Below are positions 1 to 58,739 of a stretch of DNA of 58,739 nt, in pieces. Made by a program: the position numbers and the translations under genes. The notes below the pieces were generated by a model, which worked only from the letters and a program-made list of their open reading frames with translations, made no database searches and was not told the origin of the DNA. Position 1 is the stretch's first letter; each line of letters opens with the position of its first letter. The stretch comes from Hyphomicrobiales bacterium (GTDB taxonomy: Bacteria > Pseudomonadota > Alphaproteobacteria > Rhizobiales > Beijerinckiaceae): contig JAPLOV010000191.1 of the NCBI GenBank assembly GCA_026400565.1, positions 1 to 58,739 of the forward strand, given 5' to 3'.

Positions 1-1703
1 GCCTGACGCCTCAGGAAGGCCGGAATCTCGAGTTGGTCATCCTCCGCCTGACGATGGGGCTGCGGACGGCCGTGCGCATCGAGCTGCCCTTCGGCAGCCC
101 TTGCAGGCTGCGGCTGGACCGGACGACGCATGTATTCGGCATGGGCAGCGGATGGCGCAGGCCGAGGCGCTGCCTGCGCCGGCTTCTCCGCGATCTCGTG
201 CTCGTCGCGGCGGCCAAAGCCGACCGAGGCCAGCCTCTGCATCAGCGACATGCGCTTCTGGTCGGCAGCATGGGCTGGCTGCGGCACCGGCGGGGCAGCG
301 CGCGCAGCAAGCTGGTTCTGGGCGGGAACCGGCAGATCCTCGACACGCGGCAGGCGCACCGGGCGGATGCGCTCGGACTGCGGCGGGATGAAGCTATCCC
401 GCTGGAGATCGGCCGCCTCGTCGATTCGGCGCTGTGCCGGCTCGGGCATCGGCAGGTCAGCCGCCATCACGACACGGGACGGTGCTGGCTCGATGCGCAC
501 GGTTTCGGCGATGATCGTCGGCTGGACTGGTGCCGGCTCGGCCTGCACCGGCGCTTCTTCGGCCAGCGGCGTGGCAACCGGCTGAGGTGCCGGCGTGCTG
601 ATCACAGAGGCCATCGGCCGGAAAGCCGGGGCGGCTGCGTTGGCCTGGGCCCTGAGACGGGCTTCGGCCTTGAGGCGCTCGGCCACTTCGGCGATGCGCT
701 TGTCGATTGCCGAAACCTCGGGCTGCATCTGGATCGAGGCGGCATCGATGCCGGTCGCCACCACCGAGACGCGCATGACCCCTTCCATGCTTTCGTCGAA
801 GGTCGCGCCGACAATGATGTTGGCTTCTTCGTCGACCTGCTCGCGGATGCGCGTGGCAGCCTCATCGACCTCGTAGAGCTTCATGTCCCGCCCGCCGGTG
901 ATCGAGATCAGCAGCCCGCGCGCACCGCGCATCGAGACCTCATCGAGCAGCGGATTGGAGATCGCGGCCTGGGCGGCGGTCTCGGCGCGCTTCTCGCCGG
1001 AGGCCTCGCCGGTGCCCATCATCGCCTTGCCCATGCCGCGCATCACGGCGCGCACGTCGGCGAAGTCGAGGTTGATCAGGCCTGGCTTCACCATCAGGTC
1101 GGTGATGCAGGCGACGCCGGAGTAGAGCACCTGGTCGGCCATGCCGAACGCGTCGGCGAAACCGGTGTTCTCGTTGGCGATGCGGAACAGGTTCTGGTTC
1201 GGGATAACGATCAGCGTGTCGACGGACTGCTGCAATTCCTGGATGCCCGCGTCAGCCATGCGCAGGCGGCGGGTGCCCTCGAACTGGAACGGCTTGGTCA
1301 CGACGCCAACGGTGAGGATGCCGAGCTCGCGGGCTGCGCGGGCCACGACCGGGGCAGCGCCCGTGCCGGTGCCGCCGCCCATGCCGGCCGTGATGAACAC
1401 CATGTGCGCGCCGGCCAGGTGATCGCGGATTTCGTCGATGACCTCCTCGGCGGCAGCCCGGCCGACTTCCGGCTGGGAGCCGGCTCCGAGCCCTTCGGTG
1501 ACCTGAAGGCCCATCTGGATGATGCGCTGGGCGCTGCTCATTGCCAGAGCCTGCGCATCGGTGTTGGCAACCACGAAGTCGACACCCTGGAGGCCGGCCT
1601 GGATCATGTTGTTGACAGCATTGCCGCCGCCACCACCGACACCGAAGACGGTGATCCGGGGCTTCAGTTCCCGAATGTCCGGGGCTTGCAGGTTCATCGC
1701 CAT
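1..1703 (-). CDS. ftsZ: Cell division GTPase FtsZ (3' end cut by the window edge)
   Basis: FtsZ polymerises with GTP into the Z ring at midcell. The N-terminus reads [20 protein letters not shown] followed by a glycine-rich nucleotide loop (residues 23-27), and the tubulin signature GGGTGTG falls at about residues 109-115. The T7-loop region (about 205-230) is followed by a long Pro/Ala-rich linker typical of alphaproteobacteria. The last visible residues, [14 protein letters not shown], are the conserved peptide that binds FtsA, so only a residue or so plus the stop is missing. I chose the ATG at 1703 because GAGAGAGG lies 8 nt upstream; an in-frame ATG at 1709 would leave only 2 nt. It is the last gene of the ddl-ftsQ-ftsA-ftsZ run, 138 nt after ftsA. 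Confidence 0.97.
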
Positions 1704-1841
1704 GATCATGACCTCTCTCGTGTTTGTGGCGCCCGGCCAGCGCCTGTGTCTGTCTAGTGTCTGGGATCCCGCCGCCACGGTCCCCTGGTTCAGGTCCGAT
1801 CCGCCACCGCGCGGATCAGGTCTTGGTCTGCATCAGGCCCG

Positions 1842-3170
1842 TCAGAAACTGTCCTTGAGCCAGCGCCCGACGCGGGAGAGGTAGCCTCCGTCCGTGCCTG
1901 TCGCGAGATAGCCGCCCGACGAGCGCGGCTCGAAATGTTCGATGTGTGCCATCTGCGGGTAGATCAGCAGTCCCACGGCACCGGAGAAGGGCGGACCCTT
2001 CGCGGCTTCCGGCAGACCCTTGATACCGAGCGGGCGGCCAATCCGGACCTGCCCGCCGAGCACCGAGCGCGCCAGTTCCGGCAGGCCGGTGAGCTGGCAG
2101 GCCCCGCCTGTCAGCACCACACGACGACCGGCCTGATCGGAAAAATGCGCCGCCTTAAGCCGGTCCCGCACCAGTTCGAGGATCTCCTCGATGCGCGGAC
2201 GGATGATCTTGACGAGATGGGACTTGGGAATGTGACTCTGCTGGTCGCGATCCTCGTCATCGACCGACGGCACGGTGATGATGTCGCGTTCATCGGACGC
2301 GGTTGCCATCGTGCTGCCATACAAGGTCTTGAGGCGCTCGGCCGCAGCGACATTGGTGGACAGGCCGCGCGCCAGGTCCATGGTGATGTGATGGCCACCG
2401 ACCGCAATGCCATCGGCATGCACCAGATGGCCTTGCGAGAACACGCCGATGCTGGTCGTGCCGCCGCCCATGTCGACGAGCACAACGCCCATCTCGGCTT
2501 CGTCGTCGACCAGTGCCGACAGGCCCGAGGCATAGGGCGTGGCCACCACGGCCTCGACCGCGAGATTGCAGCGCTCGACTGCGAGCATCAGGTTGCGCGC
2601 GGCTGAGCCTTCGCCGGTCACGACATGCATGTCGACCGACAGCGACCGGCCCATCAGGCCGCGCGGATCGGTGACGCCGGGCTGGCCGTCGAGCGCATAG
2701 CCCGTCGGCAACGCGTGCAGCACGGCGCGGCCGGGCCTGACGCTGTGCGAGGCGGCTGCGGCCAGCACGCGCTTGACATCCTGGTCAGCCACCGAGCCGA
2801 TCCTGAGATCGACGCTGGCCGTGAAGCTCTGCGAACCCAGCCGCCCGCCAGTCTGGTTGACGATGACCGACTGGACCTCGACCTTGGCCATGCGCTCGGC
2901 TGCGTCCACCGCCTGGCGGATGCCGCGCTCGGCCAGTTCGAGGTCGACGACCGCCCCGCCCTTGAGGCCCATCGAGCGCGTGTGGCCAATGCCGATGACA
3001 CGGGCCAGGTGGGTCCTGCCACGCAACTGGTCGCTGGCTTCTGTGGGCTGGAGTTCCGCGATGAGGCAGACGATCTTGCTGGTGCCGACATCGAGCACCG
3101 ACATGATGGCGCTCTTGCGCGTCGACAGCGGCCTCAGCCGCGGGGTCAGGCCCTGGGAGAACAGGCTCAT
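1842..3170 (-). CDS. ftsA: Cell division protein FtsA
   Basis: FtsA is an actin-like ATPase that tethers FtsZ to the membrane. The 442-residue product has the actin-fold phosphate-1 motif (VLDVGTSKIVCLIAE, about residues 25-39) and a phosphate-2-like motif (VVLVDMGGGTTSIGVF, about 229-244). It ends in a basic amphipathic segment, SRVGRWLKDSF, that fits the membrane-targeting helix. Its ATG overlaps the ftsQ stop by four bases (ATGA), so translation is probably coupled. Length and ends are normal for the family and no frame damage is visible. Confidence 0.97.
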   Translation of the reverse strand: MSLFSQGLTPRLRPLSTRKSAIMSVLDVGTSKIVCLIAELQPTEASDQLRGRTHLARVIGIGHTRSMGLKGGAVVDLELAERGIRQAVDAAERMAKVEVQSVIVNQTGGRLGSQSFTASVDLRIGSVADQDVKRVLAAAASHSVRPGRAVLHALPTGYALDGQPGVTDPRGLMGRSLSVDMHVVTGEGSAARNLMLAVERCNLAVEAVVATPYASGLSALVDDEAEMGVVLVDMGGGTTSIGVFSQGHLVHADGIAVGGHHITMDLARGLSTNVAAAERLKTLYGSTMATASDERDIITVPSVDDEDRDQQSHIPKSHLVKIIRPRIEEILELVRDRLKAAHFSDQAGRRVVLTGGACQLTGLPELARSVLGGQVRIGRPLGIKGLPEAAKGPPFSGAVGLLIYPQMAHIEHFEPRSSGGYLATGTDGGYLSRVGRWLKDSF

Positions 3171-4140
3171 GCCTGGCCTCCCTTCGGCTTGGGCCGGTTC
3201 TTCAGCATCTCGGCGCGGGCAGCGGCCGCTTCCTCGGTCAGGCGCACCGTGACCCGGTCCGGCTGGCGCAGATCAACAGCGATGATGTCCTTGTCGAGCA
3301 GCTTCTGTTCGCGGGCCAGACGTTCGAGCCGGCGCACTGCCTTGTCGGCCTCGTCCTCGGGCAGGCGCACATCAAGCCCGTTGCTCATCTTCAGGGTCCA
3401 GCGCCGCTCGGACACCAGCGTGGCACCCCTGATCTGGCTGCGCAGTGAGCCGGCTTCCGCCAGCAGCACGACAAAGTCACGCGCACGCTTGTTGGCACCG
3501 GGCCCCACGACCAGCGGCAGATGGGCAAATCGCTCATCGCGCAGCTTGTCGATGACGGTGCCGTCGGATGCGATGATCGAGATTTCGCCATTGAGCTGCC
3601 ACAGCGCAAAGGGCTCGCGCTCACGGATCTGGATGGTCAGTTCGCCCGGATAGAGCTTGCGGATCTGCGCTTCGCGGATCAGCGGCTGAGCTTCGAGCCT
3701 CTCGCGAGCCTCACGCACATCGAAAAAGGCCAGCGATTTTTTGGCGAAATCCCGGCTGCTTTCAGCACTTCGCCTTCGCCAAGCTCTGACAAACCGGAGA
3801 TGGTGATCCGGTCCATGCCGAGGCCGAGCGTGCGGGCCAGCACATGGTGCGGCTCGCCGAACGTGGCACGGAAGCTCTCGGCATGGCCGCCGAGTACAAG
3901 GCCCGTGATGCCGACACCGGCCAGCAGCGTCAGCGAGAACAACGGAAACAGGCGGGGCGAAACCCGCTCGTGCAACGGCAAGGTCACGGAGGCGCGCGCA
4001 CCGAACGGCCAGAAGCCGCGGCGGCCCGTCCGCTCGCCCACCAGCAGCGGAACCTCGATGTCTCCCGGGCGAACGCGCTGGGACCGCACTCCGAAGAGCG
4101 CTGTCGTCAACGATCGCAGGAGGCGTCCTCCACCATCCAT
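3167..4140 (-). pseudogene. ftsQ: Cell division protein FtsQ, interrupted by one frameshift at an A6 run
   Basis: FtsQ is a bitopic membrane protein that links early and late divisome proteins. The N-terminal frame (from ATG 4140, overlapping ddl by 34 nt) gives a basic cytoplasmic tail, one membrane segment (LFPLFSLTLLAGVGITGLVL) and the start of the POTRA domain up to KAAGISPK. The rest of POTRA and the beta domain (KSLAFFDVREARERLEAQPL onward, ending GGQA) lie in another frame and run to 3167. The break is at six T on the plus strand (3737-3742), read as CCA AAA AAT. One more A would give a continuous protein of about 324 residues. The run also matches the -1 slippery heptamer A AAA AAT. 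ftsQ is normally essential, so an indel error or recoding is likelier than true loss. Confidence 0.85.
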
Positions 4141-5021
4141 CGCACCAACTCGCCAAACGATATGCCCGCGTGGGCGGCCAACTCTGGAACCAGGCTCGTC
4201 GCCGTCATTCCGGGTTGCGTATTCACTTCCAGCCAGATGAGGCGTTCGTTTGCCTCATCGTAGCGGAAGTCGGACCTGCTCACGCCGCGGCACCCAATTG
4301 CTTGATGCGCCGTTAACGCCCACTGTTGAACCTGTTGGTAAATTTTTGGTTTAAGGGGCGCTGGCAGGATGTGGATTGAGCCCCCCGGTGCATACTTCGC
4401 GTCGTAGTCGTAGAACTCACCGGTGGACGTTGTGATCTCGATCACGTCGAGCGCCCGGTCGCCCAGCACGGCGCAGGTCAGCTCCCGGCCCGGAATGAAT
4501 TCTTCCGCCAGCATCCATTCGCCGCATGGCCAATCCTCGCGGGCGAGTTCCTGCGGCGGGTGGGTGCGGCCCAGCTTGACGATGACAATGCCGATCGATG
4601 AGCCGTCATCAATCGGTTTGATGACGTAGGGTGGTTGCCGGACGTGACGCTTTGCCGCTTCGAAACGGCTGACCACGACCCCGTCCGCCACCGCAACGCC
4701 GGCAGCGGCCACGACCGCCTTGGCGCGCGCCTTGTGCATGGCCAGCGCGGAGGCAAGCACGCCGGAATGCGTGTAGGGGATTTTCAGGATTTCCAGCATG
4801 CCCTGGATGCAGCCATCCTCGCCCCACGGCCCATGAAGGCAGTTCAGAGCCACGTCCGGCTTCAGCCTCGCCAGCACCTCGGCGATGTCGCGCTGGACAT
4901 CGACGCGGGTGACCCGCAAGCCGACCGACTCGGCGGCATCGGCAATCTGGCGGCCGGAGTTCAGCGACACCTCGCGCTCCGCCGACCACCCGCCCATCAG
5001 AACTGCCACATGCTTGGACAT
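4107..5021 (-). CDS. ddl: D-alanine--D-alanine ligase
   Basis: This ATP-grasp enzyme joins two D-Ala residues for peptidoglycan precursors. The product (304 residues from ATG 5021) begins [20 protein letters not shown], the usual Ddl N-terminus, and has HGPWGEDG, the phosphate-binding IKPIDDGSS stretch and the metal-binding EVNTQPGMT near the C-terminus. An in-frame start further upstream exists but would add 24 residues unlike the family. It belongs to the ddl-ftsQ-ftsA-ftsZ unit and overlaps the 5' end of ftsQ. A CtrA-like site lies about 75 bp upstream. Confidence 0.95.
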
Positions 5022-5096
5022 GAGGATACCACTCTTCCCCGAAACCTCGGCCGGACCTTCGATCCGAATCTCGACACGACTGTGGAATGCCAAGCG

Positions 5097-5111
5097 TTAG
5101 GGAGTGGTTAA
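5097..5111. promoter_or_regulatory. Candidate CtrA-like box upstream of ddl-ftsQ-ftsA-ftsZ
   Basis: The plus strand reads TTAG, seven bases, then TTAA. This is one mismatch from the alphaproteobacterial CtrA consensus TTAA-N7-TTAA. It is 76-90 bp upstream of the ddl start, in the only long untranscribed gap before the ftsQ-ftsA-ftsZ genes, which are known CtrA targets in some alphaproteobacteria. No matching promoter was resolved, so this rests on motif and position. Confidence 0.35.
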
Positions 5112-5280
5112 CCTTGTCGCTCCGCGCCACCCGGTCCATCGTCCGTTCTGCCGGGCTGACAGAGCGGCGGCATGTTCTTCTTTCTCCGCAGAAGAACGGT
5201 GATGAGCGCGCGCTGAGACCACCAGATCGCGCCCCTTCCCCTTGCAAACGCATTAACGGACCCACAGGCCCATCACATGA

Positions 5281-5517
5281 TCTTTCCATGCAACGGGAAG
5301 GACGGATACGAGGCTCCTTCTTCTGGCGTTTCTTGCAGTCGTTCTTGCAGTCGTTCTTGCACAGCCCGCGCTTGCCCAGACCCCGAACCACCTCAACGAC
5401 AAGGCCATCTTCGAGCGCGGCTGGTCGGGGTGAGCTTCAACGAGGATCGCGCCAGCCTGTCCATGGTCTCGCCCAAGCAGCCCGGTCGATGGCAAGCTGG
5501 TCGAAACCGTGCGTTGA
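5281..5517 (+). pseudogene. Remnant of a small secreted protein
   Basis: Reading frames on the plus strand between ddl and murB add up to a small exported protein in pieces. The first piece (5281-5433) has a clear signal peptide, RLLLLAFLAVVLAVVLAQPALAQ, followed by TPNHLNDKAIFERGWSG and a stop, but no ATG, GTG or TTG in frame. The second piece continues in another frame as VSFNEDRASLSMVSPKQP. A third reads VDGKLVETVR and stops at 5517. Each junction needs a one-base change. A 12-bp unit (TCTTGCAGTCGT) is repeated in tandem at 5331-5354 and encodes LAVV twice in the signal peptide. I do not recognise the family. It may be a decayed gene or an artefact of indels. Confidence 0.45.
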
Positions 5518-5529
5518 AGCAGGCTTGCC

Positions 5530-6447
5530 TCAGACCTCGCCAACCCGCTTGATTTCCCAATGCAGATCGACGCCGGAATGAGCCAGCACCCGGGCGCGCA
5601 CGGTCTCGCCCAGCGTCTCGATGTCGGCTGCGGTCGCCTCACCGGTGTTGATCAGGAAGTTGCAGTGCATCTCGCTGACCTGCGCGCCGCCCACCCTCAG
5701 CCCCCGGCAACCGGCAGCGTCGATGAGCTTCCAGGCGGAATGGCCGGGCGGATTGCGGAAAGTGGAGCCACCGGTCTTTTCGCGGATCGGCTGCGCCGTT
5801 TCCCGGTGGTGCTGCACCGCCGCCATCCGGGCACGGATCACCTCGGCCGGTCCGGGCCGGCCACTGAACACCGCGCCGGTGAAGATCAGGCCGTCGGGCG
5901 GGTGTGACGTGCGGTAGTCGAAGGCAAGGTCGGCATTGGGGATCGTCACGATCCGGCCATCTCGCAGGACACCGCGCGCCTCGACCAGCACATCCTTCGT
6001 CTCGCCGCCATTGGCGCCGGCATTCATGGTGATGGCCCCGCCGATCGTGCCCGGAATGCCGAAATAGAACTCCAGCCCGCCAAGGCCGGCTTCCGCCGCA
6101 GCCTCGGCCACGCGCTTGTCGAGGGCAGCAGCGCCCGCCCGGACAAGACTGCCCTCGGCGGCAATCTGGCCGAACCCGCGCGGCGACAGCCGGATCACCA
6201 CGCCGCGCACTCCGCCATCGCGCACGATCAGGTTCGAACCGACGCCGAGCGGATGGACGTCAATCCCCGCCGGCAAGGCCGCAAGGAACATCGCAAGGTC
6301 GGCCTCGTCAGCCGGCGTGAACAGGACTTCGGCCGGCCCGCCGACACGAAACCAGGTCAGCGGCCCGAGCGGCTGGTACGGCAACAGGCGCCCGCGCAGG
6401 TCGGGCATGAGCGAGGCAAGGCGGCCTGCAAGATCGGGAGTTGTCAT
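5530..6447 (-). CDS. murB: UDP-N-acetylmuramate dehydrogenase
   Basis: MurB is an FAD enzyme that uses NADPH to reduce UDP-GlcNAc-enolpyruvate to UDP-MurNAc. The 305-residue product has the FAD-binding [14 protein letters not shown] stretch, the typical [20 protein letters not shown] motif and, later, [10 protein letters not shown] with the catalytic serine region. ATG 6447 fits the family length. In most relatives murB follows murC directly; here 3.8 kb containing an RTX protease on the other strand and a DUF4344 gene separates them. Confidence 0.96.
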
Positions 6448-6648
6448 GGCGTGCAGCTAGCGTGTCACCAGCGCCGGATCAACCGCAACAAGCACGGGCG
6501 GCCGGCAGATTGCGGCGCATAGCGCGCCGGAAAGCGACGAAAATCGGACATATCATTAAAATGCAACGCGTTCCCGAAACATGCTGGCATGACTTTGACG
6601 TCACCACGGTGTGCAATCTCCTTCTGTCTGATGTTTCCGGAGCCTTTG

Positions 6649-9245
6649 ATGTCCCGCATCGTCACCTCGGCCAACAACCCGCTTCTCGCCAGCCAGTGGC
6701 ATCTCGGCCAGATCTTCAAGGGTGATCCCAACCGCATCTGGTCGGAGTTCAGCGGTGCAGGTGTCAAGGTCGGCGTTTATGATGACGGCATCGACAAGAG
6801 CCACATGGATCTGCGCAACCGCTACGATTCCAGCCGCGAACTGGTCATCAACGGCCAGCGGCTTGATGCATCCACCGGCTCGGCCGTGCATGGCACGGCA
6901 GTCGCAGGCCTGATTGCGGCGGATGCCAACAATGGCGCGGGTGGGGTCGGCGTTGCCCACAGCGCGATGCTGACGGGCGTCAACATCTTCTCCGGCATCG
7001 GTGCCAGCAGCGGCTTCATCAATGCCATCCGCGGCATGAGCAGCTTCGATGTTACCAACAATTCCTGGGGCTGGTCGTCGCGCTATGCCGACAGCGCCCA
7101 ACAGAGCGGATCGTTCGGCAACCTGTTCGCAGCTGCCGTCAAGAATGCGGCCGACACCGGACGTGGCGGGCTTGGCACGATCGTGGTCAACGCGGCTGGC
7201 AACGAAGGCGGCGAAGGCCGCGATGCCAACATGTCCAACTTCAATGCCATGCGCCAGACCATCACGGTCGGCGCCATCGGGCAGGATGGCGATGTCTCCG
7301 GCTACGCGACGCGCGGCGCATCCTTGCTGGTGTCCGGCCCGTCCAGTGGCGGCGGGGCAGGCATCGTCACCACCGATGTCAGTGGCTCGCGCGGCTATGC
7401 CAGCGGCGACTATACCTCCGGGTTCAGCGGCACCTCGGCTGCCAGCCCCATCGTCAGCGGCGTCGTAGCCGTCATGCTCAGCGCCAACAGCAAGCTTGGC
7501 TGGCGCGATGTGCAGGATATCCTGGCCATCACCGCCGACCACACCACGCCAGCCTCGCTGTCCGGGGGCGTTTCGGGTCGCATGCAATCTGGCTGGACGG
7601 TCAACAAGGCCGACAATGTCAATGGCGGCGGCCTGCACTACTCCAACGATGTCGGCTTTGGCCGTGTCGATGCGCTCGAAGCCGTGCGCTTTGCCGAAGT
7701 CTGGAGCCGCTTCGGCAATGCCCAGACCTCGGCCAACGAACAGGTGGCGACCGTCTCGGGCACGCTCAACCGCGCCATTGCCGATCTCAAGTCCACCGAG
7801 TTCACCGTCAACATCGCCCGGGCCATCGAGGTCGAGAGCGTCTCACTGACGCTGACACTCAGCCACGGCAACATCAACGATCTGCGCGTCGAGCTGATCT
7901 CGCCCGAAGGCACACGCTCGGTGGTGCTGAATGCAGCCCCCGGCAGCCAGTCGGTCAGTGGCTTCACATGGAGCTTTACCTCCGAAGCGCTGCGCGGCGA
8001 GCTGGCGTCGGGCAACTGGCTGGTCCGCATCACTGACACCCGGGCCGGTGCGACAGGCTCGGTGGCGTCCTATCGCTTCGATGTCTATGGCGATGCCATC
8101 TCGGCCAACGACGTCTATCACTACACCAGCGAATTCGGCAAAATGCTGGCGCTGGACACAGCCCGCGGAACCCTGCGGGACACCGATGGTGGGATCGACT
8201 GGATCAACGCCTCCGCCACCATCGACGCCACCATCATCAACCTCAATGCCGGCGCGCTCTCCACTATCCATGGCCGATCGCTGACCATCGCAGCAGGAAC
8301 CGTGATCGAGAATGCCGTGACAGGTGACGGCAACGACATGCTGACCGGCAACGATGCCGCCAACACGCTGCTCGGCATGCGCGGCAACGACACGCTCGAA
8401 GGTCGGGGCGGCGCTGACCGCATCGAAGGCGGGGCCGGGATTGATACGGCAAGCTACCTCGGCTCCAACCTCGGGATCGACATCGACCTGACCCGGGCCA
8501 CCCAGACAGGCGGGCATGCCCAGGGCGATGTGCTGGTCGGCATCGAGAACGTCACCGGCTCGGCCCATTCCGACCGGATCAGCGGCGATGGCAATGCCAA
8601 CATGCTCGCCGGCGGCATCGGCAACGACACCATCGGCGGCGGGGCCGGCAACGACTATCTCAGCGGCGGCTCCGGTAACGACATCCTCACAGTCGGTTCA
8701 GGCAGCGACCGGCCAGTTATGCCGGCAGCACGCTGGGGGTCACGGTCGACCTGCAGACGGGGATGGGCACCGGAGGCGACGCCGCTGGCGATATCCTGAG
8801 CGGGATCGAGAACCTCATCGGCTCGAACCAGGCCGATGTGCTGCGCGGCAACAGTCTCGCCAACCGTCTGGAAGGTGGCCTGGGCAACGATGCCTTGTTC
8901 GGCTTTGACGGCCTCGACACGCTTCTCGGCGGCTCCGGCAACGACTCGCTCGATGGCGGGTTGGGCAACGACATCCTGTTTGGCGGCCTCGGCGATGACG
9001 TTCTCACTGGCGGGGCCGGCAATGACCGCTTCTGCTTCGATGTGAACAATGGCGGCAATGACCGCATCGTGGACTTCCAGGATGGCCGCGACATGATCGA
9101 TCTGCGCGGCCTCGGCCTCAGCTTTGCCAGCCTCGCCATCACCAGCACCGGCCAGAGCTATGCGGTCTCGGGAGCCTTCGGCACTATCACCGTCTCCGGC
9201 GCCGAGCGCGGAATGCTCGGTGCAGCCGACTTCGTCTTCGCCTGA
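6649..9245 (+). pseudogene. Subtilisin/kexin-like serine protease with P domain and RTX repeats, one frameshift
   Basis: An extracellular S8 protease. From ATG 6649 (GGAG 6 nt upstream) the catalytic triad is visible: Asp45 in VYDDGID, His81 in VHGTAVAG and Ser263 in GTSAASPIVSG. A proprotein-convertase P domain follows (about residues 385-485), then many RTX nonapeptides (GGxGxD type) that bind calcium and usually guide type I secretion. The frame ends at 8799 after PVMPAARWGS. The true continuation, ASYAGSTLGVTVDLQTG and more RTX repeats to a C-terminal DFVFA, is in the next frame and ends at 9245. One missing base near 8710 (probable GACACGGCC now GACCGGCC) explains the break. It is the only plus-strand gene inside the minus-strand dcw half. 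No type I secretion genes are in the window. Confidence 0.85.
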
Positions 9246-9252
9246 AGCTGCG

Positions 9253-10188
9253 TCAGCGCAGGGCGACTTCCGGCCAGACAGCGCCGGGAAACTGGCGCTG
9301 GAGGGCATCGCGGTCGAGATGCGGCGCCAGCAGCGTCCGGACCGCATGCGCAACCTGCTTGTATTCCTCTTCGCAGCCATTGGCGCGCCATGCCGGCATG
9401 TCGCTGCGGCTGACGAGCGCGCGGTAGCTTGCAGGATCTGAGCCGGCGGCGAGGCAGACCACATTGAACAGGCGCTGCAACGGCGTGCTGTGTGCTCCGC
9501 CATACTGCCGGCTGGCGATCGTCCGTGATTCCAGTGACGGCAATTCGTTGAAGTTCTTCACGCCGGTGTCGACCAGGTAGGAATAGACGATGCCGTTGAT
9601 CAGCGCTGGCGCGTCCTGCCGGAACAGGGCGAGGATGGCAAAGGACGCCATCGTGTCGGCGGCATCCTCCTCGCGGCTGAACAGCGGAATGCCGAGGAAC
9701 TCGATCAGGGCATGCGCGCCCTCGTGATAAAGGACATCGGCGAACTGGCCGCGGATGGCGTCCTCCTCGCTGACCCAGTCCGGCCGGCGGTCACTTCTGG
9801 CATTGTCGACAGCGTTCTGGAGATACTCGTAGCAGACCGTGACAGCGCCTTCGTAATACCAGGCCCCGCCCCGCCCCGAACAGCTCCGCGTCCTGATCAC
9901 AAGTGGCCGCTTCAGCCGGAACGAGGCAAAGAAGCGGCGCGCGCCCTCGAAGGTGGGGTCACCCAGAACGCGCGCATGGATGGCCTGATGCGCCGGGTTG
10001 GTTGGTGGCTCATGGATCAGCGTGACCTCCGCCGGCACGGGATTGCGCGCCGGCTCGGCGGCGCGCGCCGGGGTCAGCGGCAAGGCCAGGGCAAGCATCA
10101 GTGCGAACGCCCTGACGAACGCAGCCCGCCATTCCCGTCCGTTGCTGGTTGATTCCACCATACCCATCACCTGCGTCTTGCCTCTCAT
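9253..10188 (-). CDS. DUF4344-type putative secreted metallopeptidase
   Basis: The 311-residue product starts with a basic stretch and a hydrophobic signal peptide (AFALMLALALPLTPARA). The mature part has the zinc-protease motif YHEGAHALIE and, about 20 residues later, REEDAAD, a pattern found in the DUF4344 putative metallopeptidase family. Paired cysteines in the mature domain fit an exported protein. The start is uncertain: in-frame ATGs at 10167 and 10161 have comparable ribosome-binding context. It lies between murC and murB on the same strand, where most relatives have no gene, and its 3' end is 7 bp from the 3' end of the RTX protease. The substrate is unknown. Confidence 0.8.
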   Translation of the reverse strand: MRGKTQVMGMVESTSNGREWRAAFVRAFALMLALALPLTPARAAEPARNPVPAEVTLIHEPPTNPAHQAIHARVLGDPTFEGARRFFASFRLKRPLVIRTRSCSGRGGAWYYEGAVTVCYEYLQNAVDNARSDRRPDWVSEEDAIRGQFADVLYHEGAHALIEFLGIPLFSREEDAADTMASFAILALFRQDAPALINGIVYSYLVDTGVKNFNELPSLESRTIASRQYGGAHSTPLQRLFNVVCLAAGSDPASYRALVSRSDMPAWRANGCEEEYKQVAHAVRTLLAPHLDRDALQRQFPGAVWPEVALR

Positions 10189-10262
10189 GCCTTACGCAGG
10201 CCATGGCACGCCGGTTTGACGCCGTCATGTCGCAGGCATGGCACAATGCCCGGCAGTGGGTC

Positions 10263-11669
10263 TCAGCCGCTCAGCTTGTCAAGCTCGCCCGGTAGCGCAT
10301 AGGCCCATTGCGTGATGTCACCGGCGCCGAGGCAGACCACATAATCGCCCTCCCCGGCGAGCCCGGCCACCAGCCTGGCCAGCGCGTGCTTGCTGTCGAG
10401 CGCCTGGACGTTGCGGTGGCCACTGGCCTTGATGCCGGCGACCAGATCATCGCGCGAAGCCCCATCGATGGGTTGCTCGCCGGCCGCATAGACCGGCGCG
10501 ACGATGACCGCATCGGCATCGTTGAAGCACGTGCAGAAGTCCGCGAACAGTGAGTGCAGTCGTGTGTAGCGATGGGGCTGCACCACAGCGATCACCTGCC
10601 TGGTGGTCGAGGCCCGCGCCGCCTTGAGCACGGCCGCGATCTCGACAGGATGATGGCCGTAATCGTCGAAGATCTGCGCGCCGTTCCACTCCCCGGTCCG
10701 GGTGAAGCGGCGCTTGACCCCGCCAAAACCGCCCAGAGCCTCGCGGATCTTGTCGGGCGTCACGCCAAGCTCATAGGCCACCGCAATGGCCGCCGTCGCG
10801 TTGAGCGCATTGTGATGGCCTGGCATGGGCAGCACCAGGTCGGCAATCTCGATTTCGCTGCCGCGCTTGCGGTCGCGGATCAGGACGGAAAAGCGGCATT
10901 TGCCGCCGGTCAGATCGACATTGATCAGACGCACATCGGCCTGCGGATTCTCGCCATAGGTGATGACGCGCCGGTCCTCGATCTGGCCAACGAGTGTCTG
11001 CACGATGGGATGGTCGATGCACATCACGGCAAAGCCATAGAAAGGCAGGTTCTCGACGAACGAGCGGAAGGCCGCCTTGATCGCATCGAAGGTCTTGAAA
11101 TGATCGAGATGCTCGGGGTCGATGTTGGTGATGATCGCCACATCCGCCGGCAACTTGAGGAAGGTGCCGTCGCTCTCGTCGGCCTCGACCACCATCCAGG
11201 CCCCGTCGCCCATGCGGGCATTGGTGCCGTAGGCATTGATGATGCCGCCATTGATCACTGTCGGATCGAGCCCGCCCTTGTCGAGCAGGGTCGCCACCAG
11301 CGAGGTTGTCGTGGTCTTGCCGTGGGTGCCTGCCACGGCCACGCATGACTTAAGTCGCATCAGTTCGGCCAGCATCTGCGAGCGGTGCACGACCGGCAGG
11401 CGCTTCTCGCGCGCCCTCGCCAGTTCCGGATTGTCGCGCCGGATCGCTGTCGAGACCACGACCACCTCGGCCTGCGCGATGTTCTCGGCGGAATGACCGA
11501 TGAACGTCCTGATGCCTTTGTCCGCCAACCGCTTGACGTTGTGGTTGTCCGAAGCATCCGAACCCTGCACCGTATAGCCCAGATTGTGCAGCACCTCGGC
11601 GATGCCGGACATGCCGATCCCGCCAATGCCGATGAAGTGGATGGGTCCGGTCTGGGGTGGCATCTTCAT
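10263..11669 (-). CDS. murC: UDP-N-acetylmuramate--L-alanine ligase
   Basis: MurC adds L-Ala to UDP-MurNAc with ATP, the first Mur ligase step. The protein begins [20 protein letters not shown], the N-terminal UDP-binding motif, and has the ATP loop [11 protein letters not shown], the [10 protein letters not shown] motif and the C-terminal [10 protein letters not shown] signature. I chose ATG 11669, with AAGGA 8 nt upstream, over an upstream in-frame start that would add 38 unrelated residues. It gives 468 residues, normal for the family. It sits 162 nt after murG. Confidence 0.97.
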
Positions 11670-11831
11670 CGGAACGGTCCTTGAGGCAGGTCGCGGTGGC
11701 AGGCGGAAGGCGAAGGCGGACGCAAGGCGGCAATCCGGCACATGTTGGCTGAGCGCTATCCTGCGCTGCGCGGGAAAGGTCAATCGCAGCTGTACCAGCC
11801 GGTCGGGTATGCACCTGGCCGTGACGGCGTC

Positions 11832-12974
11832 TCACTCGTTGCGCGCGACCATCATCACCAGATCGGCCAGCCGCTCCGCCGCGTCGGGCAAGCCCGCAGT
11901 CCGGGCGGCAGCGGCCTGCGCGGTCAGCCGGTCAGGCTCGGCCAGGACAAGGCTCAGCTCCGAGGCAAGACGATTGGGCGTGAAATCGGGCTGTGCGATG
12001 ACGGTCGCGGCACCGATCGCGCCCAGCGTGCGGGCATTGGCCATCTGGTCCTGATCGAGTGCACCGGGCAGCGGCACCAGAATGGACGGGCGGCCGATCA
12101 CGCCCAGTTCGGCCACGGTCGACGCGCCCGAGCGCGCGATCACCAGTTGGGCGGCGGCCATCTGCTCGGGCAGGTTGTCGAAGAAATGCGAGACCTCGTG
12201 CCGCACGCCAAGGCGCTGATACACCGATGTCACCCGGTTTTGATCCTCGACGCGGGCCTGCTGCACGATGGTGATGCGGGCCAACTCCTCGGGCATGAGT
12301 TGCTGAACGGCGGTGGGCACGACATCGGCCATGACGCGCGCGCCCTGGCTGCCGCCAAACACCAGCACACGCAGATGCCCCCCGGGTTCCAGAGGTCTGA
12401 ACGGCGCATTGGCCGCATAGGTCACCGCCGTGCGGACAGGATTGCCGACATGATGGCACTTGGCCAGCATGCCATCGCCCAGCCCGCCGACCTCTGCAAA
12501 GCCCGTGGCAATGCAGTCGACACGGCCAGACAAAAAGCGGTTGGCCCGGCCAATCACCGCATTCTGCTCATGCACGATGGTGGCATATTTCGCGAGACTC
12601 GCCGCCAGCAGCGGCGGCACCGTCGGATAGCCGCCAAAGCCGACCACCACGTCGGGGGCGAGATCCCTCAGCACCTTGCGAGCCGCCAGCACTCCGCGCA
12701 CGATGGCAAAACCGGCCTTTATCTTGTCGCCAAGGGAGCGGCCTGAGGGGGTCGCCGCCGGCACCGCGTGGATCGCCTCGGCCGGAAATCCGCCGGTGAA
12801 CTCGATGGCGCGCAGGTCCGTGACCAGTGACACCATCACCCCGCGCCGTTGCAGCACATGGCTCAGCGCCTCGGCCGGAAACAGATGCCCGCCCGTGCCG
12901 CCTGCGGCCAGGACGACGCTGAGACGCTGTTCGTCCGGCTCCTGCACGTCCTGGTCAGTCGCGGCATCAGCCAT
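11832..12974 (-). CDS. murG: Undecaprenyl-PP-MurNAc-pentapeptide UDP-GlcNAc transferase
   Basis: MurG transfers GlcNAc to lipid I to make lipid II on the inner face of the membrane. The 380-residue GT28 protein has the N-terminal LAAGGTGGHLFPAEAL loop, the VGFGGYPTVPPLLAA motif and the C-domain GGSQGARVMAD and ARSGASTVAEL donor-binding motifs. Its start overlaps the ftsW stop by eight bases, so the two are probably translationally coupled. Confidence 0.97.
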   Translation of the reverse strand: MADAATDQDVQEPDEQRLSVVLAAGGTGGHLFPAEALSHVLQRRGVMVSLVTDLRAIEFTGGFPAEAIHAVPAATPSGRSLGDKIKAGFAIVRGVLAARKVLRDLAPDVVVGFGGYPTVPPLLAASLAKYATIVHEQNAVIGRANRFLSGRVDCIATGFAEVGGLGDGMLAKCHHVGNPVRTAVTYAANAPFRPLEPGGHLRVLVFGGSQGARVMADVVPTAVQQLMPEELARITIVQQARVEDQNRVTSVYQRLGVRHEVSHFFDNLPEQMAAAQLVIARSGASTVAELGVIGRPSILVPLPGALDQDQMANARTLGAIGAATVIAQPDFTPNRLASELSLVLAEPDRLTAQAAAARTAGLPDAAERLADLVMMVARNE

Positions 12975-14112
12975 GGCGCGGATGTCCTGTGAATTGCTCC
13001 ATCTCCTCGGCGCGCGGGCGCTTTCTGGACAGGGCGATCAGAAAGCCCATGCCCAGCGCCAGCGACCACAAGGATGAGCCGCCATAGGAAATGAACGGAA
13101 GCGTCATGCCCTTGGCCGGCATGAGATGCACGTTGACGAGCATGTTGATGCAGGCCTGCACGCCGAACAGCATGGCAAGGCCGGTGACGGCGAAGCGGCG
13201 GAACGGATCTTCCGATGCCAGCGCCACCCACAGCGCGCGCAGCACGATGGTGGCGAAAATGCCGATCAGCACGAGGCAGGCCACGACGCCGAACTCCTCC
13301 GCCGTCACGGCAAAGATGAAGTCGGTGTGGGCATCGGGCAGGATACGCTTGACCGAGCCCTCGCCCGGACCCTTGCCGAGCAGCCCCCCCGCCGCAAAGC
13401 TCTCCAGCGCGGTGTCAACCTGGAAGCTGTCGCCAGAGCTCTTGTCCATGAACCGCTCGATCCGCTCGCGCACATGCGGCACGAACTCGTAGGCGGCGGC
13501 GATGCCCACCAGCCCTATCCCGCCAAGGCCCATCACCCAGAACCAGTGCAGGCCGGCGATGAAGAACAGCCCGCCCCAGACCAGTGTCACCAGCATGGTC
13601 TGGCCGAAATCTGGCTGGAGGATCAACGGAACCACCGTGATCGGCAGGAGCAGCATGGCCAGCAGGGTGCCCGGCACATCGGCGCGCTTCGAGCCTTCCG
13701 AGAAGGCCCAGGCCACCAGCACCACAAAGGCCGGCTTGAGGAACTCGGAGGGCTGCAGCGTCATCGGCCCGAGCGAGAGCCAGCGCCGGGCGCCCTTGAC
13801 CTCGGCCCCGATGAACAGGCAGGCAATCACGCCGGCCAGGGCCCCAATGAATGTGACCAGCGCCAGACGCCGCACCCAGCGAGGGGACAGGAACGACACG
13901 AACAGCAGGATGCCAACCGCCGGCACCAGGAAAATCGCCTGACGGTTGACGAAATGGAAGGTCGCGAGGCCAAGCCGCTCGGCGACGGGCGGACCGCCCG
14001 CCATCAGCGCCACGACGCCGATCACCATCAGCCCGAACACGCAGAACAGCAGCGAGCGGTCCACCGTCCACCACCATTTGCCCAGGAGCGTCGGCTCGGC
14101 GCGCGATGACAT
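12967..14112 (-). CDS. ftsW: Peptidoglycan glycosyltransferase FtsW
   Basis: FtsW is the SEDS-family polymerase that works with FtsI to make septal peptidoglycan. The 381-residue product from ATG 14112 (GGAG 8 nt upstream) has about ten membrane segments. It contains GARRWLSLGPMTLQPSEFLK, a long extracellular loop with GEGSVKRILPDAHTDFIFAV, and the C-terminal PFISYGGSSLW motif. It is the first gene of the minus-strand dcw half. In most relatives murD lies directly upstream; here the next gene upstream is a divergent ArsR-type regulator. Confidence 0.96.
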   Translation of the reverse strand: MSSRAEPTLLGKWWWTVDRSLLFCVFGLMVIGVVALMAGGPPVAERLGLATFHFVNRQAIFLVPAVGILLFVSFLSPRWVRRLALVTFIGALAGVIACLFIGAEVKGARRWLSLGPMTLQPSEFLKPAFVVLVAWAFSEGSKRADVPGTLLAMLLLPITVVPLILQPDFGQTMLVTLVWGGLFFIAGLHWFWVMGLGGIGLVGIAAAYEFVPHVRERIERFMDKSSGDSFQVDTALESFAAGGLLGKGPGEGSVKRILPDAHTDFIFAVTAEEFGVVACLVLIGIFATIVLRALWVALASEDPFRRFAVTGLAMLFGVQACINMLVNVHLMPAKGMTLPFISYGGSSLWSLALGMGFLIALSRKRPRAEEMEQFTGHPRHG

Positions 14113-14443
14113 GCTTGAGACTCCACAGGCCGGCAAGAACGGCAAACGGTAACGGGTATGCAAGACCAGGGCAGGCGCGGCGCCGCCCATCGGCTGCGCT
14201 GGCCGGTAACGCCCTCTTCACCATGTGCGCCACTGGTTAAGGGACCGTTGATGCCGCTCCTGCCGGGGTCATCCTCCCGGCGGCCCGAAAGGCCGGGAAG
14301 GGAACCCATGAGCGGTGCCCGGGACTGGATCCCCTTCCCCTCCGCTGCGCTCCGGCCGGGGCTGACACCAAAGAGTGACGCAAGCGCCTGTGGACCGGCG
14401 CGAGGCCTCTGTTGCGAGGCCTCTTGCCGTGGCAATGCTTCTG
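14113..14443. other. Intergenic gap before ftsW with a REP-like palindromic segment
   Basis: No convincing gene is visible between ftsW and the divergent ArsR-type gene. The segment at about 14250-14370 looks like an interspersed repeat: a GC-rich hairpin (CCCGGC then GCCGGG ten bases later) is followed by a downstream block rich in CCGG with alternating complementary runs. Such elements are common between genes in Hyphomicrobiales. The gap coincides with one end of the inferred dcw inversion. Confidence 0.35.
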
Positions 14444-14444
14444 A

Positions 14445-14468
14445 CATAAACATATCTTTATATGTTAT
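14445..14468. promoter_or_regulatory. Palindromic operator upstream of the ArsR/methyltransferase-metF-metH unit
   Basis: An AT-rich dyad in GC-rich DNA: AACATAT-CTTT-ATATGTT (14449-14466) has perfect 7-bp arms, and a second overlapping dyad has ATAAA and TTTAT arms. It ends 17 nt before the chosen start of the ArsR-family gene, where it could block transcription. ArsR-type regulators fused to SAM-methyltransferase domains (SahR group) are known to control methionine-cycle genes, so autoregulation and control of metF-metH is the natural inference. Confidence 0.6.
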
Positions 14469-14483
14469 GAGGTGCCTTGCTCC

Positions 14484-15497
14484 ATGGTCGCTCCCGGTCG
14501 CCAATCCCTGCCTGCCCTTCTGGCTGGCCTTCGGGCCGCAGGCGAGGAAACGCGCCTGCGCATCCTGGCCCTTCTGGCGCGCGGCGAATTGTCGGTCTCC
14601 GACATGACCGACATTCTCGGCCAGTCGCAGCCCCGCATCTCGCGGCATCTCAAGCTGATGGCCGAGGCAGGGTTGATCGAGCGCCATCGCGAGGGTGCCT
14701 GGGCCTTTTTCCGCCTGGCACAGGGCACATCCGGCGCGCTGGCCCGCGCACTGGCCGAAACCATCAGCGGCGATGACGGCACGGTTGCTGCCGATCAGGA
14801 ACGACTTTCTGCCGTCCGTGCCCAGCGCTCGCAGGCTGCGCAGGCCTATTTCACCCGTGTCGCCCGCGACTGGGACAGGGTGCGCTCGCTGCATGCACCG
14901 GACGAGGCGGTGGAAGCCGCAGTGGCCGAGGTCATCGGGGCCGGGCCGATCGGTTCGCTGCTTGATTTGGGCACCGGCACGGGCCGGATGCTGCAACTCT
15001 TCGGCCCACGGGCCAGCCGGGCGGTCGGTGTCGATGCCAGCCATGCCATGCTCGCCGTGGCGCGCGCCAACCTCGAACGCGCCGGCCTCGCACGCGCCGA
15101 ACTGAGGCAAGGCGATATCCATGCCCTGCCTTTCGGGCGCAATGCCTTCGACATCGTGCTTGTGCATCAGGTGCTGCACTTCCTTGACGACCCGGCGAGG
15201 GCCCTGCGCGAGGCTTCAGCAGCGCTGGCACCGGGCGGGCGCATGATTGTCATCGACTTCGCGGCGCATGATCTCGAATTCCTGCGCACGGACCATGCCC
15301 ATCGCCGCCTCGGCTTCACCTCGGAGCAGATGGCCGAGTGGTTCACCGAAGCTGGCCTTGCCGTGCAGCCGGCACGCACGGTCGGACACGGCTCCGGCGA
15401 TGCCGCCAAGCTCACCGTCACGCTCTGGATTGCGGCCGACGCGCGCCAGCGCGGCGACTTTCCGCTTCGGCCCAACACCCAGCTAGAGGTTGCCTGA
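14484..15497 (+). CDS. ArsR-family regulator fused to a SAM-methyltransferase domain (SahR-like)
   Basis: The N-terminal 90 residues form an ArsR winged helix (ETRLRILALLARGELSVSDM, then QPRISRHLKLMAEAGLIERH). Residues about 110-320 form a class I methyltransferase-like domain with motif I LLDLGTGTGRML and an acidic VGVD end to strand 2. In alphaproteobacteria such fusions sit upstream of metF and metH and are thought to sense S-adenosylhomocysteine or SAM. The ATG at 14484 has GAGG 11 nt upstream; a GTG at 14472 is an alternative. It ends one base before metF begins. Whether the methyltransferase-like domain has catalytic activity is unknown. Confidence 0.88.
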   Translation: MVAPGRQSLPALLAGLRAAGEETRLRILALLARGELSVSDMTDILGQSQPRISRHLKLMAEAGLIERHREGAWAFFRLAQGTSGALARALAETISGDDGTVAADQERLSAVRAQRSQAAQAYFTRVARDWDRVRSLHAPDEAVEAAVAEVIGAGPIGSLLDLGTGTGRMLQLFGPRASRAVGVDASHAMLAVARANLERAGLARAELRQGDIHALPFGRNAFDIVLVHQVLHFLDDPARALREASAALAPGGRMIVIDFAAHDLEFLRTDHAHRRLGFTSEQMAEWFTEAGLAVQPARTVGHGSGDAAKLTVTLWIAADARQRGDFPLRPNTQLEVA

Positions 15498-15498
15498 C

Positions 15499-16323
15499 AT
15501 GGCCCTGTCCTATCGCCCCAGCCGCCATTCCGCACGCCGGCCGCAGGTCTCGTTCGAGTTCTTTCCACCCAAGAACGCCGAGATGGAAACGGCGCTCTGG
15601 GAAGCCGTGCACCGGCTCGAAACGCTCCGCCCGAGCTTCGTCTCGGTGACCTATGGCGCCGGAGGCTCGACCCGCGAGCGCACCCACGCCACCGTCAAGC
15701 GCATGGTCGAGGAAACCGGGCTTCGTCCTGCTGCCCATCTCACGTGCGTGTCCGCCTCACGAGCAGAGGTCAACGAGGTCATCCAGTCTTACTGGGATGC
15801 CGGCGTGCGCCACATCGTGGCCTTGCGTGGCGATCCGGCGGGCGGGCTCGGCACGGCTTACGTGCCCCATCCCGACGGCTATCACCAGACCTCGGACCTG
15901 GTGGCGGGCATCAAGGCCATCGGCGATTTCCAGATCACCGTGTCGGCCTATCCGGAGAAGCACCCCGAGGCCGCCTCGCTGGAGGCGGACATTGACGCGC
16001 TGCAGATGAAGGTCGATTCCGGCGCGACCCGCGCCATCACCCAGTTCTTCTTCGACAACGACCTGTATTTCCGCTCCCTCGACAAGGTCCGGGCGCGCGG
16101 TATCACCATCCCGATCCTGCCCGGCATCGTGCCGGTGCAGAACTTCAAACAGACCGCCAATTTCGCGCGCAAGACCGGCGCGAGCGTGCCGCAATGGCTG
16201 GCCGACCGTTTCGAGGGCCTCGACGATGACGTGGCCACCCGCCGCCTCGTCGCAGCCGCCGTCTGCGCCGAGCAGGTGCTCGACCTGATCGATCGCGCTG
16301 CCGTGGCCGTGGCGGCAGAGTGA
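15499..16323 (+). CDS. metF: Methylenetetrahydrofolate reductase
   Basis: MetF is an FAD enzyme that reduces 5,10-methylene-THF to 5-methyl-THF, the methyl donor for MetH. The 274-residue TIM barrel has the N-terminal QVSFEFFPPKN motif, SVTYGAGGSTRERT, HIVALRGDPAGG and the C-terminal PILPGIVPVQNF motif. ATG 15499 follows GAGG by 9 nt and lies right after the regulator's stop; a TTG at 15490 is unlikely. metH follows 30 nt later, so the three genes form one unit. Confidence 0.96.
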   Translation: MALSYRPSRHSARRPQVSFEFFPPKNAEMETALWEAVHRLETLRPSFVSVTYGAGGSTRERTHATVKRMVEETGLRPAAHLTCVSASRAEVNEVIQSYWDAGVRHIVALRGDPAGGLGTAYVPHPDGYHQTSDLVAGIKAIGDFQITVSAYPEKHPEAASLEADIDALQMKVDSGATRAITQFFFDNDLYFRSLDKVRARGITIPILPGIVPVQNFKQTANFARKTGASVPQWLADRFEGLDDDVATRRLVAAAVCAEQVLDLIDRAAVAVAAE

Positions 16324-16353
16324 TCGAACAGCGTTAGAACCAAGAAGGTTGCC

Positions 16354-20109
<3,756 letters not shown>

Positions 20110-20156
20110 GGCTGGCCACCCCTGACCCACGGACATGCGAAGGGCCATGATCTGGG

Positions 20157-20181
20157 CATGAACAGGATCGTCCTGATCATG
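20157..20181. promoter_or_regulatory. Near-perfect 25-bp palindrome downstream of metH
   Basis: Arms CATGAACAGGA and TCCTGATCATG are complementary at 10 of 11 positions around a TCG spacer. It lies 48 bp past the metH stop and 25 bp past the end of the LuxR-like remnant. No T-run follows on either strand, so it looks more like a protein-binding dyad than an intrinsic terminator. Its core AGGATCGT resembles the centre of lux-box sites, but the outer bases do not fit the lux-box consensus. Confidence 0.4.
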
Positions 20182-20205
20182 AAGGGACAGATCCCACCCG
20201 AAGGC

Positions 20206-20448
20206 CTATGGCGCGGTTCGCGGGCGCACGATCACCGGATCGGCATTGAACAAGGCGCGGTGCTGGAATGTCGTCTGCAAGCCACTTGACCAGGTCGCGA
20301 TGATTTCTGAATGCAGCTGGACGCTCTTGACCTTGCGGATGGCCGCGAAGGTGAGCCCGATGAAGCCGTACGGCAACAGGCCTTCCAACAAGGCATCACG
20401 CCACGCATCGACCGACGTGGCGGCACATATGCGCGCGCAAAGAGCCAC
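20206..20448 (-). pseudogene. Fragment of a LuxR-type autoinducer-binding domain
   Basis: The 80-residue reading frame (GTG start at best) resembles the first half of an autoinducer-binding domain of LuxR regulators. ATSVDAWRDALLEGLLPYGFIGLTF matches the first helix and strand region, and RALFNADPVIVRPRTAP matches the DPVV turn. The C-terminal half and the HTH are absent. Upstream, 20449-20570 has a different open frame beginning VNRKVRALFGAL that overlaps out of register, which suggests further damage. I infer a decayed quorum-sensing-type regulator, at low certainty. No luxI-like gene is in the window. Confidence 0.4.
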
Positions 20449-20754
20449 GGTGTAGCGGGTACGGGAGCCCGGACGGCATCAGCGGTGTGACATGGGGCCT
20501 GATATCACGAGGAAAGATGATTCTGCCGAACAGGGCACCGAAGAGGGCCCTGACCTTCCGGTTCACATCGCGTTCCTCATCATATCCACATAAAATATAC
20601 GGTAAATTGCTGACAATCTAAAAATGGCTCCATCTGACCGATAGTCGTGCCGGGCTCCCATGCCCCCCAGGAAAGGCCTTCTGGCGGGACCACCAGCCCA
20701 TCCCGGCCGCGCGCGCCGCACCATGACCGGACCAGCGCCGCCCAGAACCTGCGC

Positions 20755-21952
20755 CTACTCCCGCCTCAAAGCCTCGATAGGATCGAGGCTGGCCGCGCGG
20801 CTGGCCGGATAAAAGCCGAAAAACACGCCGACGAGCCCCGACACCCCGACCGCGATCAGGATCGAGTCCGGCGAGACCAGCATCGGCCAGCCCGCTGTCC
20901 GGGCAATGGTCAAGGCAATGCCGAGCCCGAGCGCCACGCCGAGCGCGCCGCCCAGCGAGGCCAGCGTGGTGGCCTCGATCAGGAACTGTGTGAGGATGTC
21001 GCGCGGCCTCGCCCCCACCGCCAGCCTCAGCCCGATCTCGCGCGTCCGCTCTGCCGCCGACCAGCAGCGACACGGCCGCCACCGCCGCCAGCAGGAAGGA
21101 CAGCGTTCGGGCGCTGGCCGTGGCCGTGTTGGCCACGTCGGTCAGGTTGCGGATAGCGAAATCGTCCTCCGCCTCTTCGCCCAGCCTGTGGCGCTGGCGC
21201 AGCAGCGCGCGCGTCTCCTCGATGCCGTTGGCCATGGCATCCTCGCGCTCGAATTTGACGAAGATCGAGGCCACCGACCGGTCCCGCGCGTAATTGCGGC
21301 CCATGATGCGGCGTCGCCCGGTCTCCAGCGGCACGAAGATGATGTCGTCCTGATCCTGCCCGAAGGCGGACTGCCCCTTGGGCCCGGCCACGCCGATCAC
21401 GCGGAACGGCGTGTTGCGCACGCGCACGACCTGGTCGAGCGGGCTCTCGCTGCCGAACAGGGTGGTCGCCACGGTCTGGCCGAGAATGGCCACGATCTCG
21501 CCACGCCTGAGCTCATCCGGATCGAACATCCGGCCCGATGCCACGTCCCACTCGCGGGCGGCGAAGAAATCATTGTCGATGGCCTGGATAGCCGTCGACC
21601 AGTTGGTACCCTCGAAGATCACCTGCGCCTGCGAGCGGATGAACGGCGCGGACGCCACCACCCCGTCAACCTCGCGGATGATGGCGCGCGCATCCTCGTC
21701 GGTCAGGCTGGAGGACGCGCCGGCCCCCAGCCGAACCCCGCCAACCTGGACGTTGCCGGCCGTGATCACCACAAGATTGGCGCCAAGGCTCCGGATCTGG
21801 TCATTGACCCGCGCCCGCGCGCCCGAGCCGATGGCGACCATGGCGATCACCGCCGCAACCCCGATGATGATGCCGAGCATGGTCAGCATGCTCCGCATCG
21901 CATTCGCCGCAATGGCATGGAGCGCCGACCGGAGGGCTTCGGCAAAACTCAT
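20755..21952 (-). pseudogene. MacB-like ABC transporter permease with an internal deletion and frameshift
   Basis: A FtsX/MacB-type permease: the N-terminal membrane helix with [20 protein letters not shown] and a large periplasmic MacB domain are intact. Reading breaks after SLLVGG. Family members continue with a conserved [21 protein letters not shown]-like stretch; here about 35 bp are missing near 21050 and the frame changes. The correct frame resumes with [19 protein letters not shown] and ends DPIEALRRE at 20755. Restoring 35 bp gives about 410 residues, the normal size. The start overlaps the ATPase stop by four bases. With the permease broken, the exporter is probably inactive unless the deletion is an artefact. 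Confidence 0.85.
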
Positions 21953-22704
21953 GGCAGCGCGGCCTCCTCAGGCGCGGTATCGGCTGCAGCATCGGCCTCC
22001 GTCCCCGCATCGGCCGCAACGGGCACCTGCCGCATGTCCCCGACGATCAGGCCATCGCGGAAGCGCACCACCCGCGCTGCATGCCGAGCCACCTCCGGAT
22101 CGTGCGTCACCAGCACCACTGTCATGCCATCGCGGTTGAGCCGCTGGAACAGCGCGAGAATGTCGCGAGCCGTGCGCGAATCCAGAGCGCCCGTCGGCTC
22201 GTCAGCCAGCAGCAGGCGCGGATCGTTGACCAGCGCGCGGGCAATGGCGACACGCTGCTGCTGCCCGCCCGACAGCTGCATCGGCCGGTGATGCGTGCGG
22301 TCCGCCAGCCCCACCCGAGCGAGAGCCTCCAGCGCGCGCTTGCGCCGGCTGCGCGCGTCGACGCCGGCATAGAGCATCGGCAGTTCTGCGTTGGTCACCG
22401 CATCGGCGCGGGGCAGCAGGTTGAATTGCTGGAACACGAAGCCGATCTTGCGGTTGCGCAGCGCCGCCAGCGCGTTGGCATCCAGCCCGGCGGTCGCCGT
22501 GCCATCGAGTGAGAGCGAGCCCTCGGTCGGCCTGTCGAGGCAGCCGATCAGGTTCATCAGCGTGGACTTGCCGGAGCCTGACGGGCCCATCACCGCCACC
22601 ATGTCGCCGGCCTCGATGTCGAGATCGACATGATCGAGTGCCACCACCCGCCCGGAGTCAAGGTGGTAGATGCGGGTCAGGCTGCGGGCTTCGATCAGGG
22701 CCAT
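21949..22704 (-). CDS. MacB-type ABC transporter ATP-binding protein
   Basis: The 251-residue ATPase of the LolD/MacB class has Walker [11 protein letters not shown]-loop FVFQQFNLL, signature [15 protein letters not shown] and Walker [13 protein letters not shown] with the H-loop THD. It has an Ala/Asp/Glu-rich C-terminal tail. It sits between the adaptor gene (9 nt gap) and the permease (4-nt overlap), so the three form one operon. It should energise export of a peptide, siderophore or drug; the substrate cannot be read from the sequence. Confidence 0.93.
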
Positions 22705-22713
22705 GGCCGCGGC

Positions 22714-24420
22714 CTAGAACAGCCGCGGCGGCCGGGGCCGTCCAGCCGCAGGGGCCTGTGCTGCCCGCAGTGGCCCACCACCGGTGATGACCGCAAGACC
22801 GGGCTGCAGATCGCCGCCAACGATCTCCGTCACCGCGCCGTCGCTGACGCCGAGGCGCACATCGATGCCGCGCGGCTGGCCATCCTCGCCGATCACATGC
22901 AGCCGGCCCGGCACCGTGTCGCGTGTTGTCCTCTGGCGCGCCTGGGCCTGCATGGCCTGTGTCATGACCTCGAAACGGGCCCTGCGCTCCGGATCGAGGG
23001 CCTCCGCCAGCTTCCGGCTGGTGTCGCGCCGGGCCATCTGGGCATTGCGGCGGATCTCCTCGGGGCTGGCGCCCTGCCGCTCGGCCCTCAGCCGCTCGCG
23101 CGAGGCTTCAAGGATGCCATCGATGACCGCGAGTTGCTCGGGTGTCGGCCGGACCTCGCTGATCAGCCGTTCGCGGAAGACCTGCGCCGCCCGGTTGCCG
23201 CCGCCGGCTGGCCCCTGGCTGAACGGGGCCGCCTCATCGGCCACCGGCAGCAAGCCACCCGACACCAGCGCCACCTCGCTGACCGGCTTGAAGCGCAGCG
23301 CGGCATTGGGCACGCGCAGGGCATTGGGGCGCTCGTCCGTGATGATCTGGAGATTGGCCGTCATGCCCGGCAGCAGCGCCATGTCCTCGTTGGCGACCGT
23401 GATCACGCCCGTGTAGGTGACGACGTTCTGCACAGTCTGCGCACCCAGTCTGACCAGACGCACCGCTCCTTGGAAACTGCGGTTGGGATAGGCGTTGACC
23501 GTGAAGCTGACGGCCTGCCCGGCCTTGATCCGGCCCACATCGGCCTCGTCGACGTTGGCATAGATCTCGATCTGCCGCAGATCCTGCGCGATGGTGAACA
23601 GCGTCGGTGCCGACAGGGAGGCCGCCACCGTCTGGCCGAGTTCGATCTGCCGCTGCACCACCACCCCGTCCACCGGCGAGCGGATATCGGTGTTGGACAG
23701 GTCGATCTCGATGTCCCTCAGCCTGGCGCGGCGCTGCATCAGCACAGCGTCGGCGGCCAGCACCTGCGCTTCGGCCAGCGCGACATCGGCTTCGAGACCC
23801 ACGATCTCGGCGCGGGCGGATGCGGCCTGCGCGTCCACGGAGGCGAGCTGCGCGGTCTGCACGTCAACCTGAGTGCGCGCCGCATCGAACACGGCCCGCG
23901 AGCCGGAACCGGAACGGAACAGGTCGCTCTGGCGCTCCAGCGCGCGGCGGTTTTCGGCCAGCGTGGCCACCGCGCGCTCGCGCTGGGCGGCAATGTCGCG
24001 GGCGGTCGAGTCGGCCCGCAGCCGCGTGGCCCGCGCCCGCTCGAGCTGCGCCTTCTTGACCCCGACATCGGCCTGCGCACCGGCAACCTCGGCGGCGGCA
24101 GCCTCGCGCCGGTCCCTGATCTGATCGGAGAACAGCCGTGCGACCACCTGACCGGCTTTGACCTGGCTGTTGAAATCCACGAGAATTTCGACGATCAGCC
24201 CGGACAATTGCGAGCCCACGAGCACGGTCGACACAGGCGTCAGCGTGCCTGTCGCCCTGACGGAGGCGGTGATCTGACCCCGGTCGAGGCTGGCGAATCG
24301 GTAGGGCGGATCATCGTTCGACTGCCGCGAGACCGAATAGGCATAGCCGCCCGCCGCCATCAGGCCGAGCAGCAGGGCGACCGGCCAGAGGCGGCGACCA
24401 GGCCCGAACCCGAATTTCAT
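22714..24420 (-). CDS. MacA-like periplasmic adaptor (HlyD/RND family), enlarged
   Basis: One N-terminal membrane anchor (PVALLLGLMAAGGYAYSV) is followed by a barrel-sandwich hybrid (GTLTPVSTVLVGSQLSGLI), a long alpha-hairpin, the second lipoyl half (SPVDGVVVQRQIELGQTV) and a beta-barrel domain. The protein is 568 residues, well over the usual 370-400. The extra length is mainly a charged helical insert at about residues 400-505 (RERLISEVRPTPEQLAVID, then repeated Arg/Glu-rich helices) before the last beta strands. ATG 24420 starts at a basic residue run before the anchor. It should connect the MacB-type pump to an outer-membrane channel, which is not in the window. Confidence 0.88.
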   Translation of the reverse strand: MKFGFGPGRRLWPVALLLGLMAAGGYAYSVSRQSNDDPPYRFASLDRGQITASVRATGTLTPVSTVLVGSQLSGLIVEILVDFNSQVKAGQVVARLFSDQIRDRREAAAAEVAGAQADVGVKKAQLERARATRLRADSTARDIAAQRERAVATLAENRRALERQSDLFRSGSGSRAVFDAARTQVDVQTAQLASVDAQAASARAEIVGLEADVALAEAQVLAADAVLMQRRARLRDIEIDLSNTDIRSPVDGVVVQRQIELGQTVAASLSAPTLFTIAQDLRQIEIYANVDEADVGRIKAGQAVSFTVNAYPNRSFQGAVRLVRLGAQTVQNVVTYTGVITVANEDMALLPGMTANLQIITDERPNALRVPNAALRFKPVSEVALVSGGLLPVADEAAPFSQGPAGGGNRAAQVFRERLISEVRPTPEQLAVIDGILEASRERLRAERQGASPEEIRRNAQMARRDTSRKLAEALDPERRARFEVMTQAMQAQARQRTTRDTVPGRLHVIGEDGQPRGIDVRLGVSDGAVTEIVGGDLQPGLAVITGGGPLRAAQAPAAGRPRPPRLF

Positions 24421-24539
24421 CTGAACCCCGATTGCACAGGCACCATCCCCTTCAGCCCCGATCATACCATTGTTAGAGGCCGGCGGAAGGCTACCGCACA
24501 TGACAGTTTGGCAATGTTCGGCGAGGCAGCCCCCGGGCT

Positions 24540-25334
24540 TCAGCCGATCGCGGGCCGGTCGGCTGCGATCTGGGCGATCAGGTCGCGCAGCGTCGTGAGG
24601 GTCGAGGCATCGGCCACGCCGTCCACGCGCGCAGGCCGCCAGTGCCGCTGGAAGGCCGCGACCACGGCTTCGGTGCGCTCGCAGAACATGCCGCTGACCG
24701 GCACGCCATATCCCATCATGGCGAACATCGCCTGCAGCGCCTCGACTGGCGGGCCGCTTTCGCCGCGGCTGAAGAAGCGCCCGTCGCGGATCGGCGCGGG
24801 CTCGATCCACAGGCCGACCCCGCCCTCGGCCAGATGCCGCCACGGAAACACCTCGCCCGGATCGATCTTGCGGCCCGGCGCCACATCCGAATGGGCCAGC
24901 ACGCGTTCCGGCGGGATGCTCCAGCGCCCGCAGATGTCGCGGCACAGCGCCATGACCGCCGCGATCTGAACATCGCGATAGGCTGGCATGCCGCCTGGAT
25001 GGCCGGGGTTGGCGATCTCGATGCCGATCGAGGCCGAGTTGATGTCGGTCTCGCCATGCCAGGTGGAAACTCCGGCATGCCAGGCCCGGCGCGCCTCTGG
25101 CACCAGTTGCAGCACATGGCCATTCTCGAACACGAAGTAGTGGCAGGACACGCCCGACACCGGATTGCACAGCCATTGCAGTGCCTGCCCGGCCTCAGGC
25201 ATGCCGGTGTAGTGCATGATGAGCATGTCCGGCCGCCGTCCCTCGCTGCCGTCAGGGGCCTTGCGTGGGCCATGGTTGGGCGACGCGAAGATCTTGGCGG
25301 CCACAGGGCTGTCGGGCGTAAGCGGCTCGGTCAT
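24540..25334 (-). CDS. N-acetylmuramoyl-L-alanine amidase (AmiD/AmpD type) with peptidoglycan-binding domain
   Basis: The 264-residue Amidase_2 enzyme cleaves the bond between MurNAc and the stem peptide. Zinc ligands are His41 (MHYTG), His148 (AHSD) and Asp158; Glu106 is near the active site. The C-terminal 65 residues look like a PG_binding_1 domain (PVEALQAMFAMMGYGV). No signal peptide is seen from ATG 25334, so a cytoplasmic muropeptide-recycling role is possible. An in-frame start upstream would add 79 low-complexity residues and is unlikely. Confidence 0.9.
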   Translation of the reverse strand: MTEPLTPDSPVAAKIFASPNHGPRKAPDGSEGRRPDMLIMHYTGMPEAGQALQWLCNPVSGVSCHYFVFENGHVLQLVPEARRAWHAGVSTWHGETDINSASIGIEIANPGHPGGMPAYRDVQIAAVMALCRDICGRWSIPPERVLAHSDVAPGRKIDPGEVFPWRHLAEGGVGLWIEPAPIRDGRFFSRGESGPPVEALQAMFAMMGYGVPVSGMFCERTEAVVAAFQRHWRPARVDGVADASTLTTLRDLIAQIAADRPAIG

Positions 25335-25401
25335 CGTCAGTCGCTCGAAGCGGCGTGGCACAGAAGGCGGGCGGAGGAAGCGTGATGCAAGGGGTAAGCC
25401 T

Positions 25402-26163
25402 TCAGGCCTCGCCGGATGCCTTGGCCAGCGCGGCCGAAGCCTCGTCGCGACGCTCATCGGAAATCCGGTCCCAGGCGGCGTTGAGCCGCGCCATCCGGTC
25501 GGTGGCAATCGAGATGGCGTCGGGCGGAAGCCCGCGCGCGATCGCCCGGTCGGGATGATGCTCGGCGACAAGCCGCACGAAACAGCTCCTGATCTCGGCG
25601 AGCGACATGCCGCGGTTCACGCCAAGGATGCGGTAAGGGTCGTCGGCCCGGTGCACATGCCTCGCCTCGATCTGGTCATAGCGGGCCTGATCGAAACCGA
25701 AGATCGCCGAAACCGCGCACAGGTAGTCGTGTTCGGCTTCATGCAGGATGCCATCGGCCGCGGCCACATGGAACAGGCCGTCGAGCACATCCTCCAGCAG
25801 CGCAGGCTCATCGGCAAAAAGCTCGGCCAGTTGCTTTGCATAGGCCTCGAAGCCGGCTGTGGTCGATTTCGCCAGTTCGAACAGGGCTTCGATCCGAGCC
25901 ATGTCAGCCTCCGGGGCATCAATGATGCGGCGGAAGGCGAGCACCTCGTCACGGGTGACCACGCCGTCGGAGCGGGCCATCTTGGCGGACAAAGCCACCA
26001 TGCCTGTCGAAAACACGACCGACCGGTCCGGTGCGCCAAGCAGCGCTCCGGACCGGTCGACCAGAAGATGCCCGGCGATCAGCCCGATCAGCGCCCCGAT
26101 CGGTCCGCCAATGGCAAGGCCAACGCCGGCGCCGCCCAGTTTGCCCCACATGGAGTTCCACAT
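25402..26163 (-). CDS. TerB and J-domain protein (DjlA-like)
   Basis: The 253-residue protein has a short N-terminal segment, a glycine-rich membrane helix (GVGLAIGGPIGALIGLIAG), a TerB-like helical domain (about 50-165) and a C-terminal J domain (about 175-245) with the essential HPD at 203-205. J domains stimulate DnaK ATPase, and DjlA-type proteins do so from the inner membrane. ATG 26163 follows GAGG by 9 nt; ATGs 12 and 63 nt upstream are in frame but less likely. It lies 67 nt upstream of the amidase on the same strand. Confidence 0.87.
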   Translation of the reverse strand: MWNSMWGKLGGAGVGLAIGGPIGALIGLIAGHLLVDRSGALLGAPDRSVVFSTGMVALSAKMARSDGVVTRDEVLAFRRIIDAPEADMARIEALFELAKSTTAGFEAYAKQLAELFADEPALLEDVLDGLFHVAAADGILHEAEHDYLCAVSAIFGFDQARYDQIEARHVHRADDPYRILGVNRGMSLAEIRSCFVRLVAEHHPDRAIARGLPPDAISIATDRMARLNAAWDRISDERRDEASAALAKASGEA

Positions 26164-26261
26164 GGGAACAGTCCTCATCGCTGATGATCGGGCCGGGGCG
26201 GCTTCAGGCCAACGCTGCGCCCGCATGCGGAGGCAGCGTCAACCCGTTCGTCCGCCCGTGC

Positions 26262-26534
26262 TCAGTAGCGGTAGCAGTAGCCGTCGGAGGCGAGGTAGGT
26301 GCCGCGAGGGCAACGGCGGTTCGGGCCGGTCGGCGTGGTGGCAGCGCCGATGATGGCACCACCGGCAGCGCCGATGGCAGCACCGGCAAGAACGCCGCGC
26401 GAGCCGGCCACAGCACCGCCCAGAAGCGCACCGGTGCCGCCGCCGATCAGGGCACCGCCGACAGCGCGCTCGCCGGGCGAATTGCAGGCTCCGAGGGTGA
26501 GGCCAACGACGGCCAGTGCGAGAATTGTCTTCAT
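26262..26534 (-). CDS. Small glycine-zipper lipoprotein
   Basis: The 90-residue product begins MKTILALAVVGLTLGACNSP, a signal peptide ending in a lipobox (LGAC) with Cys17 as the lipidation site. The middle is glycine-zipper repeats (GGALIGGGTGALLGGAVAG, then AGAAIGAAGGAIIGA), which pack into membranes. The C-terminus PRGTYLASDGYCYRY carries two cysteines. GGGAG lies 8 nt before ATG 26534. Related proteins are common in Hyphomicrobiales; no specific function is known. Confidence 0.88.
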   Translation of the reverse strand: MKTILALAVVGLTLGACNSPGERAVGGALIGGGTGALLGGAVAGSRGVLAGAAIGAAGGAIIGAATTPTGPNRRCPRGTYLASDGYCYRY

Positions 26535-26832
26535 CTGTGCTGCTCCCGGTTTTCTGATGGATCGTGCGGCATCTGACCGCCGAACCCGAACTTTGAACAA
26601 TCAATCAGGGCTGTTTCACGGCGCCTGGCTCCATGGCCGGTGCGAACCGCAACCCCGGGTCCATTTAACAACCTCCCGTCGCAAAAAGCCAGCGCTCGTG
26701 AACCACAAGGCAACATCAGGTTAATTTGGGAGATTGACGAACGCAACCTTGCCTTCTTAAGGACATCATGAATTGGGACATGACGACCCATCACATATGA
26801 ATCAGCACAAAGTGCGCAAGAACGTCAGGTCC

Positions 26833-27312
26833 ATGACCATGAAGCTTAACACAGCTGCCCTGTATCTCGGCCTTCTGGCCAGCACGATTGGAGGGATTAC
26901 CGTCGCGACTGCAAAAAGTCCCCATAATATCTCGCAGAATAGCACCATCGACCAGAAGATCACCCGCCATGCTCAGGCTCATGGCGTGCCTGTGCCCCTC
27001 GCCCGCGCCGTGGTCCGCCTCGAAAGCAACTTCAGGCCCACAGCCGCGAACAGGGGCAATTTCGGCCTGATGCAGATCCGGCTCGGCACGGCCCGAAGCC
27101 TTGGCTATCAGGGCGGCGCGGCAGGCCTTCTCGATGCCGACACCAACCTGACATTCGGAATGAAGTATCTTGCCCAGGCCTATCGCCTCGCCGGCGGCGA
27201 TACCTGCGGCACCATCATGCGCTACCAGAGCGGGCACCGCGCCACGCGCGCCAGCAGCGCCAACCGCGCCTATTGCGGCCGCGCCAAGATGCTGATGGCC
27301 CGGGCGAACTGA
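26833..27312 (+). CDS. Small lytic transglycosylase (SLT family)
   Basis: A signal peptide (TAALYLGLLASTIGGITVATA) leads into a compact SLT domain that cleaves the glycan strand to give 1,6-anhydroMurNAc ends. The catalytic Glu is in VVRLESNF and the NRGNFGLMQIRLGTARSLG motif follows. The remaining NLTFGMKYLA and MRYQSGH motifs complete the fold in 159 residues. ATG 26833 and ATG 26839 are both plausible; an upstream ATG at 26797 would place 12 polar residues before the signal peptide. Confidence 0.9.
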   Translation: MTMKLNTAALYLGLLASTIGGITVATAKSPHNISQNSTIDQKITRHAQAHGVPVPLARAVVRLESNFRPTAANRGNFGLMQIRLGTARSLGYQGGAAGLLDADTNLTFGMKYLAQAYRLAGGDTCGTIMRYQSGHRATRASSANRAYCGRAKMLMARAN

Positions 27313-27349
27313 GCGCCACAGACCAGCCGGGGCAGCCCGGCGCAGGAGC

Positions 27350-27378
27350 TTGACAGGCCGTGCCCTGGCGCGCACACG
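27350..27378 (+). promoter_or_regulatory. Promoter for rnpB
   Basis: A perfect -35 TTGACA (27350-27355) and a weak -10 (CACACG, 27373-27378) are 17 bp apart and predict a start at about 27385. That matches the first base of the RNase P RNA P1 helix, which was found independently. Confidence 0.55.
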
Positions 27379-27383
27379 GTCCG

Positions 27384-27793
27384 GGCCAGTCGGCCGGACG
27401 GCCGCGGGGCACATGGCAGCATGAACCTCGAGGAAAGTCCGGGCTCCACGGAACAGCGATGCCGGACAACATCCGGCGGGGGCGACCCCAGGGACAGCGC
27501 CACAGAGATCGAACCGCCTGGCCCACGATCTCCGGATCCGGCGGCCAGGTAAGGGTGAAAAGGTGCGGTAAGAGCGCACCGCGGACCTGGCAACAGGGAC
27601 GGCATGGCAAGCCCCATCGGGAGCAAGACCGAATAGGGATGACGCGTTGCCCGCAAGGGCGGCAGGCCTGTTCCGGCCCAGTCATCCGGGTTGGTTGCTC
27701 GAGGTGCCTGGCAACAGGCATCCCAGAGGAATGGCCGTCACGTCAGGGGCAACCCTGGCCATCCAGAACCCGGCTTACAGGCCGGCTGGCACC
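27384..27793 (+). ncRNA. rnpB: RNase P RNA, bacterial type A
   Basis: The catalytic RNA that trims 5' leaders from pre-tRNAs. Universal core pieces are in the right order: GAGGAAAGTCCGGGCTCC (27430-27447), CCACAGAGATCGAACCGC (about 27500), GGTAAGGGTGAAAAGGTGCG (27548-27567), GGCAAGCCCCAT (27606-27617), AGAGGAATGGCCGTC (27725-27739) and AGAACCCGGCTTACAGGCCG near the 3' end. The 5' GCCAGTCGGCC and 3' GGCCGGCTGGC pair as helix P1 with one G-U pair and fix the ends. A 6-bp hairpin (CTCTGC/GCAGAG, 27814-27833) follows without a U-run. Confidence 0.96.
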
Positions 27794-28024
27794 TTCCATG
27801 CCGCCAGCATCCTGCTCTGCAGACCTGTGCAGAGCCGGAGGACAAGATGATGTTTGGGATAGGATGACCATGATGGCGGAGCATCGCAGGCCGGACCGGC
27901 CGCTTCACGGCGATCTCCGCAGAGTGCGGGCCGCTGCAGGCCTGGCCGGTCGGCAACACGCGGCATTCGCGATCAGACCGCTCGGCTTCGAGGCAGCATG
28001 TTGATCACAAGCGCCGCGACCGTG

Positions 28025-28501
28025 ATGGCCATCCTGATTGATGCTGATGCCTGCCCGGTCAAGAACGAGGTCTATCGGGTCGCTGCCCGCTTCGGCATTC
28101 GCACGACGGTGGTTGCCAACAGCCCGATGATGGTGCCGCGCGAGCCCCTGATCGAAAGGATGGTCGTGGCACAGGGCCCTGATGTCGCCGATGACTGGAT
28201 TGCGGAGCGGGCTCGCCCCGGCGTGGTGGTGATCACCGCCGATGTGCCGCTGGCAGCGCGCTGCATCAAGGCGGGCGCCGACGTGGTCGCGCCGCACGGC
28301 AGGCCTTTCACAGCGCAGTCCATCGGCATGGCACTGGCCACGCGCAACCTGATGGACGACCTGCGTTCGGCAGGCGCTGTCACAGGCGGCCCTGCCCCGT
28401 TTTCGCCGCGCGACCGCTCGGCCTTTTTGTCGGCGCTCGACCTTGTGCTGGTGCGCCTGAAGCGACAGGGCTTTGTCGCAGGCAGTCCGGACACAGCATA
28501 A
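28025..28501 (+). CDS. DUF188 (YaiI/YqxD) family protein
   Basis: The 158-residue product begins [20 protein letters not shown], with the conserved DADACPVK motif. It also has [20 protein letters not shown] and a C-terminal FSPRDRSAF stretch, all typical of the YaiI/YqxD family, which has a PIN-like fold. The biochemical role is unestablished. ATG 28025 is chosen over upstream GTG and ATG codons because the family starts there. Confidence 0.88.
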
Positions 28502-28524
28502 ACATGGCTTCGACCACGGCGGCA

Positions 28525-29240
28525 TCAGCAGCCGGCAGCCTCGATCATCCGCGCCATCCCGGCATAGCCGCGCCGCCGTGCCAGTTCGAGGGGTGTCAGG
28601 CCGTTCCGGTCAGACAGCTTTGGATTTGCACCAGCCGCCAGAAGCACCGCGACGCAGGCCTCGTGGCACTTGCCGCCATCGCCAGGGATCAGGCCTCGGT
28701 CAGCGCCGTCCAGCCCAGATTGTTGACATGGTCGAGCGGCGCCCCGGCAGCGATGAGCCTGCGCACCACCTCGCCATGCCCCAGATGCGCGGCAGCGATC
28801 AGGGCCGTGCCGTCATAGATGCTGGTGATGTTCCCGGCCCGGTTGCCGGCGCGGATGGCCGCGCTCATGGTTTCCGGATCATCCGCCACCGCGGCAATGG
28901 TAACCGCATCGTGGCGCTGGTTCTCGAGTGCATTCACCTCGGCCCTGCCAGCGGCAGGGGCCTCCATCGCGAAGCGCTGCCTCAGGAAGGCGGCGACATG
29001 GAACGGCGTGCGTCCATTGCCATCGCGCACATCAGGATCGAGGCCGTTGGCGATCATCTGCCTGATCGAGTTGACGGCACCACTGGCCGAGGCGGCATGC
29101 AGGCCGGAATAGCCGGCCACCTCAGCCGCACGCGGCGGAACCTGCGCCGTGGCAACCTGCGGCCTGAGGGTCTGGAGCCCATAAACCGCGCATGTCAGGA
29201 CCAGAAGGCTGCGCAGCAGCCGTGATGGGAGATCAGCCAT
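28525..29240 (-). pseudogene. Secreted ankyrin-repeat protein, one frameshift near the C-terminus
   Basis: A signal peptide (LLRSLLVLTCAVYGLQ) is followed by ankyrin repeats that include GYSGLHAASASGAV, NGRTPFHVAAFL and YDGTALIAAAHLGHGEVV. The frame stops at 28689 after NNLGWTALTEA. The natural continuation is in the next frame: IPGDGGKCHEACVAVLLAAG, a final repeat (RNGLTPLELARRRGYAGMA) and stop at 28525. One missing base near 28692 (GCCGTGATC now GCCTGATC) would join them into about 238 residues. The start region carries a 17-bp tandem duplication (29224-29257) that adds a second, out-of-frame ATG and ribosome context. The protein should mediate periplasmic or surface contacts; the partner is unknown. 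Confidence 0.8.
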
Positions 29241-29257
29241 GATGGGAGATCAGCCAT

Positions 29258-29690
29258 GGGCACACCCCTTTCGTGCCACGCATCTGAGGCCTGCCATACT
29301 CCGGAGCAATGGCTGAAAGCCGTGGCCGGACGACGATGTCAGAACCCCCTCGCTCACCCTTCCTTAACCCTAACAGTGTGTGATGCACCATCGCCCGATC
29401 TGCGTCGGGTTTCGCCCGTTTGCATCGTTGACGCCCATAAATGCCCATGATATCCCAAATCATCCCGTCTGATTTGAACCCCTGTCGGGTTCATCTGGCG
29501 GCCGGATTCCGGGCTGTGGAGGCCAGCGGACCGGCCATTCGTGACGGGCGTGTAGGCACGGCTTTGCACGGCATGATGGCATTCGGCCCTGTGGCGGGGA
29601 CCATGCTCCATGCCAGGCCGGGCGTCGGGCTGCAGCCGGGTTTTGTCGGGTTTTCGTCAGTCCTGCGTGGTGTCAGTGAGCGTCGGGTCC
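29258..29690 (+). promoter_or_regulatory. Leader region of the mraZ operon with CGGG direct repeats
   Basis: The 433-bp gap upstream of mraZ has no gene I can support. Three CGGG blocks lie at 29626-29629, 29637-29640 and 29647-29650; the last two form a direct repeat of CGGGTTTT exactly 10 bp apart. MraZ of other bacteria binds short direct repeats of about 10-bp period just upstream of its own gene, so this is the likely autoregulatory site. A further CGGGT lies 7 nt before the mraZ ATG. I could not fix a -10/-35 pair with confidence. Confidence 0.45.
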
Positions 29691-30179
29691 ATGGACCGTT
29701 TTGTGTCGAACTTCACCAACCGGGTGGATGCCAAGGGTCGCGTGTCGATCCCTGCGACCTTTCGTCTGGTGCTGGGTCGGGACGGGTTCGACGGGCTTTA
29801 CGTGCATCCGGCCCTGGACATGACGGCTCTGGACGCAGGCGGCAACGCCCTGCTGACGGAGATCGACGGCCTGCTGTCGACCATGTCGCCCTATTCGGAC
29901 GAGCGGGATCATCTGTCGACAGCCCTTCTGGGTGTCTCGGAGGTGCTGAAAGTGGATCCGGAGGGTCGCGTGCAACTCAGCGAAAGCCTGAAAGCGTATG
30001 CCGGGATCACCGATCAGGTCACCTTCGTGGGCCTCGGCAGCAAGTTCCAGATCTGGCAGCCGGAGCAGTTCCGCGTTCACCTGGAGAGTGCGCGCGGGCG
30101 CTTGAGGGAACTCAAGCACAGCCTCGGCCAGCAATGGAACCAGCGTACACGGACATCGCCGGAAGGCGACGCGCCATGA
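29691..30179 (+). CDS. mraZ: Transcriptional regulator MraZ
   Basis: MraZ is an AbrB-like DNA-binding protein that represses the dcw operon it heads. The 162-residue protein has two MraZ half-domains: [18 protein letters not shown] (about 8-25) and [20 protein letters not shown] (about 86-105), each with a DxKGR/DxEGR-type motif. ATG 29691 gives the normal family N-terminus; upstream in-frame codons encode unrelated residues. Its stop overlaps the rsmH start (ATGA). Confidence 0.95.
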
Positions 30180-31270
30180 CGGGCCGCGGCAAGGGTTATG
30201 AACCTGTCGCTGGCGGACCGGCCCGTCACGCGCCCGTGCTTCTGGCAGAGGTCATCGAGGCCCTCGCCATCAGGCCAGGCCATCACATCCTCGACGGCAC
30301 GTTCGGTGCCGGCGGCTACACCTGCGCGATCCTTGATGCCGCTCCGGATGTGGCGGTGCTGGCCCTCGACCGCGACCCGACGGCCATTGCCGGCGGCTAC
30401 GACCTCGTGGCCGGAGCAGGCGGACGACTGACCCTGGTCGAGGCCACGTTCGGCACGCTTGCCGACGAAGCGACCAGAGCAGGGCTCGCGCCGCTGGATG
30501 GCATCGTGCTCGATATCGGCGTCTCGTCGATGCAACTCGACCAGGCCGAACGCGGCTTCTCCTTCCGCTTTGACGGACCGCTCGACATGCGCATGGCCGC
30601 CTCCGGCACCAGCGCCGCCGACCTCGTCAATGACGCCACTGAGGCCGAGCTTGCGGACATCATCTTCCACTATGGCGAGGAACGCCGCGCCCGCGCCGTG
30701 GCCCGCGCCATCCTCGAAGCCCGCAGGCAGGCCCCGATCACCAGCACCAAGAAGCTGGCCGATGTCGTGGCGAGCGTGGTCTGGGCCGAGCCGGGCGCCA
30801 TCCACCCGGCCACCCGCACGTTCCAGGGCCTGCGCATTGCGGTCAATGACGAACTCGGCGAACTCGTCCGCGCACTGCACGGGGCCGAGGAGGTGCTGAA
30901 ACCCGGCGGGCGGTTGGCCGTGGTCAGCTTCCACTCGCTGGAAGACCGCATCGTCAAGCAGTTCCTCCAGCGCCGCTCGGGGCGGGCGGGCGGCGGTTTT
31001 TCGCGCCATGCGCCGAAGGTCGACACTGATCAGGCCACATTCACGCTGGTCCATCGCGGCGTGATCGCGCCGGGCGAAGCCGAACTCGCCATCAACCCGC
31101 GCGCCCGCTCCGCCAAGCTGCGTGTGGCCGAGCGCACGGCAGCGCCTGCACGCGGCCTCGACAGCGAGGTCAGCGCGCTGGCCGCATTGCCGGAAACGGC
31201 AAAGCTGCACAAGCCCCGGCAAGGTCGCCCGGCGCCGGACGAGACAGCAGGACGGCGGGGGCGGCGATGA
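30176..31270 (+). CDS. rsmH: 16S rRNA (cytosine1402-N4)-methyltransferase RsmH
   Basis: RsmH (MraW) methylates N4 of C1402 in the 16S decoding centre with SAM. The protein has [13 protein letters not shown], motif [49 protein letters not shown] and [17 protein letters not shown], all in order, in 364 residues. GGAAGG lies upstream of ATG 30176. The C-terminal Arg/Pro-rich tail overlaps the ftsL start by four bases. Confidence 0.96.
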
Positions 31271-31710
31271 TCAAGTTCTTTCACGTCGTCGCCATCGGCG
31301 GGCTGATCGCGTCGGCGACCTACGCCTACACCATCAAGTACGAGACGCTCTATCATGGCGAGCAACTGGCCAAGCTCAAGCAGCGCAGCCAGAAGGAGCG
31401 CGAAGCCATCGCCGTGCTGAAGGCAGAATGGCAGCATCTCAACCGCCCCGACCGCCTTCAGATGCTCAGCGAGCGTCACCTGGCGCTCCAGCCGCTGGCG
31501 GCGACACAGCTTGTGCGCTTCTCCGACATCCCGGCCAGGGCCCCGAAGGTGGATGACATCGGCCGCAAGCTCGAAGCCCTCGGTCTCAGCGATGATCTGC
31601 CGACCGCCAGCATCGGCAGGCCGGCTGCTTCAGCGACAACAGCCCAGCCCGTGCGCAACGCGCCGCAGACTGCCCCCCAGCCGCCCCGCCCGCCGCAGCG
31701 GCCGCAGTGA
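31267..31710 (+). CDS. ftsL: Cell division protein FtsL
   Basis: FtsL is a small bitopic divisome protein that pairs with FtsB and FtsQ. The 147-residue product has one N-terminal membrane helix ([20 protein letters not shown]), a coiled-coil stretch ([20 protein letters not shown]), the [14 protein letters not shown] motif typical of alphaproteobacterial FtsL and a Pro/Gln-rich C-terminal tail. It is located between rsmH and ftsI, the expected place. Confidence 0.92.
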
Positions 31711-31720
31711 GGGTCGCCGG

Positions 31721-33517
31721 ATGCTGTCTCAACCCGAACAGAACCAGGCCCGGACCATGATGCCGACCACCCCTGAACAGTCCGCGACCATGGACAGCCC
31801 AAGCCGGCGCCGCCCTTTCTCGGGTTTCGTGCGCAGCCTGTTCAGCATGAGCAAGGACAAGAGCGAAGCCCGCGTCGGGCTGATCATGCTGTGCTTCGGC
31901 GCGCTGTTTCTGACCTTGTCCGGGCGGGTGCTCTATCTGGCGATGGGTTCGGAGGAGCCGGTCGGCCTTCGCCGCGCCACTGCGGACGCCACCTCCGCAG
32001 CCCGCCCCGACATCATCGACCGCAACGGCGAGGTTCTGGCCACCGACGTGCGCAGCGTCTCGGTCTTTGCCGAGCCGCGCAAGATCCTCGACAAGGACGA
32101 AGCGGTGGAACTGCTCACCGCTGTCCTGCCCGATCTCAACGCCAAGGATCTCAGGGACCGCTTCGAACGCCGGCGCGGGTTCGTCTGGGTCAAGCGGGAG
32201 ATCACCCCGCGCCAGCAGGCCGAGGTCCACCGCCTTGGCATTCCGGGCGTCGGCTTCGTGCCCGAGAACAAGCGCGTCTATCCCAACGGCACCGCCGCGG
32301 CCCATGTGCTCGGTTTCGCCAACATCGACAACATCGGCATTGCCGGCATCGAGAAATACATCGATCAGAAGGGCCTGATCGATCCGACAGGAGCGGGCCT
32401 CAACGCCTCGACGCGCGATCTGGCACCGGTGCAGCTGTCGATCGACCTGCGCGTGCAGCATGCGCTGCGCGACGAACTGACCATCGGCATGGCCAAGTTC
32501 AAGGCCAAGGCTGCTGCCGGCTCGATCATCGATGTCAACACCGGCGAGGTCGTGGCGACCGTCTCGCTGCCCGATTTCGACCCGAGCAACCAGGCCGACG
32601 CGCTCGATCCCAACCGGATCAACCGCATCAATGTCGGCGTCTTCGAGATGGGATCAACCTTCAAGGCGCTCACCGTGGCGATGGCGCTCGATTCGGGGCG
32701 CTTCAACGTCAACTCGACCTTCGATGCCCGAAGCGCCTTGCGCTATGGCCGCCACACGATCAACGATTTCCACGCCAAGAACCGCATCATGACGGTGCCG
32801 GAAGTCTTCATCTACTCCTCGAATATCGGTACGGCGCGGATGGCCCTGCAGCTTGGTGTCGAGCATCACCGCAACTTCCTGCGCCGCGCTGGGCAGCTTG
32901 ACCGCCTGCGCACCGAATTGCCGGAAAGCGCGGAACCAATCGTGCCAGGCCGCTGGGGCGAACTCAACACCATGACCATCGCCTTCGGCCATGGGCTGGC
33001 GGTCGCACCGCTTCAGGCCGCCATGGCCACGGCAGCGCTGATGAACGGCGGAAACCTGATACCGCCCACCTTCATCAAGCGCTCCGAGGAGCAGGCCAAG
33101 GCCGTGGCCACGCGCCTGGTCAAGCCCGAAACCAGTGAGGCGATGCGCTATGTGATGCGCCTCAACGCCGAGCGCGGCTCCGCAGGCAAGGCCGCGGTGC
33201 CGGGGTTCTACGTCGGCGGCAAGACCGGCACGGCGGAAAAGGTCGTCAACGGCCGCTATTCCAAGACGCGGCTGTTCACGACCTTCATGGCGGTCGCGCC
33301 ATCGGACAAACCGCGCTATCTGTTCATGACCATCTACGACGAGCCACAGGGCTTGCCCGAAACGCAGGGCTTTGCAACCTCGGGCTGGAATGCCTCGCCG
33401 ACCACGGGCCGCATCATCGAGCGCGTGGCACCGCTGCTGGGCATTTCGCCGCGCTTCGAAGCACCGGACCGCCCCTTCCCGCTAATGGCCCGCGTCGGCG
33501 CGTGGGGCACGCGGTAA
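31721..33517 (+). CDS. ftsI: Peptidoglycan transpeptidase FtsI (PBP3)
   Basis: FtsI is the class B penicillin-binding protein that crosslinks septal peptidoglycan and partners FtsW. The protein has one membrane helix ([21 protein letters not shown]), a pedestal domain with [15 protein letters not shown] and a transpeptidase domain. Its catalytic motifs are S312-T-F-K315, S366-S-N368 and K501-T-G503. ATG 31721 lies 11 nt past ftsL; a start inside ftsL is possible but would add 70 unlikely residues. Full length at 598 residues. Confidence 0.96.
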
Positions 33518-33650
33518 GGTCACGGTTCAGGACCGGCGGGCGGCCACTGCGCCGCGCCCTGGTCCAAGGCGTACCGTTCCGGACCACCGCGTTCGCGTCC
33601 CGGCGTTCCTGCATTGCCCCTTTGCCTTCCCTATTGCCTGGAAGCCTGCC

Positions 33651-35102
33651 ATGTCGACCATGCTGACCCTGGGTTTGGTCTTTCCGGGCCTGTTCGAGGA
33701 TCAGGGCCGCGCCATCACCGGCTTGACCATGGACAGCCGTGCCGTGACGCCCGGGCATGTCTTCGTGGCTTATGCGGGTGCCCGCACCGATGGGGCGCGC
33801 TTCATCGCCGATGCCGTGGCGCGCGGTGCCGTCGCGGTCGTGGCTGCAGGTGCGCGCCCGGATGAACTTGCGCCCGGCATAGCCTTTGCCAGCGTCGCCG
33901 ATCCGCGCCGGGTGCTGGCGCTGGCCGCTGCCCGCGTGCATCCGCGCCAGCCTGCGACCATCAGCGCCATCACCGGCACGAGCGGAAAATCCTCGGTCGC
34001 GGACTTCACCCGCCAGATCCAGCACCGTCTCGGGCATGCTTCCGCAAGCCTTGGCACCATCGGCGTGGTCACATCGGGCGGCGCGCAATACGGCTCGCTG
34101 ACCACCCCCGACCCGGTGACGCTGCACGTCACGCTCGACCGGCTGGCCGCCGACGGCATTACCCATCTGGCCATGGAAGCCTCGTCACATGGCCTTGACC
34201 AGCGCCGGCTCGACGGCGTGGTGCTGAGCGCCGGCGCCTTCCTCAACCTCGGGCGTGACCATCTCGACTACCATCCCACAATGGAGGACTACCTTCAGGC
34301 CAAGCTCCGCCTCTGGGAGCTGCTGCCTGCCGGCTGCCCGGTCGTGATCAACCTCGATGGCCACTGGTCGGACCGCGCGGCCGAAGCGGCCAGGGCGCGC
34401 GGACACGAAGTGGTCAGCGTCGGCCATGCCGGCGAAACGATCCGCCTCGAAAGCGTCACGCGGGCCGGCTTCGGGCAGCATCTCTCGGTCGTGGCTGGCG
34501 GCCGCACGATCCCGGTCACGCTGCCGCTGGTGGGCGACTTCATGGCCGGCAACGCGCTGGTCGCGGCGGGCCTCGCCCTCGCCACCGGTGATGACCTTGA
34601 GGCGGCACTGTCCGCAATGGCGGGCCTGACCGGCGTTCCGGGCCGGCTTGAACGGATCGGCACCCTCAACGGCGGCCTCGCCATCGTCGACTATGCCCAC
34701 AAGCCCGACGCCCTCGCTGCCGTGCTTGACACCTTGCGGCCCTACGCCACCGGCAGGCTGATCTGCGTGTTCGGCTGCGGCGGAGACCGCGACACCGGCA
34801 AGCGCCCGATCATGGGGGCCATTGCCGCGGCCAAGGCCGATCTGGTCATCGTCACCGACGACAACCCGCGCAGCGAAACCCCCGCTGCGATCCGCGCCGC
34901 GATCCTCGCCGCAAGTCCCGGTGCCATCGAGATCGGTGATCGCGCCGAGGCGATCCGGCACGCCGTGCGCGGCCTGATGCCAGGTGATGTGCTGGTTGTC
35001 GCGGGCAAAGGCCACGAAAGCGGCCAGATTGTCGGCGACCAGACATTGCCCTTCTCTGACCATCACGAAATCACCCAAGCCATGCGCGAGTTCAGCCCAT
35101 GA
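33651..35102 (+). CDS. murE: UDP-MurNAc-tripeptide synthetase (meso-DAP adding)
   Basis: MurE adds meso-diaminopimelate to UDP-MurNAc-L-Ala-D-Glu. The 483-residue ligase has the ATP loop TGTSGKSSVADF (about 107-118), MEASSHGLDQRR, NLGRDHLDYH and VDYAHKPDAL. The DNPR motif (residues 404-407) specifies meso-DAP rather than lysine. GGAAG lies about 6 nt before ATG. Its stop overlaps the murF ATG (ATGA). Confidence 0.96.
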   Translation: MSTMLTLGLVFPGLFEDQGRAITGLTMDSRAVTPGHVFVAYAGARTDGARFIADAVARGAVAVVAAGARPDELAPGIAFASVADPRRVLALAAARVHPRQPATISAITGTSGKSSVADFTRQIQHRLGHASASLGTIGVVTSGGAQYGSLTTPDPVTLHVTLDRLAADGITHLAMEASSHGLDQRRLDGVVLSAGAFLNLGRDHLDYHPTMEDYLQAKLRLWELLPAGCPVVINLDGHWSDRAAEAARARGHEVVSVGHAGETIRLESVTRAGFGQHLSVVAGGRTIPVTLPLVGDFMAGNALVAAGLALATGDDLEAALSAMAGLTGVPGRLERIGTLNGGLAIVDYAHKPDALAAVLDTLRPYATGRLICVFGCGGDRDTGKRPIMGAIAAAKADLVIVTDDNPRSETPAAIRAAILAASPGAIEIGDRAEAIRHAVRGLMPGDVLVVAGKGHESGQIVGDQTLPFSDHHEITQAMREFSP

Positions 35103-36387
35103 CCACACCGCTCTGGACCGGACCGGACCTGATCACCGCCCTGGGCGCACGCCTTGTCGGCGCCATGCCGGCCATTGTCACCGGTGCCTCGATCGACACC
35201 CGAAGCCTTGTGCCCGGTGACGTCTTCTTTGCGCTGATCGACCAGCGCGATGGCCATGCCTTCGCTGGCGCGGCCTTTGCGGCGGGCGCAAGCCTCGCTG
35301 TTGTCGATGAGGCGCATGCCGCCGCGCTGGCGGGTCTGGGCCCGCTCGCGGTGGTCGACGATGTGCTGCGGGCCATGGAGCGGGCCGGCATGGCGCGGCG
35401 CGCGGCGCTGCATGCCGGTGTCATTGCCATCACCGGCTCGGTCGGCAAGACGGGCACCAAGGAGGCGCTGAGGCTGGCGCTCTCGCGGCAGGGGCCGACA
35501 GCATGGCACGGCCGGACATCGCGATCATCACCACGGTGCAGCCGGTTCATCTTGCCGCCTTTCCCAGCGTCGATGCCATCGCCGACGAGAAGGCCGCGAT
35601 CTATGAGGGCCTTCCGGCCCATGGCGTCGCCATCGCCAACGCCGACCTGCCCCAGACCGCGCGGCTGAGGGCGCACGCCATGGCCAGCAAGGCGGGACGT
35701 TTCGTCACCTTCGGCGAGGCTCCGGGCGCCGATGTCCGTCTTGTCTCGTGCAGCCTGCATGCCGACCTGTCGGTGGTCGAGGCCGATGTCTTTGGCACCC
35801 GCGTGGCCTACAAGATCGGCAGCCCCGGCAAGCACATCGTCATCAACTCGCTGAGCGTACTGGCGGCCGCACGCCTGATCGGGGCAGACCTCGCGCTGGC
35901 GGCCCTGTCCTTGGCCGATCTCACGCCGCCTCAGGGACGCGGCGCGCGCCAGCGCCTGTCGGCGGCCGGCGGCGAGATGATCCTGATGGACGAGAGCTAC
36001 AACGCCAACCCGGCCTCCATGCGGGCGGCGCTGGAGAACCTCGGACGCCTCGCGCCAGCAGGCCATGGCCGCCGAATCGCTGTCCTCGGCGACATGCTCG
36101 AACTGGGCCACAGTGGGCCGGCCATGCACGCCGGCCTGGCCCCCGCGATCGAGGACAACCACGTCGATCTGGTGTTCGCGGCCGGGCCGCTGATGCGAAA
36201 TCTCTACGATGCCTTGCCATCTGCCCGTCGGGGAGCGTATTCCGCATCGTCCGCAGCGCTCGAAGCCCATGTACTCGATGCGCTGAGGGCGGGCGACGTG
36301 GTCACCGTCAAGGGCTCGCTGGGCTCGAAGATGGGCCCGCTCGTGAAAGCCATGGTGACGCGCTTCCCGCCTGTCTCCGCAGATTGA
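35099..36387 (+). pseudogene. murF: MurF (D-Ala-D-Ala adding ligase) with an internal deletion and frameshift
   Basis: MurF adds D-Ala-D-Ala to the UDP-MurNAc-tripeptide. The N-terminal part (MTTPLWTGPDLITALGARLV to ITGSVGKTGTKEALRLALSR) and the C-terminal part (MARPDIAIITTVQPVHLAAF to SLGSKMGPLVKAMVTRF) are clearly MurF but lie in different frames. Between GPT and MARPD about 43 residues are absent, including the NNxxGVPL and ExGMNxxGEI motifs that contact ATP, metal and substrate. The junction is near 35500 and the missing DNA is about 127-130 bp. Such a protein could not be active. Since murF is essential and no second copy is in the window, misassembly or a paralogue elsewhere must be considered. 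Confidence 0.88.
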
Positions 36388-36455
36388 CCGCGTCGATTGT
36401 TCGCCTCGCAGGCCCTGTCCGGCACCTGCCCTGACCGAAAGAGCGCCAAAGCCCC

Positions 36456-37538
36456 ATGCTCGCCCTTCTCGCCGATCTGTCGAGCGTGTTCAGCCCGCTC
36501 AACATCTTCCGTTACATCACCTTCCGCACGGCGGGTGCCACCGCAACGGCGCTGATGCTGGTGTTCTTCTTCGGCCCTGCCAGCATCGCCTGGCTGCGCC
36601 TCAAGCAGGGCAAGGGCCAGCCGATCCGGACCGACGGCCCCGAAAGCCATCTGGCCAAGCGCGGCACCCCGACCATGGGCGGCCTGATGATCCTCGGCGG
36701 GCTGATCATCTCGACCCTGCTCTGGGCCAATCTCAGGAGCGCGTTCGTCTGGATCGTGCTGCTGGTTGCGGTGCTCTATGCCGCGATCGGCTTCTATGAC
36801 GACTTTCTCAAGGTCACCAAGCAGTCGCACAAGGGCTTTTCCGGCAAGGCCCGCATCGCGCTGGAAACCATCATCGCGGTCGCGGCCTGCTATGCCGTCA
36901 TGATGCTGTCGCCGCCGGCCCTCTCGCAGTCCTTCGCCGTGCCGCTGTTCAAGGACAGCCTGATCTATGTCGGCATCCTGTTTCCGCTCATCGCAGCCTT
37001 CGTGGTCGTGGGCGCAGGCAATGCCGTCAACCTGACCGATGGCCTCGACGGCCTCGCCATCGTTCCGGTGATGATTGCTGCAGCCACCTTCGGCTTCATC
37101 GCCTACCTGTCGGGGAACGTGGTGTTCTCCAGCTATCTCCAGATCAACCACGTGCCCGGCACCGGCGAACTGGCCGTGGTCTGCGGCGCTATCATCGGCG
37201 CGGGCCTCGGCTTCCTGTGGTTCAATGCCCCGCCGGCACAGATCTTCATGGGCGACACCGGCTCGCTCGGCCTTGGTGGCCTGCTCGGCATCATCGCTGT
37301 GGCCACCAAGCACGAGATCGTGCTGGCCATCGTCGGCGGCCTGTTCGTGGTCGAGGCACTCTCGGTGATCATCCAGGTGGCAGTGTTCAAGCGCACCGGC
37401 AAGCGCGTGTTCCTGATGGCCCCGATCCACCATCATTTCGAGAAGAAAGGCTGGACCGAAGCCCAGGTCGTGATCCGCTTCTGGATCATCTCCGTCGTGC
37501 TGGCGCTGATCGGCCTGTCCACCCTCAAGCTGCGTTGA
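36456..37538 (+). CDS. mraY: Phospho-N-acetylmuramoyl-pentapeptide transferase MraY
   Basis: MraY moves phospho-MurNAc-pentapeptide to undecaprenyl phosphate, making lipid I. The 360-residue, ten-helix protein has [23 protein letters not shown] with the Asp pair, [24 protein letters not shown] and [11 protein letters not shown], the full set of MraY signatures. It is intact, 68 nt downstream of murF. Confidence 0.97.
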
Positions 37539-37545
37539 GTTGTCC

Positions 37546-38946
37546 ATGACCCCCATCACATCCTTTGTCGGCAAGACCGTTGCCGTGTTCGGCCTCGGCA
37601 ACTCGGGCGCGGCCACGGCCTTTGCCCTGCGCGATGGCGGCTGCGAGGTCATCTGCTTTGATGATGATGAACGCTCGGTCGGTATCGCCTCGGGCTATGG
37701 CCTGCGCACCGCCAACCTGCGCGCCGCCAACTGGAAGGATTTCGACGCGCTGGTGCTCTCGCCCGGCGTGCCGCTGACCCATCCCAGGCCGCACTGGACG
37801 GTGGAGCGCGCCCGCGCCGCCGGCATCCAGATCATCGGCGATGTCGAACTGTTCTGTATCGAGCGGGCAAAGCTTGCGCCCGAAGCGCCCTTCATCGCCA
37901 TCACCGGCACCAACGGCAAGTCCACCACCACGGCGCTGATCGCCCATCTGCTCACCGCGGCGGGCAAGTCCGTCGAGATGGGCGGCAACATTGGCGCACC
38001 CGTGCTCAGCCTGATGCCCCCTTCCGCCGACCGCGTGCATGTGGTCGAGTGCTCATCCTTCCAGATCGACCTGGCCCCCTCGCTGAACCCCAGTATCGGC
38101 ATCCATCTCAACGTGACGGCGGACCACATCGACCGCCATGGCACGATCGAGAACTATGCCGCCATCAAGGAGCGGCTGATTGCTGCCTCTAGCCATGCCA
38201 TCATCGGCGTCGACGATGACATTTCGCGCGGCATCGCAGCCCGCAGGTCTGCCAGCGGCAGGCCGATGCAGCGGATTTCCGCTGAAGCCCCCGTCGATAA
38301 CGGCGTCTTTGCCGGCGTCACGGCCAATGATGGCGCGCTCGATGTCCGGCTGGTGCGCGTCGCCGGCGGCATGCCCCGCGTCGTGGCCAACCTCTCGGGC
38401 ATCGGCTCGCTGCGCGGCATGCACAACGCCCAGAACGCCGCTGCCGCCTTCGCTGCGGTCTCTGCGCTGGGTGTCGCCGACGAGGTGATCGCCGAGGGCT
38501 TCAGGACCTATCCAGGCCTGCCGCACCGCATGGAAGAGGTCGCCCGCAAGGGCAAGGTTGTGTTCATCAACGATTCCAAGGCCACCAACGCCGACTCGAC
38601 CGAGAAGGCCCTGACCTCGTTCCGCGAAATCTTCTGGATTGCTGGCGGCAAGGCCAAGGATGGCGGCATCGACAGCCTGCGCCGCTACTTCCCCAACATC
38701 GCCCGCGCCTACCTGATCGGAGCCTCTGCCGAGAGTTTTGCCGCCACGCTGGATGGCCATGTGCCCTTCGAGATCAGCGGCACGCTCGACAAGGCCGTGG
38801 CCGACGCCGCACGCGATGCCGCCGCCCATGGCGGGACGGGCGAGGTCTGCGTGCTGCTTTCGCCAGCCTGCGCTTCCTATGACCAGTTCCAGAACTTCGA
38901 GCATCGCGGCGATGTCTTCAGGAAGCTGGTGGCCGCCCTGCCCTGA
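37546..38946 (+). CDS. murD: UDP-MurNAc-L-alanine--D-glutamate ligase
   Basis: MurD adds D-Glu to UDP-MurNAc-L-Ala. The protein has the N-terminal [17 protein letters not shown] fold, ATP loop [39 protein letters not shown], and [18 protein letters not shown] 37546 gives 466 residues; a TTG at 37540 is a weaker start. It is the last gene of the plus-strand dcw half. In the usual order ftsW comes next, but here the following gene is a thymidine kinase. Confidence 0.96.
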
Positions 38947-39087
38947 GCGCACCACGCAGGCTGGTGCAGCGCCGCACCCTTGCGCGATTTCATGTGAACA
39001 GCCGGCTTTTTGACGGCGCGCGCCTGCACGGAATCTGGTTCGGTGTGTGCTGACACACGCACTGCGCACCGGCCGGACTTTTGCATC

Positions 39088-39723
39088 ATGATTGCCACCT
39101 TGACTGTCGTTGCCGGCCCGATGTTCGCAGGCAAGACCTCGGCCCTGATCGCCCGCATCGTCGAGGCGCTCGACCGGCATCAGCAGCCTGTCGTCATCGT
39201 CAAGCCGGCCATGGACAACCGCTATGCCGAAGCGGCGATCGTGACCCATGACGGCGTGGCCCACCCGGCGCTGCCGATTGCCAGTGAGCACGACCTCTTC
39301 GCCGCCGTCGCCGAGGCCGCAGCCCGCGTTCAGGGGCCGGTTCACGTCTTCGCCGACGAAGTGCAGTTCCTCGAAGCGCCGCACTTCCACGGCTCGTTCC
39401 ACGAGGCCGTGCATGCCCTTCTGGTCGCCGGCCATGATGTCACCTGCGGCGGGCTTGACTGCGACTGGCGCGGCATGCCCTTCGATGTCTCGGCACGCCT
39501 GCTGGCCATGGCCGACCATGTCGAGAAGCTCACGGCGCGCTGTGCCGTCACCGGCCTTCCGGCCCAGAAGACCTACAAGAAGTCGCCGGATGCAACCCGA
39601 ATCGCGGTGGGTGCCGGTGACACCTACGAGCCGCGCTCCAACGCAGCCTGGGAAGGTGTCGAGCGCAGCGTCAGCACCGGCGAAGTCCAGTCATCTGGCA
39701 CGCGCCAGCAGGCACAGCGCTGA
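39088..39723 (+). CDS. tdk: Thymidine kinase (type II)
   Basis: This enzyme phosphorylates thymidine for salvage. The 211-residue protein has the P-loop GPMFAGKTS (residues 10-18), the DEVQFL Walker-B type motif, CGGLDCDWRGMPF with two cysteines and RCAVTGLPAQKTYKK, the zinc-ribbon and lasso region. ATG 39088 is chosen because the family starts MIATLTVVAGPM; the codons upstream are unrelated. It replaces ftsW at the murD-proximal inversion end. Confidence 0.87.
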   Translation: MIATLTVVAGPMFAGKTSALIARIVEALDRHQQPVVIVKPAMDNRYAEAAIVTHDGVAHPALPIASEHDLFAAVAEAAARVQGPVHVFADEVQFLEAPHFHGSFHEAVHALLVAGHDVTCGGLDCDWRGMPFDVSARLLAMADHVEKLTARCAVTGLPAQKTYKKSPDATRIAVGAGDTYEPRSNAAWEGVERSVSTGEVQSSGTRQQAQR

Positions 39724-39849
39724 AACCGGTCGCGGTGCTCCCCGTTTCGTGATCCGCCTGCGGCACTTGCTGTCGTAACGAAGTGCCCCGATCTTGCGTA
39801 TAATGCGGCAGGGCAGTCACATGCGTGATGCCTGGAGAGGGAGGCGAAC

Positions 39850-40839
39850 ATGCTCATCAGAACACGGCGCGGCTGGGAAATCCCGGAGTCCCAGGCCACC
39901 CCGGAAGCAGCCTTTCTAGACCGCCGCGCCTTCCTGGCCGCAGGAGCCGGTGCCGCCTCCATCGCTGCCGGCGTGACGCCAGCCTCGGCGCAATGGTTCG
40001 CAAGCAGCCAGCCCAACCTCGACCGCAAGCCTGACCCGACCGACGATCTTTATCCGGCCCGCCAGAACCCGGCCTTCACGCTTGACCGGGCGATGACACC
40101 CGAGGTCGTGGCCGCCGGCTACAACAACTATTATGAATTCGGCTCCTCCAAGAACATCTGGAAGCAGGCGGAAGCCAAGAAGACCCGGCCCTGGACCGTC
40201 ACCATCGATGGTCTGGTCGAAAAGCCCTTCGAGATCGGCATCGACGATCTCATCCGGCGTTCGCAGATCGAGGAGCGGCTCTATCGCTTCCGCTGTGTCG
40301 AGGCCTGGGCCATGGCCGTGCCGTGGACGGGCTTCACGCTGAAATCCTTCCTTGACATCGCCAAGCCGACCTCGGCTGCGAAGTATGTGCGGTTCGAGAC
40401 CTTCAAGGACCCGTCCATCGCGCCCGGCCAGCGCCAGACCTGGTATCCATGGCCCTATGCCGAGGCCATCACCATCGAGGAAGCAGCCAACGAATTGCCG
40501 CTGATGGTCACAGGCGTTTATGGCAAGCCGCTGCGCAACCAGTTCGGCGCGCCGCTCAGGCTGATCCTGCCGTGGAAATACGGCTTCAAGTCGATCAAGG
40601 CGATCACCCGCGTCAGCTTCACCGCCGACCGGCCGAAGAGCTTCTGGGAGCAGTTGCAGGGTGCGGAATACGGCTTCTGGGCCAATGTGAACCCGGAGGT
40701 GGCCCACCCGCGCTGGAGCCAGGCAACCGAACAGCTCATCGGCACGCAAGGCCGGGTTCCGACCCAGCTCTTCAACGGTTATGCCGCCCAGGTCGCCCAT
40801 CTTTACAAGGGCAAGGAAAGCGAGAAGCTCTACCTCTGA
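39850..40839 (+). CDS. msrP: Methionine sulfoxide reductase catalytic subunit MsrP
   Basis: MsrP (YedY) is a periplasmic molybdopterin enzyme that repairs oxidised methionine. The N-terminus has a twin-arginine signal (DRRAFLAAGAGAASIAAG; Arg25-Arg26). Cys149 in RFRCVEAWAMAVPW is the expected Mo ligand. LPWKYGFKSIKAI and the C-terminal NGYAAQVAHLYKG match the family. GGGAGG lies 7 nt before ATG. The usual heme partner MsrQ is not adjacent. Confidence 0.93.
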   Translation: MLIRTRRGWEIPESQATPEAAFLDRRAFLAAGAGAASIAAGVTPASAQWFASSQPNLDRKPDPTDDLYPARQNPAFTLDRAMTPEVVAAGYNNYYEFGSSKNIWKQAEAKKTRPWTVTIDGLVEKPFEIGIDDLIRRSQIEERLYRFRCVEAWAMAVPWTGFTLKSFLDIAKPTSAAKYVRFETFKDPSIAPGQRQTWYPWPYAEAITIEEAANELPLMVTGVYGKPLRNQFGAPLRLILPWKYGFKSIKAITRVSFTADRPKSFWEQLQGAEYGFWANVNPEVAHPRWSQATEQLIGTQGRVPTQLFNGYAAQVAHLYKGKESEKLYL

Positions 40840-40961
40840 CCGCTTGCCGGGTGCAATGGCGGTCGCCTCGCATCACGACAGGGACAATGCCCCGGCAATG
40901 AGGAAGATCGGGTGGTGACGGCGTCATCCGCCCTGCCTGAAGGCAGCATCTCCGCCTACCG

Positions 40962-40997
40962 AAAAAAGAAAGCCCGGTTCCTTGCGGAGCCGGGCTG
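40962..40997 (-). terminator. Rho-independent terminator of the candidate small RNA
   Basis: On the minus strand AGCCCGG pairs with CCGGGCT, an inner TCC/GGA pair closes a GCAA loop, and TTCTTTTTT follows (40962-40970). It is the strongest intrinsic terminator in the window. No protein gene ends just upstream on this strand; the nearest, lsrB, ends 260 bp away, so it most likely terminates the small RNA. Confidence 0.85.
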
Positions 40998-41090
40998 AAG
41001 GTCATGTCCGGCAAACCGGACACTCCAGAGGGGTGGATCAGGCGCTCATCAACACCGGGAGGGAAGCGGACGCGCGTTGTCCTGATCACC
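40962..41090 (-). ncRNA. Candidate trans-acting small RNA next to lsrB (AbcR-like in architecture)
   Basis: About 129 nt of non-coding DNA has the plan of an enterobacterial/rhizobial riboregulator. Hairpin 1 joins GGTGATCAGG to CCTGATCCACC with one bulged C, and its large loop exposes CTTCCCTCCC, complementary to Shine-Dalgarno sequences. Hairpin 2 is perfect (TGTCCGG-TTTG-CCGGACA). Hairpin 3 is the terminator with a U-run. A 17-bp-spaced promoter lies directly upstream. The three-hairpin form, length and exposed CU-rich loop recall AbcR/alpha-r15 RNAs of Hyphomicrobiales, which the LsrB/VtlR regulator activates in Brucella and Agrobacterium. I cannot align the sequence to that family here, so the name is an inference. 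Confidence 0.6.
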
Positions 41091-41095
41091 GTCTC

Positions 41096-41134
41096 CTTAT
41101 GCCAAAAGGACGGTCATGCTGCAATGCAACATGA
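41096..41134 (-). promoter_or_regulatory. Small RNA promoter overlapped by a 21-bp dyad
   Basis: On the minus strand the -35 TTGCAG (41124-41119) and -10 CATAAG (41101-41096) are 17 bp apart and predict a start near 41089. A dyad spans 41134-41114: arms TCATGTTGCA and TGCAGCATGA match at 9 of 10 positions around one central T. It contains T-N11-A spacings typical of LysR-type sites and covers the -35. The neighbouring lsrB gene encodes the obvious candidate regulator. Confidence 0.55.
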
Positions 41135-41257
41135 CGCAGGTACGCCATGCGTTACGGGAATGATCCAAACACCTTTTCGCCGTTTTTGAGGATACCCCGC
41201 CACTTCGTGCATGCAAGGCCGCCCGAAAGCCGGCACGCAGCACACCCGCCGAGCCGC

Positions 41258-42157
41258 TCAGAACGTCCATCGCTGGGCCCGCTGGATCAGGAAATCGCGG
41301 AAGGCCTGCACCCGCGCAACGGTTTTCATCTCTTCGGGATAGACCAGATAGCTGTCGAGCGACGGCATCTCGACCTCGCGCAGCACCTGCACCAGCGGCG
41401 AACCCTGCTCGACCAGATAATCCGGCAGGACGGCGATGCCGGCCCCGTGCTCCACGGCATTGCGCAGCGCCGCGATGTTGTTGACCAGCAGATGCGGCAC
41501 GCGCGGATTGCGCGGATCACGCCCGGCATTGCCCAGCCAGTGCACCGACAGAAGATAGGATGGCGACTGGCCGCCGAAGGACAGGATGCGGTGGTTGTCG
41601 AGCTCATCCAGCGATTTTGGCTCGCCATAGCGCTTGATGTAGGCCGGCGCGGCATAGCAATGGAAATGCACCGTGAACAGCTTGCGCTGGATCAGGTCCG
41701 GCTGCTGCGGCTGGCGCAGGCGGATGGCGATGTCGGCCTGCCGCATCGACAGGTCGAGTTCCTCGTCGGTCAGGATCAGTTCAACGCGCACATCGGGATA
41801 GGCGTCGAGGAAATCACTCAGGCGCGGGGCCAGCCAGCGGCTGCCCAGCCCCACCGTCGTGGTCACCTTGAGTTCGCCCGACGGATGCTCGCGCGTCTCG
41901 GTAAGCTGCGCCTTGGTCTTTTCGAGGCGCTGCGTCATGTCGCGCGCGGCGCGCCACAACAATTCGCCCTGCTCGGTGAGGATCAGGCCCCGTGTGTGCC
42001 GGTGGAACAGCGGCGCGCGCACCTCGCGTTCCAGCGCACTGATCTGCCGGCTGACAGCGGACTGGCTGAGCCCGAGCGTGTCGCCTGCCTTGGTGAAGGA
42101 GCCGGACTCCGCCACGGTGTAGAAGATCCGGATCCTGTCCCAGTCCATTGCCTGCAT
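41258..42157 (-). CDS. lsrB: LysR-type regulator LsrB/VtlR
   Basis: The 299-residue protein begins MQAMDWDRIRIFYTVAESGS and has SQSAVSRQISALE in the winged helix, then VTTTVGLGSRWLAPRLSDFL, RLRQPQQPDLIQRKLFTVHF and the end RVQAFRDFLIQRAQRWTF. These are hallmark stretches of LsrB (Sinorhizobium) and VtlR (Brucella, Agrobacterium). LsrB is linked to oxidative stress and trxB, while VtlR activates AbcR small RNAs. It follows trxB on the same strand, as in rhizobia. Only one cysteine (Cys167) is present, although redox sensing by several cysteines has been described for Sinorhizobium LsrB. Confidence 0.88.
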   Translation of the reverse strand: MQAMDWDRIRIFYTVAESGSFTKAGDTLGLSQSAVSRQISALEREVRAPLFHRHTRGLILTEQGELLWRAARDMTQRLEKTKAQLTETREHPSGELKVTTTVGLGSRWLAPRLSDFLDAYPDVRVELILTDEELDLSMRQADIAIRLRQPQQPDLIQRKLFTVHFHCYAAPAYIKRYGEPKSLDELDNHRILSFGGQSPSYLLSVHWLGNAGRDPRNPRVPHLLVNNIAALRNAVEHGAGIAVLPDYLVEQGSPLVQVLREVEMPSLDSYLVYPEEMKTVARVQAFRDFLIQRAQRWTF

Positions 42158-42176
42158 TGCCCCCGAGCAGATCGCT

Positions 42177-42193
42177 CATGCGTTTTGTGCATG
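42177..42193. promoter_or_regulatory. Palindrome upstream of lsrB
   Basis: CATGC and GCATG arms flank a 7-base GTTTTGT spacer, 20-36 bp upstream of the lsrB ATG. LysR-family genes are commonly autoregulated from such sites. The outer CATG ends are shared with the dyad at the small-RNA promoter, but the centres differ. Confidence 0.3.
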
Positions 42194-42345
42194 TTGGGGC
42201 GGAATCATCCACTGCGTCAAGCTGATGACAGATGCACAATCCATGAATTGCGCTGATGGGTTCGATCACTTTGGCCGGATACGGCCCGCCGGGAGAGCCT
42301 TGCACGGGTGGAAACAGCCACAAAAGCCCCCGCGGGCGACCCGCT

Positions 42346-43320
42346 CTACTCCGCAGCCATCCGCCCCGATTCCTGCGCTGCCAGCCACTTCTCGGCTTCC
42401 AGCGCGGCCATGCAGCCAAGGCCTGCTGCCGTCACAGCCTGGCGATAGGTGTCATCGGCCACATCGCCGGCGGCAAAGACGCCGGGGATATTGGTCGCAG
42501 TCGAATTCGGTTTGGTGATGATGTAACCCGAATCCTTCATCGCCACCTGCCCGATGAACAGGTCGGTCGACGGCTTGTGGCCGATGGCAACGAAGACACC
42601 GTCGGTCTTCACATCCGACAGGGCGCCTGTCTTGAGGTTCTTCAGGCGCACATGCGTGACGCCGGGGGTGCCTTCCCCACCGGGCAGCACGCCGCAGATT
42701 TCGTCCACCGCAGAGTCCCAGATCACGTCGATCTTGGGGTGCTTCAGCAGGCGATCCTGCAGGATCTTCTCGGCTTTCAGGCTGTCACGGCGATGCACCA
42801 GCGTCACCTTGCTGGCCAGATTGGCGAGATAGAGGCTTTCCTCAACGGCCGAGTTGCCGCCACCAACCACGACCACCTCGCGGTTGCGGAAGAAAAAGCC
42901 GTCGCAGGTCGCGCAGGCCGAGACGCCGAAGCCCTGGAAGCTATGCTCGGACGGGATGCCGAGCCATTTGGCCTGGGCACCGGTGGCGATCACCAGCGCC
43001 TCGCACGAATATGTGTCGCCGCCATCGCCCCGGAGGCGGAACGGATGGCTGCCGAGGTCGACCTTCGAGATGTGATCGGAGATCATGATCGTGCCGACAT
43101 GGGCCGCCTGCTTCTGCATCTGCTCCATCAGCCACGGGCCCTGGATGACATCGGCAAAGCCGGGGTAGTTCTCCACATCGGTGGTGATCATCAACTGCCC
43201 GCCCGGCTGGAAGCCGGACACCAGCACCGGCGCAAGCATGGCGCGGGCGGCATAAATCGCAGCGGTGTAGCCGGCAGGGCCGGAGCCGACGATCATCAAT
43301 CTGGCATGGACATGGGCCAT
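42346..43320 (-). CDS. trxB: Thioredoxin-disulfide reductase
   Basis: This FAD enzyme passes electrons from NADPH to thioredoxin. It has the FAD fold GSGPAGYTAAIYAARA, redox pair Cys136 and Cys139 in ACATCDGFF, the NADPH fold GGGNSAVEESLYLA with HRRD, and the C-terminal GVFAAGDVADDTYRQAV motif, in 324 residues. A strong GAGGAG lies 6 nt before ATG 43320. It sits between the ELM1-family gene and lsrB, all on the minus strand. Confidence 0.96.
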   Translation of the reverse strand: MAHVHARLMIVGSGPAGYTAAIYAARAMLAPVLVSGFQPGGQLMITTDVENYPGFADVIQGPWLMEQMQKQAAHVGTIMISDHISKVDLGSHPFRLRGDGGDTYSCEALVIATGAQAKWLGIPSEHSFQGFGVSACATCDGFFFRNREVVVVGGGNSAVEESLYLANLASKVTLVHRRDSLKAEKILQDRLLKHPKIDVIWDSAVDEICGVLPGGEGTPGVTHVRLKNLKTGALSDVKTDGVFVAIGHKPSTDLFIGQVAMKDSGYIITKPNSTATNIPGVFAAGDVADDTYRQAVTAAGLGCMAALEAEKWLAAQESGRMAAE

Positions 43321-43344
43321 GGTGTTCTCCTCAGACCTTCAAGG

Positions 43345-44322
43345 TCAGGCGATGCGCGTCATAGGCGGCCATCGCGGCGCGGGCGATCTCTGTGGTGCTA
43401 TCCTATCTATGGGTTCGTAGCGTGACCCGACAAGATGACCCTCGAAACGATGCACAACTCCGTGATCGGCCAGCCCGTTGAGGAACTTGCCGATCTTGCC
43501 GTGTCCTCCCGAGGGCTCGAACACGAGCACCGGCACACCCGTTGCCGCCGCCTCGCCGATCATGTTGACGCTGTCGGCGGTAACAACGATGGCGTCGGCA
43601 TGGGCCAACAGCGCAATGTAGGGGTTGGGACCGGTGCCATCCCACCACCAGCCGCCGGCCCGGACGAAGGTCTCGCCCACCAGCGCAGCCAGCGCCTCCG
43701 GCGTGCGGCGCGAGCGCGAGCCCATCAGCACGGCACCGCTGGCCGCAAGCTGGTTGAGCCCCTGTACCAGCCGCGTGATGTCCTCCGGCTTGAACCGGTG
43801 ATGGCGGCTGTCCCCGCCCACCAGTACGGCCAAGCGCGGGCCATCCTTCAACGCAGTGATGGGCGCCGGCGGGTTCTGGCGTGCGGCAGCCAGCGCAGCC
43901 GCGCTGACCTTGTGCGGCGAAACCAGCGTGGTCATCACGTTGGGCCCACGCAGCCGGTCATGGGCCGGCACCCAGATGAAATCGGCAGTCTTGGGGCCAG
44001 TGCGCGGATCTTTCAGGAAGATCGTGAACGTGCGTCCGCCCGACAGCCGCTTCACGGCGCGGACATAGGGCACCGCGCGCCGACCCGAGGCAATCAGCAG
44101 ATCAGGCCACGGTGGCCGGATCGGGCTGCCAGGCCTGCCTGGAGCCTCGCGCGGATCAATCGGCCCGCGCGGCATCAGCCAGGTGAACGGTGCCGCCGGC
44201 CTGACCACGCGCTGCTCCGGCTCAAGGCCCATGGCCCCGGCCACGCCCACGCACTGGGCAAGATCGCCGGCCTTGCCGTCGGTGATGATCCAGGCTGTGG
44301 GCGTCACGCGGTCCGGCTCCAT
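43345..44322 (-). CDS. ELM1/GtrOC1 family nucleotide-sugar-type protein, C-terminus altered by a 5-bp duplication
   Basis: The protein begins MEPDRVTPTAWIITDGKAGD and has LIASGRRAVPYVRAV, FLKDPRTGP, VLVGGDSRHHRF and VTADSVNMIGEAAATGVPVL, matching the ELM1 (mitochondrial fission ELM1-like, DUF1022) family of putative glycosyltransferases. The final frame reads SRYEPIDRIAPQRSPAPRWP and stops at 43345. In another frame the expected end, STTEIARAAMAAYDAHRLTL, continues to 43331. Removing one copy of a GATAG duplication (plus strand CTATC twice, 43398-43407) restores it. The original stop would then be 10 nt before trxB. ATG 44322 is likeliest; 44334 is an in-frame alternative. Confidence 0.75.
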   Translation of the reverse strand: MEPDRVTPTAWIITDGKAGDLAQCVGVAGAMGLEPEQRVVRPAAPFTWLMPRGPIDPREAPGRPGSPIRPPWPDLLIASGRRAVPYVRAVKRLSGGRTFTIFLKDPRTGPKTADFIWVPAHDRLRGPNVMTTLVSPHKVSAAALAAARQNPPAPITALKDGPRLAVLVGGDSRHHRFKPEDITRLVQGLNQLAASGAVLMGSRSRRTPEALAALVGETFVRAGGWWWDGTGPNPYIALLAHADAIVVTADSVNMIGEAAATGVPVLVFEPSGGHGKIGKFLNGLADHGVVHRFEGHLVGSRYEPIDRIAPQRSPAPRWPPMTRIA

Positions 44323-44547
44323 TCGGGGCAGCATCTCATGGCACAGCAGGCCCGGTTCGATGTGCTGCCGCTTGTGTGGCAAAGATCGGGGGGCTATGCC
44401 AGCCCGATGGTCGTTGCGCGTGCAATGGCGTGTTGATGGCGGCCTTGGCAAGGCCGGATCATCGCGCCGGCTGCCCGCGACAGGACCGGAAGCCCGGACC
44501 GGTCGCGCCCCCTGCGGGCAGTCCGTCCATCTGGAGGTACACCCCGC

Positions 44548-45009
44548 TTGCCCGCCCGTCTCGACGACACTGACCGACTGATCCTCAAGCTGTTGCAGCA
44601 TGATGGCCGCATGACCAATGTCGAACTGGCATCACGGCTCGGTATGTCGCCGCCGCCATGCCTGCGTCGGGTGCGCGCCCTTGAGGAGGCCGGCTTCATC
44701 AGGGGTTACCGGGCGCTGATCGACGAAAAGCGGCTTGGCTTCGAGGTGCCGTTCTTCGCGTTCGTGCATCTGGCCAGTCAGGCGGGGCCTGATCTCGATG
44801 CCTTCATCGCCCATATCCGGGCCATGCCGGCGGTGCGGGCAAGCTGGACCTTGTCAGGCGACATGGATTTCATGCTCCAGTGCGTCGCGCCGGACATGAA
44901 AGCCTTCCAGGCCTTCGTCGCCGACATGACCGACCTGCCCAACGTGCGCAATGTCCGCACGGCGCTGGCGATTGGTCAGGTCAAGGACGAGGGCGCGGCG
45001 CCGCTCTGA
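44548..45009 (+). CDS. Lrp/AsnC-family transcriptional regulator
   Basis: The 153-residue protein has an N-terminal HTH (LDDTDRLILKLLQHDGRMTN, then SPPPCLRRVRALEEAGFIRG) and a C-terminal RAM/ferredoxin-like domain (VPFFAFVHLA to NVRTALAIGQV). The start is a TTG at 44548: GGAGG lies 10 nt upstream and no ATG is in frame nearby. It is divergent from the ELM1-trxB-lsrB group; an Lrp gene beside trxB and lsrB is also seen in rhizobia. Confidence 0.9.
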   Translation: MPARLDDTDRLILKLLQHDGRMTNVELASRLGMSPPPCLRRVRALEEAGFIRGYRALIDEKRLGFEVPFFAFVHLASQAGPDLDAFIAHIRAMPAVRASWTLSGDMDFMLQCVAPDMKAFQAFVADMTDLPNVRNVRTALAIGQVKDEGAAPL

Positions 45010-45020
45010 ACCGGCACGAT

Positions 45021-45518
45021 CTAGATCGCGCGGGCCAGCCAGGCGGCATAGTTGTTGCACAGGTTCGCCAGCCTCAGGGCTTCGCCGTCGATGTCGAGCC
45101 CCGAGCCACCTTGCGCCGCATCCTGCGACAGCAATTGCGGATGCCGGCCCAACACCGTGTTTCCCCGCACGATCAGCGCCTCGCCATCCATCTCGTCGCT
45201 GTCGCCGCTGCCGCTGCCAAAACCGAAGGCACCGCCGCCGGAGACCGACGCGAACCGCACGCTTCTGATGCTTACCACCAGATCGGGCGCATTGCGGACC
45301 CCGGCACGCCCGGCGAATTGCCGCCGCAAGGCCCCATCAAGGCTGGCAGCGATGCGGGCAGCGGACACACTGCCAGCACTTGCCCGATAGGCCGAGACAT
45401 CCACCCGGATGCGACCGAAAGCCTGCGTGCCGGCCTCGGCACGGCCTGCGCCAAGGCCTATCAGGGCAGCCGCGCCTGCCAACACCCCGCGGCGGGAGAT
45501 CATCTGCATCCTGGCCAT
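45021..45518 (-). CDS. Exported protein of unknown function
   Basis: The 165-residue product has a twin-arginine-like export signal (ISRRGVLAGAAALIGLGAGRAEA) and a mature region without cysteine pairs apart from one late Cys. The centre is Gly/Ser-rich (SGGGAFGFGSGSGDSD) between beta-like strands (DLVVSIRSVRFASV, GEALIVRGNTVLG). I recognise no family. Starts at 45518, 45509 and 45503 are all possible; the last has AGGATGCAG upstream. It lies between Lrp (convergent, 11 nt away) and greA. Confidence 0.7.
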   Translation of the reverse strand: MARMQMISRRGVLAGAAALIGLGAGRAEAGTQAFGRIRVDVSAYRASAGSVSAARIAASLDGALRRQFAGRAGVRNAPDLVVSIRSVRFASVSGGGAFGFGSGSGDSDEMDGEALIVRGNTVLGRHPQLLSQDAAQGGSGLDIDGEALRLANLCNNYAAWLARAI

Positions 45519-45612
45519 CCTGTCCTGCCGGCGCGCACATCACGCCTGACGTGCGCAGACTTCCGCGTGATCATGGCAATATCAAGAAACCGGCAACCAC
45601 CGCAGCCAGCCC

Positions 45613-46086
45613 TCAGCCGAAACGGACGGCGGTGACTTCGTAGGACTTGCCGCCGCCAGGGGTCGAGACCTGCACCGTATCGCCGATGGTCTTGCCGATC
45701 AGCGCACGCGCGATCGGTGAGCCGATCGAGAGCTTGCCGGAACGAACATCCGCTTCCGGCTCGCCGACAATCATGTATGTGCGCTCCTCCTCGGTGTCCT
45801 CGTCGATCAGCTTGACGGTCGCGCCGAACTTGATCCTGTCGCCGGACAGCTTCGACACATCGATGATCTCGGCCCGGCCGATCATCGATTCCAGTTCCAT
45901 GATCCGGCCTTCGTTCAGCGATTGCTGTTCCTTGGCCGAATGATACTCGGCATTCTCGGACAGATCGCCCAGCGCGCGCGCCTCGGAAATCGCCTGGATG
46001 ATGCGCTGGCGCTGCACCTGCATGCGGTCCTTGAGTTCGGCTTCCAGCGCGGCGAAACCGCTGATGGTGATGGGAACGCGGTCCAT
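45613..46086 (-). CDS. greA: Transcription elongation factor GreA
   Basis: GreA lets RNA polymerase cleave backtracked transcripts. The 157-residue protein has an N-terminal coiled coil ending in [15 protein letters not shown], the conserved acidic tip, and a C-terminal FKBP-like domain with [20 protein letters not shown]. The start [20 protein letters not shown] and length are typical. It is 98 nt from carB on the same strand, a common pairing in alphaproteobacteria. Confidence 0.97.
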
Positions 46087-46183
46087 GACCGGTCTCCTCT
46101 TTCAAAAAAGCTGGCCGTTGCAGGCAGGCGTGAGCCCGACTGCATCCGATGATGTTGATCGTTGGTGGTCCGCCCCGGTGCGC

Positions 46184-49100
46184 TCACGCAGCCGTGTCGA
46201 AATACGACTGGAGTGATCGTACCTCAAGATCGCCGCTGCGATAGGCCCTCATGCCCTCGGCTGCCGCGATCGCTCCAGACAAGGTGGTATAATAAGGCAC
46301 CTTGTGCAAGAGGGCGTTGCGGCGCAGTGACCGGCTGTCATTGAGCGCCTTGGGGCCTTCGGTCGTGTTGATCACCACGGCGATCTCGCCGTTCTTGATG
46401 GCATCGACGATATGGGGCCGGCCTTCCAGCACCTTGTTGACCCTGACAGGGGACAGGCCCTTCTCCTTGAGATAGCGCCAGGTGCCGCCGGTGGCGCTGA
46501 TCTTGTAGCCGAGTCCTTCCAGCATCCGCGCTGTGGCCAGGATGCGCGGCTTGTCGGCATCGCGCACCGAGATGAACACCGTGCCCGAGGTCGGCACCTT
46601 GGAGCCGGCACCGAGCTGGCTCTTGGCGAAGGCCACGTCGAAGGAGCGGTCGAGCCCGATGACCTCGCCGGTCGAGCGCATCTCCGGGCCAAGCAACACA
46701 TCGACACCGGGGAAGCGGGCGAACGGGAACACCGCCTCCTTGACGCCGACATGCTTCAGCACCTTCGGCTTCAGCCCGAACGAGGCCAGGCTCTCGCCGG
46801 CCATCACGCGGGCAGCAATCTTGGCGATGGGTTCGCCGATCACCTTGGCCACGAACGGCACGGTCCGCGAGGCGCGCGGGTTGACCTCGAGCACGTAGAT
46901 CTCGTCATCCTTGATGGCATATTGAACGTTCATCAGGCCGCCGACCTCCAGCGCAATCGCCATGGCGCGGGTCTGCCGTTCAAGTTCAGCCAGCATGTCC
47001 GGCGACAGCGAGCGCGGCGGCAGCGAGCAGGCGCTGTCACCGGAATGGATGCCCGCCTCCTCGATGTGCTCCATGATACCGGCAATGTAGGCCGTCTTGC
47101 CATCGGCCAGACAGTCAACGTCAACCTCGATGGCATCGGACAGGTAGCGATCGAAGAGCAGAGGATTCTTGCCCAGCACCATGTTGATCTGGCCGGTCTT
47201 GTCGTTGGGATACTTGGCCTTGACCTCGGAGGGGATCAGCGAGGGCAAGGTGCCGAGCAGGTAATCCTCGAACTGCGCCTCATCCCGGATGATGGCCATG
47301 GCCCTGCCACCCAGCACGTAGGACGGGCGCACCACGAAGGGCAGGCCCAGTTCGGAAGCGATCATCCGGCTCTGTTCGACCGAATAGGCAATGCCGTTCT
47401 TGGGCTGCTTGAGCCCGAGCTTGTCGAGCAGGCGCTTGAAGCGGTCGCGGTCCTCGGCCAGGTCGATGGCATCGGGTGAGGTGCCGAGGATCGGGATCCC
47501 GGCCTCTTCCAGCGCATGGGCAAGCTTGAGCGGCGTCTGTCCGCCAAACTGCACGATCACGCCGTGCAAGGTGCCGTTCTTCTGCTCGGCATGCAGGATT
47601 TCGAGCACGTCCTCGGCCGTAAGCGGCTCGAAATAGAGCCGGTCGGAGGTGTCATAGTCGGTCGAGACGGTCTCGGGGTTGCAGTTGACCATGATCGTCT
47701 CGTAGCCCGCATCGCGCAGCGCGAAACAGGCATGGCAGCAACAATAGTCGAACTCGATGCCCTGCCCGATCCGGTTTGGACCGCCGCCCAGGATCACCAC
47801 CTTCTTCCGGTCAGTTGGCCTGGTCTCGTCAGCCATCACGCCGGCAAAAGGTGGCGCATAGGTCGAATACATGTAGGCCGTGGGCGAGGCGAACTCGGCA
47901 GCGCAGGTGTCGATGCGTTTGTAGACCGGACGCACATCGAGGCTTTGGCGCAGCTTCGTCACCTCGCCATCGCTCTTGCCCGCGAGCGCCGCCAGCCGCT
48001 TGTCGGAGAAGCCCATCGACTTCAGCTGCCGGAAAGCGCCCGGCGTGGTTGGCAGGCCATGGGCCCGCACCTTGTTTTCCATGTCGACGATGCCGCGCAA
48101 CTGCTCGATCAGCCAGGGGTCGATCTTGCAGCTGTCGAAGATCTCCTCGTCGCTGAAGCCAAGCCGCATGGCCTGCGCGACCTGAAGCAGCCGGTCAGGC
48201 GTCGGCGTGCCGATGGCAGCCTTGATGGCATTGCGGTCATCGCCCTGGCCAAGGCCCTCGATCTCGATCTCGTCGAGCCCGTCGAGCCCCGTCTCCAGCG
48301 AGCGCAGCGCCTTCTGCAACGATTCCTGGAAGGTCCGGCCAATGGCCATGCTCTCGCCAACCGACTTCATCGAGGTGGTCAGCGTGGTCTCCGAGCCCGG
48401 AAACTTCTCGAAGGCGAAACGCGGGATCTTGGTGACGATGTAATCGATGGTCGGCTCGAAAGAGGCCGGGGTCGCGCCACCAGTGATGTCGTTGGCGATC
48501 TCGTCGAGCGTATAGCCCACGGCCAGACGCGCCGCGACCTTGGCAATCGGAAAGCCCGTGGCCTTGGAGGCCAGCGCCGAGGAGCGCGAGACGCGGGGGT
48601 TCATCTCGATGACGATCATCCGGCCGTTTTCGGGGTTGACCGCGAACTGCACGTTCGAGCCGCCAGTCTCGACGCCGATCTCGCGCAGGACCGCCAGCGA
48701 GGCGTCACGCATGATCTGGTATTCCTTGTCGGTGAGCGTCAGCGCCGGCGCAATGGTGATCGAATCGCCGGTGTGCACACCCATCGGATCGAGGTTCTCG
48801 ATCGAGCAGATGATGATGCAGTTGTCGTGCTTGTCGCGCACGACCTCCATCTCGTATTCCTTCCAGCCGAGCACGCTTTCCTCGATCAGGACTTCGGAGG
48901 TCGGCGAGGCATCGATGCCGCGTTCGACGATCTCGATGAATTCTGCCTTGTTGTAGGCAATGCCGCCACCGGTTCCGCCCATGGTAAAGGACGGACGGAT
49001 GATGGCCGGCAGCCCGATGTCCTCGAGCGCCTCCAGCGCCTGGCCAAGTGTCTTGATGTGGTGCGAGCGGCAGGTTTCGAGGCCGATCCGCGCCATCGCT

Positions 49101-49501
49101 TCCTTGAACAGTTCCCGGTCCTCGGCCATGTCGATCGCCTCGGCGGTCGCCCCGATCATCTCGACGCCGAACTTTTCAAGCACGCCCATCTTTTTCAGAG
49201 ACAGCGCGCAGTTCAGCGCCGTCTGGCCGCCCATGGTCGGCAGCAGCGCATCGGGGCGCTCCTTCTCGATGATCTTCGCCACGATTTCCGGCGTGATCGG
49301 CTCGACATAGGTGGCATCGGCGAGATCAGGGTCGGTCATGATCGTGGCCGGGTTCGAATTGACCAGCACGACGCGGTAGCCTTCAGCTTTCAGCGCCTTC
49401 ACGGCCTGGGTGCCCGAGTAGTCGAACTCGCAGGCCTGTCCGATGATGATCGGACCGGCACCAATGATCAGGATCGATGAGATGTCTGTACGTTTTGGCA
49501 T
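46184..49501 (-). CDS. carB: Carbamoyl-phosphate synthase large subunit
   Basis: CarB makes carbamoyl phosphate from bicarbonate, ATP and ammonia for arginine and pyrimidine synthesis. The 1105-residue protein has two ATP-grasp halves ([20 protein letters not shown] at the N-terminus and [20 protein letters not shown] in the middle), [34 protein letters not shown] and a C-terminal MGS-like regulatory domain. ATG 49501 matches [17 protein letters not shown]; upstream codons are unrelated. It is fully intact over 3.3 kb. Confidence 0.97.
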
Positions 49502-50024
49502 CGGGCAACCCCGGCGCGGGGGGGCCGGGCTTTCAGGTTCGCGCACCGCCATCCCGAACGGCTGACCATCGGGGCGGTGCAAGCATGGCAAAGCGTGAGT
49601 GCTGAGCCGTGCCTATAGACTGAGCGCAAAGCCAGCGAAAGGGGTGAGATGCGCGGCAGGCTGCATTTCGGTGGGCAGCCGCCGCCACGCAGAACGGGAC
49701 TATCCCAGGGCGATGATCCTGTTCGCATGTCCTGTCTGGCTCCGCGCCGGGTTTTCAGCCGCGTTGAATGGGCCTGTCTTGTCCTGAAGAAGGCTTCCCC
49801 GGGCACCGCCTTGCGCGGGCCTGCGGCGAACCACCGGCTTTCGCGCTGGCGTCCAGTGCGCGACGCTCGTCCAGTGCGCGACGCTCGTCCGCCCGTGCGA
49901 CCGCGCGTGCGGGGAGCGCAGGCGCGCGTGCGGGAAGCAAAGGACCAGGGTTGAACCTTCAAGGTCGTCCCGGATCACCGCCTCAAATTGGGCACTCATC
50001 AGGCAGCTGGTAGCCAAACGAAAA
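49502..50024. other. Gap upstream of carB with an 18-bp tandem repeat
   Basis: I see no convincing gene in this 523-bp stretch. At 49850-49890 an 18-bp unit (CGTCCAGTGCGCGACGCT) occurs twice in tandem plus five bases of a third copy, followed by more CG-rich degenerate copies of GCGCGTGCGGGA type. Open frames here have repetitive Arg/Ala/Ser composition and no ribosome-binding site that stands out. The carB promoter should lie in the left half. Confidence 0.5.
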
Positions 50025-51719
50025 TCACGACGTGATCGGTGGCAGCACCGGCGTCAGGGGGCTCAGTGTCTGGCTTGTGCCGATGATGGAAAGCGTCTGT
50101 GTCTTGCCGTCCTTGGTGAACACGATGTCGATCCGGTCTCCCGGCAGCGAGCGGGTCAGGTTGATCTGGTCCCGGACCACAGGGTCGCGCGAAATGAGGG
50201 TGACGTCGGTGTTCGAGACAAAGATGTCCATGTCGCCACGGGCCAGATCGGTCAGTTCAATCCGGTTGACCTTGGCCCGGTCGGCCACCTGCCCGGTCAG
50301 CGCCGAGCCCATCAGCACCTGGTCCACGCCATCGCCCTTGGCAAAGCGGTAGATGCCGCCGGTGTTCATGCGCACGAGGTCATTGTCCTTGCCGCCGCTC
50401 ACGGTGGAATAGAACGTCGCCGTGATATCGTCCTTGCCGGCACCGCCATCGACGGTGCCGCTGGCCAGAAGCAGGATGTCGTCATCGCCGGCACCGCCTT
50501 CGAGCGTCGCCTCGTCAAACGCCGTCAGCGTGTCGTTCCCCGCGCCGCCATTGGCAAAGCCGCCAGCCCGCAGACTGATAGCATCGGCCCCCTCGCCGCC
50601 ATCGGCACTGATCCGGGCTTCACCGACGATGATGTCATCGCCATCACCGCCGAAGGCAAGTCCATCTGTTGCGTCTTCCTCATCATCACCGCCGGTGGAG
50701 AACATGGTGATCCGGTCGTTTCCGGCTCCGCCCACCGCCAGCATGTTGCCGAACAGGACATCGTCGCCCTCTTCGCCGAAGACGATGTTGCCGATCACGA
50801 TGTCGTCGCCGAGGCCGCCATAGATTTCGGCATTGCCGTCGGACATCACATAGTCATTGCCTTCGCCAGCCCTGACCAGCGCGTTGTTGGCTCCCGCAAG
50901 GAAGATCACATCCGAGCCGTTTCCACCCGTGACGTTGAACGTCGCGAGGCGCGTATCCTCTTCGCCGGGATCGTTGGTGTCGAGCACAACAGTGCCGCCA
51001 TTGTCGCCGGTCCGGGCGGTGATCACGAAGCCTTCATTCGACCGCGTGGCGCGGCCAGCGTCGACAACCCTTGCGCTGGGCAGCACTGCTTCCGGATCAG
51101 ACGGATCGATCACGACATTGCTGATCTGCGCCTCCAGCGCGCGCCGGGAGACCTCGACGGTTGCACGTCCAAGGGCCTGCACGCGCATGGGCAGGGACCG
51201 GTCGAAGATGTCGCCAAGCGTCTTGCCGGATGACGCCGCATTGGCGATGATCGAGATCGGCGTCGGTGCTTTTGACTGCCCCCCCTTGAGGGCCTTGGCC
51301 AAGGCACCGACGATCGCACTGCCGGGCGTATTCGCGTTGCTCAGGCTGCCCACGATGTCGGCAATGCCCAGCTTGCCGGAACTGCCAAATGCGCCGGTAT
51401 TCGCCCGCGCATTGGACAGGCTCTCGGCTTGCAGTATGCGGTTGACCGCGCGCTGGGTGGCGCGCTTCAGGGAATCGGTCAGTTGCTCGGAACGGACGAT
51501 GCCGCGCGCTTCCTCGATCCCGTTCAGCGCTACGGATGCCTCGCCAACCCTGTTGGCCAGCCCGTTGAGGTTGCGGGCCTGGGTGCGCAGGTCGGTCTGG
51601 GTCAGTTCGACCTGACGGCCGGCGGCCTGGCTCACCTGCGACAGCGCGCGTGCGCCCTGCCGCACGCTGGCGGCGGACACGAACGCCGTGTTCGCGGAGC
51701 GGTCCGAGATTTCGACCAT
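50025..51719 (-). CDS. Beta-roll (RTX-like) calcium-binding protein with a unique helical N-terminus
   Basis: The 564-residue protein has no signal peptide. Residues 1-120 are helical (MVEISDRSANTAFVSAASVR, QAAGRQVELTQTDLRTQARN). A central stretch of low similarity follows. From about 270 to 460 there are RTX-type turns such as GGNGSD, GGLGDDIV, GEEGDDVLFG, GGAGNDTLTA and GGAGDDDILL. A beta-rich C-terminal domain (VNRIELTDLARGDMDIFVSN) ends the protein. Such proteins usually leave by a C-terminal type I signal. ATG 51719 has AGG upstream. It is divergent from the GH3 gene. Function unknown. Confidence 0.8.
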   Translation of the reverse strand: MVEISDRSANTAFVSAASVRQGARALSQVSQAAGRQVELTQTDLRTQARNLNGLANRVGEASVALNGIEEARGIVRSEQLTDSLKRATQRAVNRILQAESLSNARANTGAFGSSGKLGIADIVGSLSNANTPGSAIVGALAKALKGGQSKAPTPISIIANAASSGKTLGDIFDRSLPMRVQALGRATVEVSRRALEAQISNVVIDPSDPEAVLPSARVVDAGRATRSNEGFVITARTGDNGGTVVLDTNDPGEEDTRLATFNVTGGNGSDVIFLAGANNALVRAGEGNDYVMSDGNAEIYGGLGDDIVIGNIVFGEEGDDVLFGNMLAVGGAGNDRITMFSTGGDDEEDATDGLAFGGDGDDIIVGEARISADGGEGADAISLRAGGFANGGAGNDTLTAFDEATLEGGAGDDDILLLASGTVDGGAGKDDITATFYSTVSGGKDNDLVRMNTGGIYRFAKGDGVDQVLMGSALTGQVADRAKVNRIELTDLARGDMDIFVSNTDVTLISRDPVVRDQINLTRSLPGDRIDIVFTKDGKTQTLSIIGTSQTLSPLTPVLPPITS

Positions 51720-51932
51720 GGCCCTGCCTGTTTCATACAACCCGAATCAGTCTCAGCCATGAGCGTCGGCGCTTTGTGTTGAGAAACGCTGAAATCGATC
51801 AGCCGGATTGCGGGCTTGTGCGAAAATCATCCCCCGGCAACTTGCGGGCCTGCGCCGAAGCGCTCTATTGCATCGCGTCCATGAGCCTCCAGGGTTCCGA
51901 TAGGCCGTTATGGCCTTCTGCTGCTCCAAGGG

Positions 51933-54188
51933 ATGTCGATGCCGCGCCTGTTGCTCCGGTTGTTTCTCGGCTCTCTCGCGCTCCTCGCGCCCTGTCTGGC
52001 CGTCGGCGACGCTGCCGCACAAATGCCGATGGCCTGGAAGACCGGCCCGGAAGCCGCCGCCATCGAGCGCAGGATCGACCGGCTGCTGCGCCAGATGACA
52101 CTCGACGAGAAGGTCGGCCAGTTGCACCTCTATGGCCGGCGTAAGGGTTTCGACTACGGCGAGATCCGCTCGGGCCGCATCGGCAACGTGATGAACTTCG
52201 TCGATCCGGCCGAGATGGCTGCCGTGCAGAAGGCGGCGCGCGAAAGCCGGCTGAAAATTCCGCTGCTGATCGGCCTCGATGCGGTGCATGGGGTCTCGAC
52301 CTATTTCCCGCTGCCTCTCGGCCAGGCTGCCACCTTCAACCCGGCTCTGGTCGAGGAAGCGGCACTCTGGACCGGGCGCGAGGCAAGGGCGCTGGGCATC
52401 AACTGGACCTTCGCGCCGATGGTCGACATGGGCCGCGATCCGCGCTGGGGCCGGCTGCTTGAAGGCGCGGGCGAGGATGTGCACCTGTCCGGCATCATGG
52501 CCGCCGCCCGCACCCGTGGCTATCAGGCCGGCGGCGTCGCCGCGACCGTGAAGCACTTCGTCGGCTATGGCGGCGGGGAAGCCGGGCGCGACTACAACAC
52601 CGCCTGGATTCCGGCCGAGCAATTGCACGATCTGCACCTGCCGCCCTTCAGGTCGGCGCACGATGCCGGCTCACTTTCGGTGATGGCCGCCTTCAATTCG
52701 GTCAACGGCATGCCGGCCACCGCCCACAAGGGCATGCTGACAGACCTGTTGCGCCGGCGATGGGGCTTCAGGGGGTTGGTCGTCTCCGACTTCGGCTCCA
52801 TTCCCGAACTGGTGGCCCATGGCATTGCCCGCGATGAAGCGGAAGCGGCGCGCAAGGCCCTCGCCGCCGGCATCGATATCGACATGATGGGCTTTGTCTA
52901 TTCCCGCCACCTGGCGACCGAGGTTCGCGCCGGCCGCGTGCCCACCGCCCAGGTCGACGAGGCCGTGCGCCGCGTGCTGCGTGTCAAGTTTCACGCCGGC
53001 ATGGATACGATCAGCGACATCGACCCGAAAACAGCCGAAAGCGCACTGCAATCGCCGCCGGCACTCGATGCAGCCCGCCGCGCGGCCCGAGAATCCATCA
53101 TCCTGCTGGAGAACGACGGCATCCTGCCGCTCGATCCGGCCCGCCATCGCAGCATTGCCGTGATCGGCGCTCTGGCCCGGCCCGATCAGGAAAAGGTCTG
53201 GACAGACCCGGCAGGCGTGCCGCGCAAGCCACTCGAAAGCCTTGATGCGGCGCTGGCGCGACTGCTCGGCGGCGGCGCAACAGTGAGCTACCAGCCCGGC
53301 ATCACCACCTATTGCGGTACGGAATTCGCCGATCGCGCTGCCGCCATCGAGGCAGCGTCCACCGCCGATGTCATCATCGCCAAGCTCGGCGAGGACTGCG
53401 AGTTCATGGGCGAGGGTGCCTCGCGCACGCGCCTGACATTGCCCGGCGTTCAGGACGCGTTGCTCGAAGAGTTGATCGGCACCGGCAAGCCGGTCGTGCT
53501 GGTTCTGGCAACGGGCAGGCCGCTGGTGCTCAGCCATCTCAAGGGCAGGCTGGCCGCCCTGGTCCAGACCTTCCATGCCGGCTCCGAAGGGCGCACCGCC
53601 ATCGCCGAGGTTCTGACCGGGGCTGTCAATCCATCGGGCAAGACACCGATCAGCTTTCCACGGGCGGTCGGTCAGATCCCGGTCTACCACGACCATCTGC
53701 CAACGGGCCGGCCAGAGACCAAGGGTCGCTTCCGCTATGAATCCATCTTCATGGACGAGGCGAACCAGCCGCTCTATCCGTTCGGATATGGGCTATCCTA
53801 CACGCGCTTCAGCATCGGCGATCTCAGGATCGAGACTCCGCGCATCGACCCTAACGGCCTTCTAAAGGCGAGCGTTCTGGTCAGCAACACAGGCTCCCGA
53901 GACGGACAGGAGGTCGTGCAGCTTTACCTGCGGCAGCCGGTGGCGAGCATTTCGCGCCCCGTGCGCCAGCTCAAGGCCTTCGAGAAGGTCATGCTCAAGG
54001 CCGGTGCCAGCCGGCGCGTCAGTTTCACGGTGCCGGCGCAGGCGCTGGGCTATCACGATGCCGCTGGCAGGCTGCTGGTCGAGGCCGGTGGCTTCGAGGT
54101 CCATGTCGGCACCTCCTCGATGACCGAGCTCAAGGGCGAGTTCAGCGTTTCGGGCAGCACGCGCGATGGCGTCAGGATGAGGCCATGA
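51933..54188 (+). CDS. Periplasmic beta-glucosidase, glycoside hydrolase family 3 (BglX-like)
   Basis: The 751-residue enzyme has a signal peptide (RLFLGSLALLAPCLAVGDAAA) and the GH3 N-terminal barrel with PLLIGLDAVHGVSTYFPLPL and ATVKHFVGYGGGEAGRDYN. The nucleophile is Asp286 in LVVSDFGSI. The C-terminal alpha/beta sandwich and a fibronectin III-like domain (LVSNTGSRDGQEVVQLYL) follow. It should release glucose from beta-glucosides in the periplasm. ATG 51939 is an equally good start (AAGGG 6 nt upstream). It overlaps the MOSC gene by four bases. Confidence 0.94.
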   Translation: MSMPRLLLRLFLGSLALLAPCLAVGDAAAQMPMAWKTGPEAAAIERRIDRLLRQMTLDEKVGQLHLYGRRKGFDYGEIRSGRIGNVMNFVDPAEMAAVQKAARESRLKIPLLIGLDAVHGVSTYFPLPLGQAATFNPALVEEAALWTGREARALGINWTFAPMVDMGRDPRWGRLLEGAGEDVHLSGIMAAARTRGYQAGGVAATVKHFVGYGGGEAGRDYNTAWIPAEQLHDLHLPPFRSAHDAGSLSVMAAFNSVNGMPATAHKGMLTDLLRRRWGFRGLVVSDFGSIPELVAHGIARDEAEAARKALAAGIDIDMMGFVYSRHLATEVRAGRVPTAQVDEAVRRVLRVKFHAGMDTISDIDPKTAESALQSPPALDAARRAARESIILLENDGILPLDPARHRSIAVIGALARPDQEKVWTDPAGVPRKPLESLDAALARLLGGGATVSYQPGITTYCGTEFADRAAAIEAASTADVIIAKLGEDCEFMGEGASRTRLTLPGVQDALLEELIGTGKPVVLVLATGRPLVLSHLKGRLAALVQTFHAGSEGRTAIAEVLTGAVNPSGKTPISFPRAVGQIPVYHDHLPTGRPETKGRFRYESIFMDEANQPLYPFGYGLSYTRFSIGDLRIETPRIDPNGLLKASVLVSNTGSRDGQEVVQLYLRQPVASISRPVRQLKAFEKVMLKAGASRRVSFTVPAQALGYHDAAGRLLVEAGGFEVHVGTSSMTELKGEFSVSGSTRDGVRMRP

Positions 54189-54793
54189 GCGGGGAACGCA
54201 TGCACCGGACAGGCGCCATCGTCAGCGTCCACAGCACCGTGTCGTCGCCCGCCGGAGCCGACAGCTTCGTGACCGCGCCCCATCAGGAACTGTCGCTCGA
54301 CATCGCCGGCATCGCCGGCGACCGCCATGCCGGCGCAACGCGCGCCGCCGGTCCGCGTGAGCCCTGGCTGCCGAGGGGCATGAGCCTGCGCAATGACCGG
54401 CAGCTTTCCGTGCTCTCGCGGGAGGAACTGGCCCGGATCGCCACAGGCCTCGGCCTGGCGGCGCTTGACCCCGGCCTGATCGGGGCCAATCTGGTGACAG
54501 AGGGGATCGCGGATCTGTCGCGGCTGCCACCCGGCGCGCACCTCGCCATTGGCGGCAACTGGGGCGGCCAGGGGCGCTTCGACGGCCACACCCTGCTGCG
54601 CGTCGAGGCCTACAACCGGCCCTGCCGCGGACCGGGCCGGAAGCTCGCAGCGGCTTATGGCAACCCGGATCTTGAATTCGCCTTCGTCACGGTCGCCAGA
54701 TCACTGCGCGGGCTGGTGCTCAGCGTCGCCCACCCGGGCGTGATCCGGCCCGGCGATGCGGTCGTGGTCATCCCGCCGCTGTTGGCTCCGTGA
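54185..54793 (+). CDS. MOSC-domain protein
   Basis: MOSC domains carry sulfur or bind molybdenum cofactor through a conserved cysteine. The 202-residue product has LDIAGIAGDRHAG near the N-terminus, RNDRQLSVLSREELA, LIGANLVTEG and RVEAYNRPCRGPGRKLA, where the Cys is the expected functional residue. The ATGA overlap with the GH3 gene suggests coupled translation, though the two have no obvious shared pathway. Confidence 0.87.
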   Translation: MSGERMHRTGAIVSVHSTVSSPAGADSFVTAPHQELSLDIAGIAGDRHAGATRAAGPREPWLPRGMSLRNDRQLSVLSREELARIATGLGLAALDPGLIGANLVTEGIADLSRLPPGAHLAIGGNWGGQGRFDGHTLLRVEAYNRPCRGPGRKLAAAYGNPDLEFAFVTVARSLRGLVLSVAHPGVIRPGDAVVVIPPLLAP

Positions 54794-54906
54794 TCCCGGC
54801 CCCTGCTGCCCGACCAATTCATCGCCGGCATGCGTGCCATCACGCGAATGCGTGGGTGATAGTCGCCGCACACTGATATGCAGCCGCATTGAAAAGCGCG
54901 GACACC

Positions 54907-55860
54907 ATGCCCAAACCGAGCCTCCTGTCGCCTGCCAGCCTTGGCCTCCTGCTCGGCTTGCTTGGCGTTGTCGCCTTTGGCGGCACCTTTCCGATGACGA
55001 AGCTGGCCGTGGCCTGGTTCGATCCGGTGTTCGTCACCTTCGGGCGGGCCGGCATCGCGGGCCTTCTGGCGCTCATTGTCATTGTGGTGCTGCGCAAGCC
55101 CTTGCCGGACAAACACCTTTGGCTGCCGATCGGCATCGCGGCGCTCTGCCTCGTCTGGGGCTTTCCGGGGCTGACCAATTTCGCGATGCGGCTGGTGGAA
55201 TCATCCCATGCCGGCGTCGTGGCCGGCATCCTGCCGCTCGGCACCGCCGTGGCTGCCGCCATCATCCTGCGCGAACCCCAGAGCCGGGCCTTCTGGGCCA
55301 TCTCGATCCTCGGCATGCTGGTCGTGGTCGGCTTTGCCATGCGCAGCGGCGGCGGAGCCGGAATCGGGGGTTCTCTTGGCCCAGCTTCTCTTGGCCCAGC
55401 TTCTCTTGGCCCAGCTTCTCTTGGCCTCGGCGACATCCTGGTGCTGATCTCGGTGGCCGTCGCCTCGACCGGATATGTCTACTCGGCCAAGGCGGCACGG
55501 GTCATGCCCGGCTGGGAAGTGATCTCGTGGATCCTTGTCGTCGCCTTGCCGATCAACCTTGCCGGCATGGCGCTGAGCTGGCCCGGCAGCGCAGCCTTTA
55601 CCGCTGCGCCGATCTCGGCACTGGCCGGTTTCGCCTATGTCACCGTGATCAGCCAGTATGTCGGCTTCTTCTTCTGGAATGCCGGCCTCGCCATGGGCGG
55701 GGTGGCGCGCGTCGGGCAGGTGCAGTTGCTGCAAACCTTCATAACCCTGATCTTCGCCGCGACGCTGGCCGGCGAGACGGTGGAGCCGGTCGTCTGGCTG
55801 GTGGCCGTGGTGGTTGTCGCGCTCGTGATTGCCGCCAAACGCGTGGCGCACAAGACCTGA
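54907..55860 (+). CDS. EamA-family (DMT) transporter
   Basis: Two EamA repeats of five helices each are visible: GLLLGLLGVVAFGGTFPMTK to GMLVVVGFAMRS, and ILVLISVAVASTGYVYSAK to VVVVALVIAAKRVAH. Family members export or import small metabolites; the substrate is unknown. Between the halves the loop carries GPASL repeated three times, made by a 15-bp tandem repeat. ATG 54907 begins MPKPSLLSPASLG; a TTG 18 nt upstream is less likely. Confidence 0.88.
   Translation: MPKPSLLSPASLGLLLGLLGVVAFGGTFPMTKLAVAWFDPVFVTFGRAGIAGLLALIVIVVLRKPLPDKHLWLPIGIAALCLVWGFPGLTNFAMRLVESSHAGVVAGILPLGTAVAAAIILREPQSRAFWAISILGMLVVVGFAMRSGGGAGIGGSLGPASLGPASLGPASLGLGDILVLISVAVASTGYVYSAKAARVMPGWEVISWILVVALPINLAGMALSWPGSAAFTAAPISALAGFAYVTVISQYVGFFFWNAGLAMGGVARVGQVQLLQTFITLIFAATLAGETVEPVVWLVAVVVVALVIAAKRVAHKT
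55371..55426 (+). repeat. 15-bp tandem repeat inside the EamA gene
   Basis: The unit TTCTCTTGGCCCAGC occurs three times exactly plus 11 bases of a fourth copy. It encodes the loop repeat SLGPA and keeps frame. The copies are identical, so the expansion is recent. Confidence 0.9.
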
Positions 55861-55965
55861 GCCGGCAAGACCTGAGCCGGCCCGGCCGATCTAGCCTGTT
55901 GGGCCAAGCCGCGTTATGACGGACGAAACTGGCCGCCCGATCATGCCGGACCAGATCATGCCGGA
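55852..55965 (+). repeat. Two further 15-bp tandem duplications between the EamA and TctC genes
   Basis: At 55852-55881 the unit AAGACCTGAGCCGGC is present twice and duplicates the EamA stop codon. At 55939-55965 the unit GATCATGCCGGACCA is followed by a second copy matching at 12 of 15 bases, which ends just before the ribosome-binding site of the next gene. Confidence 0.8.
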
Positions 55966-55974
55966 GGAACACCC

Positions 55975-56961
55975 ATGACAACCATCACCCGCCGCCGCTC
56001 GCTCGGCCTGATCGCCGGAGCCATCGCTGCTCCCTCGCTGGTCCGCGCCCAGGGCGCATGGGCTCCCTCGCGCACCATCACCATGGTCGTTCCCTATCCA
56101 GCCGGCGGCCCAACAGATGCGATCGGCCGCATCATGGCCAAGGAACTCGAGGCGATCTTCAAGGTCGGTGTGGTGGTCGACAACCGTGCCGGTGCATCGG
56201 GTGCCGTCGGCACCCGTTCGGTGGCGCGCGGCGAGGCCGATGGCCACCTCATCATCTTCGGCAACAACCAGACCCATGGCTCGAACAGTTTCCTGCTGAA
56301 GGAGCCGGGCTACGATCCGCAGAAGGATTTCGCCCCGCTCGCCGGCGTCGGCTCGTTCGAGCATGTCTTCGTGGTGCGCAAGGACCTGCCGGCGAAGACC
56401 ATTCCCGAACTGGTGGCGCTCGCCAAGGCCGATCCGGGCAAGCTGAACTATGGCTCCACCGGCATTGGCTCGGGCTCGCACCTGTTCACCGAACTGTTCA
56501 TGGCCCGCACCGGCACGAAGATGACGCATGTGCCCTTCCGTGGTGCTGCTCCGCTGGTGCAGGAACTGATGGGCGGGCGCATCGACATTGCCAACTCGAC
56601 CCTGCCCTCGGTGCTGGGCCAGATCCAGAGCGGCGACCTGCGTGCCATCGCCCTTGCCAGCCCGGCCCGCAACATGGCGGTGCCTGCCGTGGCGACCCTG
56701 CGCGAGCAGGGCATTGCCAACGCCGATGCCGATTCGTGGGCGGCTTTCTTCGCGCCCGCCGCAACGCCTGCCGCGGCGCTGGCCCGCCTCTCCGCAGAGG
56801 TGGTCAACGTGCTCAACGCGTCAGGCCCGCGTGAAGCCATCCTGCGCACCGGTTTCACCATGAACGTGCGTGATCCGGCCGCCTTTCGGCCCTACCACGC
56901 ACAGGAGATCACCGTCCTGCGCGATGTCATCGAAGCAGCCGGCATCAAGCCGACCGAGTGA
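55975..56961 (+). CDS. TctC/Bug-type periplasmic substrate-binding protein
   Basis: The 328-residue protein has a twin-arginine-type export signal (TRRRSLGLIAGAIAAPSLVR). The Bug-fold motifs are present: ITMVVPYPAGGPTDAIGR, VVVDNRAGASGAVGTR and THVPFRGAAPLVQELMGGR. Such proteins bind carboxylates for tripartite tricarboxylate transporters, but no TctA/TctB genes are nearby, as is common for orphan Bug proteins. GGAGGAACACCC precedes ATG. It ends just before the PPOX gene. Confidence 0.92.
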   Translation: MTTITRRRSLGLIAGAIAAPSLVRAQGAWAPSRTITMVVPYPAGGPTDAIGRIMAKELEAIFKVGVVVDNRAGASGAVGTRSVARGEADGHLIIFGNNQTHGSNSFLLKEPGYDPQKDFAPLAGVGSFEHVFVVRKDLPAKTIPELVALAKADPGKLNYGSTGIGSGSHLFTELFMARTGTKMTHVPFRGAAPLVQELMGGRIDIANSTLPSVLGQIQSGDLRAIALASPARNMAVPAVATLREQGIANADADSWAAFFAPAATPAAALARLSAEVVNVLNASGPREAILRTGFTMNVRDPAAFRPYHAQEITVLRDVIEAAGIKPTE

Positions 56962-56966
56962 GCCTG

Positions 56967-57581
56967 ATGAGCGACACGATCTGCAGCATCGCCGAACTCG
57001 AAGCGATCTATGGCCAGATCGTGCCCGCGGCAAAACTCAAGGTGCTCGACCACATCTCGGAGCACTATGGCCAGTTCATCGCAGCAGCACCGTTCGTGCT
57101 GCTGGCGACGAGCGGCCCCGAAGGCCTCGATTGCTCGCCGCGCGGCGATCCGAAGGGTTTTGTCCGCATCCATGATGCGAAGACCCTGATGATCCCCGAC
57201 AGGCGCGGCAACAACCGCGTCGACAGCCTGCGCAACATCGTGCGCGATCCGCGCATCGCGCTGCTGTTCATGATCCCCGGCATCGGCGAGACCATGCGCG
57301 TCAACGGAGAGGCGCACCTGTCGACCAACCTGGCCTTGCGCGAAAGCTTTGCCATGGAGGACAAGATCCCCGCCTCGGTGATCGTCATCACGGTCCGCGA
57401 GATCTACACCCAGTGCCAGAAGGCGCTGGTGCGCTCGAAGCTGTGGGACCCGGCCACGCAGATATCGCGCTCCGCCCTGCCCTCGACCGGCTCGATGTTG
57501 CAGGCCATCAGCCAGGGCGCCTTCGACGGCAAGGCCTATGACGACGACTATCCGGAGCGGATGAAGCGCACGATCTACTGA
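56967..57581 (+). CDS. Pyridoxamine 5'-phosphate oxidase family flavoprotein
   Basis: The 204-residue product has a PPOX-like split barrel: FVLLATSGPEGLDCSPRGDP, LMIPDRRGNNRVDSLRNIV, IALLFMIPGIGETMRVNGEA and a C-terminal CQKALVRSKLWDP stretch. These match the subfamily sometimes annotated MSMEG_1061-like, which binds FMN; a substrate is not known. ATG 56967 is chosen over an overlapping GTG at 56958. It follows the TctC gene by 5 nt and probably shares its transcript. Confidence 0.88.
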   Translation: MSDTICSIAELEAIYGQIVPAAKLKVLDHISEHYGQFIAAAPFVLLATSGPEGLDCSPRGDPKGFVRIHDAKTLMIPDRRGNNRVDSLRNIVRDPRIALLFMIPGIGETMRVNGEAHLSTNLALRESFAMEDKIPASVIVITVREIYTQCQKALVRSKLWDPATQISRSALPSTGSMLQAISQGAFDGKAYDDDYPERMKRTIY

Positions 57582-57625
57582 GCGGCTGCCATGGGCCTGT
57601 CTGGCCACTCGCCAAGCAAGGCGAA

Positions 57626-58534
57626 CTAGCGTGAGAATTTCCGCACGAACGACCAGATCACCTCGGTGCCTTCAATATCCCGATTGCGCGGGCCGAGCAC
57701 GCGTTCGAACCGGCTGGGACCGCTTGCCGACGGCATCTGGTGGCCGCCGCCGACGACACGATAGATGACCACGTCCTGCCCGGGCGGACACTGCGCCTCG
57801 CTGACCGTCACGCGTGATCCGTCGGTGGGGTCCAAATCCGGCAAGTCCCTCGCAGGACCCGATGGGCCACACCGGTTGATGCGCTGCCAGAATGCAGCTG
57901 TTCCATCCGTGCCGAGGAAGCGCCCAGGGACCGGCTGGTCCGGCACGAGCCTATCGTTGGTGCCGTTCATCAGCAGCAAAGGCACCGGCCGCGCAGGCCT
58001 GCAACGGGCCGAACTCGATTCCGGCAGGCTCGAGATGATGGCAGCACCGGCGGCAAACATGTCCGGCCTGTCACACAGCAGCCGCAACGCCATCATGCCG
58101 CCATTGCTGACGCCTGCAACATAAATGCGCCTGCGGTCGGCGACACCCTCCCTGACCAAGGTCTCGACCAGGCTCGTCAGGAAGGCGACGTCGCTCAGCC
58201 CCGCCGGCGGCTTGCGCCCGCGGAATTCGCGATCAGACCGGCCATCAGCCCAACTGCGGTTCAATCCGTCCGGAAATGCCAGAACCAACCCTCCTGTAAG
58301 GGCCAGAGAGGCCCATGGAGCATGTCGCAAAAGCTGTTCGGCGCTCCCACCGTTGCCATGCAAGGCAAGCACAAGCGGACGTGGGGCACCCGGTCCGGCA
58401 CCAAGCAGGAGAAAGCTGCGCTCGATCCCATCGGATTGCAGCGTCCGCTGCTGCTGCGCCTCGGCGGGCAGGATGTTGGCAAGGCCAATCCCCGAGGCCA
58501 GAACGAGACCTGCAATCGCCAGTCCTGCCTTCAC
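57626..58534 (-). CDS. LpqC/PHB-depolymerase-type secreted esterase
   Basis: The 302-residue alpha/beta hydrolase has a signal peptide (AGLAIAGLVLASGIGLANIL), an oxyanion-hole segment (LVLALHGNGGSAEQLL), the nucleophile motif GVSNGG, an acid in NGTNDRLVPDQPV and the catalytic His in GGGHQMP. Family members cleave short polyhydroxyalkanoates or feruloyl esters. The start is GTG 58534, overlapping the DUF1501 stop (GTGA), so the two genes are coupled. Confidence 0.87.
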   Translation of the reverse strand: MKAGLAIAGLVLASGIGLANILPAEAQQQRTLQSDGIERSFLLLGAGPGAPRPLVLALHGNGGSAEQLLRHAPWASLALTGGLVLAFPDGLNRSWADGRSDREFRGRKPPAGLSDVAFLTSLVETLVREGVADRRRIYVAGVSNGGMMALRLLCDRPDMFAAGAAIISSLPESSSARCRPARPVPLLLMNGTNDRLVPDQPVPGRFLGTDGTAAFWQRINRCGPSGPARDLPDLDPTDGSRVTVSEAQCPPGQDVVIYRVVGGGHQMPSASGPSRFERVLGPRNRDIEGTEVIWSFVRKFSR

Positions 58535-58739
58535 ACCACCAGACCCTTGACCGGGGCAAGCCCTGCCGTACCGGGAAAGACTTTCTCCGCCAGCACCGGG
58601 CCTGACACGCCGAACAGATCGGTCAGCACACCCTTGGTCACAGCCCTGAGGTCCATCGTCGGTTTCAGGTCGCGCTGCTCGTGCAGATTCTCCAGTTTCA
58701 GGCCCGGCCAGTCTGCAATCACCCGCCCGCCGCGCACGG
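58531..58739 (-). CDS. DUF1501 family protein, C-terminal part only
   Basis: The last 69 or so residues are visible; the 5' end is beyond the right edge. GGRVIADWPGLKLENLHEQRDL followed by DLRAVTKGVLTDLFGV and a terminal APVKGLVV are typical of the C-terminus of DUF1501 proteins, secreted proteins of the alkaline-phosphatase-like superfamily. It is immediately upstream of the esterase gene. Confidence 0.8.
   Translation of the reverse strand, partial: VRGGRVIADWPGLKLENLHEQRDLKPTMDLRAVTKGVLTDLFGVSGPVLAEKVFPGTAGLAPVKGLVV

Follow-up and report, generated by a model that had tools for sequence, protein, structure and literature searches.

Is the short structured element behind the lsrB gene of a Hyphomicrobiales bacterium a small RNA gene in its own right and, if so, to which class of RNA does it belong? 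The element lies on the 58,739-nt contig JAPLOV010000191.1 of a 3.4-Mb draft genome (assembly GCA_026400565.1); this whole contig is the window of our study. The bacterium is Bosea-like, its nearest named lsrB loci pointing to Bosea or a close genus. The original prediction was of an orphan RNA, AbcR-like or new, forming a compact module with its regulator. By the comparative tests made here, the predicted small RNA gene is real. We consider it likely that it encodes an lsrB-linked AbcR (alpha-r15-type) RNA, a diverged ortholog of the Agrobacterium and Sinorhizobium AbcR1, which would have its own transcription and most likely be activated by LsrB. The module itself is not new, as it is already described for Agrobacterium and Sinorhizobium in excerpts of PMC7486931, PMC3712013 and PMC8844928. 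What is new is its reach, and a diverged form that is too distant for Rfam.

Layout of the locus

On the minus strand trxB is followed by the gene of an LsrB/VtlR-type LysR regulator and then by the small RNA, with msrP converging from the opposite side (Table 1; compared loci and genomes are given as L and G numbers). The best solved relative of the regulator is PDB 9hh1, which is annotated only as LysR family (E 1.7e-119). The identity to the Agrobacterium protein, together with the upstream trxB, supports its assignment as an LsrB/VtlR ortholog. The trxB-lsrB order is shared with the Agrobacterium locus L115, where a thioredoxin-reductase-like frame lies upstream of lsrB and two RNAs over the Rfam ar15 cut-off lie downstream, and it is also found in passages of PMC7486931. 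According to extracts of that paper and of PMC3712013, in both A. tumefaciens and S. meliloti abcR1 and abcR2 come directly after vtlR/lsrB. The small RNA gene of the window is directly downstream of lsrB on the same strand, with L115, L116 and L125 as positive controls; a tandem twin was not found at the window locus. Elsewhere the window hosts a class A RNase P RNA (27386-27793, plus strand, 284.6 bits).

Table 1. Features of the lsrB-RNA locus, in window coordinates.
Feature	Position	Strand	Remarks
trxB, thioredoxin reductase, upstream of lsrB	42346..43320	-	TIGR01292 396 bits (cut-off 343)
LsrB/VtlR-family LysR regulator, 299 aa (ortholog)	41258..42157	-	59% identity to Agrobacterium L115 lsrB product
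LsrB/VtlR-type operator-like box GCATGGCGTACCTGC	41136..41150	-	26 nt before -35; matrix ranks
Dyad over -35 GTCATGTTGCATTGCAGCATGAC	41113..41135	-	10/11 pairs; called terminator-like by generic scan
-35 element TTGCAG	41119..41124	-	TTGC[AG][AG] in 43/43 Bosea-type loci
-10 element CATAAG, 17 nt past -35	41096..41101	-	[GA]ATAT here in 38/43
Probable AbcR-type small RNA gene	40962..41090	-	~129 nt; start inferred from -10
5' hairpin with anti-Shine-Dalgarno stretch	41032..41090	-	fold, alignment
Anti-Shine-Dalgarno stretch CTTCCCTCCC	41057..41066	-	CTCCTCCC in other Bosea-type RNAs
Linker ACCCCTCTGG	41025..41034	-	GTTCCCCTCTG in relatives
Second hairpin	41004..41023	-	fold, comparison
Intrinsic terminator and U-tail	40962..40996	-	stem 40996-40971, then TTCTTTTTT at 40970-40962
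msrP, convergent neighbour	39850..40839	+	NF003767 407.5 bits (cut-off 207)

Structure of the predicted RNA

The RNA is predicted to fold at -59.3 kcal/mol (z -4.79), and none of 200 shuffled sequences did as well. Three hairpins make up the minimum free energy (MFE) structure (41090-41032, 41023-41004 and 40996-40971), just as the original prediction of three hairpins with a terminator had it. The C-rich stretch that it described as complementary to Shine-Dalgarno sites is also there, with 7 of the 10 nucleotides of CTTCCCTCCC unpaired in the MFE structure. The loop, CUUCCCUCCC, agrees with the AbcR motif UCCUCCC at six of seven positions. A U-tail is present, and the stretch preceding the terminator, GACCUUC, is not A/U-rich. 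A generic scan of positions 39500-42500 did not list the 40996-40971 terminator.

Covariance-model searches

The Rfam model of this class, RF02345 (ar15), had been proposed as a check on the AbcR assignment. It does not find the RNA, as there is no window hit at the 40-bit gathering cut-off nor at E<=10, and no match in the source genome. The same model scores the RNAs of Agrobacterium (L115, L116), Sinorhizobium (L125) and Hoeflea (L136) at 68.5-121.7 bits. Among six other Bosea-type loci, L008, L029, L063 and L064 reach 28.4-30 bits (L063 being the contig of L008), and in L018 and L062 nothing is matched at E<=0.1. Across 297 genomes of the order 17 are over the cut-off and 45 are matched at E<=0.001, in a search whose filters lose weak matches.

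We built our own covariance model, R1, from 12 RNAs (eight Bosea-type, three from Chelatococcus and one from Salinarimonas), with the window and G033 excluded. R1 derives from an alignment that we call A3; the pairs of the second hairpin, which RNAalifold did not predict, are missing from it. A family-wide MAFFT alignment (A2) was dropped for this purpose, as its 3' half was misaligned (Rhizobiaceae terminators). R1 does match the window, at 40966-41088 with 32.6 bits (E 2.5e-6), the next best match in the window having an E of 1.1. In the source genome this is the single match at E<=0.001 (E 1.4e-4). Of 61 genomes 42 were matched, and 15 genomes with lsrB were not.

R1 was also run on a set of 100 lsrB loci, consisting of the window, L007 and L042-L139 (L008-L041, L140 and L141 are outside the set). 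At E<=0.1 it matched 62 loci, with 78 matches in total. Six of these exceed an E of 0.01, and six, in the five loci L062, L065, L069, L072 and L073, are part of the training set. Every match lies downstream of lsrB on the lsrB strand, at a median of 199 nt. Outside the Bosea type 53 of 91 loci have a match, or 50 of 88 when training loci are left out. Just downstream of lsrB in L115, L116, L125 and L136, R1 recovers the RNAs that pass the ar15 cut-off. Since it matches both these and the window RNA, R1 joins the window RNA to the AbcR genes.

No R1 match at E<=0.1 was obtained in 38 of the 100 loci. In the Methylobacterium/Methylorubrum loci L074, L076-L082 and L086 lsrB is kept with no R1 match behind it, and our literature search returned no paper pairing AbcR1 with Methylobacterium. 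By eye, several unmatched loci (e.g. L048, L050, L052 and L053) have C-rich, terminator-ended stretches. L052, again by eye, shows two tandem RNAs downstream of lsrB with two CCTCCC stretches each, and one of the two RNAs has a weak match to Rfam ar14 (30.6 bits, cut-off 58.8). In L105 an AbcR-like element was seen by eye on the opposite strand, facing lsrB, ~230-330 nt downstream.

On the lsrB strand, 86 of 136 loci contain a simple pattern (TCCC, CCCCTC and a T-run within 800 nt downstream of lsrB; 5 of 136 loci had less than 800 nt), among them 43 of the 93 loci that are not Bosea-type; the opposite strand gave 0 of 136. In the next 800 nt it occurs in two of 102 testable loci, L098 and L107, where R1 puts the RNA ~1.25 kb away.

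Conservation and covariation

A plain DNA search of the 61 genomes found, besides the source genome, only one full-length copy (G033, 93% identical) and the terminator only in three others. This single close copy could suggest an orphan, but the search by lsrB neighbour showed the RNA in all Bosea-type loci. At E<=1e-60 lsrB was found in 57 of the 61 genomes, the source genome included. In all 36 same-genus genomes with lsrB (again including the source), TG[CT]TGCATTGC and an RNA stand behind it. The same-genus RNAs carry CTCCTCCCGG, or TTCCCTCCCGG in the window and G033, and then CCCCTCTG. Together with seven named loci, promoter and RNA are present in 43 of 43 Bosea-type lsrB loci, a count of loci in which at least three are counted twice (L063/L008, L066/L031, L068/L039). 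Among them are 40 distinct promoters and 34 distinct RNAs. Nine same-genus genomes (G003, G007, G012, G018, G021, G022, G023, G027 and G029) have one to three extra R1 matches each away from lsrB, possibly dispersed AbcR paralogs.

The helices of the predicted RNA covary. In an alignment of 74 distinct matches fitted to the R1 model, which favours the model's own pairs, 88.8% of pair cells are standard pairs, against 28-42% for slid structures, and 26 of 27 pairs have two-sided changes. The covariation score there is 0.390, compared with 0.145 for shuffles (0 of 500 as good) and at most 0.050 for slid structures. In A3, which was aligned without the model, 9 of the 27 predicted pairs show two-sided changes, and covariation contributes little to the energy (-1.52 of -30.59 kcal/mol).

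Promoter, operator-like box and dyad

The promoter TTGCAG-N17-CATAAG of the original prediction is supported by comparison. All 43 Bosea-type loci contain TTGC[AG][AG], which was located by pattern search. Past it, at a distance of 17 nt, the hexamer is [GA]ATAT in 38 of these, CATAAG in the window and L007, and something else in three. The generic scan misses both promoter and terminator, therefore the promoter call rests on comparison.

We trained a matrix on 56 distinct non-Bosea promoters, with the window and the other Bosea-type promoters left out of training. The promoter could be aligned for 66 of the 78 R1 hits; 12 were left out. In this matrix, whose promoters were anchored on the TTG best fitting a box chosen by eye and which leans towards that box, the 60-nt promoter of the window ranks first among 117360 window positions, the segment from box to -35 first among 117416, and the box alone fourth among 117450. 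The second matrix hit (window 1265, minus strand, 7.3 against 22.8) lies inside a long frame, presumably ftsZ, and was set aside as chance.

At 26 nt before the -35 the 56 promoters have the consensus GCATGGCTGACATGC, and the window has its own version of the box there. This version reads GCAT-GGC-GT-ACC-T, while excerpts of PMC7486931 and PMC3712013 give the VtlR box as GCAT-N3-TG-N3-T. GT thus stands for TG, the rest matches, and the placement is correct. Five of the 12 hits left out are second tandem copies (L115, L116, L125, L126 and L129), which would fit a lack of the LsrB motif in abcR2 promoters, as passages of PMC8844928 indicate. A general rule that second tandem copies have no box was rejected; it is true for these five and fails for L051, L122, L131 and L133 among others. 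Chelatococcus sambhunathii (L069) has two closely similar tandem lsrB-linked RNAs (3033-3162 and 3281-3411) with an LsrB-type box on both.

The dyad over the -35 had been put forward as a candidate LsrB site. The dyad exists, and all Bosea-type promoters contain its inner TGCATTGC, which was part of the search pattern. As the LsrB site, however, it finds no support: the conserved LsrB-type box is a separate feature that lies upstream of it, and the outer half of the dyad is poorly kept. On average 2.5 of 6 outer pairs remain across 38 other distinct Bosea-type promoters, against 1.5 by chance.

Target tests

Duplex energies were computed for 44 substrate-binding-protein gene starts of transporters and 29 control genes, with start codons guessed by rule. 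The transporter set comprises 8 of 9 matches to PF13458, 22 of 26 to PF00496 and 14 of 16 to PF13416, one match below the family cut-off and partial matches being left out. The controls come from 49 short-chain dehydrogenase matches; 30 of these had loci, and 29 were used after one was left out. There was no difference between the two sets (p 0.60 for the loop, 0.53 for the linker and 0.74 for the whole RNA). Compared with their own shuffles, the linker pairs less well (-14.2 vs -15.2) and the loop, in both sets, slightly better.

After the duplex test had failed we tried the longest exact loop complement, which averages 5.2 nt in transporter and 4.4 nt in control genes (p 0.013), an excess confounded by the stronger Shine-Dalgarno sites of the transporter set (p 0.023). 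Complements of at least 7 nt occur in 8 of 44 transporter and 1 of 29 control genes (Fisher p 0.078), with the same confounding. As the measure is post hoc, the starts are guessed and the Shine-Dalgarno sites differ in strength, this excess does not establish targets.

Discussion

Could the RNA be AbcR-like but outside LsrB control, its neighbourhood a matter of inherited gene order only? We think this unlikely, although the TG of the published box is replaced here, the final TGC is missing from the other Bosea-type boxes, and 38 loci have lsrB with no R1 match behind it. In promoters aligned from many families the box sits 26 nt ahead of the -35, and its TGC end is retained in the window. A weaker argument comes from the four genomes with no lsrB match at E<=1e-60 (G038, G050, G052 and G026, the last being the one same-genus case): R1 is absent from these too, yet it is also absent from the 15 unmatched genomes that have lsrB.

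An RNA unrelated to AbcR by descent, which occupies the same place and has converged on a C-rich loop, seems quite improbable to us. The full length of the RNA is matched by R1, a model without the window lineage; promoter frame and place are the same; and there are intermediate features, such as the CGGACATGAC after hairpin 2 that is common to the window and the Chelatococcus locus L069. This has to be set against the failure of ar15, the fact that the best Rfam match of the window is anti-hemB, another C-rich RNA, below threshold (27.7 bits, cut-off 49.5), and a 5' stem whose letters differ from those of the other Bosea-type RNAs.

Alternatively, the region could be just the 3' tail of the lsrB message, its hairpins serving as terminators. 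The generic scan of 39500-42500 would fit this, as it labels the dyad as terminator-like and lists no sigma-70 promoter (0 found against 0.4 expected). Nevertheless, the distance from lsrB to the RNA varies among Bosea-type loci while the promoter elements stay in frame, and AbcR1 and AbcR2 are independent transcription units in S. meliloti according to excerpts of PMC3712013, all of which makes a mere message end very improbable. A short protein is scarcely credible: the open GTG-started frame of 105 aa (40772-41089) overlaps the RNA but crosses the terminator and runs antisense into msrP, the stems covary as RNA, and we do not count it as a gene, in keeping with the original view that no protein gene is attached.

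This leaves the lsrB-linked AbcR as our preferred reading, and the earlier suggestion of an AbcR-like RNA adjoining its LsrB/VtlR gene agrees with it. LsrB, made just upstream, would bind the GCATGGCGTACCTGC box, centred near -53, and activate the RNA, which would be transcribed on its own. Excerpts of PMC8844928 describe binding of LsrB to PabcR1 in S. meliloti, where AbcR1 cannot be detected once LsrB is missing. Hfq may help the RNA, and an hfq gene is present in the source genome. The C-rich 5' loop would then pair with the Shine-Dalgarno regions of mRNAs and block their translation, the targets probably being nutrient ABC-transporter mRNAs.

Like the AbcR1 (RF02345) of Agrobacterium and Sinorhizobium, the window RNA lies downstream of lsrB/vtlR and has its own predicted promoter with an LsrB-type, operator-like box. 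It also shares the 5' hairpin with a C-rich loop, the CCCCTC linker, the second hairpin and the terminator. It differs in escaping Rfam, in its loop (CUUCCCUCCC instead of UCCUCCC) and in having no clear A/U-rich stretch. AbcR2, the RpoH1-dependent twin in S. meliloti, is the same type of RNA; its promoter lacks the LsrB motif in passages of PMC8844928, whereas the window has a box-like element and no tandem twin at the locus. VrsA of Agrobacterium, likened here by description only, is VtlR-activated too (extracts of PMC7486931), as we propose for the window RNA with LsrB, but its gene is elsewhere in the genome rather than adjoining lsrB. For Bosea, no AbcR was among the literature matches listed, and the co-mention of Bosea and abcr in PMC10413263 names a chemicals firm.

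The regulator itself raises a further point. In parts of PMC11975290, a role in redox sensing is reported for cysteines C144 and C273 of the A. tumefaciens LsrB. Because the aligned L115 sequence starts at residue five, its positions 140, 232, 240 and 269 correspond to C144, C236, C244 and C273 of that paper. All 16 Rhizobiaceae and Hoeflea LsrB proteins in a separate tally have cysteines at aligned positions 140 and 269. Of the 43 Bosea-type proteins, 41 (L008-L041 and L062-L068) are cysteine-free in the aligned region, therefore the Agrobacterium thiol switch should not work there; the window and L007 proteins have one cysteine each, at another place than C144 or C273.

The Bosea-type LsrB is thus without the redox cysteines, yet the RNA and the operator-like box are kept. 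From this we tentatively suggest, at somewhat less than even chances, that lsrB-abcR is an old core circuit of the Hyphomicrobiales that predates the thiol switch of the Rhizobiaceae, and that the Bosea-type LsrB answers another signal, in the source genome largely via one single-copy AbcR. Our results extend a known pair of regulator and sRNA to a genus largely missed by the public RNA model. With one RNA copy and an LsrB without redox cysteines, this simpler system may allow the signal and purpose of LsrB-AbcR regulation to be tested without a redundant twin.
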